Source of the DNA: a virus
Direction: 5' to 3' (one strand)
Virus record (IMG/VR): IMGVR_UViG_3300020214_002282
Span: 1-40,949 of that record
DNA length: 40,949 bases
The position numbers were made by a program, and so were the translations under genes. This document shows, piece by piece, positions 1 through 40,949 of the stretch. The notes beneath the pieces were generated by a model. That model saw only the letters and a list, made by a program, of their open reading frames with translations, was not told the origin of the DNA and ran no database searches. How positions within the stretch are numbered: position 1 is the first letter of the stretch; every line of letters starts with the position of its first letter.

Positions 1-671
1 TCGACCACCCGCAAAACCTCGCTCACATCGGCGTTCGATAGTGTGACCGTTGGAAATGGTGCTGTATCTGAACCCATCGTGAAATTTTCAGTTATCACCC
101 GTCCAGAGTGACAATCCACGTTTCTCTTCATGATGAAGTTGGCAGGATTACCCGACGCGTCCGTGTCACCGATCACGTAAGCTGCGCGCAAATTCCCAAG
201 TCGATCGAGCTCTGCGAAATCGACGTCCTCGGCTGTTGAGAAAATAACTCCTGCTGATGAAGCCAGCAAAGTGCTCTGGTTTATTTTCGGAAGGGTCCTC
301 GCGTCAGGAACATACTTACCGCTCGTGATCGTGGATGGAACCCGAACGAATAACGACACCGATACCACGGATGGAGAGGCTCCCTTTGGCTTTATGCCAG
401 CTTCTGCGATCATCCTCGATATGTTCGCAGACTCAACGGCCGTCGACCACGACATCTCTCTAAATTGATGATCCAGGTAGAATGACATAGAGTCAGCGAC
501 CGTCGCCGCCATGTCTAGAAATAGACCGCCGACGCTAGCTTCTGAAAAATCCTGTATCTTATCACCGAAGTAAGTTCTAGCGTAACGTAGCAGATCGCCA
601 CGGAAAGAATCAAAATCTTTATTGAGGTATACGCGATTCTTTAGATTCTTGAGTTGCTGATCACCTGCCAT
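1..671 (-). CDS. gp6: Baseplate wedge protein, gp6-like (partial)
   Basis: This is the N-terminal part (about 223 codons) of a T4 gp6-type baseplate wedge subunit. In T4-like phages that protein forms the inner ring of the baseplate around the hub. The reading frame starts at the ATG at 671, three bases after the gp25-like gene, and stays open to the window edge, so the C-terminus is missing. The N-terminal region reads DLLRYARTYFGDKIQDF, then an EASVGGLFLDMAATVADSM stretch, followed by ISRMIAEAGIKPKGA, which matches the conserved start of gp6/baseplate-J proteins. The position directly behind gp25 is the usual T4-like order and supports the call. Identity is recognised by eye. Confidence 0.88.
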   Translation of the reverse strand, partial: MAGDQQLKNLKNRVYLNKDFDSFRGDLLRYARTYFGDKIQDFSEASVGGLFLDMAATVADSMSFYLDHQFREMSWSTAVESANISRMIAEAGIKPKGASPSVVSVSLFVRVPSTITSGKYVPDARTLPKINQSTLLASSAGVIFSTAEDVDFAELDRLGNLRAAYVIGDTDASGNPANFIMKRNVDCHSGRVITENFTMGSDTAPFPTVTLSNADVSEVLRVV

Positions 672-674
672 ATC

Positions 675-1157
675 TCATCCCGTGTAGTTAAATGTGAAGG
701 AAATTGTCTGGTTCGTAATGCTCGCCCTTGGGACGGAATACGTGATGACCATCTTCACCCTCGAGAGAGCCGTGCTTTCTGCATTCTCGATGGATGTTAT
801 GAAATTCTCTAAGGTGACAAACGGCATATACCTGGAAACGGCCGTACTTATTCTGCTCATGGCCTCCTGGTCGCCGTCCTCGGTGGCTAATTCATGCAGC
901 AGGGGCTGTAAGTTGGCCCCAAAGTCTGCAAAGCATAGACGCTCGTTGTGATTCGTCATGATGAGGTTGATCAAGTTGTCCTTTATCTGATCGGCAAGCG
1001 CATAGTGCATCTTAAAGATGCCATCGCTGCTGTTTCCCAGCTCGATGGGCGTCTTAATACCGATCGGCGGCTTGGTGACGGCAGCGGCAGCCTGCTGATC
1101 GTAGTCTGACTTTTTGACTCCGACACCGCTGAAGCTGTAAGATTTTGCCTGTGCCAC
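675..1157 (-). CDS. gp25: Baseplate wedge protein, gp25-like (lysozyme-like fold)
   Basis: This is a gp25/GPW-family baseplate wedge subunit, a sheath-initiating protein found in T4-like phages and type VI secretion. The core motif lies mid-protein: IKTPIELG, then FKMHYALADQIKDNLINLI and NERLCFADFGANLQPLLHE, with a C-terminal beta-rich tail. About 160 residues is slightly longer than T4 gp25 (132). An in-frame ATG lies at 1172, but no Shine-Dalgarno precedes it. The GTG at 1157 is preceded by GGGAG with an 8-base spacer and is preferred; the difference is five residues. The gp6-like gene follows three bases after the stop, so the two are almost certainly co-translated. Confidence 0.9.
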   Translation of the reverse strand: MAQAKSYSFSGVGVKKSDYDQQAAAAVTKPPIGIKTPIELGNSSDGIFKMHYALADQIKDNLINLIMTNHNERLCFADFGANLQPLLHELATEDGDQEAMSRISTAVSRYMPFVTLENFITSIENAESTALSRVKMVITYSVPRASITNQTISFTFNYTG

Positions 1158-1205
1158 TGTCGATGCTCCCATCGATAAATAGCTAAACCGGAAATCTTTT
1201 CACGA

Positions 1206-1487
1206 CTAAGTGGTTCCAATTCCTGGCGTCGTTGTAGAGCTTTCCGTTGCAGTCGTTTCTTCATCTACGACTGGAGTTGCAGGTATCGGTACAGTCTGAC
1301 CCGGCTGGACCGTCACGGTCACCACCATTCCCATGATGTACTTATCGATCCCCTCTGTGATATCTTTCGCTAGATCTTCGATAATCTGGTCCGAGTCGGC
1401 ACCGTCCGATCCGTTATCGCGGGCTTTCTCGAAAGCTTTTTTGATGTCCTCCTGCAAGGACGGTTTAAGAGGTGTGGTGATTGGCAC
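1206..1487 (-). CDS. Small acidic protein between gp5-like hub and gp25
   Basis: The product is about 93 residues with no function I can name. The frame is open from an ATG at 1523, but that would overlap the end of the hub gene. The GTG at 1487 begins one base after the hub stop codon and has GGAG six bases upstream, so it is the likely start. The N-terminal half is a predicted amphipathic helix (LQEDIKKAFEKARD), followed by an Asp-rich segment, a short beta-like stretch (MVVTVTVQPGQTV) and a Pro/Thr/Ser-rich tail. Its position among baseplate genes suggests a small baseplate or hub accessory protein; that is inference from context only. Confidence 0.7.
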   Translation of the reverse strand: MPITTPLKPSLQEDIKKAFEKARDNGSDGADSDQIIEDLAKDITEGIDKYIMGMVVTVTVQPGQTVPIPATPVVDEETTATESSTTTPGIGTT

Positions 1488-1488
1488 G

Positions 1489-2904
1489 TTATTCTCCGTA
1501 TATGAGTGTTGATCCCATCCCAAGCGGCGTTGTTTGAAGCTGGATTAGTTTTGCGCCTGCGGCGGCGGCAAGTGCCGTTGCCGCGGTGAAGATTTGTGGG
1601 GATGGAGCTCCAAACCCAGGCGTCACGTGAGTTATGAGAGTCGTGGAGAAGCTCTGGATGTCAGTGAGGATGCTCTCCAGAAATGAGACCAGGGCTGAAA
1701 GCAACACGTAGGGCTCCTTCGCTCCGGCTGACACGTATCTCATCAAACGAATCTCCGTGCCAGCAATGTGAGCCACACCGTTCTGATGAAGAATGACACT
1801 GGCTCCATCGATCTTGCCGAAAGCAGGCTCTTTGATGATTATGATGGAGCCCGAATCTTTTTTCTCCCCGTTGAACAACCCTGTGAAACCTTTTGCTGCT
1901 GGGATGTCTCTGGCCCCGCGCGCGACAAGACGAAGGTTGTCAGCTTTAAGCACCGCGAATGATCCGTTGCTCTTCCCGCTGGCTGGATATCCCGTAAACC
2001 CAGTGTCCTTCGGTAGGGTGACATCGAGCAGGGTATCGGGGTGATTCTTCACCACCTGTGTGGTGCCTGCGACAAGATACAGCCGAGCGGCGTCCTCCTT
2101 GAAATCAGCGTCACCCTCGGTGGGGCGTTCCAGCGCCCTCTTATCATTCGTAGGAACGTGGTGAGGTTCAATCATGGTCTCGGTGGGACCAAAAACAGGT
2201 CTCGCTCCTCGTCCAACGACAATGTCGATGGCTCCCATGTTAGGAATGATATCTTGATCGTTCGAGTTAGACTTTGCAAGATCTGAGTACTGACCGCGGA
2301 CCTCACCGAGCATGATGAGCGTATTGTTCGATCCCTGCAGGACCAGGTCACCCGGCCTCTTGCTATAACGCGGGACAGCCTCGAACCTATGGCGGTCCTT
2401 TGCGTATTCAATGAGCCTTGTCAGCTCGTTCGGATCAGCTGTCGGGCTGATGATTTGAGTGGAGACCGCCTCGACTGGCTTCTCGCCGCTGAACTTGTCG
2501 GCTAACGTAGGCTCCGGTTTCGTCGGTGACTGATGATGAGCACTGGCGAAAAACGTGTAATTTGTGTCCTCGGTATGTCTCGGACCGCAGACACGTGATA
2601 ACCAGTAACCAACCTGCGATTGACGCGCCGGATCCTCATACACGAACCAGACCTCTTCGCCCGGTTTCAACGGCATCGATAGGTGCGAGGAGAAAAATGG
2701 GTAACAGATAATCTCGTTGCCAACTGTCTTCGCCGCACCGTCTGACATGGGCTTGACTACCGCGGTGTTTTGTGGAAATTTTTTCAGGGCGTCGACACTC
2801 GTGAGCGCCTCGTATTCTGCGGGACGGCGACGTTGTGCGGTCAATCCCACGGCGGTAGAACTTATGATCTCGGTCACGAGTCCCCTAAAGAAAACGGTGG
2901 CCAT
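1489..2904 (-). CDS. Baseplate hub / central spike protein, gp5-like OB-fold
   Basis: This 471-residue protein resembles the N-terminal OB-fold part of T4 gp5, the hub-spike subunit at the tail tip. Around residues 78-120 it has KPGEEVWFVYED, then GYWLSRVCGPRHTEDTNYT, which is characteristic of these hub proteins in marine T4-like phages. I see no lysozyme domain like the one in T4 gp5, and no obvious triple-beta-helix octapeptide repeats. The C-terminus is Ala-rich and ends in a short beta segment. The ATG at 2904 directly follows the TAA of the preceding gene. Adjacent gp25 and gp6 genes support a baseplate role. A VgrG-like hub without enzymatic domain is the best description. Confidence 0.8.
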   Translation of the reverse strand: MATVFFRGLVTEIISSTAVGLTAQRRRPAEYEALTSVDALKKFPQNTAVVKPMSDGAAKTVGNEIICYPFFSSHLSMPLKPGEEVWFVYEDPARQSQVGYWLSRVCGPRHTEDTNYTFFASAHHQSPTKPEPTLADKFSGEKPVEAVSTQIISPTADPNELTRLIEYAKDRHRFEAVPRYSKRPGDLVLQGSNNTLIMLGEVRGQYSDLAKSNSNDQDIIPNMGAIDIVVGRGARPVFGPTETMIEPHHVPTNDKRALERPTEGDADFKEDAARLYLVAGTTQVVKNHPDTLLDVTLPKDTGFTGYPASGKSNGSFAVLKADNLRLVARGARDIPAAKGFTGLFNGEKKDSGSIIIIKEPAFGKIDGASVILHQNGVAHIAGTEIRLMRYVSAGAKEPYVLLSALVSFLESILTDIQSFSTTLITHVTPGFGAPSPQIFTAATALAAAAGAKLIQLQTTPLGMGSTLIYGE

Positions 2905-3267
2905 TTACTTCTTAATCCTATCAAAAATCTCATCATCAGATATCTCGGCTTTTGATGTTTCTGAGTCTGCGATCTGCTTCGCGAGATTGAGAAGCTGCTC
3001 GTTGCTCTTTGACATTCTTTCCAGGTATTTCGTCAGGGTCTGACCGAGAGTTGCATGATCGGCGGCCGAACCTCCCATCTGCGCGTAGAGATCAGTGAAG
3101 AGTATATGCGCGTTTGTACGATCGACGATCGAATTCTCATAGATCTCCTTCCACAGCAGCTTTTTCTTATCCGAGGCGTTGTCTATGGAATCAAGTATAT
3201 CGGAGAATTGCTCGACTTTCTTATCGTTCTCCTTTAGCCTATCAAGGATCTTGTCTATCGTACCCAT
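2905..3267 (-). CDS. Unknown helical protein upstream of hub gene
   Basis: The product is 120 residues, almost entirely helical and charged, with heptad-like stretches (KILDRLKENDKKVEQF near the start, LTKYLERMSKSNEQLLNLA near residue 85) that could form a coiled coil. I do not recognise the family. The ATG at 3267 overlaps the stop of the sigma-factor gene as TGATG and is preceded by GGAGG nine bases upstream. The stop abuts the ATG of the hub gene. This tight packing suggests it is translated together with the late sigma factor and the hub protein, so a structural or assembly role in the tail is possible but unproven. Confidence 0.75.
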   Translation of the reverse strand: MGTIDKILDRLKENDKKVEQFSDILDSIDNASDKKKLLWKEIYENSIVDRTNAHILFTDLYAQMGGSAADHATLGQTLTKYLERMSKSNEQLLNLAKQIADSETSKAEISDDEIFDRIKK

Positions 3268-3983
3268 CAGAAAATGCCTCCACCCTTAGTTATTGACCTG
3301 TAGTGCTTTCTGATCACAGACAGCGCAGACCCCATCTGTTTCTGGCTCAAGTTAGAGATGTTCTTCACATACACGAAGACAGCGCGCTTATTGAGGAAAT
3401 CAAGATCGTCAACCTGCTCGAATACGGTCATGATCGCATCGATGCAAGCTTGCTCATGAGGTTGATCGACCGACCTCTTGATCCTCTTTAGGAGCTCGCG
3501 GACGACATCTCGCTTCCCAGAGTTTATCATCTGCTCCTCAGGGCACGATCCAACCAGCGCGCTTTTGTAGGATTCAAGCTCTGCCGCCTTTCCCTCTTTT
3601 AGATCTTCGATGGAGATAAAGCGCCTGAGCTTTTTCTGCCTGTTTTTCGATGATATGATAAGCCAATTTCTTGCAACAACGTTGAAGTATGAAAAAGCTT
3701 TAGTTCCACGCGTCGAATCAAACTTATGAAGCGACTCATACAGGAAGGTCACACAATCATTCTTTAGACACTCTATCGGTTCGCTTGGGCTCGCGAACCC
3801 ATAGATAAAAATCAAGCTCTCGACCAGCTTGTTGAAGGATGGCATGATCTTGCTGATGTAGATATCATGCTTTTCGCTGCTGTCGGATGACGCCTGAAAC
3901 ATCTCGATCGCGCGCTGGGTCTCAGCGTCGAAGTATAGGGGTCCGTTTCCCTTACCCCTTTTGATTATTCTTTTCGTTCCCAC
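3267..3983 (-). CDS. gp55: Late-transcription sigma factor, gp55-like
   Basis: This 238-residue protein resembles T4 gp55, the minimal sigma factor that redirects host RNA polymerase to phage late promoters. The region around residues 85-130 (LHKFDSTRGTKAFSYF, VARNWLIISSKN, then the basic RQKKLRRFISIEDL) matches sigma region 2, the part that binds the core beta-prime coiled coil and melts the -10 element. There is no region 4; in T4 that job is done with gp33 and the sliding clamp. The start is a GTG at 3983 with GAGG six bases upstream, inside the end of the preceding membrane-protein gene. Location immediately before baseplate genes fits a late-gene cluster. Confidence 0.87.
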   Translation of the reverse strand: MGTKRIIKRGKGNGPLYFDAETQRAIEMFQASSDSSEKHDIYISKIMPSFNKLVESLIFIYGFASPSEPIECLKNDCVTFLYESLHKFDSTRGTKAFSYFNVVARNWLIISSKNRQKKLRRFISIEDLKEGKAAELESYKSALVGSCPEEQMINSGKRDVVRELLKRIKRSVDQPHEQACIDAIMTVFEQVDDLDFLNKRAVFVYVKNISNLSQKQMGSALSVIRKHYRSITKGGGIF

Positions 3984-4269
3984 CCTCTTCCTCTTCCTGT
4001 ATTGAGGTTAGTTGATTCGCGACGTAGAGTATAGCTTCTCTTGACTTTCTAACGTCGTCAACCGCTCTCTTGATCTCTGGTGAATCGTAAAAGAGAGGAA
4101 TATTTAGAATCTTAGATATGGATTCGTAACGTTTGTCAAGAACGTCAAGGGACTCTTCTATCGCGTCCTGCATCCGCAGAATTATCACGGCCGTTCTATA
4201 AACAAAAATTAGCGCGATAGCAAGCGCAACAGCCTCCACCGCTGCTAGAGCTACGAGGAAAGAGATCAT
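3952..4269 (-). CDS. Small membrane-anchored protein
   Basis: The product is 105 residues. The first 25 or so form one hydrophobic segment (FLVALAAVEAVALAIALIFVY), probably a membrane anchor, followed by a charged helical region and a very acidic, then Asn/Lys-rich C-terminus (EEEEGGNEKNNQKG). I do not recognise a family. The ATG at 4269 overlaps the stop of the glycosyltransferase gene (ATGA), and its own end overlaps the late sigma gene by about 30 bases. The overlaps suggest translational coupling across the junction of the sugar and tail blocks. Confidence 0.7.
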   Translation of the reverse strand: MISFLVALAAVEAVALAIALIFVYRTAVIILRMQDAIEESLDVLDKRYESISKILNIPLFYDSPEIKRAVDDVRKSREAILYVANQLTSIQEEEEGGNEKNNQKG

Positions 4270-5426
4270 TTGAGTATTTCGCCCAACTTCTTCTCGTATA
4301 CGTTGTTCGTGGCGGTAGGGCTGTGGGTGACACGAAGTTTTTTTGCAAGATCAACAGCCCACTGCTTGGGAATCAGATGAGAATCCCTGAACTTTCTCAG
4401 TTTCCTCTTAAAATCAGCCTCCTTCACCTCGGCCCACTTCGTATCACGTATCCAGATCGTATTATCGATCCTTGAATCGTGGATATTCTGAAGAGTGTAG
4501 TCAAGCTGGATGAACTTGCCCATCGTCATGAAATCCATATGACCGCTGAACGCTGTCGCGATCACAGGTAGCTCGCTTGCAGCAGCCTCAAGTATTGGAA
4601 GGCCGAAGCCCTCACCACGCGTAGGAGCAACCAGCGCTTTGATCTTCGGATGCTTGTAAAGACCTGCAACGCTCTCATTTGACATGATGCCATGTATCAC
4701 ATGAACTTTGGGATACGGTCCTTTTCTAACTTCGCCAATAACTTTCTGGATCATCGATTGCACGCCGCCCCAATCCAACCGTGTCCCTCTTCCGATGTTG
4801 GTTTTTAGAACGATTCCAACGTTCTTATCATTCGCGAACTCTTCGCAAATCCACTTGATCGCGAAGAAAATGTTCTTCCTATCGTTGAATGGATTGTTAC
4901 CTGTTAGAGTTCCTACGATAAGAAAGTTGAAATCAGTATCAAAATCTTCGTCGAATGTGCCTCTTTCTTCAAATATCTCCCTGGTGAAACTCTCACGAAT
5001 CACATGAATCGGAACATTGACGCGCCCAGTGCTTCGCAGCGTATTTTCACAGAATGTTGATGGAACAACAACGTAGTTCATCCCATTGCAAGCATCGATC
5101 CAAGCTGGATTGCACCTATCTGACTCGACCACGGCTGTAACACCCACATTCACCTTGGCGAGCTTCGGATCCCACTCATTCGGAAGCTGAATCTGAAATG
5201 AACAGTCGAACGAGCTATCCACGTTGCTGGTGCGCTTCATCACCTCTCCGACAATTCCATCCTCTGCGTCTGGATTTATGCACCAGCTCGTTGAACCCCA
5301 GGGTAAGATCTGGGTTTTTACTTCAAGCTCTGGATGCTTCTCGATCAACCATCGAAATACCTGGCGCGCGTGGTTACCGTAACCAGACTCGCTTAGCAGC
5401 GGTCCACGAACTAAAACTTTCTTCAT
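4266..5426 (-). CDS. Glycosyltransferase, GT4-like (GT-B fold)
   Basis: This 386-residue glycosyltransferase group 1 enzyme would transfer a sugar from an activated donor. The N-terminal GT-B half starts KKVLVRGPLLSESGYGNHAR. The C-terminal half carries the conserved donor-binding signature APTRGEGFGLPILEAAASELPVIAT around residues 275-300, with the EGFG and E-x7-E arrangement of GT4 enzymes. A longer frame begins at 5444, but the ATG at 5426 overlaps the upstream stop as ATGA and begins at the natural MKKVLV, so it is preferred. The neighbour upstream is a second GT4-like enzyme, suggesting sequential action on one glycan. Donor and acceptor cannot be read from the sequence. Confidence 0.87.
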   Translation of the reverse strand: MKKVLVRGPLLSESGYGNHARQVFRWLIEKHPELEVKTQILPWGSTSWCINPDAEDGIVGEVMKRTSNVDSSFDCSFQIQLPNEWDPKLAKVNVGVTAVVESDRCNPAWIDACNGMNYVVVPSTFCENTLRSTGRVNVPIHVIRESFTREIFEERGTFDEDFDTDFNFLIVGTLTGNNPFNDRKNIFFAIKWICEEFANDKNVGIVLKTNIGRGTRLDWGGVQSMIQKVIGEVRKGPYPKVHVIHGIMSNESVAGLYKHPKIKALVAPTRGEGFGLPILEAAASELPVIATAFSGHMDFMTMGKFIQLDYTLQNIHDSRIDNTIWIRDTKWAEVKEADFKRKLRKFRDSHLIPKQWAVDLAKKLRVTHSPTATNNVYEKKLGEILK

Positions 5427-6664
5427 AGCGTGACCTTCTTCCATGCCTTGTATCGATTACGCCAATTTTTGATCGTATCATTCAGAGTGTCGTGCCACAT
5501 ATCGACCGTCTTCTGGTAGTTAAACTCAGATGCTGCGTATTGACGAGCTTTCTCTCCGAGCGTCACCCTCTCGTCAGGCGTCATCCTATACATGCTTTCT
5601 ATGGCATCCGCAACCGTCTGGTTGGAAACGTAATCTTCATAGATGTATGGAACGACCTGGGACCCCACGCACGTCTTAAACTCCACAGGCAGTGCCAGCC
5701 CGTTCTCGCTACCATCGCGATAATCGACCACCTGCCTTGTCAGACCCCCTGTCTTGACGGCGATGATAGGACGACCGCACTGCATCGCCTCAAGAGTCGC
5801 AAGACCGAAGCCCTCAGCGTATGAGATATTAATACAAGCATCCGAGATATTATGAAGGGCATTCATCTTATCAAAATCAATACGATCCGTTGAAAAGACA
5901 ACGCTATCGTTTACTCCAAAAAGATTGACTACTTGATGCAAGTTAGGACCTTCCTGGTCGGTCGGATCCGTGTGCATGATGAGGGTCGCATCACGATGAC
6001 CCTCGGCCTCGATCTTTCGCCTGAACATCGACCACGCCTCAATAACGTCAGACGGACGCTTTCTCCTGGCATTCCGATTAACCCAAAATAACGTAAAATC
6101 ATCTTTTCTATCCGGGCCGAGGATCTCAAGCTTCTTTGCTGCTCGCTGCTCACCACTTAAAGGATAGAAGATATCGTTCGGAAGAGCATGGGGAATAAAG
6201 TTTGTCTTCTCTGGAAAGTCCTGCTTGCAAATCTCATAGGTCAGATACGAATGACAGTTGATCAAATCTGTCGATTCGTAAAACCCTTGATTGAACTGCG
6301 GCTTCGGCCAGTTATCCCAAACGTGCCACCACGCAATTGGGCAGATCTGATGGATCTCATCCTCCATCTCAAAAAGCCAGAAGAAAAATCTTGGATCTGT
6401 GAAGATCAGGAGCAGATCAGGCTTCTCAGTTGCAAGAGTAACGCGGATGAGGTCCTTTGTTCCGAAGCCATCGATCGGCTTGATGATGAAATCGTCATTG
6501 ACAACTATCGTTCTATAATCGCTGTGCTTCATCGCAGCACCGAACTGCCTAAACGACCACTCGCCCTTTTGAATGAGACCGTTAATGAGATGTCTAGTCT
6601 GCGTTCCTACACCAGACGTTGACAGTGCATGATCAGACAAGACCAATATCTTCTTTTTCTGCAA
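5423..6664 (-). CDS. Glycosyltransferase, GT4-like
   Basis: This is a glycosyltransferase group 1 enzyme of about 413 residues. The start is ambiguous: the frame is open from 6754, but the first 30 residues do not look like the family. A TTG at 6664 with AGAGGG seven bases upstream gives QKKKILVLSDHALSTSGVG, a typical GT-B N-terminus, so I use it. The C-terminal half has NISYAEGFGLATLEAMQCGRPIIAVKTGG, the donor-nucleotide site with the EGFG and second glutamate. It overlaps the next glycosyltransferase by four bases. It likely acts with that enzyme on the same glycan; the substrate is unknown. Confidence 0.85.
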   Translation of the reverse strand: MQKKKILVLSDHALSTSGVGTQTRHLINGLIQKGEWSFRQFGAAMKHSDYRTIVVNDDFIIKPIDGFGTKDLIRVTLATEKPDLLLIFTDPRFFFWLFEMEDEIHQICPIAWWHVWDNWPKPQFNQGFYESTDLINCHSYLTYEICKQDFPEKTNFIPHALPNDIFYPLSGEQRAAKKLEILGPDRKDDFTLFWVNRNARRKRPSDVIEAWSMFRRKIEAEGHRDATLIMHTDPTDQEGPNLHQVVNLFGVNDSVVFSTDRIDFDKMNALHNISDACINISYAEGFGLATLEAMQCGRPIIAVKTGGLTRQVVDYRDGSENGLALPVEFKTCVGSQVVPYIYEDYVSNQTVADAIESMYRMTPDERVTLGEKARQYAASEFNYQKTVDMWHDTLNDTIKNWRNRYKAWKKVTL

Positions 6665-6711
6665 GAAATTGCCCTCTGCATCAAAACTATGATGTTCACA
6701 AAATAAGTAAA

Positions 6712-7506
6712 TTAGGTGCAGTGCTCTGTGTTGAGGTACGGGCAGTAAGTGCATGACTGCCGATTCTTAACCTTCACACCCTTACGCATGCCAACGATCG
6801 TATTTGAGACGAGCTTGTTTGCCTTTTGCATCGCGACAGGTCCAACCGAGACGCTGAAGAGCTCAACGCGCTTTCCAGCTTTTGCGCCCTTCTTCAGGAG
6901 CACGTAACCGCACTTGACGTAACGAGCGCCGTCAAAAAGCTCCGTGTGCTTGTTCATCAGGTACGACTTGTAGAGAGCGACCTGGGCCAGTGTCAGAGGA
7001 TCCTGCTTTTTCTCGATCCTCCATCCACCAGCTCCTGCTGTTTTCCAGTCAAGCACCCAGAGATCATATCCGCCCTTCTCCCGCGGAACCTTGATGATGC
7101 AGTCAACGAATCCCTTGAAGTAAGCATTTCGATCCTCGATAGATTCGTAAAGTGCTTCCTCGGCAGCGACTGTTTCCCAGCCCGGGAACTCAGAATCAAG
7201 CCATGCTGGCACCTCATCCAGAGCATCCTTCGCCCAGGTCGCCCACTTCTCAACCTCGGGAAACCCCCTAGAGTCCCAGGCAGAGACGATATCCATCAGG
7301 CAACGATCTGTATCCATCACCCGAGTCTTCAGGTAGCTTTCACAAGCTGCATGAACAGCTGTTCCAAAATCTAGATGCTCGCTCGGCTTATCAAGGTTGA
7401 TCTTCTTGATCTGCTGGAGGTAATGCCTAAACGGGCATTCGTTCCAATTTCGAACCTCAGAATATGAAACGTGAGCCTTTCCGGTTGGCAGAAGATTGTC
7501 AGACAA
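6712..7506 (-). CDS. RecB/Cas4-like PD-(D/E)XK nuclease with Fe-S cysteines
   Basis: This 264-residue nuclease belongs to the PD-(D/E)XK superfamily (RecB/AddB C-terminal and Cas4 type). The conserved order is visible: SYSEVRNWNECPFRHYLQQ near the N-terminus, FGTAVHAACESYL (the GxxxH motif), FKGFVDCII (the motif II aspartate) and VLDWKTAG (D-x-K, motif III). The C-terminal CTYCPYLNTEHC, together with the N-terminal Cys, fits the four-cysteine iron-sulfur site of AddB and Cas4. The TTG at 7506 has AGGAG five bases upstream and sits at the stop of glf, so it is favoured over an ATG at 7539. Such free-standing nucleases may process phage DNA ends. It is surrounded by sugar genes, so its presence here looks accidental rather than functional. 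Confidence 0.86.
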   Translation of the reverse strand: MSDNLLPTGKAHVSYSEVRNWNECPFRHYLQQIKKINLDKPSEHLDFGTAVHAACESYLKTRVMDTDRCLMDIVSAWDSRGFPEVEKWATWAKDALDEVPAWLDSEFPGWETVAAEEALYESIEDRNAYFKGFVDCIIKVPREKGGYDLWVLDWKTAGAGGWRIEKKQDPLTLAQVALYKSYLMNKHTELFDGARYVKCGYVLLKKGAKAGKRVELFSVSVGPVAMQKANKLVSNTIVGMRKGVKVKNRQSCTYCPYLNTEHCT

Positions 7507-8596
7507 GTTCTCTCCTAGACTTTTGCAATGCAGATCCAATCACCTGGTGCATATCGTAATACTTGTATTCAGCGAGCCTTCCACCGAAAAGCACATTGCT
7601 CGTGCTCTCGGCAGTTTCCTTATACTTTCTGTAGATTTCATTATTCTTGTCATCACCGATAGGGTAATAGGGAGTCTCGTCCCTGCTCCACTCAATAGGA
7701 TACTCGCGTGTGTAGACGGTTGACATGAGCTTGTCAAGCCGCTCGGGAGTGAAGTGCTTGTGCTCGGTGATACGTGTGTATGGAACTGCTCTGCTCGTGT
7801 AATTCACAACAGCGATTCCCTGATGATCGCCATCGCGTTTCTCATGTTCGAATCTCAGCGAGCGATACTCGAGCTCTCCATGGCAGTAATCGAAATACTC
7901 ATCGACCTTACCTGTGTAGACGATCCTCTTCGCCATTGAATCCCACTTGCTTCGATCAGAGAAATAGTCCTCTCCCAAGGCCATGTCACAGCCTTGCAGG
8001 AGGTTCCTGAACATCTCGGTGTATCCGTTCTGTGGGATACCTTGGTATGTATCATTGAAATAATTATCGTCGAATGTCAGTCGGATAGGAAGCCGCTTGA
8101 TGATGGACGCGGGTAGGTCCTTCGGATCTCTCATCCACTGCTTGGTTGTGTATCCGTAAATGAATGTTTCATAAAGCTCAGCTCCAACCTGGGAGAGGAT
8201 CCACTCCTCCAGATTTCGTGGATTCTCGCATGGAATACGAACCTGCTCAAGCTTCTGACGAGCCTCATCGGGTGTGTTCACGCCCCAGACCTGGTGCAGC
8301 GTCATCATGTTGATCGGAAACGAGAACATCCTACCGCCAAAGTTGACCTTTGGGCGGTAGGTGAAATTATTGAATTCTGCGACCTGATTGACGAACTTCC
8401 AGATCTTCGTATCGGAGGTGTGAAAAATATGAGGACCGTATTTATGAATATCGATTCCCTCACGTCTCTCAGTGTAGCAATTACCTCCAATATGATCGCG
8501 CTTGTCCATCACGAGGATAGATTTTCCTTTACGACGGGCCTCATGCGCGAATACGCTTCCAAACAATCCCGCGCCGACAATAAGATAATCGTACAT
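7499..8596 (-). CDS. glf: UDP-galactopyranose mutase
   Basis: This FAD flavoenzyme interconverts UDP-galactopyranose and UDP-galactofuranose (or, in some phages, related pentose donors). At 365 residues it is full length. The N-terminal Rossmann motif YLIVGAGLFGSVFAHEA binds FAD, followed by MDKRDHIGGNCYTE. The conserved KYGPHIFHTSD carries the active-site histidine, and YGYTTKQW and the C-terminal GGRLAEYKYYDMHQVIGSAL are hallmarks of bacterial Glf. No Shine-Dalgarno precedes the ATG at 8596; a good promoter lies right before it, suggesting a leaderless transcript. Upstream genes make UDP-sugars (epimerase, UDP-glucose dehydrogenase). A furanose-containing glycan on host envelope, virion or DNA is the plausible end product. 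Confidence 0.95.
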   Translation of the reverse strand: MYDYLIVGAGLFGSVFAHEARRKGKSILVMDKRDHIGGNCYTERREGIDIHKYGPHIFHTSDTKIWKFVNQVAEFNNFTYRPKVNFGGRMFSFPINMMTLHQVWGVNTPDEARQKLEQVRIPCENPRNLEEWILSQVGAELYETFIYGYTTKQWMRDPKDLPASIIKRLPIRLTFDDNYFNDTYQGIPQNGYTEMFRNLLQGCDMALGEDYFSDRSKWDSMAKRIVYTGKVDEYFDYCHGELEYRSLRFEHEKRDGDHQGIAVVNYTSRAVPYTRITEHKHFTPERLDKLMSTVYTREYPIEWSRDETPYYPIGDDKNNEIYRKYKETAESTSNVLFGGRLAEYKYYDMHQVIGSALQKSRRELV

Positions 8597-8601
8597 AGCT
8601 T

Positions 8602-8630
8602 ATATTAAGTTACATACGACCACTTTTCAA
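8602..8630 (-). promoter_or_regulatory. Sigma-70-type promoter for glf, probably leaderless
   Basis: On the minus strand, TTGAAA (8630-8625) is followed by a 17-base spacer and TAATAT (8607-8602), close to the sigma-70 consensus. The -10 element ends only five bases before the glf ATG, so transcription would begin at or next to the start codon. The absence of a ribosome-binding site before glf agrees with this. It is read by eye and has not been tested. Confidence 0.55.
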
Positions 8631-8643
8631 GGCTTGGGTTGAC

Positions 8644-9519
8644 TTACCCACGCAGGTAGTCCTCTAAGTTTACCTTCGGACTCCAACCGAGCTCCTCACG
8701 AGCACGTACGTTGTTAGCGAGCGTCTCTCGAGTCTCACCAACGCGTTCCGGAACGTGGATCCAATCGTTGCCGATCATGCGTGCAAGTTCATTGATTGAG
8801 TAGTTCTTTCCCGTTCCGATGTTGATGGGACCGGTCACACTAATCTTCTCAGCCGCAAGAAAGTTAGCACGCACCACATCGGTAATGTGGGTGAAATCAC
8901 GTCGCTGCTCACCGTCACCAACAATTGTCATAGGCTGTCCAGCTTCCATCTGACGCTTGAAGAGTCCCATCACCGGAGCATACTCACCCTTCAGCGGCTC
9001 ACGGGGACCGTAGACGTTGAAATAACGGAGCGAGACTGTCGAGAGACCATAGAGCTTAGTGTAAAGGTCACAGATTTCCTCTCCCTGCCACTTAGAGAGT
9101 GAGTAGGGAGTCGCGCAACCTTTGGGCGCATGCTCGATGAAAGGAGGCTTGGATGCGTGACCGTAGTAAGATGACGAGGCTGAATAGACAACTCGCTTCA
9201 CACCTGCTCGACGACTCATCTCCAGAACGTGTTGGGTGCCAATTACGTTGACAGAGAAACACTCGATCGGATTGTTGATCGTAGGTTGGATCCTGGATCG
9301 AGCTGCAAGGTGAAAGACCACGTCAACACCATGATACACACTCTCATGCAGGTTTCGAATGTCAGCAGCGATGTTTGTCGCTGCCTCGTTCCAGTAGAAC
9401 TGGTCGTTCTGCGGAGCTGACTTGTCATCAACGCAGATTACCTCATCGCCACGAGTGACCAGAGCATCAACAACGTGAGAGCCGATAAAACCGGCTCCGC
9501 CCGTCACAAGCGCTTTCAT
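8644..9519 (-). CDS. NAD-dependent NDP-sugar epimerase/dehydratase (GalE-like SDR)
   Basis: This 291-residue extended short-chain dehydrogenase is of the nucleotide-sugar epimerase type. It has ALVTGGAGFIGSHVVDAL (GxxGxxG, NAD binding), DVVFHLAARS, the catalytic Ser-rich SASSSYYG, YSLSKWQGE (YxxxK) and LRYFNVYGPRE. It could be a UDP-glucose/glucuronate 4-epimerase or a UDP-xylose-forming enzyme; the motifs alone do not decide. The ATG overlaps the stop of the preceding UDP-glucose dehydrogenase C-terminal gene (TAATG), which argues that its substrate may be UDP-glucuronate. The next gene is glf. At 291 residues it is shorter than the usual 310-340. Confidence 0.88.
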   Translation of the reverse strand: MKALVTGGAGFIGSHVVDALVTRGDEVICVDDKSAPQNDQFYWNEAATNIAADIRNLHESVYHGVDVVFHLAARSRIQPTINNPIECFSVNVIGTQHVLEMSRRAGVKRVVYSASSSYYGHASKPPFIEHAPKGCATPYSLSKWQGEEICDLYTKLYGLSTVSLRYFNVYGPREPLKGEYAPVMGLFKRQMEAGQPMTIVGDGEQRRDFTHITDVVRANFLAAEKISVTGPINIGTGKNYSINELARMIGNDWIHVPERVGETRETLANNVRAREELGWSPKVNLEDYLRG

Positions 9520-9821
9520 TACTGCTTCCTTTTGCTCACAGCACGACCGACCTGCTTCTCCCAGTCACGATCATCAGGACCACGAACCTCGAGGTTCTTA
9601 TCCCAAGCAGCTTGCATCACTGATGGCTTCACGCCATATTGACGGGCGACGCTCATCAGCGCGTTGATGTCCTTTGGAAAGCAGTTATGAGTAAAAATTC
9701 CGGTCTCGTATTCGCACCAATAGAGATCATCCTCTTTGATGTTTGAATCTAGCTCAAGGTTGTAGACGCTTCCATTGAAGCTCATGCTCTTAACGCCATC
9801 GACAGTAACACGCTTTATCAT
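9519..9821 (-). CDS. Split-intein C half plus C-terminal part of UDP-glucose 6-dehydrogenase
   Basis: The product has 100 residues. The first 46 look like the C-terminal piece of a split intein: SVYNLELDSN (block F-like) and GIFTHN followed by Cys (block G, with the penultimate His, terminal Asn and +1 nucleophile). The remaining 54 residues start CFPKDINALMSVARQYGV. CFPKD is the catalytic-cysteine motif of UDP-glucose dehydrogenase (GGxCFPKD), followed by the helix and short C-terminus of the enzyme. The other half of the enzyme, ending GFGGH, is encoded 300 bases upstream. Trans-splicing would give GFGGH-CFPKD and a 323-residue enzyme. The ATG overlaps the stop of the endonuclease remnant (ATGA) and has an AGAGG nine bases upstream. 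Confidence 0.92.
   Translation of the reverse strand: MIKRVTVDGVKSMSFNGSVYNLELDSNIKEDDLYWCEYETGIFTHNCFPKDINALMSVARQYGVKPSVMQAAWDKNLEVRGPDDRDWEKQVGRAVSKRKQ
9684..9821 (-). other. C-terminal split-intein coding segment
   Basis: These 46 codons run from the ATG to the terminal Asn. The segment ends THN directly before the TGC (Cys) codon at 9683-9681 that resumes the dehydrogenase. Within it are the VYNLELDSN beta-strand and the DLYWCEYETGIFTHN segment, the order seen in C-inteins of the short trans-splicing phage type. Its length matches the 35-50 residues usual for C-inteins. Splicing activity is inferred, not shown. Confidence 0.88.
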
Positions 9822-10088
9822 AACTTAACGCCTCTTTCTAGTAGTGAATTCTTAGTCAAGAGTTCAATTTTTACACCAGGATTACTTTCTAAGACGTAAG
9901 ATAGCTTGTTTGATTGTAGTCTCAAAAAATAATCAGACTTAACTTCAATAAAGTAATTTTCTCCAAGCTTAAAGTCTGGGTAATAAAAACGCTCTTTTGT
10001 ATTCAATGCCACAAGCATCGCATCTAAAGTAACAGACAGTTTTGCTCTTTGGGCTCAGCTGCTTATCAAAATTCTCATAACTGATCAT
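9818..10088 (-). pseudogene. Decayed homing-endonuclease gene between the intein halves
   Basis: Two fragments in different frames lie between the intein halves. The first (10088-9969, 39 codons) contains a zinc-finger-like CYFRCDACGIEYKRAF and then stops. The second (from about 10018 to 9818, 66 codons) contains RFYYPDFKLGENYFIEVKSDYF, which has the PD...E-x-K spacing of a PD-(D/E)XK/Vsr-like nuclease (D15, E25, K27). Neither alone is a complete enzyme: the usual middle of such nucleases is missing and the frames disagree near an A-run. Known fractured genes carry a free-standing endonuclease at exactly this place, so this is best read as its remnant. Programmed frameshifting is a less likely alternative. 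Confidence 0.7.
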
Positions 10089-10121
10089 CATATTTTAGAT
10101 ATGATGCTCGATGCTTTCCAA

Positions 10122-11246
10122 TTATGCATTTAGGAAAATAACATCACCCCCAGCAATATCTGCAGCTCGAACTAAAATAATCTTGCTATCGCGCTCAATC
10201 GGTACGAGATGATCAGATGTACACCAGAATTTCTTTCCGTCGAAGGAAAGCTCGATCATCTCGCCAGAATAATCGTTCTTGACAACCGTTCTGATGCTCT
10301 TGATATTGCTCTCAGCAAGCGTGTGATTGCACGAAACTACCTCTAGATTCTTCTGACCACAGGAAAATCGTTCGTACAGTTCAGAAATCTTTATCGGCCT
10401 ATTGTCGCTCATGGTAACAAGGGTTTCACCAGGAACGCAGTGTCCTCCAAAACCTCGAACGTAACGACCATCGTGAGTCGGGACAGGACCCGGAACAGAC
10501 CAATGAGTTTCACCAAGGCGCGTGTCAAACTTCGCGTATTCTACCACCTTGTCGTAGTCGATATTGAGACCATCAGCGTCTAGAGCTTCACAAATCTGTG
10601 CGACCTCATTGGCAAAAGAGACCTTGACGGACAGCAGACAGTTGGTAACGTACTTGACCATCTCTGCCGTAGTCGAGCTCGTCTTGATGATTGGAACCTT
10701 TGGAAATGCTCTCTGAAAAACGTGCTTCACAGTATTGATGTACGGGCGGGGACCACCGAGAACAATTCGATTCTGCTCTCGCATATCATTGACAGCGTTC
10801 GCTTCGGTCAGGAACTCAGGATTGAACACAACATGCAGACCCCTATCGTTGAACATCCCGTTCCAGCGCTCCGTTGCACCGGGCGGAACGGTCGACTTCA
10901 CGACAGCGATACGCTCAGGAGAGTCCGACAAGTAAGGGGCTAAAGCGAGAAGCTCCAGAACGTCCTCAACGATTGACACGTCAGGAGATCCGTCCTCATA
11001 CATGGGAGTCGGAACGCAGACAAAGTACACTCCCGTGAATCCGGGTGTTCCTTCACACCCTTTCGCAAATTCGGAGATTGATCCAGGACAGATGATCTCA
11101 TCATTAAGATTTCTCTTGAAAGTATTGATACCACCAGGCGCCAGCTTACCTGCCCTGTCGTAAACAAACACAGTTTCGCCACGTTCGGAAAAAACTGTTG
11201 TGAGGCTCCCACCTACGAAGCCTTGACCAATTACGCCGATGCTCAT
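10122..11246 (-). CDS. N-terminal part of UDP-glucose 6-dehydrogenase plus split-intein N half
   Basis: Residues 1-269 are the NAD-binding and central domains of UDP-glucose/GDP-mannose dehydrogenase, which oxidises UDP-glucose to UDP-glucuronate. Visible are IGVIGQGFVGGSL (GxGxxG), YFVCVPTPM, VVKSTVPPGATE, FNPEFLTEANAV (active-site Glu region) and EMVKYVTNCLLSVKVSFANE (Lys and Asn of the site). The frame reaches GFGGH, the residues right before the catalytic Cys, and then changes into about 105 residues of intein: CVPGETLVTM (block A), CTSDHLVPIE (block B, TxxH), ending GGDVIFLNA and stop. The ATG at 11246 has AAGGAG upstream. It follows gmd and precedes the epimerase and glf genes. The missing C-terminus lies in the gene at 9519-9821. 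Confidence 0.94.
   Translation of the reverse strand: MSIGVIGQGFVGGSLTTVFSERGETVFVYDRAGKLAPGGINTFKRNLNDEIICPGSISEFAKGCEGTPGFTGVYFVCVPTPMYEDGSPDVSIVEDVLELLALAPYLSDSPERIAVVKSTVPPGATERWNGMFNDRGLHVVFNPEFLTEANAVNDMREQNRIVLGGPRPYINTVKHVFQRAFPKVPIIKTSSTTAEMVKYVTNCLLSVKVSFANEVAQICEALDADGLNIDYDKVVEYAKFDTRLGETHWSVPGPVPTHDGRYVRGFGGHCVPGETLVTMSDNRPIKISELYERFSCGQKNLEVVSCNHTLAESNIKSIRTVVKNDYSGEMIELSFDGKKFWCTSDHLVPIERDSKIILVRAADIAGGDVIFLNA
10125..10439 (-). other. N-terminal split-intein coding segment
   Basis: These 105 codons start at the TGC (Cys1) at 10439-10437, directly after the GGH of the dehydrogenase. Block A (CVPGETLVTM) and block B (CTSDHLVP, with the T-x-x-H that supports the N-S acyl shift) are intact. 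No endonuclease domain is fused to it. The segment ends after block-B-distal strands with a stop codon, the usual break site of natural split inteins. Function is inferred from the motifs and from the matching C half at 9684-9821. Confidence 0.9.
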
Positions 11247-11296
11247 TTGGGCTCCTTGATTACTATTTTCCCTTCTGCATCAAGAATTTTCAAGAT

Positions 11297-12268
11297 CTAT
11301 TCGGACTGATTCTTCCAGTGATCAACCATCTCGGCTATCATAGCTTCAAAAGTGTATTCAGGTTCCCAACCCAAAAGTTTCTTTGCTTTTGAGGGATCAC
11401 CACAGAGGTAGTTGAGCTCTTCAGGACGCCTAAAACGATCATCAGTAACTACGTAGTCCTTGTAATCGAGGCCAAGCTGTCTAAATGTAACTTCACACAG
11501 ATCTCGAACTGAATGAGTCCGACCCGTAGCTATCACAAAGTCGTCAGGAGCATCGTGATTGACGATCATACGCATTCCCTTGACGTAATCCTTCGAATGT
11601 CCCCAGTCACGATATGAATCAAGGTTTCCAAGAACTAGCTGATTAGCTTTACCCTTATAGATTTGAACAGCAGTCTTAACGACCTTATTGGTGACAAAGT
11701 TCGTTCCACGACGCGGAGATTCATGATTGAACAAGATACCATTGCAAGCATGAAGATTGTACGCGTGTCTGTAATGCCTTACGAGATTGTATCCAAGTAG
11801 CTTGGCGCACCCATATGGACTAACGGGCTTCATCTGCGTTGATTCATTCTGCGAACCATTAGCTTCAATCGAGTTTCCAAACATCTCAGATGATGAAGCT
11901 TGATAAAACTTAGCTTTTGGAGCTATGTTGCGATACGCTTCAAGAACATTCAAAACACCGTTAGCGTTCGTCTGAATCGTGAATGCTGGGATATCGAAGC
12001 TTATCCTCACGTGGCTCATAGCTGCTAGGTTGTATATCTCGTCAGGCATTACCTCACTCATCACGTGATTGATCGAGAAAGGATCCAGTAAGTCACCGTA
12101 GAACGTGGTGATCCTGTTGGAGATATGTCGAATACGTGCGTCCTGATTTTCAGCCACAGAATGACGACGAGTTATCCCAAAAATCTCATAATCAAGATCG
12201 AGAAGATGCTCAGCTAGATAACTTCCGTCCTGTCCCGTAATTCCTGTGATCAAAGCTCTCTTTTTCAT
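11297..12268 (-). CDS. gmd: GDP-mannose 4,6-dehydratase
   Basis: This enzyme converts GDP-mannose to GDP-4-keto-6-deoxymannose, the branch point for GDP-fucose, GDP-rhamnose and GDP-perosamine. The sequence has ALITGITGQDGSYLAEHLL (NAD(P) site of Gmd), GITRRHS, YNLAAMSHV, the catalytic FYQASSSEMFG with Ser/Glu, SPYGCAKLLGYN (YxxxK variant) and GILFNHESPRRGTNFVT, all diagnostic for Gmd. At 323 residues it is slightly short of the usual 340-370. No GDP-fucose synthase was seen nearby, but a DegT aminotransferase precedes it and a GT10 fucosyltransferase-like gene lies further upstream. It has its own AGGAAG site before the ATG at 12268. Confidence 0.95.
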   Translation of the reverse strand: MKKRALITGITGQDGSYLAEHLLDLDYEIFGITRRHSVAENQDARIRHISNRITTFYGDLLDPFSINHVMSEVMPDEIYNLAAMSHVRISFDIPAFTIQTNANGVLNVLEAYRNIAPKAKFYQASSSEMFGNSIEANGSQNESTQMKPVSPYGCAKLLGYNLVRHYRHAYNLHACNGILFNHESPRRGTNFVTNKVVKTAVQIYKGKANQLVLGNLDSYRDWGHSKDYVKGMRMIVNHDAPDDFVIATGRTHSVRDLCEVTFRQLGLDYKDYVVTDDRFRRPEELNYLCGDPSKAKKLLGWEPEYTFEAMIAEMVDHWKNQSE

Positions 12269-12271
12269 GCG

Positions 12272-12976
12272 TTACTTCCTAAAGAGTCGATGAGATGATA
12301 GATCAAAATAATTCAAATGACCGCCAGTATCTTCATTGACCTCTGGTAGCATGTCCATCAGTATGATACCTCGAGCAGCATCTTCTGGCGTCATGTAGAA
12401 ATGCCATCCCAACTGCTGAATGTGACCATCAGACATGTATGGAGTCGTCAGGTCTCTTCCGTCGTAGGTCGCAAGCTTCAGCCATCTGTAAGCCTCTTCA
12501 CTGTCAGTGAGTATCACGCCGCCCTTTCCGATGGGCAACCGCTTCTTAATCTGGAAAGACACGACTTGCAGGGCGTCTCCACCTACGTACATGCCCTTCG
12601 TGAAGCGAGTCGCAGCGTCAAAAACAGGCCAAGGCTTCAACTGGTAAATTCCGCTCCATTCGACGTCTTCAAAAGCGACATCACAACCTGCATGCGAGAT
12701 CTGCATGGGAACTGATACGTACGTTCTGTTTGGTATTGTCACCGTCCCAGACACGCTAAGGTACTTGAGACATAGAAATAGAGCATTAGAGCAGCAATCA
12801 ACAGTGACTGCAAACTTACTTCCAGCGAATTTGGCTAGCTTTTCCTCGAACATCGAGACAATATCACGAGGATCATCCCATTCATATCCCTTCTGCTTTA
12901 TGAGATCAGGTTCAGGACGCTGGAACTCCTTCGGAAGTTTCCCAAGTGGCCAACTGTTGTATTGAAATTTACTCAT
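12272..12976 (-). CDS. DegT/DnrJ/EryC1-type aminotransferase (short form)
   Basis: This PLP-dependent sugar aminotransferase has 234 residues. It has FAGSKFAVTVDCCSNALFLCLKYL (cofactor phosphate loop), VFDAATRF (the Asp contacting the pyridine nitrogen) and VSFQIKKRLPIGKGGVILT (Schiff-base lysine region followed by the usual GGxx). The C-terminal small domain of typical 370-residue members is absent. The protein ends cleanly and nothing suggests a frameshift, so it may belong to a naturally short subfamily. Directly upstream of gmd, it could aminate GDP-4-keto-6-deoxymannose to GDP-perosamine, a known Gmd-dependent route; that is inference. Confidence 0.82.
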   Translation of the reverse strand: MSKFQYNSWPLGKLPKEFQRPEPDLIKQKGYEWDDPRDIVSMFEEKLAKFAGSKFAVTVDCCSNALFLCLKYLSVSGTVTIPNRTYVSVPMQISHAGCDVAFEDVEWSGIYQLKPWPVFDAATRFTKGMYVGGDALQVVSFQIKKRLPIGKGGVILTDSEEAYRWLKLATYDGRDLTTPYMSDGHIQQLGWHFYMTPEDAARGIILMDMLPEVNEDTGGHLNYFDLSSHRLFRK

Positions 12977-12977
12977 T

Positions 12978-13520
12978 TTATCCCCTTGTGCACTCGATGT
13001 TCAGGCTGATCAGAGTGCCGTTGTCCTTGTCCATGTGAGGCAGATAGGCTTGAGAATGATCGTCGAACATATGGTGATCGGTCTCTCTCCAATCATATCG
13101 TCTAACATTTTCAAATCCACTGCTATGAAGAGTTTTCTGTAGCAAGTTGAAATCATAGGTTGTCCTATGGTAGATGGTTTCATGCCCCATGTTCATTCTA
13201 CCGTAAAGAGGACCAAGAAATCTTTCTAGCGGATACTGACCTAATGTGTACAGCCTACTCATCGTCTCAAAATCAGGAACGGCTACTCTTAAAATTCCAT
13301 TTTTCTTAAGAACTCTACGCCACTCTATTAGAACATCGTTTATCTCGACAAGATCGAAATATTCAATGACATGCGATGCGTAAATCAGATCTATCGACTC
13401 ATCATCAAGCTGAAGCTTCGTGATGCTTTGATAGTCCAAATGCATATGATCTCCTCCGTCGATATGGATCCAGTCTTTTCCAAAGTTCCTGGAGCCGCAC
13501 CCAATGTTTATCTTTTTCAT
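12978..13520 (-). CDS. SAM-dependent methyltransferase, class I
   Basis: This 180-residue methyltransferase has KINIGCGSRNFGKDWIHID (motif I, SAM binding) at the N-terminus and IDLIYASHVIEYFDL, then EWRRVLKKNGILRVAVPDFE (post-motif region), the usual Methyltransf_11 layout of polysaccharide-cluster enzymes. The ATG at 13520 has GAGG five bases upstream; an in-frame TTG at 13532 is less likely. It sits between a cupin and the aminotransferase gene, so a sugar or glycan O- or N-methyl transfer is probable. The acceptor is unknown. Confidence 0.82.
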   Translation of the reverse strand: MKKINIGCGSRNFGKDWIHIDGGDHMHLDYQSITKLQLDDESIDLIYASHVIEYFDLVEINDVLIEWRRVLKKNGILRVAVPDFETMSRLYTLGQYPLERFLGPLYGRMNMGHETIYHRTTYDFNLLQKTLHSSGFENVRRYDWRETDHHMFDDHSQAYLPHMDKDNGTLISLNIECTRG

Positions 13521-13528
13521 GATGTACC

Positions 13529-13948
13529 TCAAATGAACACTTTGTCGAGAGCTTGTCCTTGATACGGCCCCGTCTTGTATTCAAGAACTTTCGTATCTTC
13601 CTCAAGTATCAGGTAATTGTGACCGCCTCTTAGCGTGATGCTCACATCATGCTGCCTCAACACTTCTTCACAAAGAATACTATCATCAATATCGTATAAG
13701 ATAACTTTCACAGAGCCTTTTAGGACGACCCACGACTCCTGCGCGATCGCCTGCAAGTTGTGCTGTTTTAAAACATGTTTGTGAGGCTTGAATGTTCTAC
13801 CTTCGGGAAGATTAAGAACCGAAAGCTGTATGAACTCGTTATCAGGAACTACATTAACTCTCTCTAACTCTTCTAATTCACATGACCCTCTGATAATCAT
13901 GTGAAGGTCTTTCCCGTCAATTCTCGACTTAATATGTTGAATGATCAT
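13529..13948 (-). CDS. Cupin-fold sugar-cluster protein
   Basis: The product is 139 residues with a single cupin barrel. It shows FKPHKH and LQAIAQESWVVLKGSVKVILYDIDD (motif 1), VSITLRGGHNYLILEEDTKVLEYKTGPY (motif 2). The motif 1 histidines and Glu could hold a metal. Such small cupins are frequent in O-antigen and phage sugar clusters and may be isomerase-like or structural. The ATG at 13948 overlaps the stop of the GT10-like gene (ATGA), so the two are coupled. I cannot assign a reaction. Confidence 0.75.
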   Translation of the reverse strand: MIIQHIKSRIDGKDLHMIIRGSCELEELERVNVVPDNEFIQLSVLNLPEGRTFKPHKHVLKQHNLQAIAQESWVVLKGSVKVILYDIDDSILCEEVLRQHDVSITLRGGHNYLILEEDTKVLEYKTGPYQGQALDKVFI

Positions 13949-14811
13949 TTCGGCACTCTCAGTGTATCGTTTATGGCAGCGTCTATCGTGGGAAAGAGAC
14001 TGTACTTCGTAAGAAGCAAGTGTCTAGCTTCTTCGATAGCTCCCAAATTTTCCTCACGTAGATTAGATTTGCTTATCTCCATAATCTTATCCTTCGCATG
14101 TGGATTTTCAACGTCTACGCGTACAAATGAATTGCTCGGGAAGAACTTCTCGATGTTCGGACAACCCCAATAGATTGGCATGGTCCAGCATAGCAGCGGA
14201 TCTGCAAATTTTTCGCTGAAGTAGTAATCGACAGCTCCATTTTCTATCGAAAGGTTGTAGCGGTACTGGATTAGACCTTGATCTTTCTGCTTGTGAGGAA
14301 GAGATGATTTAAACGGCCCCGTGTTCTCTCGTCCGTTCGTTATGCGCCCCCATATCTCCACATCGTGTGGATAGCTTTCCGCTATCTGATTTATCAAATT
14401 CACACGTGATATGTGACCATTGAACCAGCGCTTGCCCGAATCGATTATGGACAGGTTCTTACTTTTCTCAAAATTTTTGAGAGATGTGAGCTGGTCGTGA
14501 TTCAGCTTCAACCACCACGTCACCCCGTTCCATGAATTTCTGATCTCGTGGTGGTAGACCCTTCTACACATCGAGTCTGGCCACAAGCTCAACCCAACAT
14601 GTGTTGGTTCCCTACCGAAGAAGATCACTTTGCTGCTATCGGTAGGCTGGGTTGATCCATCCATCGCGATCTGATAATCAGCGATCGATGGATCATCGAC
14701 CAGCTCAAAGTCTCCCCACCTCATCATTTCGCCGGGAGATAGCTTCTTGTACTCGTCCATCATCTGCCTGATGGACATACCCCAATTGGGCATGATGCAA
14801 ACTTTCTTCAT
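13945..14811 (-). CDS. Glycosyltransferase family 10-like (alpha-1,3-fucosyltransferase type)
   Basis: The product is about 288 residues. The C-terminal half has YRYNLSIENGAVDYYFSEKF followed by CWTMPIYWGCPNIEKFFP, the signature of GT10 enzymes (F-x-L-x-x-EN, then SEK and VPIYWG), which bind GDP-fucose through this stretch. The N-terminal half is diverged. Gmd, two genes downstream of the cupin and methyltransferase, supplies the 6-deoxy-GDP-sugar branch, consistent with a fucose- or perosamine-like donor. The ATG at 14811 starts the natural MKKVCIMPNWG; a GTG at 14850 would add 13 unlikely residues. No Shine-Dalgarno is visible, and a -10-like TAGAAT lies five bases upstream of the ATG. Confidence 0.83.
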   Translation of the reverse strand: MKKVCIMPNWGMSIRQMMDEYKKLSPGEMMRWGDFELVDDPSIADYQIAMDGSTQPTDSSKVIFFGREPTHVGLSLWPDSMCRRVYHHEIRNSWNGVTWWLKLNHDQLTSLKNFEKSKNLSIIDSGKRWFNGHISRVNLINQIAESYPHDVEIWGRITNGRENTGPFKSSLPHKQKDQGLIQYRYNLSIENGAVDYYFSEKFADPLLCWTMPIYWGCPNIEKFFPSNSFVRVDVENPHAKDKIMEISKSNLREENLGAIEEARHLLLTKYSLFPTIDAAINDTLRVPK

Positions 14812-14868
14812 GAACAATTCTACACTAAAATTTTTAGATTGAAAGTTCACAAAGAGATGACACTACGA

Positions 14869-14898
14869 ATTATGATTTTCTAGAACGAAAAAAATCAA
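14869..14898 (-). promoter_or_regulatory. Possible sigma-70-type promoter before the GT10-like gene
   Basis: In the 88-base gap before the GT10-like gene, the minus strand has TTGATT (14898-14893), an 18-base spacer and CATAAT (14874-14869). A second -10-like hexamer, TAGAAT (14822-14817), sits five bases before the ATG, like the arrangement at glf, but has no good -35. The region is very AT-rich, so chance matches are likely. Confidence 0.3.
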
Positions 14899-14899
14899 G

Positions 14900-15232
14900 C
14901 TAAAATTTGATTGTGACGCTAGCAGCGTCTTCCATGAACTTTTTAACTTTGTTTAGCGACGTAGACTCAAGGTCAAGATTCATACGATCCATCTTGTTCA
15001 TAATCGAGTCAGGGATTGTTATGATCTGGCTCTTGGTGTGATCGCCCTCGATGTCAGTCGACAGAAAATTGACATTATGGCGCTTGAACTTTTCTACTAG
15101 CACAGTGCCGATGCTGCCGTTAGCTCCTGTGATCAGAACTCTCTCATTCAAATTTTCTAATCTGTTCTCAATGCTTACGAGCTGTTGAAGCTCTTTTCTA
15201 CCTAGAACTTTCTCGAGTGAAAGTTTGTCCAT
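14900..15232 (-). CDS. Truncated NAD-binding polysaccharide dehydratase (CapD/FlaA1-like remnant)
   Basis: The product has 110 residues. Residues 1-65 look like the start of a CapD/PglF-type NDP-sugar 4,6-dehydratase: LSLEKVLGRKELQQ, then RVLITGANGSIGTVLVEKF (NAD-binding GxxGxxG) and FLSTDIEGDH. Family members continue for another 200 or more residues with the SYK catalytic site; here the frame passes straight into a short charged tail and stops. It therefore cannot be an active dehydratase. An in-frame internal deletion is the simplest explanation. The ATG at 15232 follows the preceding stop closely, with GGGAGG 11 bases upstream. Confidence 0.6.
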   Translation of the reverse strand: MDKLSLEKVLGRKELQQLVSIENRLENLNERVLITGANGSIGTVLVEKFKRHNVNFLSTDIEGDHTKSQIITIPDSIMNKMDRMNLDLESTSLNKVKKFMEDAASVTIKF

Positions 15233-15236
15233 AATC

Positions 15237-16298
15237 TTAGAATCCTCCCTTAATCTTTTTGTCAAAAACTTTCAAATTATCAGAATCTCTTTCCAAGCAA
15301 ATAGAATCGCAGCTTGGATAAGGATTGGAGTTCGAGAAGTCATTCACTATCAATCTCTTAGCATGCAGAAGATCAAAAATAATATGATCGTATTTTATAC
15401 CGATTCTTTCAAGTTGCTCTTCAGTTTGAGATTTGAATCTGCTTGACCTTGCAGTCGTGAGTATGAGTTGAGTTCTTCCATCTTTTTTTATATCTTTTAG
15501 ATACTCTACATTTTTATGTAGAGTGTCAGTCTCTCCCCACACTGGAGCAAAAAACTCTGAGGAATTCTTCACAATCACTCCGTCGATATCGATAAACAGA
15601 GTTTTGAAAGTGCTCTTGTAACCAAGCCAATCTTCAAGTGTTCCCCAATCTTCGTAACCGCCACATGTCTTTCCAAAAAACACCGTATTTTTGTTGAGCA
15701 TCATATGAGAAATGACATGGGAAACATATAAGTCTGGTAGATGTTTGATTTCATTGAAAGATTCAATAAATTGCTTGCTGGACCTGAACGAATAACCTCC
15801 TACGCAGAACGTTTCAGAAATTACTTTTTTCTCAGCTATTGAAATGATTTCAAAATTATCATTCACAATACAGTAACTCTTGTTCGTAACATCAGATCTC
15901 TTAGCTGACGAAATGTTCGCCAGAACTATCTCGTTTTCTGAATTTAGACCAACAGAGAATTGATTATCGCAATCTTTGATAAAGAACGAAACGTCCGACT
16001 GTAATGATTCGAGATATTTCACGACAGTTTCTGGTTGAGAGCTTGTTTTTTCTTTTAGCGAGAAAATCTCTACGTCGTGAGATATGCCAGCATTAGAAAA
16101 CGCGCGCTTGATTCCATCTTCGTTTCCTACCGTGAATTTTTCTAATGCGATCAGAACAATCTTATCAACTGGCGATAGATCAAGCTCTTTGATCGCATCG
16201 CAAACCATAAGACTACCGTTGGGCTGCGTTAAAAGCCACTTAGGCCTGACTCCTGGAAATCTACTAGACTCTCCCGCGCATGGTAATATTAGAAGCAA
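15237..16298 (-). CDS. Nucleotidyltransferase fused to HAD-like phosphatase
   Basis: This 353-residue protein has two domains. Residues 1-225 are a sugar-1-phosphate nucleotidyltransferase-like domain: LILPCAGESSRFPGVRPKWLL (the G-x-G-x-R...PK nucleotide loop), FIKDCDNQF (metal-binding Asp) and a later FCVGGYSF. Residues 230-353 are HAD-like: LFIDIDGVIV (nucleophile D237, general acid D239), ILTTARSS (motif II) and a later Asp-containing LIVNDFS. The start is a TTG at 16298 with AAGGA upstream, overlapping the kinase gene by 35 bases. With the kinase and the NTase fragment next to it, this resembles a pathway that phosphorylates and activates a small sugar or alcohol. The substrate is unknown. 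Confidence 0.82.
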   Translation of the reverse strand: MLLILPCAGESSRFPGVRPKWLLTQPNGSLMVCDAIKELDLSPVDKIVLIALEKFTVGNEDGIKRAFSNAGISHDVEIFSLKEKTSSQPETVVKYLESLQSDVSFFIKDCDNQFSVGLNSENEIVLANISSAKRSDVTNKSYCIVNDNFEIISIAEKKVISETFCVGGYSFRSSKQFIESFNEIKHLPDLYVSHVISHMMLNKNTVFFGKTCGGYEDWGTLEDWLGYKSTFKTLFIDIDGVIVKNSSEFFAPVWGETDTLHKNVEYLKDIKKDGRTQLILTTARSSRFKSQTEEQLERIGIKYDHIIFDLLHAKRLIVNDFSNSNPYPSCDSICLERDSDNLKVFDKKIKGGF

Positions 16299-17127
16299 AT
16301 GAAATTTCCTTTATGATAGACTCTAGCAAAAATCCTAAGATATGATTCTTTTCAGTATATGGGACAATACGAAAAAGGCTAAGCGCTTGAATCTTTTTCA
16401 AAGTCTTCAAATCAATAGACGACTTTAACTTGTCAAACATCAGATTTTCAAAGTACTTCCATCTAATTTTGACGCCCGATTTATCGCATGAACCGTTGTA
16501 GTGGTGAACGCTCCATTGGTGCTCCGTATCCTGAAGTATCTTAGCAAAATCCTCGTATGGAGTTTCAATCGGTGGATTTAGAAAGTCTATGAAAAATACT
16601 TCATTGTTTTCGCTTATCAGAACATTTGAGAAAGTCAAATCTCCGTGACATTTCCCCGTCAGAATATTGCTCGGTAGATCGTTCAACAAAAAATTTTCAA
16701 TATTGAGCAATGTCTCGTGATTCACTTTCTTTTGATCAAAAGCTTTTTTAGAAACGTCGAGCACTTTTCGCTCCCATCTTTCGATTGGAAATTGTTGCAA
16801 CAACGATTCTTCAAATTCGTCTTTGATAAAATCAGTTATGATATCACAGACTTTTTCGTAAGTCTCATTCGAAGATATCCCAGTGAACGTTACAAAATCG
16901 AAAGATTTAACGTATTGCATCTCTACAATGTAACGATCATTATCGATAATTTGCTTAATAACTTTTGGAGACTTAATCAACGTATGATTAAAGTCAACCT
17001 GCTTTTTTATTTGCTGCGACAGCCTGTCTGAAATTTCAAGATTGCAAGATTTTCTGACAATCGGAAGATTTTCTGAATCCTGAACGATATCGACTGGACA
17101 ACCTGAATTTCCGACGATTTTTATCAT
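16264..17127 (-). CDS. Aminoglycoside phosphotransferase-like small-molecule kinase
   Basis: This 287-residue kinase belongs to the APH/choline-kinase superfamily. The catalytic loop CHGDLTFSNVLI (HGD-x4-N) and VFFIDFLNPP (the DFG-like metal Asp) are clear around residues 158-185, followed by YEDFAKILQD. The N-terminal lobe is diverged. Between nucleotidyltransferase genes it probably phosphorylates a sugar or amino alcohol that the NTase then activates. An antibiotic resistance role is unlikely given the cluster. The ATG at 17127 overlaps the stop of the gene before (ATGA). Confidence 0.82.
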   Translation of the reverse strand: MIKIVGNSGCPVDIVQDSENLPIVRKSCNLEISDRLSQQIKKQVDFNHTLIKSPKVIKQIIDNDRYIVEMQYVKSFDFVTFTGISSNETYEKVCDIITDFIKDEFEESLLQQFPIERWERKVLDVSKKAFDQKKVNHETLLNIENFLLNDLPSNILTGKCHGDLTFSNVLISENNEVFFIDFLNPPIETPYEDFAKILQDTEHQWSVHHYNGSCDKSGVKIRWKYFENLMFDKLKSSIDLKTLKKIQALSLFRIVPYTEKNHILGFLLESIIKEISFASNITMRGRV

Positions 17128-17444
17128 TTTAGTGTAAAGACTCTATCTTCTGTCCACGGCTTATCAAATTTTCTTCTAAGAAGAACAGTGTAGTCGAATC
17201 TATTCACATTCAAATCATGAATTGACAACCACAAAAGAGCATTTTCTAAAAAACTCTGCACGTCGAAAGTCTCTTCCTGCTCCTTGGTGCAAATGAAAAA
17301 AATGTCGTATTGATCAAGATCACCAAAACTTTCTAAGGTCTTTTCAATGAAAGTTATATCTCCAATTTTCAGAAATGGCTTAAATACGCCACCGAAACGA
17401 TCTCCTTTCCCAGCTATTGGAAAGAGAAGGTTGATCTTGCTCAT
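17124..17444 (-). CDS. Truncated sugar nucleotidyltransferase
   Basis: The product has 106 residues. The N-terminus, NLLFPIAGKGDRFGGVFKPFLKIGD then FIEKTLESF, is the nucleotide-binding start of a nucleotidyltransferase (G-x-G-x-R/F...KP). Full enzymes need about 220-250 residues with DxD metal sites further on; here the frame passes after about residue 60 into a short unrelated-looking tail and stops. It is probably non-catalytic and looks like a second internal deletion within 2.5 kb. GAGG six bases before the ATG is intact, so it may still be translated. Confidence 0.62.
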   Translation of the reverse strand: MSKINLLFPIAGKGDRFGGVFKPFLKIGDITFIEKTLESFGDLDQYDIFFICTKEQEETFDVQSFLENALLWLSIHDLNVNRFDYTVLLRRKFDKPWTEDRVFTLK

Positions 17445-17452
17445 GTGATACC

Positions 17453-18235
17453 TCAGTAAGAATACTTGCTTGGAATCGTTATGTCAACGTTAGGTTTTCC
17501 CCATGGATTTTGTCTCAATCCGAATCTTCTTAGAAGCCCATAACTTTCATATTCTAATCCGTAGCAAAAGATTTGTTGGTCTAACCCAATTTCTTTTAGC
17601 CTGTATCTCCAGATTGGATGACCTGAGCTGATATTCGTTACATCTAATCCCTTAGATTTGAGAAACTTGATATATTCACCTTTCTCAACGTCAAAATAGT
17701 CGTTTAATCGCTCGTTGATTCTTAAAAACAATCTCATATTTTCAAGACCCGACACGAACCAAACATCGTTGAATCCCCAACCTTCATGATTTAGATTCCA
17801 GTGACTCACATAGAAATTTTTTGGATCTAGTAGCTCAAAATTAAATTTTTCATAGAAGATGCAGTCATACCTTGTTATCATCACCAAATCATACGAATCA
17901 TCCACAAGATCAATACAAGATCTCAAAGAATGAAACTTAGAATAGTTATTCCTTAAACCAATCTGCGTGCTCCATGGACCGTCTGGAACAAAGTTGTAAT
18001 GCTTGTATGGATGATCAAATGTTATCTGTTTTTCAACCACATATCGCTTTGGCTTCACAGATTCTATCATTCTAGACGTCTCGATCTCATTATCATCCCA
18101 ACCATGTAAGAATACGTCAGTCTTATCATTCAAAACATTTTCTTGAAGAAATTTAAGAGGCAGATCAAATCCCTGAATTTCATTCCTGTCGTTTCTTCCT
18201 GTAAATTTTCCGTACAGACAAATTGCGATTTTCAT
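17453..18235 (-). CDS. Putative glycosyltransferase-like protein
   Basis: The product has 260 residues. It starts KIAICLYGKFTGRNDR and has TDVFLHGWDDNE and YDLVMITRYDCIF (a D-x-D-like metal motif in the middle), NFYVSHWN, and GFNDVWFVSGLENM. This is the pattern of a group of capsule-cluster transferases with a GT-A-like fold, but I cannot place it in a CAZy family. The ATG at 18235 has GAGG six bases upstream and lies just inside the end of the flavoprotein gene. Donor and acceptor are unknown. Confidence 0.68.
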   Translation of the reverse strand: MKIAICLYGKFTGRNDRNEIQGFDLPLKFLQENVLNDKTDVFLHGWDDNEIETSRMIESVKPKRYVVEKQITFDHPYKHYNFVPDGPWSTQIGLRNNYSKFHSLRSCIDLVDDSYDLVMITRYDCIFYEKFNFELLDPKNFYVSHWNLNHEGWGFNDVWFVSGLENMRLFLRINERLNDYFDVEKGEYIKFLKSKGLDVTNISSGHPIWRYRLKEIGLDQQIFCYGLEYESYGLLRRFGLRQNPWGKPNVDITIPSKYSY

Positions 18236-18236
18236 C

Positions 18237-19460
18237 TTATACCTCAAGTTTTTCTATAGTTGATTTTGCTTCTATGATATTATCTTCAATTGAGCAGTAA
18301 GTCCATGAACCATAACGACCGATCGAGTATACGCCCTTATTATTGTGCTCATAGCACCAATTTTCAAAAGCTTTCTTTGAATTCTTAGTGATATGAACGT
18401 AAGCTGGGTTCATCAATAAGAATTGCCCGTCGACCAGCTTATGAGAGGTGATAATGTTTTTCCTTTTCAAGTCATCAAGAACTCGATTCTTCAGATCATT
18501 AGCATCAACTTTCTCTTCTTTCTTTAGTCCAATTTCTACGTATAAATTCATCCTATCATCAGACAGGATATTGTTGTAGAATCCGACTCGATAGAAGACC
18601 TCGCTGCCAGGAAAGTATCTCCAATGCGACTTTATATCCGTCCCTCTGTCAAACCCAAGGTTGAAGACTGCAACTTTGTTAGAAGTTAAGTTGCACTGAT
18701 AACCTGACATTCTCATGAACGAATCGAATGGTAGAGTGTTGATCAGATTGTTGAATTCAATTTGACCGTTAGAAGTATAAGCTAACTTATTCTCTAAATC
18801 AACTCTTTGAACTTCGCACTTTGTGTGAATTTTAGAACTATTAACTCTTTGTAATATTGATTTGACGTATTCGTAACTTCCTTTGATCGGATACATAAAT
18901 GTGTCGTTGTATGACTTTTCTGACTTTTTCTCAGCCAGTTCGATCAAAGTTAGTTTTTTTGGGAAAAATCTACCCATAGAATCGTGATCCAACTCATCCA
19001 GGTCGCAGGCATAGAGCTTTTCGTTGTAGGGAATTAAGAACTTATCGCAAATTCCATTTCCCAACGTCGATTTCACATATGACTTGAAAGATTTTTCGTC
19101 AATCGACGTACAGGCTGAAAGATCTCTAATACATTCTGAGTAATCATCATGTGGTAGTTGATGAATGTTATGCTGGAATGGAAAGTCTACAATTGTTCCT
19201 TTGTAATCAACATCAGTTATCTTGTTGACAGTCAATATCTCACATTCAACATTTGAGAGAACATAATCTTTGATTTCAGGATTCTTGAAATGAAAAAAAT
19301 GACCAGAGTAATCCCATACAAACCCATTCCTAATGGTAGTCCTGCAGTATCCACCGGGTATCTCATCTTTCTCTAGAACAATGTAATTATCAGACTTTGA
19401 AAAAGATGCTGCTGCTAGACCAGTTATTCCGCCGCCTATGATCAATGTATTAACTTTCAA
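18237..19460 (-). CDS. FAD-dependent oxidoreductase, Glf/amine-oxidase-like
   Basis: This 407-residue flavoprotein has NTLIIGGGITGLAAASFSKS (FAD dinucleotide fold), LEKDEIPGGYCRT and a C-terminal GVYSIGRYGSWTYCSIEDNI that closes the FAD site, as in the NAD(P)-binding_8/amine-oxidase superfamily. It is distantly related to UDP-galactopyranose mutase: WDYSGHFFHFKNPEI corresponds to the Glf His region. It might isomerise or oxidise a sugar, but it is not the canonical Glf, which is at 7499-8596. The TTG at 19460 has GGAG seven bases upstream and is preferred over a TTG two codons earlier. Confidence 0.78.
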   Translation of the reverse strand: MKVNTLIIGGGITGLAAASFSKSDNYIVLEKDEIPGGYCRTTIRNGFVWDYSGHFFHFKNPEIKDYVLSNVECEILTVNKITDVDYKGTIVDFPFQHNIHQLPHDDYSECIRDLSACTSIDEKSFKSYVKSTLGNGICDKFLIPYNEKLYACDLDELDHDSMGRFFPKKLTLIELAEKKSEKSYNDTFMYPIKGSYEYVKSILQRVNSSKIHTKCEVQRVDLENKLAYTSNGQIEFNNLINTLPFDSFMRMSGYQCNLTSNKVAVFNLGFDRGTDIKSHWRYFPGSEVFYRVGFYNNILSDDRMNLYVEIGLKKEEKVDANDLKNRVLDDLKRKNIITSHKLVDGQFLLMNPAYVHITKNSKKAFENWCYEHNNKGVYSIGRYGSWTYCSIEDNIIEAKSTIEKLEV

Positions 19461-19462
19461 AA

Positions 19463-20071
19463 TCAAGCTCCTATCTTCGTTATAATGCAGGAAGCTTGTT
19501 CACCATCGGGAAGGTGGGCAATCCACTTAAACTGTACTTTCATTTCATCCACGAATTCCATGAAAGCTTTATACTCGTGATTCTCCCATTCGTGGTAAAT
19601 CCCATCTCCATTGTGAATTTCATCAAAAATTATTACCGTACCTTCAACAATTCTTCTTTTGCAATTATCAAAGATTGTTTTTGTGGAAGAATACAAATCA
19701 CAATCAATGATAAGGACTGATATCTTCTCATTATGAGTTTCAATGAATTTTGGAAGAGTTTCATTGAATAGTCCAACAATCATCTCTGAACCTGATATTT
19801 GTGGGATTACTCCGTTCGTTGAAAACGCACCAGGAGCATGGCTAGCCCAAGCTTCAGGTAAACCGTAGAAAGAATCAAATCCAAAAATAGGCTTACACTC
19901 GTTTGGCATCATGTTAACGTAATGTCTAGTTGTGTCTCCGGTAGCGACGCCAAATTCGAGCCAAAGACCATTAATTTTAGCATGTTCTAAAACATACTTA
20001 ACGTATGTTTCGTATCTATCATCAAAAGATGAGCAGTTGAATGGTTTAGAATTGCTAAAATCTATTGTCAT
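19463..20071 (-). CDS. SAM-dependent methyltransferase, TylF-like
   Basis: This 202-residue methyltransferase has GLWLEFGVATGDTTRHY (motif I), FGFDSFYGLPEAW, ISVLIIDCDLYSSTKTIF (the metal-binding Asp region of TylF/MycF-type O-methyltransferases) and GTVIIFDEIHNGDG. These proteins usually O-methylate a sugar hydroxyl. The ATG at 20071 has GGAG six bases upstream, inside the end of the preceding gene. The glycan target is inferred from the cluster. Confidence 0.83.
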   Translation of the reverse strand: MTIDFSNSKPFNCSSFDDRYETYVKYVLEHAKINGLWLEFGVATGDTTRHYVNMMPNECKPIFGFDSFYGLPEAWASHAPGAFSTNGVIPQISGSEMIVGLFNETLPKFIETHNEKISVLIIDCDLYSSTKTIFDNCKRRIVEGTVIIFDEIHNGDGIYHEWENHEYKAFMEFVDEMKVQFKWIAHLPDGEQASCIITKIGA

Positions 20072-20072
20072 T

Positions 20073-20873
20073 TTAATCTCCAAAAATTATCTGCATCCAA
20101 TCGGGACCGCAGTACTCATAGTAACCCCATCTTTCATCCATTATGTTTTCAAGACGATTGACTCTATCAAATTGAGAGCAGAAACTTTTCATTGCTCGCA
20201 CGTCCTCAGCTCTGATTCCTCTCGTGTTTATGATTCCAGGCCAACCACGATCGCTTATCATCTCAATTTTCTTAATGGACCATCGATCTTTGGTGCCAAT
20301 GACCCTGTAACCATCGTTTATTGATAGCTTGCTTCCGCTCATTTCCCAGTCCCAAGGAGACCAATCTCTTCTCATATTTTTCAAGAACCAAGATCTGTTC
20401 CAGATAGAAAACGCTCCAGCTACACGGTAAGAACCGTCTTGCTTCAACTCTAAAAACTCTACTCCATTTTTACTTTGATAAGGAACAACTTCGGATGGAT
20501 GCCTAGCATATTGCATCGAACACTGGAGATCTATACGACCAACATCATCGCTTATTGAATCAACGCATGCATTGAGAGCTGTGATATCAACGGGTCTTGC
20601 AATCGCAAAATCTTCGATTCCAAAGACGAAATTGCTGTCCTCTATGCTAGAAAAGTAATCGATCATGTAGTTCGACCAGCCTCTAGCTCCGCCTGCCTGT
20701 CTCTCATCCAAAGATATGAATTCAAAATTTTGATGAAGCTCAAAATTTGGCTTTTGAAAGCCTAAGACTTTAACCTCGATGTCCGGACTCCAGTATTTGT
20801 TGAAGAAATACTGGAAATACTTCAAGATGAACGCGTTTGAGTCACAAGTTGGAATGTACACTTTCATTTTCAT
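20073..20873 (-). CDS. Unknown sugar-cluster protein, possible glycosyltransferase
   Basis: The product has 266 residues. The N-terminus MKVYIPTCDSNAFILKYFQYFFNKYW and a central FVFGIEDFAIARPVD, then GSYRVAGAFSIWNRSWFL, fit a GT-A-like transferase with a single acidic site, but no standard motif is complete. I do not recognise the family. The start overlaps the upstream stop as ATGA; AGGAG lies three bases before it, and nine bases before a second ATG two codons in, so the second start is possible. It is flanked by glycan-modifying genes on both sides. Confidence 0.62.
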   Translation of the reverse strand: MKMKVYIPTCDSNAFILKYFQYFFNKYWSPDIEVKVLGFQKPNFELHQNFEFISLDERQAGGARGWSNYMIDYFSSIEDSNFVFGIEDFAIARPVDITALNACVDSISDDVGRIDLQCSMQYARHPSEVVPYQSKNGVEFLELKQDGSYRVAGAFSIWNRSWFLKNMRRDWSPWDWEMSGSKLSINDGYRVIGTKDRWSIKKIEMISDRGWPGIINTRGIRAEDVRAMKSFCSQFDRVNRLENIMDERWGYYEYCGPDWMQIIFGD

Positions 20874-22150
20874 AAACTCCTATGATTTAGTGACGCCCCA
20901 GTTATCAACTTAATGTCAACGTTGTCTTTCTCTTCTGATCTTATTCTCTTCATTCTGATCAAGGAGTCTATCGATATCAACTTGATACCATGACAGTAGA
21001 AATGATTTCTCGGATTCATAACCAGGTTATCGACATGCTCTTGATAGTGGACGTCAAGGTATCGGTTGTGTGAGGAGATCAGTGAGCTTATTGTCTGTAT
21101 CGATCGATCACGATGCAAGTAATCAACGTCCTTGGCTTCACGTAGACCATAGGCGGCCATGATCATGCTCGCTGTGATGCAGTAGTCCAGATGATTGCTT
21201 GGGAGTTCAGACCTGAACTGCTGTAGAAAATTTTCGAACTGCGATGTTGGTTGCGCGTGATTCAGGAAATGAACGCTGTTCGCGTTAAAGACGGCACAGG
21301 CGATCCGCTTAGCCTCATCCCATGTATCGTTGATGTGAACTGAATGCTTTCCAACGTTGTAGAAGCCTCTTATCTTCTCCTTGCAATCAACAGCTTGCTC
21401 GACGCTCATTCTAACGAGGAAAAAGTGAGTTGGAGCATCATCAGAATTGCCGTAGCACAGATTAGACTTTTCACGATAACCAGCTCCACCGTTGGACTCA
21501 GCCCAAGCTTCGCGGTGATACAGCTCTTTCATCAGGTTAACTTGACCTATATCGCTGAAAACAATCTCTTTTTCGTAGAATACCTCGAAAGATTCGCGTA
21601 GAGCTCTCCTAACCTCATTCACGCCACCTTGACGAACGGCTGATGGGAACAAGCAGACAACCTTCACGTCATCGAACAGCTCAACAAATTCCAGCGCGGC
21701 TTGATCTGCGAACCATGGATCGATCACATGACCATCACGCGATAGCGACTTGAAAAAGTACCACGAGCAATCAAGCTGACCATCTCTCTGATCATTGCTC
21801 TTACGACATAGGACGTCACGTGAGTAGTACAAGCACGCAGCAGCCCTGTGTGATCCATTCAGGAGATTATTACCGAGCATCGGTACAGGAGAGCAACTGG
21901 GATCATACCCTCTGCTTCTTATCGAGTCGATCAGCTCGTAGAATGTATCACGAAACTTCTCGTAACTGTTCTTATCGGGATTATCGTACTCTACAAAATT
22001 GTTCCAAACTTTGAGATGGTTCTTGTAAGCGTCTTCATAGAACGAAGTGCGAAAGTTCATATCGTGTGATTTCACGAACATGTACTTTAGTATAACGTCG
22101 AACCTGTTGCTCAGGTTAATGAGACGTGGATTCACAAGGAATGAACTCAA
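20870..22150 (-). CDS. Unknown two-domain protein (ParB-like N-terminus)
   Basis: The product has 426 residues. An N-terminal segment has VPMLGNNLLNGSHRAAACLYY, which resembles the GxHRxxA motif of ParB/sulfiredoxin-like nuclease folds. A C-terminal segment, CITASMIMAAYGLREAKDVDYLH, resembles the G-S...YGLR...D-x-D motif of nucleotidyltransferase-fold proteins. Both are motif-level resemblances and could be misleading. A TTG at 22150 with GAGG nine bases upstream is the start. It lies in the sugar block between transferases. No function is assigned. Confidence 0.6.
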   Translation of the reverse strand: MSSFLVNPRLINLSNRFDVILKYMFVKSHDMNFRTSFYEDAYKNHLKVWNNFVEYDNPDKNSYEKFRDTFYELIDSIRSRGYDPSCSPVPMLGNNLLNGSHRAAACLYYSRDVLCRKSNDQRDGQLDCSWYFFKSLSRDGHVIDPWFADQAALEFVELFDDVKVVCLFPSAVRQGGVNEVRRALRESFEVFYEKEIVFSDIGQVNLMKELYHREAWAESNGGAGYREKSNLCYGNSDDAPTHFFLVRMSVEQAVDCKEKIRGFYNVGKHSVHINDTWDEAKRIACAVFNANSVHFLNHAQPTSQFENFLQQFRSELPSNHLDYCITASMIMAAYGLREAKDVDYLHRDRSIQTISSLISSHNRYLDVHYQEHVDNLVMNPRNHFYCHGIKLISIDSLIRMKRIRSEEKDNVDIKLITGASLNHRSL

Positions 22151-22153
22151 TTT

Positions 22154-22912
22154 CTATTTCCTCTCGTATCTTGCTTTTGCTCGAATTTCACGCTCAAACC
22201 TCAGCTGCCTTTCACGGTAGATTCTATCGTCCGACAGAGGATTGTTACGATTGTAGCAGTAGAGAACGTACGGTATGAAGCAGCTCCTCTCCCCTGCCAT
22301 CTCGATCATCGGAAACATGTGAGCAAGATCCCAGGTAACGTCGTAGTATTTACCGTTGCTATCTCTTAAATCATCATCTTTCACAGATGACCAGAGATGG
22401 GATTTGAAAGTTCTTAGATGACTCATCACCCATGGCTTGCTACGATAATCACATGTGAAGTGCCACTCAGCTGGCATCGGTTGTGCCATACCTGGAGCAC
22501 CGGTAGGCCACTCAACATAACTTCCCCACGTCATCCAACATCCTGTCTGCTCGTAGGCGCTTCTTACGATCTGAAACACGAGAGGACCGTAGAGCCAGTC
22601 ATCACCGTCGATCTGCACAAGAATTGATTCTGGCTCACTATCAGCGCCAAGCTCTTTGAATCCATCTACAAAATTTTTGAGAGCTCCAACTCGTTCGGAA
22701 TTTAGCTTAACTTTAAACTTGTCTCGAGCTTCTGGTCGCAGAGCTTTAATAGTTGATTCAATCTGATCCTGTGTACCATCATCTGACGCATCGTCGATTA
22801 TGATGCAGCTCCACGGAGAGTCATATTGCTGATCTGCAATTGATACAATACACTTCGAGATCCAATCTTTCGCGTTCCTTACAGGGACCATCACTTTAAT
22901 GCTGCTGATCAA
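22154..22912 (-). CDS. Glycosyltransferase family 2
   Basis: This 252-residue GT-A enzyme has KVMVPVRNAKDWISKCIVSI, then WSCIIIDDASDDGTQDQIES (the Asp of the nucleotide site) and ILVQIDGDDWLYG (the DxD metal motif, here D-G-D-D) around residue 100, which is the standard GT2 layout. The C-terminal part with WDLAHMFPMIEMAGE is consistent with the acceptor half. The TTG at 22912 has GGAG five bases upstream and overlaps the preceding gene by four bases. Donor sugar unknown. Confidence 0.88.
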   Translation of the reverse strand: MISSIKVMVPVRNAKDWISKCIVSIADQQYDSPWSCIIIDDASDDGTQDQIESTIKALRPEARDKFKVKLNSERVGALKNFVDGFKELGADSEPESILVQIDGDDWLYGPLVFQIVRSAYEQTGCWMTWGSYVEWPTGAPGMAQPMPAEWHFTCDYRSKPWVMSHLRTFKSHLWSSVKDDDLRDSNGKYYDVTWDLAHMFPMIEMAGERSCFIPYVLYCYNRNNPLSDDRIYRERQLRFEREIRAKARYERK

Positions 22913-23823
22913 ATGAACTCCAGTGTTCTCTTCCAGAACACATTTCTTCTATTATAGAGCCACTGAAGCGTGAAGTTCACGTCAGGATGCTCTAGCCACT
23001 CCTCACCGACATGCTGGACATTCTCATTAGTTACGACCTGACAACCCAGCAGCTTTGCCTCAGTGACCATACGATTCGAGACGTCAGCGCCCCTCGGAAG
23101 GCAGATGAACCCCTCGGCGTTTGCCATCGATTCCAGCACCTGATCGGGGGTCATTCCCTTGATCAAGCTGTAGCTCTTGCCGTTCTCCTCGAGCCACCTC
23201 TTCGCGTCATCGGTTCCCTTGATCCAAGAGTCTGAGTCAAGGGTGAGCCACCCTGATTTTCTACGAGAAGACAGCGAGCTGATCAACGGAACAATCTTGT
23301 GAAAAAACTCATCTCCAAATACCGCAGATAACACAGAGCAGTTGGCTGATTTTAGACTAGGAAATCTATCAAAGTACCTCTGCATATGACGCTGGGAGCA
23401 GAACCAGACCTGCTTAGCCCTGAGATAGAACTGCTCAATGAGCTTACCCCACGGATGCTGCTCACAGTGGCACTCCTCACCGCCCTCTATCCGATGCCGC
23501 TCAACTGACCTCCACCTGCAGAACTTATAGTCATGCTCGAACACGGAGTAGCTGATATTGGATACGGAGAAACCATGTATAAATCGTGGATCTAGATGAG
23601 CAAAATTCCCGAAAACCCAGTGCGCCTCCCGGTGAGCCTCTATGTGCTCCGGGGTCAGCTGGTTCGATCTCACGATGGCAAAGTCCACAGGAGCTGATCT
23701 GTGGAGAGCGTCCATGGAAAGCTCAGCTCCACCCACCAGGTCACTGAGCAGGAAGTCCTGAACGAATATCACTTTGAATTTCTTCTGCTCAGGGACTTGA
23801 AAAGGGCTCGAGCTAAACATCAC
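22909..23823 (-). CDS. Glycosyltransferase-like protein, GT-B type
   Basis: This 304-residue protein has FKVIFVQDFLLSDLVGGAELSMDAL at the N-terminus (GGAE as in GT4 enzymes) and AEGFICLPRGADVSNRMVTEAKLLGCQVVTNE near the C-terminus, matching the donor-binding helix of GT-B transferases although the EGFG loop is altered. There is a Cys/His-rich stretch mid-protein (EECHCEQHPWG). The GTG at 23823 or the ATG at 23820 is the start; no clear ribosome-binding site is seen. It is the first gene of the long sugar run after a 265-base gap. Confidence 0.75.
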   Translation of the reverse strand: MMFSSSPFQVPEQKKFKVIFVQDFLLSDLVGGAELSMDALHRSAPVDFAIVRSNQLTPEHIEAHREAHWVFGNFAHLDPRFIHGFSVSNISYSVFEHDYKFCRWRSVERHRIEGGEECHCEQHPWGKLIEQFYLRAKQVWFCSQRHMQRYFDRFPSLKSANCSVLSAVFGDEFFHKIVPLISSLSSRRKSGWLTLDSDSWIKGTDDAKRWLEENGKSYSLIKGMTPDQVLESMANAEGFICLPRGADVSNRMVTEAKLLGCQVVTNENVQHVGEEWLEHPDVNFTLQWLYNRRNVFWKRTLEFI

Positions 23824-24088
23824 ATGGAATTTTAAGAGGCGGAGCGAGAAATTAAATCACACCTGATCAGGAGGATCTAGCAACACACCCACCTATGCCG
23901 TCGGTGCCCATGGCGCCGCGACGCTACCACCCGTCCCAGATCCAGAAGCACCCGCTGCGTCCGCCTTCCACCGACAAGGTCCCCTTGGAAGAAGTCAACT
24001 ACAATCGCAAGACCCTATCTCAATGCACCAGTCCCTTAAGTTGATTAAAAATAAGGGAGCGTCCTCAGCGTGTATGGTCATTCCTGAA
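23824..24088. other. Intergenic gap between tail-fibre gene and sugar block
   Basis: This 265-base gap is the longest in the window. It has an AT-rich end next to the glycosyltransferase gene, where TAAAAT lies five bases before the GTG at 23823, and a GC-rich middle (about 23890-24000) unlike its surroundings. A short plus-strand frame of 49 codons (23895-24044) is open there, rich in Pro and Arg, but its AGGAGG lies about 20 bases upstream of the ATG, too far to be convincing. An inverted repeat (TCCCTTA / TAAGGGA, 24032-24058) lies downstream of the tail-fibre stop with an A-run on the plus strand, that is a T-run on the minus strand inside the loop, so it is not a classic terminator. Confidence 0.4.
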
Positions 24089-26209
24089 TCAGAATGGGAG
24101 GGTGCCGCCACAAACCACTCGCCAGACCGATCCGTCAGACTGCAGCTCGACCCACTCGCCCTTGCCGAGCGTGACGCTGCTTGTCACTGTGTTTCCAAAG
24201 GTGGCGATCTTTGGTGTCTGGAGGTCGCCGCCCGTCACAGTGAGCGTATGGTCCCCAGCAGTGGCGTTCAGGATGGTAAGAACTCGATTGGCTCCGTGTT
24301 CTGCACTGGCCGGGTCGGGCAGGGTGAGCGCGCCGTTCGCGGAGGTCGACGGTGCGTACCTGATGTACCTGTAGCCATTGTAGTCCGCAGCGGCGACCGT
24401 GCGGGTTTGGAAGCCCGGCGCCGGGTCAGCCCCTGCCGTGGGGAGCACCGAAGTTGTGTAGAGCTCCTCCTCGTAGCGGAGACTTCTTACAATCACTCGT
24501 GAATCGTCGCCCTCGTCCTGGCTACCCACCGCGGGCCCGATCGTTACGGTCACCTTGCCTGTCGAGTCCGCCGCCACGCTTGTGCCGATGTTGATCGTCT
24601 GGGTGGCGCCGGAGGCGGTGGCGCCGTTGCCGATGGCGATCGTGTTGGTCGCGGTCGACCGCCCCAGCGTGATTATTCCCGTTCCGCCTGTGCTTCCCAG
24701 CGTTACAGCGTTTGCAGCCCCGCCGATGTTGAGGGTCGTGGCATTTGTATTGAACAGCGCTGCAATTCCTGTCGATGTCGTGGTGAGGTTACCACCATCG
24801 ACCGTGAGATTGCCTTCGACTGTGACGTTGGCACCCGAGAATGTCAGCGCATCTGTAGACGGGCCTGACTTGATGACCAGCTGACCTGACGAGTTGGTGA
24901 AGCGTCCGAACTCGCTGTTGTTGTCCTTCAGGATGATGTCGGCACCATCGGCATCGAGGATGATGTCACCCCCTGCGTCAAGAGTGATTTCGCTAGCAGA
25001 GTTATTGATCTGGGCAATTGTCGGTGTGGTTAGGGTCTTGTTCGATAGGGTGCTAGTCGAAGAGACTGTGACGACGCTTGCACCTTCGACCGTGAGATTG
25101 CCTTCGACTGTGAGATCGCCTTCGACTGTGACGTTGGCACCCGAGAATGTCAGCGCATCTGTAGACGGGCCTGACTTGATGACCAGCTGACCTGACGAGT
25201 TGCTGAGGCCGCCGAAGGTGGTGCCGTCGTCCTTCAGGATGATGTCGGCACCACCGGCATCGAGGACGATGTCATTATCTGCGTCAAGAGTGATATTAGC
25301 ATTATCGGGACTGTTGATCTGGGCAATTGTCGGTGTGGTTAGGATGGGTGAACCGGCGAACACCAGCGAACCGCCCGTGCCCGTCTCACCGGTCACCGCT
25401 GCAGCAAGGTTAGCGGATGTCGGTGTCGCCAAGAAAGTTGCTACGTTGCTGCCCAGCCCAGTCAAACCGCCTACCGGGAGGCCGGTGCAGTTAGTGAGAG
25501 TTCCAGCAGACGGAGTGCCAATGTTGGGAGTTGTTAAAGTTGGTGAAGTAAGAGTCTTGTTCGTTAGGGTGTCGGTCGAAGAGACTGTGACGACATTCAC
25601 ACCCTCGATGGTTACTACACCAGCAGAGCCTCGAGCTATCGTGGTGTCGCTGGCGTGCCCGAGCTCGATGACGCCGGTGGTGGTGAGGGCGGCGATGCCA
25701 GAGACATTGTTCGAGCCATCGATTGTCACGCCGGAGTTCTTGATCGTCTTGCCGTCGGTGCCGCTGAAACGAGCAACGGCGTCGGCTGTTGCGCTCGAGG
25801 GACCGACGACGTCACCCTCGCCGCCGCCGAGCGTGAGATCAGTCTCCGTGCCCGAGTCATTCTTGAAGTACAGCTTACCATCTGTCTTCGCGTAGATGGC
25901 TCCCTTTCCACTTGCGGGTGTTGATGCTGCAGAGGACTGTTCGCCCACCTGCAGAACGCCTGAGACGACCACATCACCTTTGAACGCGACAGCTCCATAA
26001 GAACCGGCTGAGTCGGCGCTTTTCTGAGTTCCTGAGACAAACATCCACACATCGCTGCCTGTTCCCGCGAAATGTGCAGCGGTGAAGCTTCCAGAAGCGT
26101 CAGTCGCAGAACCTAATCCGTAGACAAGAAGGGGGCTGGTGCTTGTGCTACCAGAGTTAATGACTTGATTAACTCTTAGAACTTTTGCGCTGAAATCATT
26201 GATAGCCAC
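24089..26209 (-). CDS. Tail-fibre-like structural protein with internal repeats
   Basis: The product has 706 residues, low-complexity and beta-rich (Thr/Gly/Asn/Val), with almost no Cys. It contains blocks such as TLTNKTLTSPTLTTPNIGTP and TPTIAQIN, followed by TLDA-x-x-DIVLDA-x-GADIILKD, which are typical of phage fibre or virion decoration proteins. Two units of about 95 residues are near-duplicates (roughly residues 290-385 and 390-475). The C-terminal part (residues 570-706) is non-repetitive and may be the receptor- or capsid-contacting end. The GTG at 26209 overlaps the stop of the gene before (TAGTG) with GAGG upstream. GC content and codon use look higher than in the sugar block. Confidence 0.8.
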   Translation of the reverse strand: MAINDFSAKVLRVNQVINSGSTSTSPLLVYGLGSATDASGSFTAAHFAGTGSDVWMFVSGTQKSADSAGSYGAVAFKGDVVVSGVLQVGEQSSAASTPASGKGAIYAKTDGKLYFKNDSGTETDLTLGGGEGDVVGPSSATADAVARFSGTDGKTIKNSGVTIDGSNNVSGIAALTTTGVIELGHASDTTIARGSAGVVTIEGVNVVTVSSTDTLTNKTLTSPTLTTPNIGTPSAGTLTNCTGLPVGGLTGLGSNVATFLATPTSANLAAAVTGETGTGGSLVFAGSPILTTPTIAQINSPDNANITLDADNDIVLDAGGADIILKDDGTTFGGLSNSSGQLVIKSGPSTDALTFSGANVTVEGDLTVEGNLTVEGASVVTVSSTSTLSNKTLTTPTIAQINNSASEITLDAGGDIILDADGADIILKDNNSEFGRFTNSSGQLVIKSGPSTDALTFSGANVTVEGNLTVDGGNLTTTSTGIAALFNTNATTLNIGGAANAVTLGSTGGTGIITLGRSTATNTIAIGNGATASGATQTINIGTSVAADSTGKVTVTIGPAVGSQDEGDDSRVIVRSLRYEEELYTTSVLPTAGADPAPGFQTRTVAAADYNGYRYIRYAPSTSANGALTLPDPASAEHGANRVLTILNATAGDHTLTVTGGDLQTPKIATFGNTVTSSVTLGKGEWVELQSDGSVWRVVCGGTLPF
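24812..24896 (-). repeat. Direct repeat, copy A (85 bp)
   Basis: This 85-base stretch is identical to 25118-25202. It encodes the NSSGQLVIKSGPSTDALTF segment and the ANVTVEG that follows, inside the tail-fibre-like protein. The flanks on both sides are also similar but not identical, so the true repeat unit is about 280-300 bases. Confidence 0.85.
25118..25202 (-). repeat. Direct repeat, copy B (85 bp)
   Basis: Identical to 24812-24896. Next to it (about 25085-25135) a short tandem of 15-base units gives VEGDLTVEGNLTVEGA, a further local expansion. Perfect identity at DNA level, including silent positions, points to recent duplication or gene conversion. Confidence 0.85.
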
Positions 26210-26535
26210 TAGGTCACCTCAATCGCGTGAATGTGAACAGAATCGCTGTTCGCGACGGAAGCTTTTATAACAACTTGGGAGATGTTGACAGAATCAATGT
26301 ACACGTTGAAGTTTCCCCCTAGTCCAACGGGAGTGACTGTTACTTTCGGTATGCTGGTAAAAGCTGCGCCGGTGAAAGTGTGTGTTATAGTGTCGCCGCC
26401 TGCAAATGAGACCTCAGCTGTCTTAATGGTCGCTGCCAAGTTGCCCTCCGTTTCTGACAGATAGAAAAGTTGCGGCTCGCGGCGGATGAACGGATACGTC
26501 TTCTTGTATCGTTGTAGGTCTATCCTTGTTGGCAT
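26209..26535 (-). CDS. Small probable virion protein
   Basis: The product has 108 residues. It begins TRIDLQRYKKTYPFIRREPQLFYL, then becomes beta-rich (ITHTFTGAAFTSIPKVTVTP and NVYIDSVNISQVVIKAS). The second half resembles small beta-sandwich modules found beside phage fibre genes, but I cannot name a family. Its stop overlaps the fibre gene start. A short inverted repeat (CCAGC/GCTGG, 26541-26560) in the leader overlaps the GGAG ahead of the ATG and might influence translation. Association with the fibre gene is inferred from the overlap. Confidence 0.68.
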   Translation of the reverse strand: MPTRIDLQRYKKTYPFIRREPQLFYLSETEGNLAATIKTAEVSFAGGDTITHTFTGAAFTSIPKVTVTPVGLGGNFNVYIDSVNISQVVIKASVANSDSVHIHAIEVT

Positions 26536-26565
26536 GAGCCGATCTCCAGCTCTAAATATGCTGGA

Positions 26566-27870
26566 CTAAAGCATCTGGCCTGCAAGCGTCGCAAGATCAG
26601 AGCGTTCTCCCTTCTCAAGGGTGACGTGTCCAGTGAGATGAGATGTCTTCAACTTTTCAACAGCGATAGTAAGTCCGTTCGAGTAGCTGTCGATGTATGG
26701 AGTGTCGATCTGATCGATGTCTCCGAGCAGGACGATCTTGCTACCTTTACCAGTTCTTGTGATGACGGTCTTCAGCTCATGGATAGTCGTGTTCTGAGCT
26801 TCATCAACAATGATAAAAGCCTCGGCAAACGTTCTACCGCGGATGAACGCAAGCGGTGCGATGTCGATGTCACCTTTCTGGCGCATCATCTCAAAGTAAG
26901 TTGAGTCGCCGTAAGCTTGCCTAAAGTTATCGACAATTGGTGAGAGCCAAGGAGCCATCTTTTCGTTTAAGTCTCCAGGCAAGAAACCGAGCTCTTTACC
27001 AACAGGTTCGATGGATCTCGTGATCACGATTCGCTTGTATATTTTCTCATTGAAACCCTGCATAGCAGCAGCAAGCGTAAGGAAAGTCTTTCCGCTACCA
27101 GCGAGTCCTGAGAGTGAGACCAGCGGGATATCGGGATCCGTTAAAGCGTGCAGGGCAAACTTCTGCTCCTTGCTTCGAGCATGAATTCCACTGCACCTGT
27201 AGCTAATAGGAACGAGTCGACCTGATTTATGAACTGCGAGAAACGACTTCTTGGGATCGACATCAGACACCGCATGCACAAATTGATTCGGAAACAGCTC
27301 AGGCATCCAGTCAGCTACCTGCAGCCCTTTGTCTGCGTGGAACGCATCGATATCACAATCTAAGAGCTGGATGAACTCCTGACCAGAGAACATCTTCTGA
27401 CCTTCTTTCACGCTGCGAATATGGTCGCGAAAATAATCCTCAGCGATCAAACCCAGCGCATCACATTTGACCCGGAGATTGATGTCCTTTGTCACGACCT
27501 TGACCGGTGTCCCTGCGTGATGCTTCTGGAGGCCTAGGGCTACTGAGATGAGTTGATTATCACCCTTACTCGGGTCGAGGCCTGAGGGTGTCTGGACGCC
27601 CAACGGACTCAGCTCACTCTCAACCCTGATCGTCTGCTCACCCTCGATCGTGACACCATCATAAAGGTGACCTCTGGCGCGCAGATTATCGAGATATCGA
27701 TTAACGTAGCGCGCGGATGAACCTATAAGGTCCTGACGCTCCTTGAACCTATCAAGCTCTTCAAGGACAACTATGGGAAGAACAACGTCATTTCCTGGAA
27801 AAGAGTGGATACTCTGCATATCGTGAAGCAAAACCGAAGTATCAACCACCAGAATCTTGCGAGTGCTCAA
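26566..27870 (-). CDS. phoH: PhoH family protein with PIN domain (PhoH2-like)
   Basis: The product has 434 residues. Residues 1-150 are a PIN RNase domain: ILVVDTSVLLHDM (first Asp), LEELDRFK and VVTKDINLRVKCDALG (later acidic residues). Residues 220-434 are a PhoH-type P-loop ATPase: LSGLAGSGKTFLTLAAA (Walker A) and AFIIVDEAQNTT (Walker B), then GDIDQID. This combination is known as PhoH2, an RNA helicase/RNase in bacteria; phage PhoH is common in marine myoviruses. The start is a TTG at 27870 with only a weak ribosome site. It is divergent from the sigma-like gene at 27956, with 85 bases between. Confidence 0.93.
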   Translation of the reverse strand: MSTRKILVVDTSVLLHDMQSIHSFPGNDVVLPIVVLEELDRFKERQDLIGSSARYVNRYLDNLRARGHLYDGVTIEGEQTIRVESELSPLGVQTPSGLDPSKGDNQLISVALGLQKHHAGTPVKVVTKDINLRVKCDALGLIAEDYFRDHIRSVKEGQKMFSGQEFIQLLDCDIDAFHADKGLQVADWMPELFPNQFVHAVSDVDPKKSFLAVHKSGRLVPISYRCSGIHARSKEQKFALHALTDPDIPLVSLSGLAGSGKTFLTLAAAMQGFNEKIYKRIVITRSIEPVGKELGFLPGDLNEKMAPWLSPIVDNFRQAYGDSTYFEMMRQKGDIDIAPLAFIRGRTFAEAFIIVDEAQNTTIHELKTVITRTGKGSKIVLLGDIDQIDTPYIDSYSNGLTIAVEKLKTSHLTGHVTLEKGERSDLATLAGQML

Positions 27871-27955
27871 CTTTTTCCGTCGAGGATGAAAATACGATCC
27901 TCTCTAGTAAAAATATCATCCAAGAGTAGAAAAGCAACGCTGCTCGGAGACTAAA

Positions 27956-28198
27956 ATGAATGATGTCATAACGAATACGACATGCTTCAATGAGCATGAC
28001 AAGAGGGGCATATCATGCTCGAAAAAGACCTGCAGGCAATGGATGAATTCACCCGAGTATCTTAACTGCGCTGTCATAGCTGCCAATAAAAATGATGATG
28101 GTCTGACGCTGCAGCAGATAGGAGATATTTTCGATGTAACCCGGATGAGAGTCTGTCAATTAGAAAAAGTCTCACTCCAGAAGCTGATCCTCGAGTGA
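27956..28198 (+). CDS. Sigma-region-4-like DNA-binding protein
   Basis: This 80-residue protein is the only convincing plus-strand gene here. The C-terminal 35 residues, GLTLQQIGDIFDVTRMRVCQLEK then LQKL, match the helix-turn-helix of sigma-70 region 4 (the -35-binding part), including the TRMRVCQLE recognition helix pattern. Upstream are CSKKTCRQWMNSPEYLNCA, with three cysteines that could bind a metal. It has no region 2. The ATG has GGAG six bases upstream. It might act as a separate sigma-4 module together with the gp55-like region-2 protein at 3267-3983; that partnership is inference. Confidence 0.82.
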   Translation: MNDVITNTTCFNEHDKRGISCSKKTCRQWMNSPEYLNCAVIAANKNDDGLTLQQIGDIFDVTRMRVCQLEKVSLQKLILE

Positions 28199-28206
28199 GA
28201 CCTGAT

Positions 28207-28220
28207 GTTCGAATTCGAAC
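28207..28220. repeat. Perfect 14-bp palindrome between convergent genes
   Basis: GTTCGAATTCGAAC lies in the 26-base gap between the stop of the plus-strand sigma-like gene and the stop of the minus-strand gene at 28225. It can fold as a 5-bp stem with an AATT loop on either strand. There is no T-run, so it is at most a weak bidirectional terminator or a protein-binding site. Confidence 0.4.
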
Positions 28221-28224
28221 CTGA

Positions 28225-28569
28225 CTAAGATGATGTAGCAGCTGTCAGCGCAGCGATAATCTGAGCTTTGGTGCTATCAACCGTGACAGGTAAATTCAAA
28301 ATCGCAGCAGCCTCCAGGAGCTTAGCCTTGGTCCATGTCGCATCCCATGTTGGGCAGCTTGCGGACGCAGGCGTCGGATCGACGACCTCCGTCTCCACAA
28401 CGGTGGAAGCGGCTTCAACTTGAGCTGCAACAGGGACGGGCGTCAATTCTTCCTGCGTGGTTGCAGTTTCCTCTATGGTTGGTGGCTGAGGGGATACCGG
28501 CACCGGAGCAGCGGTAGCAACCTCATTGGGATGAGGTCTACCCACCATCCTGTAGGTTGTCGCTGGCAC
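28225..28569 (-). CDS. Pro/Ala-rich protein with C-terminal HeH/SAP-like motif
   Basis: The product has 114 residues. About 75 residues are low-complexity Pro/Val/Thr/Glu/Ala, likely disordered. The C-terminal 35 (WTKAKLLEAAAILNLPVTVDSTKAQIIAAL) fit the helix-extended-helix pattern found in HeH/SAP DNA-binding modules. The start is a GTG at 28569 with GGGAG eight bases upstream, next to the stop of the histone-like gene. The histone-like neighbour hints at a role in DNA compaction, which is inference. Confidence 0.72.
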   Translation of the reverse strand: MPATTYRMVGRPHPNEVATAAPVPVSPQPPTIEETATTQEELTPVPVAAQVEAASTVVETEVVDPTPASASCPTWDATWTKAKLLEAAAILNLPVTVDSTKAQIIAALTAATSS

Positions 28570-28773
28570 CTACTCTGCTCCCTTCCTGCTCTTCTCAACC
28601 TCGACCATCGACTTGATGAGACCGGCGGTCACCTTCTTCAGAAGACGAAGTCCACGACGCGCTCGAACCCCAGCAGAGGCATTTCCGGTCGCGTTCTTCT
28701 GAATATCAATCTCCATCGACTCAACAAGCGTCTTAACCTTTTGCCACGCATCAACAATCTGACTGTTTGCCAT
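28570..28773 (-). CDS. Histone H1-like (Hc1-type) DNA-binding protein
   Basis: The 67-residue basic protein has IDIQKNATGNASAGVRARRGLRLLKK, which resembles the bacterial Hc1-type histone family (KNxxGNxxAGxRARKxxRxLKK). Such proteins bind DNA without sequence preference and can condense it; several aquatic phages and cyanobacteria carry them. The ATG has GGAG six bases upstream (GTGAAAG spacer). It is co-directional with and immediately upstream of the HeH-like gene. Confidence 0.8.
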   Translation of the reverse strand: MANSQIVDAWQKVKTLVESMEIDIQKNATGNASAGVRARRGLRLLKKVTAGLIKSMVEVEKSRKGAE

Positions 28774-28776
28774 CTT

Positions 28777-29013
28777 TCACTCCATTGTTATTATGTTAGA
28801 TGAGACAGGCGCTTTCTCGAGCGCCTCTTTGACAACTGCTGCAATTACGACCATGGCTTCATGATCTTCCAGCTCCATTGACAAAAGCTTTATAATGTTC
28901 AAAATTTGCTTTTGATTTACTCCAAACTTGAGTATCTCGCCGACGATCTGACGAGAGGTCAACGTATCTTTTGCCCATGCCTCAGTTTCGGTTTGACCAA
29001 CTTTCTCTACCAT
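28777..29013 (-). CDS. Unknown small protein
   Basis: The product has 78 residues, largely helical (ILKFGVNQKQILNIIKLLSMELEDHEAM) and with no recognisable family. The ATG at 29013 overlaps the upstream stop as TGATG, and it ends three bases before the histone-like ATG. The packing suggests co-expression; no role can be assigned. Confidence 0.65.
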   Translation of the reverse strand: MVEKVGQTETEAWAKDTLTSRQIVGEILKFGVNQKQILNIIKLLSMELEDHEAMVVIAAVVKEALEKAPVSSNIITME

Positions 29014-29456
29014 CAGAATGCCTCGATCCTGAATCTATCGTTATCTAAAAAGATAAGACGTTTACCACGAATTTCGTTATTTTCATCTTCTTCTCTAACC
29101 AATGTGATCCACTGATCCCACGCTTTCGTTAGGTATATCCATTCTGCCTGTTCCCACGTTGCTAGATCACAATGATACGATTCTAGGACCCTCACGAGAT
29201 CTGGTGAAATTGAAAATTTGATATCCTCGATGTTAGGAAGTGCCCTTGTCTCCTCCTTCAGCGTCAGCTCAGATCGACAGATGTCAATTACCTTGTGAAC
29301 GACGCCACAATTGTTGCACTGCGAAAATTTCGGTTGGACAGTATCAGAGTCATCTATCACAGAGAACACAACGAACTTATGGAATACAGGTTCTAAAGCG
29401 TTCTTGTATTGTGGAAGAACGCAATGACACTGGACTAAGTGCTTTATTCCCTGCAC
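29013..29456 (-). CDS. Unknown protein with zinc-ribbon-like cysteines
   Basis: The product has 147 residues. Cysteines are arranged as CHC near residue 10 and CNNCGVVHKV near residue 48, the latter a probable metal-binding knuckle. The rest is hydrophilic with a conserved-looking WEQAEWIYLTKAWDQWITLV. I recall similar unnamed proteins in marine T4-like phages but cannot give a function. The start is a GTG at 29456, a few bases after the upstream stop, with only a weak ribosome site. Confidence 0.68.
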   Translation of the reverse strand: MQGIKHLVQCHCVLPQYKNALEPVFHKFVVFSVIDDSDTVQPKFSQCNNCGVVHKVIDICRSELTLKEETRALPNIEDIKFSISPDLVRVLESYHCDLATWEQAEWIYLTKAWDQWITLVREEDENNEIRGKRLIFLDNDRFRIEAF

Positions 29457-29459
29457 TTG

Positions 29460-29717
29460 CTACCCGAAAAACTTAGCTTTCTTGGTTGTTGGATTGACCT
29501 CATCCTTGATATCATTAAAAAGTGAAACGTACTGACCAACAGCGTTGATTCCCGTATTTTCAATCGTGGTCCTCGCAACAGAAAAAATCTTTGTAATCTG
29601 CTCGTTGCTAAGATTCATCTCATTCTTAAGCAGCGGTGCGAGGTTCGAGCAAACGGAATCAGCGATCGCTATGGAAACATCGCGAGCGACATGCCCGATT
29701 TTTGATTCAATCGACAT
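29460..29717 (-). CDS. Unknown small helical protein
   Basis: The product has 85 residues, helical, with no known motif (IADSVCSNLAPLLKNEM, then EQITKIFSVARTTIE). The ATG at 29717 is preceded by AGGAG five bases upstream. It ends three bases before the next gene starts. No function assigned. Confidence 0.65.
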   Translation of the reverse strand: MSIESKIGHVARDVSIAIADSVCSNLAPLLKNEMNLSNEQITKIFSVARTTIENTGINAVGQYVSLFNDIKDEVNPTTKKAKFFG

Positions 29718-29765
29718 TCAATCTCCTTCTATTAACTTTCGGAAAAAAACAAGAGTTGTAAACTT

Positions 29766-30209
29766 TTACTTCGTTAATTTGTCGGCTACCGTCGCTGCAG
29801 CCCATGCATCGGGCTTAATAGCAGCCGAGAATCCCATACCAGAGATGTAGCTTTGCGCGAGCTTTGCAACTTTATTAGATCTTCCTCGTGGGCTCGAGGC
29901 AATGTCAGCATGCACGTGTATCCGCAGCTCAGGCTTGTTCTGCCTGATTTGATCAGCTACAATAACGGAGTTGTGAACTTCGGATAAAAGTCGCTCCTCC
30001 AAGCACGAATATGTCGATCGACATCTCTTGTCGCGCTTGAAGAAATATCTTCCACCTTTACCGGGCCAATAGAGACAGATTGCCGATGCAAAAATCCACC
30101 ACCCAGAGCTTAGCTGTGAATCTGATCCAACAAACACCTCACATGTATCATCGATTTGATTGATTATGTCAGATAGCTCTTGCTGGTTTCCACGCGGATC
30201 TAACCACAT
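29766..30209 (-). CDS. RNase H-like protein (YkuK/DUF458 type)
   Basis: The product has 147 residues. It has VFVGSDSQLSSGWWIFASAICLY (the first Asp of an RNase H-like fold), LEERLLSEVHNSVIVADQI with a Glu, HVHADIASSPRGRSNKVAKLAQSYISGMGF (Asp) and IKPDAWAAATVAD at the end, matching the conserved acidic residues of the YkuK family, whose biochemical role is poorly known. It overlaps the GroEL-like gene by ten bases; the ATG has GAGG seven bases upstream. Function beyond the fold is unknown. Confidence 0.78.
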   Translation of the reverse strand: MWLDPRGNQQELSDIINQIDDTCEVFVGSDSQLSSGWWIFASAICLYWPGKGGRYFFKRDKRCRSTYSCLEERLLSEVHNSVIVADQIRQNKPELRIHVHADIASSPRGRSNKVAKLAQSYISGMGFSAAIKPDAWAAATVADKLTK

Positions 30210-31411
30210 CCCTCGACCTCCAGCATAACTTTAGAATTGCCGATGATACTTTCGAATGACCTCAGACCAGCTGATCCGAATCTCACGGAGCTGGATGGCA
30301 GAAGCATACCATCAAAATTCAACACTCCGTGCTCCATGCAAGATTTAACGTATCTAATTCCAAAATCGATTCTATCACGCTGTATTCCACGTAGGGACTT
30401 TGTCTCATGTCCAACTTTAATACAGACCGCGTTGTTCCCAAGAGCGTCAAGGCGGCGGCGAATAAGGTCTGATTGGTGATGATCAACGCAACCCAGCTTG
30501 GACGTGAGGCGCTGGATAACATGGGTCGTCCTACTGTCCTTGAGCTCAATCTCCGTTCCTGCGCTCGTGCATGAGATTCGATCAGCTGACACGCAAGATT
30601 CCAGATCGATGCTTGATACGAGTTGACCTTTATCAGAGCTGATCAGCTCGGCAGCGAAGCAACCTGCGAGATCTCCCATTCCGTTAACTCCCACCTCATC
30701 GAATGGAATAGGAATCGGGATCACTTGAGCGGTCCTGCGCTGCATGTTGACCGCCGCGGTCGCGACAACTTCCTCAGCAAACCCTCTGGCAAAAATCACA
30801 ACTGCAAGCCTCTTCTCGTACGAATCATGAAAAAGTCGATGACACTCAGATACGCTCTCTATGATCCCATCAACAAAAACTACCTTGCAATTTTGAACAG
30901 ATACTTTCTGCTGATTCAACGACGTAAAGTAAGCAGACTCTGGTCTCCACTTACAAACTTGAGTTCCGCAGCTTATCTCTGTTGATTGTGACTCATTGGC
31001 ATCAAGTATTATTTTTCCTCTTCTGCCAGCAAGCGTAATCGCGTCCATAACGATACCTGTGCACTGAGCTCCTATCATCATGCTCAAGCTCTCGCGAAGC
31101 TGGTGGATTTGAAATCTACGGCCCACATCATGATCGCAGGTAGTTCCTGATATCATAGACATCGCAACATAAGATGATCCAGGCGATTGCTGCTCGGCGC
31201 CAATAATGCAACTGAGAAATAAATTTCTAACAGGAGACTCACGAACAGTCTGCGAAATTGCACGAATGCATTCGCTTTCCATTAAAAATGTCGATGAATC
31301 ACCGCAATTTACGAAAATCTTACGATTTCTTACATCGTTCAAAACAGAACGAGCGATCGAGCTCCACGCTGGAAGCTGCGACCGCTCGAAATTCGTAACT
31401 TTTCTCTTCAT
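30200..31411 (-). CDS. Divergent GroEL-like protein lacking the C-terminal ATPase half
   Basis: The product is about 403 residues against 548 in GroEL. The middle corresponds to the GroEL apical domain: TQVCKWRPESAYFTSLNQQ aligns with the GYLSPYF strand, and KRLAVVIFARGFAEEVVATA with the KPLLIIAEDVEGEALAT stretch, followed by a MGDLAG that fits the DIA-LTGG loop. The last 100 residues (DLIRRRLDALGNNAVCIKVG, then RDRIDFGIRYVKSCMEHGVL) align with the intermediate domain, including the Asp that corresponds to the ATPase Asp398. The N-terminal part shows a broken remnant of the ATP motif (QQSPGSSYVA instead of GDGTTT). The C-terminal equatorial part is missing. It is therefore unlikely to fold proteins with ATP by itself; it may bind substrate or host chaperonin. 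The start at 31411 is an ATG. Confidence 0.75.
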   Translation of the reverse strand: MKRKVTNFERSQLPAWSSIARSVLNDVRNRKIFVNCGDSSTFLMESECIRAISQTVRESPVRNLFLSCIIGAEQQSPGSSYVAMSMISGTTCDHDVGRRFQIHQLRESLSMMIGAQCTGIVMDAITLAGRRGKIILDANESQSTEISCGTQVCKWRPESAYFTSLNQQKVSVQNCKVVFVDGIIESVSECHRLFHDSYEKRLAVVIFARGFAEEVVATAAVNMQRRTAQVIPIPIPFDEVGVNGMGDLAGCFAAELISSDKGQLVSSIDLESCVSADRISCTSAGTEIELKDSRTTHVIQRLTSKLGCVDHHQSDLIRRRLDALGNNAVCIKVGHETKSLRGIQRDRIDFGIRYVKSCMEHGVLNFDGMLLPSSSVRFGSAGLRSFESIIGNSKVMLEVEGCG

Positions 31412-31450
31412 CGTCAAATTTTACTCATCGATGAAGCACTATGAAACGAG

Positions 31451-31705
31451 CTATCCCACGTTCTTTCGATCAACCCAGTAAACGCCCTCTCCATCATGAA
31501 CTCCAGATCCTTCAACCGCCTCATTCAGTATTGAGACTGCCTGTAGATTTGGATCGTTTCGCCCATGCACGAAATTCAGAATCGTAACGTCGGTTCCCTT
31601 CTGAACGAAATAAAGTCGATCGGTATCGTCCACGGGATAGAAAAAACCTTTCGTCCCCAACGCTGATGGTCTCACCTTACACGCGTTGATGATTTTGCTG
31701 CTCAT
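31451..31705 (-). CDS. Unknown small protein after prkA
   Basis: The product has 84 residues with no recognised family; it has a beta-rich centre (GFFYPVDDTDRLYFVQKGTDVTILNFV). The ATG at 31705 overlaps the stop of prkA (ATGA) and has GGAG six bases upstream. Its translation is coupled to prkA, so it may be tied to the kinase module. No function assigned. Confidence 0.65.
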   Translation of the reverse strand: MSSKIINACKVRPSALGTKGFFYPVDDTDRLYFVQKGTDVTILNFVHGRNDPNLQAVSILNEAVEGSGVHDGEGVYWVDRKNVG

Positions 31706-33627
31706 GAATCTCTCCATAGGTTATTGGACGCGAATGTGATGATCTCCTCGGCGGAGTCGGCAGTATAACCATAATCACGAACCATTGTTTCCACCATCTC
31801 AGAATACTTTTTCTGCTGCTCAGAATCACGGCTCTTGGACTTTGTAACGATGCGCGCCATATCCTTGACAGACGCAATGAGGTAGCCCTCGATCGCCTCC
31901 TTGAGCGGCTCATAGGAGCGGTAGTCGACCTTCTGACCGCGGCGAATCTTGGCAAACATAAATGCGGTAACATCTGACCTGAATCCATCACGGGCGGAAC
32001 CGGTGATTCCAATCTGCTCCTCGATCGACTGCATGAACTTCTCGTCCGGTGCTCTTTCCTCGGAGGTGACCCGATCCTTCAGCTTCTGCTTGGTCGTAAA
32101 AGCCTCAGCATTGTCCATGTAGTTATCGAATAACGACTGAGCCTGCTCCTCGTATGCGGTCACAAACGCTTTCGCAATCTCGCTCTCAAGCATCTTGAGA
32201 TACTCCTCACGGATGGTCTTCTGCAGGATCTCAAGGTAACGCTTCTTCCTCTCATCGTCGACAATCTGCTCTTTCACCTGCTTCGTAAGAGCATCGACAA
32301 CTCGCATAGGCGTGATGAAGTCTTTGTCAGAATCAGACAGAGCAGAATCAAGAGCTTTTGTGATGAAGCGCGTCGAGATGCCGTCCATGCCCTCGTTCTT
32401 TGCCTCATCGCGTAGATCTTTGATATCCACCTTACGGGTACGACCCTTCTCAACCACCTCCTGACCATCGTAGATCTTCATTTTAGTAAGCAGATCTGAC
32501 TTCTGGGAAGGCTTGAGACGGCTCATAACTGAGAACATCGCAGCAAGCTTGATGGTGTGCGGTGCAAGATGAGCCCTAAAGTCAGATCGACGCAGCATTT
32601 TTTCATAGATCTTCATCTCCTGGGTGAGCTCAAGAACGTACGGGACCTCGATCTTCACAACACGATCAAGGATAGCTTCGTTGGTGTGCTCGGACTTGAA
32701 CCTGTTCCATTCAGCCTCGTTACAGTGTGAGATGATCACACCATCGAAGTAGAGCATCGAATTCTTGCCAGGGGTCGGAACGCTCTTCTCCTGGGTCGCT
32801 GTGAGAATCGTGTGGAGGAATTCGATCTCATTCTTGAAGATCTCAACAAACTCTACCACACCACGGTTGCCAACGTTGAAAGCACCGTTGAGGTTAAGGA
32901 CCCGTGGATCATCCTCCGAGTACTTATCGATCTTGGAGATATCCTCGGAACCGATGAGAGCCGAGATGTCCTGCGAATTTGCATCCATCGGAGGAACCAT
33001 GGCGATGCCACGCCGCCCCCGCTGGGAGAAACCGCTCCTGGTAACAGGGAACTTCTCGTATTCACCGTTAAACTCATTCATCAGACGAAAACGGCAAACA
33101 GGACAGAGATCGCCCTCGATATGAACCCCTAACATCTCCTCAATCTTGGGGCGCAGAGACCTCGGTAGGAGGTGCAGGGGCTCCTCCCTAACCGGACACC
33201 CATCCAGGTGGTAGATAGGCTCTGCAGCCCTCTCAAGGGCCTTCTTGACCGCATCGGCCAACGCGCTCTTGCCCGATCCGACAGGACCCATAAGAAGCAG
33301 AACCTGCCGACTTTCTTCGCCTTTCAAGGAGGCTGACTTTAGGAATCGCATGAGCTTCGCGATGACGCGCTCATGACCGTAGAAGTCGTCCTTGAAGTAA
33401 TCATAGATCTTTATCTTATCACTATCAAACAACTTCTTACAGCGTGGATCAGACTCACTAAGCTTGTTGACTCCGAAAGATTCGATCGAATCAACAAGTC
33501 GTTTAGCTGCAAGCTTTGTTATCTCTGGGTTCTTCTGAACGTGATCTAGATACTCGATGAATGTGCCGCCCCACTTCTCTTTCGAGGATTCCTCACGCTG
33601 ATTTTTGATGATGCTAAGAAAGTCCAT
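31702..33627 (-). CDS. prkA: PrkA-family serine protein kinase (YeaG-like)
   Basis: This 641-residue protein matches PrkA/YeaG in length and motifs. It has the family N-terminus ending FYGHERVIAKLMRFLKSAS, then VLLLMGPVGSGKSALADAVKKAL (Walker A, residues 114-121), CPVREEPLHLLP and CPVCRFRL cysteine pairs, and a long AAA-like module with EIPYVLELTQEMKIYEKML-type sequence, followed by the C-terminal kinase-like domain. In E. coli and Bacillus, PrkA works with YeaH and SpoVR under nitrogen stress or sporulation, and is thought to act as an ATP-dependent kinase or protease. Here the three genes occur together. GGAG lies seven bases upstream of the ATG. Confidence 0.93.
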   Translation of the reverse strand: MDFLSIIKNQREESSKEKWGGTFIEYLDHVQKNPEITKLAAKRLVDSIESFGVNKLSESDPRCKKLFDSDKIKIYDYFKDDFYGHERVIAKLMRFLKSASLKGEESRQVLLLMGPVGSGKSALADAVKKALERAAEPIYHLDGCPVREEPLHLLPRSLRPKIEEMLGVHIEGDLCPVCRFRLMNEFNGEYEKFPVTRSGFSQRGRRGIAMVPPMDANSQDISALIGSEDISKIDKYSEDDPRVLNLNGAFNVGNRGVVEFVEIFKNEIEFLHTILTATQEKSVPTPGKNSMLYFDGVIISHCNEAEWNRFKSEHTNEAILDRVVKIEVPYVLELTQEMKIYEKMLRRSDFRAHLAPHTIKLAAMFSVMSRLKPSQKSDLLTKMKIYDGQEVVEKGRTRKVDIKDLRDEAKNEGMDGISTRFITKALDSALSDSDKDFITPMRVVDALTKQVKEQIVDDERKKRYLEILQKTIREEYLKMLESEIAKAFVTAYEEQAQSLFDNYMDNAEAFTTKQKLKDRVTSEERAPDEKFMQSIEEQIGITGSARDGFRSDVTAFMFAKIRRGQKVDYRSYEPLKEAIEGYLIASVKDMARIVTKSKSRDSEQQKKYSEMVETMVRDYGYTADSAEEIITFASNNLWRDS

Positions 33628-33647
33628 CTGCTCTCTCCGTTATTATA

Positions 33648-34961
33648 TTATGATACTTCGAAGGGTTCGTCTTCAATAATTGTGAAAAGTTTCACTGGGC
33701 CTTTCCACAGATCCGCAATCTTCTTGACGCAATTATCAGCGTAATCCAGCTCAAGATCTCGTCCATCATGCTCATGCTGTAGGATCAGGGTATCTTTCCT
33801 GATTTCATCAACATAGATGACTGGGATGGAGTTTCCGCCGATTACACGAGTGAGAGTCTGACGGACCTCCTTCCATCCGTCCTCGTCCGAGATATCACGA
33901 ACAATCCAGTTTGATTTCTCGTCCTTCTCGGGCGAGTAGGTGAACAGCCCAAGCTCCTCGGCAAGCTCATGATCAAGGTACTGCCAGATGAAATTCTCAT
34001 CAGAGCATGATTCGCGCGCGAGAAAGCACTCCTCGATTCCTTTCTCACGCTCAATCTTCTTGAAGATCTCGAATCCAAGATGGTAAGGATTTAACCTACC
34101 GTGCCACGGTCTGATAACGAGATTGTGTGTCTTAAGGAACGGAATATGCATGGAGTCAGGAAGCTCAAGCTCATGGACGATCCTGTAATGCCAGAAGCTA
34201 GCCCAACCCTCATTCATAATCTTTGTTTGGATCTGGGGCCAGAAATACTTCGCCTCCGTCCTGACGATGGAGATCAGATCCTGCTCCCAGGGTTCAAGAC
34301 GCTCAGACCTATCGCTGAGAAATTTAAGAATGTCATACTCAGGTTGTAAGGGCTTCTTGTCAGGATTGAGGTGAAGATATTTCTTTGAATCATCGCGCTT
34401 GAGATCCAGCATCTCTTTCCTGACCTCATCGTCATCACGACGGAACCTCGGCTTACGATCTATCTGATACTGAAGCACGTGGCAGGCATCGATCACTTTC
34501 TCAACGGCCTCGATGCCGATCGATGGATCCTCAACGTAAGATTGGATCCTCTTCTTTGCGTTCCTGAAGCGCTGGACGACATTCGTCGCATCAGTATCAC
34601 GAAATGTTCGATTATTCTTGAAAAAATCAGAGTGACCAACGCAGTGAGCCATGATGAGAATCTGTAGATAGAGTGGATTCTCCTTCATCAGGTAGGCAAT
34701 TGAAGGATCGGAGTTGATGATAAGTTCGTATGGAAGGCCCTCGACGCCCGCGTTGTACATGAAGTGAGTTCGCTCGAACGACTTACCGTATGACCAATGT
34801 CCGTAGTGGCTCGGCATACCGTGATATGACATGTGACCGATCATCTCGCGGTAATCGCACGTCTCATAAGCGATTGGATACCAGTCTAGACCATGTAATC
34901 TTGCGATCTCACAGATTTTCTCGTCCCAAATCTCAAGCGTGCCTATCGTCCAGTCGCTCAA
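33648..34961 (-). CDS. spoVR: SpoVR family protein (YcgB-like)
   Basis: The product has 437 residues. It has the family hallmarks YETCDYREMIGHMSYHGMPS, then HWSYGKSFERTHFMYNAGVEGLPYE, NEGWASFWHY in the middle, and a C-terminal region with LNPYHLGFEIFKKIE. SpoVR proteins are associated with spore cortex formation in Bacillus and with the YeaG-YeaH operon in Proteobacteria; their biochemical activity is unclear. The start is a TTG at 34961 overlapping the stop of the YeaH gene. Members are usually about 460-510 residues, so this is slightly short. Confidence 0.93.
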   Translation of the reverse strand: MSDWTIGTLEIWDEKICEIARLHGLDWYPIAYETCDYREMIGHMSYHGMPSHYGHWSYGKSFERTHFMYNAGVEGLPYELIINSDPSIAYLMKENPLYLQILIMAHCVGHSDFFKNNRTFRDTDATNVVQRFRNAKKRIQSYVEDPSIGIEAVEKVIDACHVLQYQIDRKPRFRRDDDEVRKEMLDLKRDDSKKYLHLNPDKKPLQPEYDILKFLSDRSERLEPWEQDLISIVRTEAKYFWPQIQTKIMNEGWASFWHYRIVHELELPDSMHIPFLKTHNLVIRPWHGRLNPYHLGFEIFKKIEREKGIEECFLARESCSDENFIWQYLDHELAEELGLFTYSPEKDEKSNWIVRDISDEDGWKEVRQTLTRVIGGNSIPVIYVDEIRKDTLILQHEHDGRDLELDYADNCVKKIADLWKGPVKLFTIIEDEPFEVS

Positions 34962-36139
34962 GTCACACCCCCGAACAGCTTTTTGAATGAGGGCCAGATA
35001 TCGCCGGAAGACTTGAGAACAACTGTCTTAAGCTTGTCGTCAGTAATCTGGCTGATCGAGCTCCAGAAAGAGTCTTGCTTGTCAGCCTGCCATGCTACCT
35101 TAGAATCGTCGGGGCAAACCTCACAGTAACATACCATTTGCGAGATTGCAGCGAGAGCTTTGAACGCCTCGATCGCACGGATGTTATCCTCGGACCAGTT
35201 GTCTCCATCGGTGCAATGAAAAGCGTAGACATTCCATGATGACGGATGAAATCTCTTGTTGACGATCTGCAATGCAAGAGCTGGGGCCGACGAGATAAAT
35301 GTTCCACCTGACTCTCCGCGCTTGAAGAATGAATCCTCATCAGTTTCAAATGCCTCGGTGGTGTGACCGATGAAGACAATCTCAACACCCTCGTACTTGT
35401 GGCGGATGAATTGATAGAGGAGAAAGAAGAATGAGCGCGCAAGAAACTTGATGCTCTGGGTCATTGAGCCCGAGACGTCCATCATAAAGAAGATGACGGC
35501 GTTTGTTGCCTCCTTCGGCTTATCCTTAATGTGGTGAAACACCAAATCATTTTCATGAAAAGAAAACTTCTCGTTTCCATTTTCATCAAGCTCGACCGCT
35601 CCAGCTCGACGAGCAGCAGATAATCGTTTGATACGATTTATCATTGATTCGCGCTTATCAAGACGGGGTATGATGCCGCTCGGACGATGACCATGCCGTC
35701 GCCGCTGGTGCTCCTTGATCTCCTTCAACTTCTTCTTGTCGAGATCTGGAAGCCCAAGGGAGTCGAACAGGTAGGTGGCAAGCTCCTCGAGTGTTATCTC
35801 AACATCATAATACTCATCGCCCTTATCCTTGCCTGCCTTGTTGCCGTTTCCTTGCTCCTGCTGTTTCGCACGCTTGATGATCTGACCATTCTCAATGTCT
35901 GCACCTGGAGCAGAGCCGGCCTGCTTATTCTGGTTATTTGCGCCATAGACGAACTGCCACTCTTTGATACCCTTAACTGGAATCTTGATCTTCTTCTTAC
36001 CATCCTGTCCGATGATTGATTCCTCGGACACGATGTTATGAATACCGTCCCTGATCGCTTTCTCTATCTTCTGCTTATGACGCGAGCGATCAGAGGCCGA
36101 TCGATCCGCCGATGCTTCGTGTTGTTTGAAGATAGACAA
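34958..36139 (-). CDS. yeaH: YeaH/YhbH family protein (DUF444, VWA-like)
   Basis: The product has 393 residues. The N-terminus with SADRSASDRSRHKQKIEKAIRD matches the DUF444 start. The second half has FFMMDVSGSMTQSIKFLARSFF (a MIDAS-like DxSxS, Asp 221) and YAFHCTDGDNW, the metal-binding von Willebrand A-like fold. Family partners are PrkA and SpoVR. The start is a TTG at 36139 with GAGG six bases upstream, four bases after the stop of the Nudix gene. Mid-protein low-complexity (KQQEQGNGNKAGKDKGD) is typical. Confidence 0.93.
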   Translation of the reverse strand: MSIFKQHEASADRSASDRSRHKQKIEKAIRDGIHNIVSEESIIGQDGKKKIKIPVKGIKEWQFVYGANNQNKQAGSAPGADIENGQIIKRAKQQEQGNGNKAGKDKGDEYYDVEITLEELATYLFDSLGLPDLDKKKLKEIKEHQRRRHGHRPSGIIPRLDKRESMINRIKRLSAARRAGAVELDENGNEKFSFHENDLVFHHIKDKPKEATNAVIFFMMDVSGSMTQSIKFLARSFFFLLYQFIRHKYEGVEIVFIGHTTEAFETDEDSFFKRGESGGTFISSAPALALQIVNKRFHPSSWNVYAFHCTDGDNWSEDNIRAIEAFKALAAISQMVCYCEVCPDDSKVAWQADKQDSFWSSISQITDDKLKTVVLKSSGDIWPSFKKLFGGVT

Positions 36140-36142
36140 CGT

Positions 36143-36574
36143 TTACCTCTCACGCTCTACAATTTGTTGTGCCCAATCAATCACGCTGATAAGATACGGA
36201 TAGCAACGGCGTCGCATATCATCCCAGCCGAGCCAATGGTAGCTGTCATGCTCATACAGCATAGTCTCAGGATTCGGACGTATAATGGGCTCCTGCTCGG
36301 TGGTTGCAAGGTAGATTACGATGTCTTTATGCTTACGTTCTGAGAAATACGAGGTATCTCCCCACGGCATATCGACAGCAGGATCCACCGAGACCCCCGC
36401 CTCCTCCTCACATTCACGTATAGCAGCCTCTAGATCTCCCTCACCGGCCTCCACGTGTCCTTTTGGGATATCGATCTTACCCCAAACGCGAAGACCCAGG
36501 ACCTTCCACGAAGGTCCGTGCCGCCTCACCACGATGAAGCCAGCGGACCGTGCTTTTTCTTTCATCACTCGCAT
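36143..36574 (-). CDS. Nudix hydrolase
   Basis: The product has 143 residues. The Nudix box GHVEAGEGDLEAAIRECEEEAGV is complete (G-x5-E-x7-R-E-x-x-E-E-x-G-U), and the preceding KIDIPKG and following TTEQE are usual. The family hydrolyses nucleoside diphosphates linked to another moiety; the SAGFIVVRRHG start and length resemble Ap4A-type hydrolases, but the substrate is not determined. The ATG at 36574 starts a gene that ends four bases before yeaH, so it probably shares a transcript with the PrkA module. Confidence 0.88.
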   Translation of the reverse strand: MRVMKEKARSAGFIVVRRHGPSWKVLGLRVWGKIDIPKGHVEAGEGDLEAAIRECEEEAGVSVDPAVDMPWGDTSYFSERKHKDIVIYLATTEQEPIIRPNPETMLYEHDSYHWLGWDDMRRRCYPYLISVIDWAQQIVERER

Positions 36575-36594
36575 GGTTAATAGTAAGTAGTTCG

Positions 36595-36939
36595 TTAGCG
36601 AGAGTAATCATCGTCCAACCTGATCACGTCATCTAATTCAGCGGTCGACACTTCAATGAGAGAGACATCATCGTTGTAAGCGCAGAACCTGTGAATTGTT
36701 CCAGGAGCAACGTGGAATGTGCTACCAGAAGCGCACTGCTCCGCGCGAAATCCATGTTCATTGGGCTGACCAATTTCTACTGTTACGATTCCGGACAAAA
36801 CACGAATCGTCTCTTCCTTCTTCTCATGATACTGCCGGCTCAGCCGATGACCCTTGAGGATGTAGAGCAGCTTACCTGCGTATCTCGACGTCTCAGCCCA
36901 GATCTCCTCATGTCCCCATGGCTTTTTAACGATTCTCAT
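36595..36939 (-). CDS. Mannose-6-phosphate isomerase-type cupin
   Basis: This 114-residue single-domain cupin has KKPWGHEEIWAET, LSRQYHEKKEETIRVLSG (metal-binding His and Glu) and TFHVAPGTIHRFCA, the layout of the C-terminal cupin of type II mannose-6-phosphate isomerase/GDP-mannose pyrophosphorylase. It may interconvert fructose- and mannose-6-phosphate and feed GDP-mannose to gmd in the sugar block; that link is inference. It could also be a non-catalytic cupin. Confidence 0.85.
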   Translation of the reverse strand: MRIVKKPWGHEEIWAETSRYAGKLLYILKGHRLSRQYHEKKEETIRVLSGIVTVEIGQPNEHGFRAEQCASGSTFHVAPGTIHRFCAYNDDVSLIEVSTAELDDVIRLDDDYSR

Positions 36940-36963
36940 AGAATAGATTGTATGAATTCAAGA

Positions 36964-37434
36964 TCAACGATAAATCTTATCTTTGCCAACTTTTTGGGCA
37001 TAAAAGCTCAGCAGCGAGCCTGCCGCAACATTCGCGTGCCATTCGGTCGGATCCAGGTAATGCTGCTTCATCTGCTTCGGCACCAAATCGAGCTCGCACT
37101 GCCTGAGATGATACATCTCATGGGCGATTGAGCGCAGTATATCAACAAGCGCACGCTGATGACAATATATCCTGATGTTATTACGATCAAAGTCACAGAT
37201 TGCGGTCGTAACTATCTTTGATTTTTTCCTATCACTGCTAAGATAGCACTCGTAGCTTTCTGCCAGATCGAGCATGTTCGCGCACATATCGCAAAAATCA
37301 AAAATTAACTTTTGATCTTGCTTATCAATGTGTAGACCCTTCGAGATCATAACGGTCATGGTGCGAACGCGATTATTATCGAACCCATTCTCGAGTTTAC
37401 GCATCAGTTCTTTTAGAAGCTGCACACGTTTCAT
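36964..37434 (-). CDS. Predicted zinc metallopeptidase (HExxH)
   Basis: The product has 156 residues. The motif SIAHEMYHLRQ around residue 108 is HExxH, and EWHANVAAG about 25 residues later may supply the third ligand. The N-terminal half is helical and basic. It fits small phage or SprT/YgjP-like zinc proteases. No signal peptide is seen, so it probably acts in the cytoplasm. Its target is unknown. Confidence 0.76.
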   Translation of the reverse strand: MKRVQLLKELMRKLENGFDNNRVRTMTVMISKGLHIDKQDQKLIFDFCDMCANMLDLAESYECYLSSDRKKSKIVTTAICDFDRNNIRIYCHQRALVDILRSIAHEMYHLRQCELDLVPKQMKQHYLDPTEWHANVAAGSLLSFYAQKVGKDKIYR

Positions 37435-37445
37435 GCAGCTAAGTA

Positions 37446-37940
37446 TTACTGCCGGTTCTTTAAAGAGGCCGTAAGTTGAGATGACGACTGAATCTTACCG
37501 CCACCAACGTTGAAGATCACCCTGGTTCCGATCAGCTCGCAAAGCTCAAATTCAGGAACATTCGCTGCAGCATCACGATCACCGCCCTTGGTGAATGCAA
37601 ACGGCCTTAGAATCTCAAGCGCGCCCGTAACCGTCTGCCCGCCATCGTCCCAAGGAATGACGTAATCGACCCCGCGGACACCCGCGATGATCTCAAGGCG
37701 TTCGGCCTCAGGCATAAAGGCGAATCCTTTCTTACGCATGAGAAACCCATCGCCGTTAACAATAACGGCCAGTTTAAACTTGGGACCCGACCTTCGAACG
37801 ATGTCAGCTGAATCGATCAAACACCTGAGATGTCCAACATGCATAGGGTCAAAACCACCAGACGTTACGATAAGTTTTTCATCGTAAATATCAATTTGAT
37901 GCTTGAGATCCTGGGCGCTATTCAAAATGGTCGCTATCAT
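37446..37940 (-). CDS. Cytidylyltransferase-like nucleotidyltransferase
   Basis: This 164-residue protein has VTSGGFDPMHVGHLRCLIDSADI, the HxGH nucleotide motif of the cytidylyltransferase/RfaE-C superfamily, with a later RKKGFAFMPEAERLEIIAGV that fits the S-x-x-x-R/K loop region. In full pathways such enzymes activate glycerol-3-phosphate, heptose-1-phosphate or ethanolamine. Which of these it uses is not visible. The ATG has AGGAG five bases upstream. Confidence 0.82.
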   Translation of the reverse strand: MIATILNSAQDLKHQIDIYDEKLIVTSGGFDPMHVGHLRCLIDSADIVRRSGPKFKLAVIVNGDGFLMRKKGFAFMPEAERLEIIAGVRGVDYVIPWDDGGQTVTGALEILRPFAFTKGGDRDAAANVPEFELCELIGTRVIFNVGGGKIQSSSQLTASLKNRQ

Positions 37941-37948
37941 CTAAGCTC

Positions 37949-39589
37949 CTACGCGTTGTGAACAGAGTCACGAAAAGATTCTGGAAATAGATTACGCTGC
38001 TGACCGTAAAATCTATTCCAGTCGGAGTCTAAAATATAGGACACGGCGTGATCGTCGGCGGAGCGGATCGAACGTCCGAGAGACTGGATAATAGTCTTCG
38101 CCGTCTGAAGAGGATACCACCAGTTCCATTTCCGCATCCGTTTCTGGACCAGCTTGTCTCCAAGATAAGGATACGGAACCTTGCAGATAATCTGGAAGCG
38201 ACTGAGATCACCCTTCAAATCAACACCCTCAGTCATGGATGGGGTCACGAGGACAGTCGGTTCCTTGCTGCTGAGATGCTGGTTCAACGCATCCTCACGA
38301 TTCTCCGATTTATGGGTAAGAAGACGTTTGCTTCTGACGTTCTTCATGATGTAGTTAGCGACCTTGTAGGAATGACAGTGAATGATTCCTTTCTCTTTCG
38401 GGTGAGCAGCTATGATCTGTCGAACAGCCTCTGCAAGCTTTGGCAGAGTATTGTCAATCTCTCCCGCGCTCATCTTTCCGATCGAACTCACAAGCACGGG
38501 TCGATTCTCTACTGGGAATGGAGAAGGAAGGGTGATAAACGCCGAGTCCTCGAGCGGGATTCCGAGACTCTCACAAAAGGCTCGCTGGTCGAGGATCGTT
38601 GCTGAGAGCATCAACACCTTACGCCCAAACCTGAGCAGAGCTTGATCAGAGTAAGGGGAAACGTCAATGGGCTTGAACTCGAGGCGACGGGTCTTCTGAT
38701 CCTCCGTCTCCATTACGCTGAGGACCCAGTTGTCCTCATCGAACAGCTCGATGAACCGATTCACCTTACACAGATGCTTATCGAGCATCTCGATCTGCCG
38801 GGAGAGGGAGTCGAACTCCTTCACCTTCTCGCGCAGTCCCGCATGCTGCTCGAACATCGCCTCGATGTGCTTCAGGTGGGACGACAGCTTCACGATGTAG
38901 ACATTCTTGATCCAATCGAACGCAGCACGCTCGGTGGTGAGCGTCTTTGGCATCTGCAGGTTGAGGACGGTTTGTGCGAACCTTTCTGAGACAGAGACCT
39001 CAATAAACTTGCTCAGCTCGCCATCGATGTTATGAGCCTCGTCGATCACAAGGACATCACGTGGTAGAAGCTTACCAGCGTATGTTGTCTCAGCGAGAAA
39101 ATAGCTAAAGTTCGTGATGGATTCGGGAGATTCCATGAATTTCCCCTTCTCCTCCTTGTAGTTGCAGCTGAAGGCGCAGGTGCGAAAGAATCTGGACGTC
39201 TTGTCCTGCTCTAGACGTAGGAGTCGCTGACCCTCACTGCAGGACTGCTTTTTATGGTATTTGCACTGGTAGTTCGAGCTCGACTTGATTGAGGTCATCG
39301 GACCCTTGCACCCGCCGAAGTCATCGAGGTACTGCTCCTGGAGGATCTTCTGGGTCGTTAGGAAGTACGATCCCGGTTTGTAATCATCATTCTTCCGCAT
39401 CCAGCTACCGAGAGCCCGGGAGATCGTGACACCGATCGCCGACTTACCTCCGCCGGTCCCAATTTCGCAAATGACAAATTTCTTATTGAGGTTCACGAAT
39501 TGTTCAAGAGCAAAATTGATCGTTGTCTCTTGCTCAGGACGAATTTCCAAAAATGGAAAAAATTGTCGCCAGCTATCAGTGTTAATCAC
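37949..39589 (-). CDS. DinG/XPD-like DNA helicase, superfamily 2 with Fe-S cysteines
   Basis: The product has 546 residues. It has FVICEIGTGGGKSAIGV (Walker A, motif I), VLVIDEAHNIDG (DEAH box, motif II), VLMLSATILDQRAF (motif III), GIIHCHSYKVANY (motif IV), TPSMTEGVDLKGD (motif V) and QSLGRSIRSADDH (motif VI). Between motifs I and II are at least five cysteines in the GGCKGP...YQCKYHKKQSC...RTCAFSC region, fitting the iron-sulfur domain of XPD/DinG 5'-3' helicases. The start is a GTG at 39589 with GGAG five bases upstream. A role in phage recombination or repair is likely. Confidence 0.93.
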   Translation of the reverse strand: MINTDSWRQFFPFLEIRPEQETTINFALEQFVNLNKKFVICEIGTGGGKSAIGVTISRALGSWMRKNDDYKPGSYFLTTQKILQEQYLDDFGGCKGPMTSIKSSSNYQCKYHKKQSCSEGQRLLRLEQDKTSRFFRTCAFSCNYKEEKGKFMESPESITNFSYFLAETTYAGKLLPRDVLVIDEAHNIDGELSKFIEVSVSERFAQTVLNLQMPKTLTTERAAFDWIKNVYIVKLSSHLKHIEAMFEQHAGLREKVKEFDSLSRQIEMLDKHLCKVNRFIELFDEDNWVLSVMETEDQKTRRLEFKPIDVSPYSDQALLRFGRKVLMLSATILDQRAFCESLGIPLEDSAFITLPSPFPVENRPVLVSSIGKMSAGEIDNTLPKLAEAVRQIIAAHPKEKGIIHCHSYKVANYIMKNVRSKRLLTHKSENREDALNQHLSSKEPTVLVTPSMTEGVDLKGDLSRFQIICKVPYPYLGDKLVQKRMRKWNWWYPLQTAKTIIQSLGRSIRSADDHAVSYILDSDWNRFYGQQRNLFPESFRDSVHNA

Positions 39590-39699
39590 TTGTTCTCCGA
39601 AAGTAATTTAAAGCTTTTGAATGAAAACGACGCTATGCTCAATTACGCTCGATTGCGTCACGTTGCTGATCGCGGATAACGATGAAAAGGAAGCAACTC
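39590..39699. other. 110-base gap upstream of the helicase gene
   Basis: This gap separates the small membrane-protein gene from the helicase. On the minus strand I see no strong promoter; a TTTAAAT block lies near 39605-39615. A 36-codon plus-strand frame from 39622 overlaps the neighbouring gene and has no ribosome site. Nothing here is well supported. Confidence 0.3.
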
Positions 39700-40053
39700 T
39701 TATGCTGGATCATCTTTCTTATCCTTCTTAAACTGGATGATATTGCTGCTGTCTGGATCGACCAGGTGAAATATCGGTGCAGGACGAACCTTGCCTACGA
39801 CGAGCTCCGCATGCTCACGAAACGTTCGGGTACGGCAGCTCCACGTCTGATCTCGATCATCGATCGCCTCGTAGTAGACGTAGCTTCTCCCGGCGCGTAC
39901 CACGATAACATCACCAACGCCAGGTAGCTTCCATACCTGCCCAGGCAGGATCGGCGGAGTTCTAGGACCGCCGATCCTGATGACATACGAGATACCAAGC
40001 GCCAGTCCGATGCAGTAGGCTACCAGCGTGACTATGAGTTGGAAAAACTTCAT
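39700..40053 (-). CDS. Small membrane-anchored protein
   Basis: The product has 117 residues. The first 27 residues (FFQLIVTLVAYCIGLALGISYV) are hydrophobic and could be a signal anchor. The remainder has a small beta-rich domain with LPGQVWKLPGVGDVIVVRAGRSYVYYEAI and a charged C-terminus. I do not recognise the family. Its role is unknown. Confidence 0.65.
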   Translation of the reverse strand: MKFFQLIVTLVAYCIGLALGISYVIRIGGPRTPPILPGQVWKLPGVGDVIVVRAGRSYVYYEAIDDRDQTWSCRTRTFREHAELVVGKVRPAPIFHLVDPDSSNIIQFKKDKKDDPA

Positions 40054-40084
40054 ACGCTTTCCAAAATTTTACAGCAGCGGACCT

Positions 40085-40099
40085 AAAAGAGCAAGCTCT
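40085..40099 (-). terminator. Weak hairpin with T-run after 40098-40400 gene
   Basis: On the minus strand AGAG-CTTG-CTCT is followed by TTTT, overlapping the stop codon of the preceding gene. The stem has only four to five base pairs, so this is at best a weak terminator. Confidence 0.3.
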
Positions 40100-40400
40100 A
40101 CTTGAACTTGGGCTTATTTGGATTGAACCCAGGCGTGCCGAGCAGGGTCTTGTAGGCTCGTTCCGCCTTATCGCGAGCCCAGAACATCGCATCATGCTCC
40201 GACTTAAAGCGGCGGGCGGGCGTCGAGAGATCATCACGATCCTCAACCTTCACCTGGGCGATATAGACCCCGCCGACCGGATCGGCGGTAATTATCACGT
40301 GAATACCTGGATAGTCGCGCCAGTTGAGCGGATCGGGACGCGGGGACTCAAGGTCACGACCGAGCTCCTCATGGATCAATGCCCTGAGCAGGTCAATCAT
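40098..40400 (-). CDS. Unknown small protein
   Basis: The product has 100 residues: LLRALIHEELGRDLESPRPD, then a beta segment GIHVIITADPVGGVYIAQVKVEDRD, then an HDAMFWARDKAERAYKTLL helix. No family recognised. The ATG at 40400 overlaps the stop of the gene at 40397 (ATGA). A phage-specific small protein is the best that can be said. Confidence 0.65.
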   Translation of the reverse strand: MIDLLRALIHEELGRDLESPRPDPLNWRDYPGIHVIITADPVGGVYIAQVKVEDRDDLSTPARRFKSEHDAMFWARDKAERAYKTLLGTPGFNPNKPKFK

Positions 40401-40561
40401 CGCAGCTGGTCCCCAGCACGCTTAACCTCACGGGTGGCACTCTGGAGCCTCTGGAGCACAACGGCGTCCTGCTTATCCAGCAACCTGGCCGCCGCCTTAA
40501 GATCCCTCAGAACCCTTCGTAGGAGCTGCTGCGCCATCAATTTCTGATCATCCGCCGCCAA
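40397..40561 (-). CDS. Unknown very small protein
   Basis: The product has about 54 residues, helical and basic (AQQLLRRVLRDLKAAARLLDKQ). A TTG at 40561 with GAGG eight bases upstream is the most convincing start; the longer frame from 40597 would run into the terminator hairpin. Function unknown; the coupled gene downstream is equally unknown. Confidence 0.5.
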   Translation of the reverse strand: MAADDQKLMAQQLLRRVLRDLKAAARLLDKQDAVVLQRLQSATREVKRAGDQLR

Positions 40562-40600
40562 GCCTGTAACCTCAGTATGATTAAGTATGCCGTCCAAATG

Positions 40601-40628
40601 ATTCGGGCCCGACGAAGCGGGCCCGAAT
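40601..40628 (-). terminator. Strong hairpin terminator after hsp20
   Basis: An 11-base perfect inverted repeat (ATTCGGGCCCG / CGGGCCCGAAT) with a six-base loop (CTTCGT on the minus strand) lies 16 bases after the hsp20 stop. The GC-rich stem is very stable. The T-run after it is poor (CATTTGG), so it may work as a rho-independent terminator of moderate strength or protect the mRNA end. Confidence 0.7.
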
Positions 40629-40644
40629 GAGGGTCAGCGGAAGC

Positions 40645-40949
40645 TCACTGAATCTCGATGCTTCTCGACTTACCATGTCCGGTGGACGGGAAAGTAATAT
40701 CGAGCATGCCCGAATCCAGCCGTGCCTCGATCGCCTCGGCGTTGATCGACTCGGGAACAACCCACTGGCCCTTCCACGTCTGTGCACCGTGACGGGTATT
40801 CCTCGTTGCCTCGACGGTGAGGACGCGACCCTTCATGTCCATCCGAACATCAGAGCGTGAGACCCCAGGTATCTCAATGTTGAGATGATCCTCGGTCTCG
40901 CCACGCTGATAATCGTATCGTGGGGTCCAGCCTGTCGAACGGGTGGAAA
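40645..40949 (-). CDS. Hsp20 / small heat-shock protein (partial, 5' end outside window)
   Basis: The C-terminal 101 codons of an alpha-crystallin-type small heat-shock protein are present and continue to the window edge. EDHLNIEIPGVSRSDVRMDMKGRVLTVEATRN is the start of the alpha-crystallin domain, and ARLDSGMLDITFPS corresponds to the conserved G-x-L strand. The C-terminal tail RSIEIQ has the I-x-I motif that anchors oligomers. Such proteins are frequent in T4-like cyanophages and marine myoviruses. The protein holds unfolded proteins without ATP; a role in virion assembly is inferred. Confidence 0.92.
   Translation of the reverse strand, partial: STRSTGWTPRYDYQRGETEDHLNIEIPGVSRSDVRMDMKGRVLTVEATRNTRHGAQTWKGQWVVPESINAEAIEARLDSGMLDITFPSTGHGKSRSIEIQ

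What the first reader, a model, noticed from the sequence alone, without database searches (positions are those of the whole stretch)
9519..11246. UDP-glucose dehydrogenase split between two genes by a trans-splicing intein
The upstream gene encodes dehydrogenase residues 1-269 ending in GFGGH, then an intein N half with CVPGETLVTM and CTSDHLVP, then a stop. About 300 bases later a second gene starts with an intein C half ending in GIFTHN, followed by CFPKDINAL. Joined, they restore the family motif GFGGH-CFPKD. Split inteins interrupting phage genes with a free-standing endonuclease between the halves were described from environmental sequences for helicase, reductase and other genes. I do not recall a sugar-nucleotide dehydrogenase among those split cases, although a contiguous intein is known in an archaeal UDP-glucose dehydrogenase.
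Basis: partly seen in the sequence, partly recalled or inferred. Interest (0 to 1): 0.95.

Follow-up and report, generated by a model that had tools for sequence, protein, structure and literature searches.

The report
Phage sugar-enzyme gene, intein-split
In this uncultured phage the enzyme UDP-glucose dehydrogenase is made as two separate proteins that carry matching halves of a self-splicing element (a split intein), which should join them right at the enzyme's catalytic cysteine; related phages show the same split gene with an intact, eroded or missing DNA-cutting gene between the halves, so the window is one stage in the life cycle of a mobile element.

Summary
On the minus strand, UDP-glucose dehydrogenase (UGDH) residues 1-269 are fused to a 105-aa intein N half (11246-10122); 300 bases on come a 46-aa intein C half and the last 54 UGDH residues (9821-9519). 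All three frames between the halves are full of stops, no intron was found, and joining the halves restores GFGGH-CFPKD, a motif uninterrupted in more than 60 intein-free relatives (up to 87% identical). It is not a one-off. At least 16 distinct viral loci have this split UGDH, and 18 a second dehydrogenase family split at the equivalent cysteine. The split inteins form one clade, apart from the contiguous inteins of cellular UGDH at the same site. Most loci hold an intact zinc-finger plus PD-(D/E)XK endonuclease between the halves; in the window it is an out-of-frame remnant; others have lost it; one is a fused mini-intein; related endonucleases lie beside intein-free UGDH. Best reading: a trans-splicing split intein left after its homing endonuclease decayed, kept because the enzyme needs splicing. 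Splicing itself is inferred. The type ('fractured genes') is known for DNA-metabolism enzymes; I found no sugar-nucleotide dehydrogenase case in the papers searched.

The parts
10440..11246 (-). N-extein: UGDH residues 1-269 (NAD-binding and central domains, ending GFGGH)
   Evidence: Pfam PF03721 9e-25, PF00984 6e-14; contiguous in >60 intein-free relatives, up to 87% identical
10125..10439 (-). Intein N half, 105 aa: Cys1, TSDH block B; ends at the canonical endonuclease position, stop 10122-10124
   Evidence: TIGR01445 3.7e-10; PF14890 6.5e-6, below cut-off; Hint model pLDDT >90 over this stretch
9993..10091 (-). Endonuclease remnant, N-terminal piece (MMISYENFDKQLSPKSKTVCYFRCDACGIEYKR, half a zinc finger)
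   Evidence: Aligns with N termini of family endonucleases; 1 of 1000 shuffles scores as high; weak taken alone
9818..10018 (-). Endonuclease remnant, C-terminal piece: 66-aa ORF with YYPDF...IEVKS (PD-(D/E)XK core), in another frame from the N-terminal piece
   Evidence: PF24308 3e-4, phrog_945 endonuclease 6e-5; 0 of 1000 shuffles; intact 235-240 aa homologues sit at this place in L015, L017, L084
9818..9835 (-). Shine-Dalgarno-like AGAGG (9831-9835), 9 bases before the ATG, and ATGA overlap of remnant stop and intein-C start
   Evidence: Read from sequence; the same layout recurs in the split loci, also where the endonuclease is gone
9684..9821 (-). Intein C half, 46 aa, block F and block G ending in HN
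   Evidence: Aligns with C halves of the family; Hint model
9519..9683 (-). C-extein: last 54 UGDH residues beginning with catalytic Cys (+1), CFPKDINAL
   Evidence: 94% identical to L001; PF00984 1.2e-4, profile positions 61-92, continuing the N-extein match

Best explanation
A phage UGDH gene broken in two by a naturally split, class-1 (Cys1 ... His-Asn/Cys+1) intein inserted directly before the catalytic cysteine. The two proteins are made from adjacent, probably co-transcribed genes; the intein halves associate, fold into a Hint domain, splice in trans, and release an intact dehydrogenase of 323 residues (about 35 kDa). The element first carried a free-standing zinc-finger plus PD-(D/E)XK homing endonuclease between the halves, as its relatives still do; in this phage that gene suffered an internal, frame-breaking deletion and is probably dead. 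Its 3' end is kept, I infer, because it holds the ribosome-binding site and start overlap of the intein C half. Shown: the layout, homology, fold prediction, decay of the endonuclease and its intact relatives. Inferred: splicing, enzyme activity, homing, and the reason why the 3' end is kept.
For: Intein signatures and fold. All splice-junction residues present: Cys1, TxxH, His-Asn, Cys+1; invariant in the 12 aligned family members. Exact reconstitution of GFGGHCFPKD with >60 empty sites, no residue lost or gained. Exteins under strong constraint (omega 0.02-0.08 where dS is measurable; pN to relatives 0.08-0.15 against 0.05-0.09 between intein-free ones), no sign of a pseudogene, though dS is near saturation. 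16 distinct split UGDH loci (window, L015 and 14) and 18 split loci of a second dehydrogenase family; all 28 sampled rows with this intein form one clade, support 99/95, apart from 30 contiguous cellular inteins at the same site. Intact endonuclease between the halves in 24 distinct loci; eroded in L116 and the window; absent in L266, L274, L283. Endonuclease fold nearest TnsA (Z 9.4), I-Bth0305I catalytic domain (7.4), Vsr (6.8). GC 0.33 in the gap against 0.51-0.53 in the exteins.
Against: No experiment. The C half alone falls short of the curated intein C-terminal model. The window's intein is only about 30-38% identical to its relatives, so activity cannot be carried over by close similarity. 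The N-terminal endonuclease piece is short and borderline. No cultured phage in INPHARED was found with it.
Confidence: 0.86

Rival explanations
1. Dead fragments: the intein no longer splices and the UGDH gene is a broken pseudogene.
For: The endonuclease has decayed and the window intein is a long branch in the tree (1.06).
Against: All catalytic splice residues are kept and the exteins keep strong amino-acid constraint; pN to relatives is only slightly above that between intein-free relatives. dS is near saturation, so very recent inactivation cannot be excluded.
Confidence: 0.08
2. Sequencing or assembly error in a contiguous intein.
For: Single metagenome contig; N and C halves happen to lie in the same frame.
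Against: 10 in-frame stops over 300 bases, and independent contigs with the same split at the same place.
Confidence: 0.01
3. The halves are joined at RNA level (group I or II intron) or by recoding rather than by protein splicing.
For: Group I introns break phage genes too.
Against: No intron family in Rfam matches 9400-11400 even at E 1 except a chance snoRNA hit; both halves encode intein domains; too many stops for recoding.
Confidence: 0.01
4. The halves do not ligate; they act as an unspliced two-chain complex or the intein only cleaves.
For: Not excluded by sequence.
Against: Catalytic Cys+1 would stay blocked behind 46 residues of intein; conservation of both Cys1 and the His-Asn-Cys junction in all 12 aligned members argues for full splicing.
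Confidence: 0.04

Closest known systems
'Fractured genes' of Dassa et al. 2009 (NAR 37:2560; cited in PMC7090010 and PMC3653736; the paper itself was not held, details from memory)
   Same: Conserved enzyme broken by a split intein at the canonical endonuclease position, free-standing endonuclease gene between the halves, mainly phage
   Different: Those were DNA synthesis and repair enzymes (memory; PMC3653736 confirms nrdA and nrdJ); here sugar-nucleotide dehydrogenases, one clade across two enzyme families at the catalytic Cys. Half of their endonucleases were Vsr-like EDxHD (memory); here a zinc-finger PD-(D/E)XK type, and in the window it is eroded
Contiguous UGDH intein ('udp' allele; M. 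jannaschii and Halobacteria, PMC4071816)
   Same: Same insertion site (HN^CFPKD), same Hint family
   Different: One gene with a large internal endonuclease region, cellular; phage split inteins form a separate clade
NrdJ-1, gp41-1, IMPDH-1 and Aes PolB split inteins
   Same: Split at the same place in the Hint fold; NrdJ-1 and Aes PolB structures match by sequence and fold
   Different: Different host enzymes; low identity
F-CphI and psbA, 'collaborative homing' (PMC6083498)
   Same: Endonuclease gene beside the gene whose insertion site an intervening element occupies elsewhere
   Different: F-CphI is Endo VII type and works with a group I intron; here PD-(D/E)XK and an intein; activity untested
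I-Bth0305I and Vsr nucleases, TnsA, T7 endonuclease I
   Same: Catalytic fold of the relatives' endonuclease
   Different: Residues E148, D184, D195-x-K197 fit PD-(D/E)XK, not the EDxHD signature

Membership tests
Class-1 inteins | N-terminal Cys/Ser, TxxH block B, C-terminal His-Asn, Cys/Ser/Thr +1 | tested here: met
   C1, TSDH, HN, C+1 in the window; all invariant in A5; TIGR01445 above cut-off
Class-1 inteins | Hint fold | tested here: met
   AlphaFold pLDDT >90 for most of the intein part, though with an unnatural read-through linker; 48 PDB matches at E<=0.001, nearly all Hint-domain proteins
Class-1 inteins | Protein splicing activity | not testable with these tools
   needs co-expression
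Naturally split inteins | Halves encoded by two genes, split at the endonuclease insertion position | tested here: met
   105 + 46 aa, separate ORFs, 300-base gap
Fractured genes (Dassa 2009) | Free-standing endonuclease gene between the halves | tested here: inconclusive
   Window: only a frame-broken remnant. Relatives: intact in 24 distinct loci
Fractured genes (Dassa 2009) | Host gene is a DNA synthesis or repair enzyme | tested here: not met
   UGDH. Descriptive of the 2009 set rather than mechanistic
PD-(D/E)XK nucleases (endonuclease of the relatives) | Core fold with D ... (D/E)xK | tested here: met
   Invariant P183-D184 and D195-x-K197; TnsA Z 9.4 over 106 residues
EDxHD (Vsr-like) homing endonucleases | EDxHD active-site signature | tested here: not met
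   Fold similar (Z 7.4) but Lys in place of the HD arrangement
Homing endonucleases | Cleaves the intein-free allele at or near the insertion site | not testable with these tools
   Indirect only: endonuclease-adjacent intein-free alleles all carry altered GFGGHCFPKD

The most novel reading that the evidence does not exclude
These phage dehydrogenases display a full life cycle of a split-intein element: an endonuclease gene beside an intein-free target gene (protected by changes in the target motif), then inside a split intein, then eroding with its 3' end kept as ribosome-binding site for the C half, then lost, and once re-fused into a contiguous mini-intein; the gene-adjacent endonuclease would cut the intein insertion site, an intein version of collaborative homing.
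Probability: 0.3. Interest if true: 0.78.

Novelty: new variant of a known kind. Interest (0 to 1): 0.62.

Why it matters
It takes fractured genes out of DNA metabolism and into sugar-nucleotide (surface glycan) metabolism, with the insertion site at the catalytic cysteine, which serves as the splicing nucleophile too: no spliced product, no active enzyme. The 34 or so distinct loci at every stage of endonuclease presence and decay make the origin, upkeep and possible reversal of split inteins directly testable, and supply a new clade of naturally split inteins as possible protein-joining tools.

Tried and rejected
Sequencing error or contiguous intein: rejected (10-22 stops per frame). Intron: no Rfam support. 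F-CphI as homologue of the endonuclease: rejected after reading PMC6083498 (Endo VII type). Cultured phages: tblastn with the N half, the endonuclease and an intein N half found only intein-free UGDH, distant endonucleases and other inteins. The altered target motif in endonuclease-adjacent alleles: 6 of 6 against 18 of 64, Fisher p 0.001; without the very divergent L036, 5 of 5, p about 0.003 by hand; not corrected for shared ancestry, so only a hint. Alignment A8 with separate C-half rows was misaligned and not used. Foldseek alone gave no significant hit for the endonuclease; VIA-align did. Dassa 2009 could not be read. dS is saturated, so omega is a rough guide.

Full report
What is there. 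The window is a 40.9-kb virus record. In a run of glycan genes on the minus strand (UDP-galactopyranose mutase, epimerase, GDP-mannose dehydratase, a DegT-type aminotransferase, glycosyltransferases) UGDH is encoded in two pieces. The upstream gene (11246-10122) has UGDH 1-269 and a 105-aa intein N half; the downstream gene (9821-9519) has a 46-aa intein C half and the last 54 UGDH residues. Profile, sequence and fold tests agree on an intein. The fold was predicted by reading the intein region through its stops, so the linker in that model is meaningless; the Hint parts have pLDDT above 90.

Empty sites. The first scan gave 80 relatives. Apart from the intein carriers L015, L017 and L018, the UGDH of these loci (up to 87% identical in the N-extein) runs straight through the insertion point, so the insertion adds or removes no residue of the enzyme. 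The cysteine after the junction is the catalytic one of the UGDH family (established knowledge); it is also the +1 splicing nucleophile.

Split relatives. L015, L017 and L084 have the same layout, but with a 233-240 aa endonuclease ORF between the halves whose stop overlaps the start of the C half. Scans for HNCFPKD and HNCHPRDN in viral contigs brought 14 distinct split UGDH loci (besides the window and L015) and 18 distinct loci where a second dehydrogenase family, with a GMGDGGG-CHPRD junction, is split in the same way. Viral contiguous cases exist but are fewer (L106, L107, L110/L130, L112, L259, L271/L279, L296). In a maximum-likelihood tree the split phage inteins of both enzymes form one clade (99/95) apart from the cellular ones; the window groups with L122, L123, L125 and L127 (98/85); the fused mini-intein L296 is nested inside the split clade (98/87), which suggests re-fusion.

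The endonuclease. Intact copies have an N-terminal zinc finger (FCS-like in some), a NUMOD3-like stretch in one, and a C-terminal nuclease domain with invariant E148, PD184 and D195-x-K197. The AlphaFold model (pLDDT 85) matches TnsA (Z 9.4), I-Bth0305I (7.4) and Vsr (6.8) over residues 126-235. In the window only two pieces remain, in different frames: about 33 residues of the N terminus (1 of 1000 shuffles as good) and the last 58 or so (0 of 1000). L116 shows a separate truncation that also keeps the 3' part; L266, L274 and L283 have lost the gene, leaving 17-31 bases; L262 and relatives carry an unrelated insert that reads like a GIY-YIG endonuclease (by eye). In most loci the C-half start overlaps the endonuclease stop as ATGA, with a Shine-Dalgarno-like AGGA in the last endonuclease codons; L283 and L274 keep that short stretch although the gene is gone. 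I infer that translation of the C half depends on it, which explains which part of the gene survives.

Endonuclease beside intein-free genes. L086/L087, L088, L089, L090 and L091/L092 carry a relative of this endonuclease immediately 3' of an intein-free UGDH; these group in the endonuclease tree with the intein-borne ones of L015, L114 and L124 (85/99). L036 has a very divergent one. All these UGDH alleles depart from the usual G[FYS]GGHCFPKD at the would-be target (6 of 6 against 18 of 64). This resembles F-CphI and psbA (PMC6083498), but the sample is small and shared ancestry is not corrected.

Mechanism and status. Shown by sequence: split layout, complete set of splice residues, empty sites, constraint on the exteins, endonuclease decay, one clade of split inteins. 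Inferred: trans-splicing, enzyme activity, homing by the relatives' endonuclease, the ribosome-binding role of the remnant. Known kind: fractured genes with split inteins. New, as far as the papers searched show: a sugar-nucleotide dehydrogenase host, two enzyme families sharing one split-intein clade at the catalytic cysteine, this endonuclease type between intein halves, and the series from intact to lost endonuclease. The key 2009 paper was not held, so its list of hosts is from memory.

Noticed in passing
window 31702-36139 (-): PrkA kinase, SpoVR and DUF444 (YeaH) genes side by side in a phage contig, a trio familiar from bacterial stress and sporulation operons.
   Followed up: partly
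window 40645-40947 (-): HSP20-type small heat-shock protein gene running off the contig end.
   Followed up: no
window 9519-11246 and intein-free relatives: The UGDH of these phages (about 318-325 aa) ends after the central domain and lacks the usual C-terminal UDP-binding domain; whether it acts on UDP-glucose is open.
   Followed up: no
L296:3294-3755: Fused mini-intein without endonuclease nested inside the split-intein clade: possible reversal from split to contiguous.
   Followed up: partly
L262:1625-2530: Split intein whose inter-half gene is unrelated to the common endonuclease and looks like a GIY-YIG enzyme (by eye).
   Followed up: no
window 14900-15265 and 17124-17444 (-): Short ORFs that look like truncated epimerase and nucleotidyltransferase genes in the same glycan cluster.
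   Followed up: no
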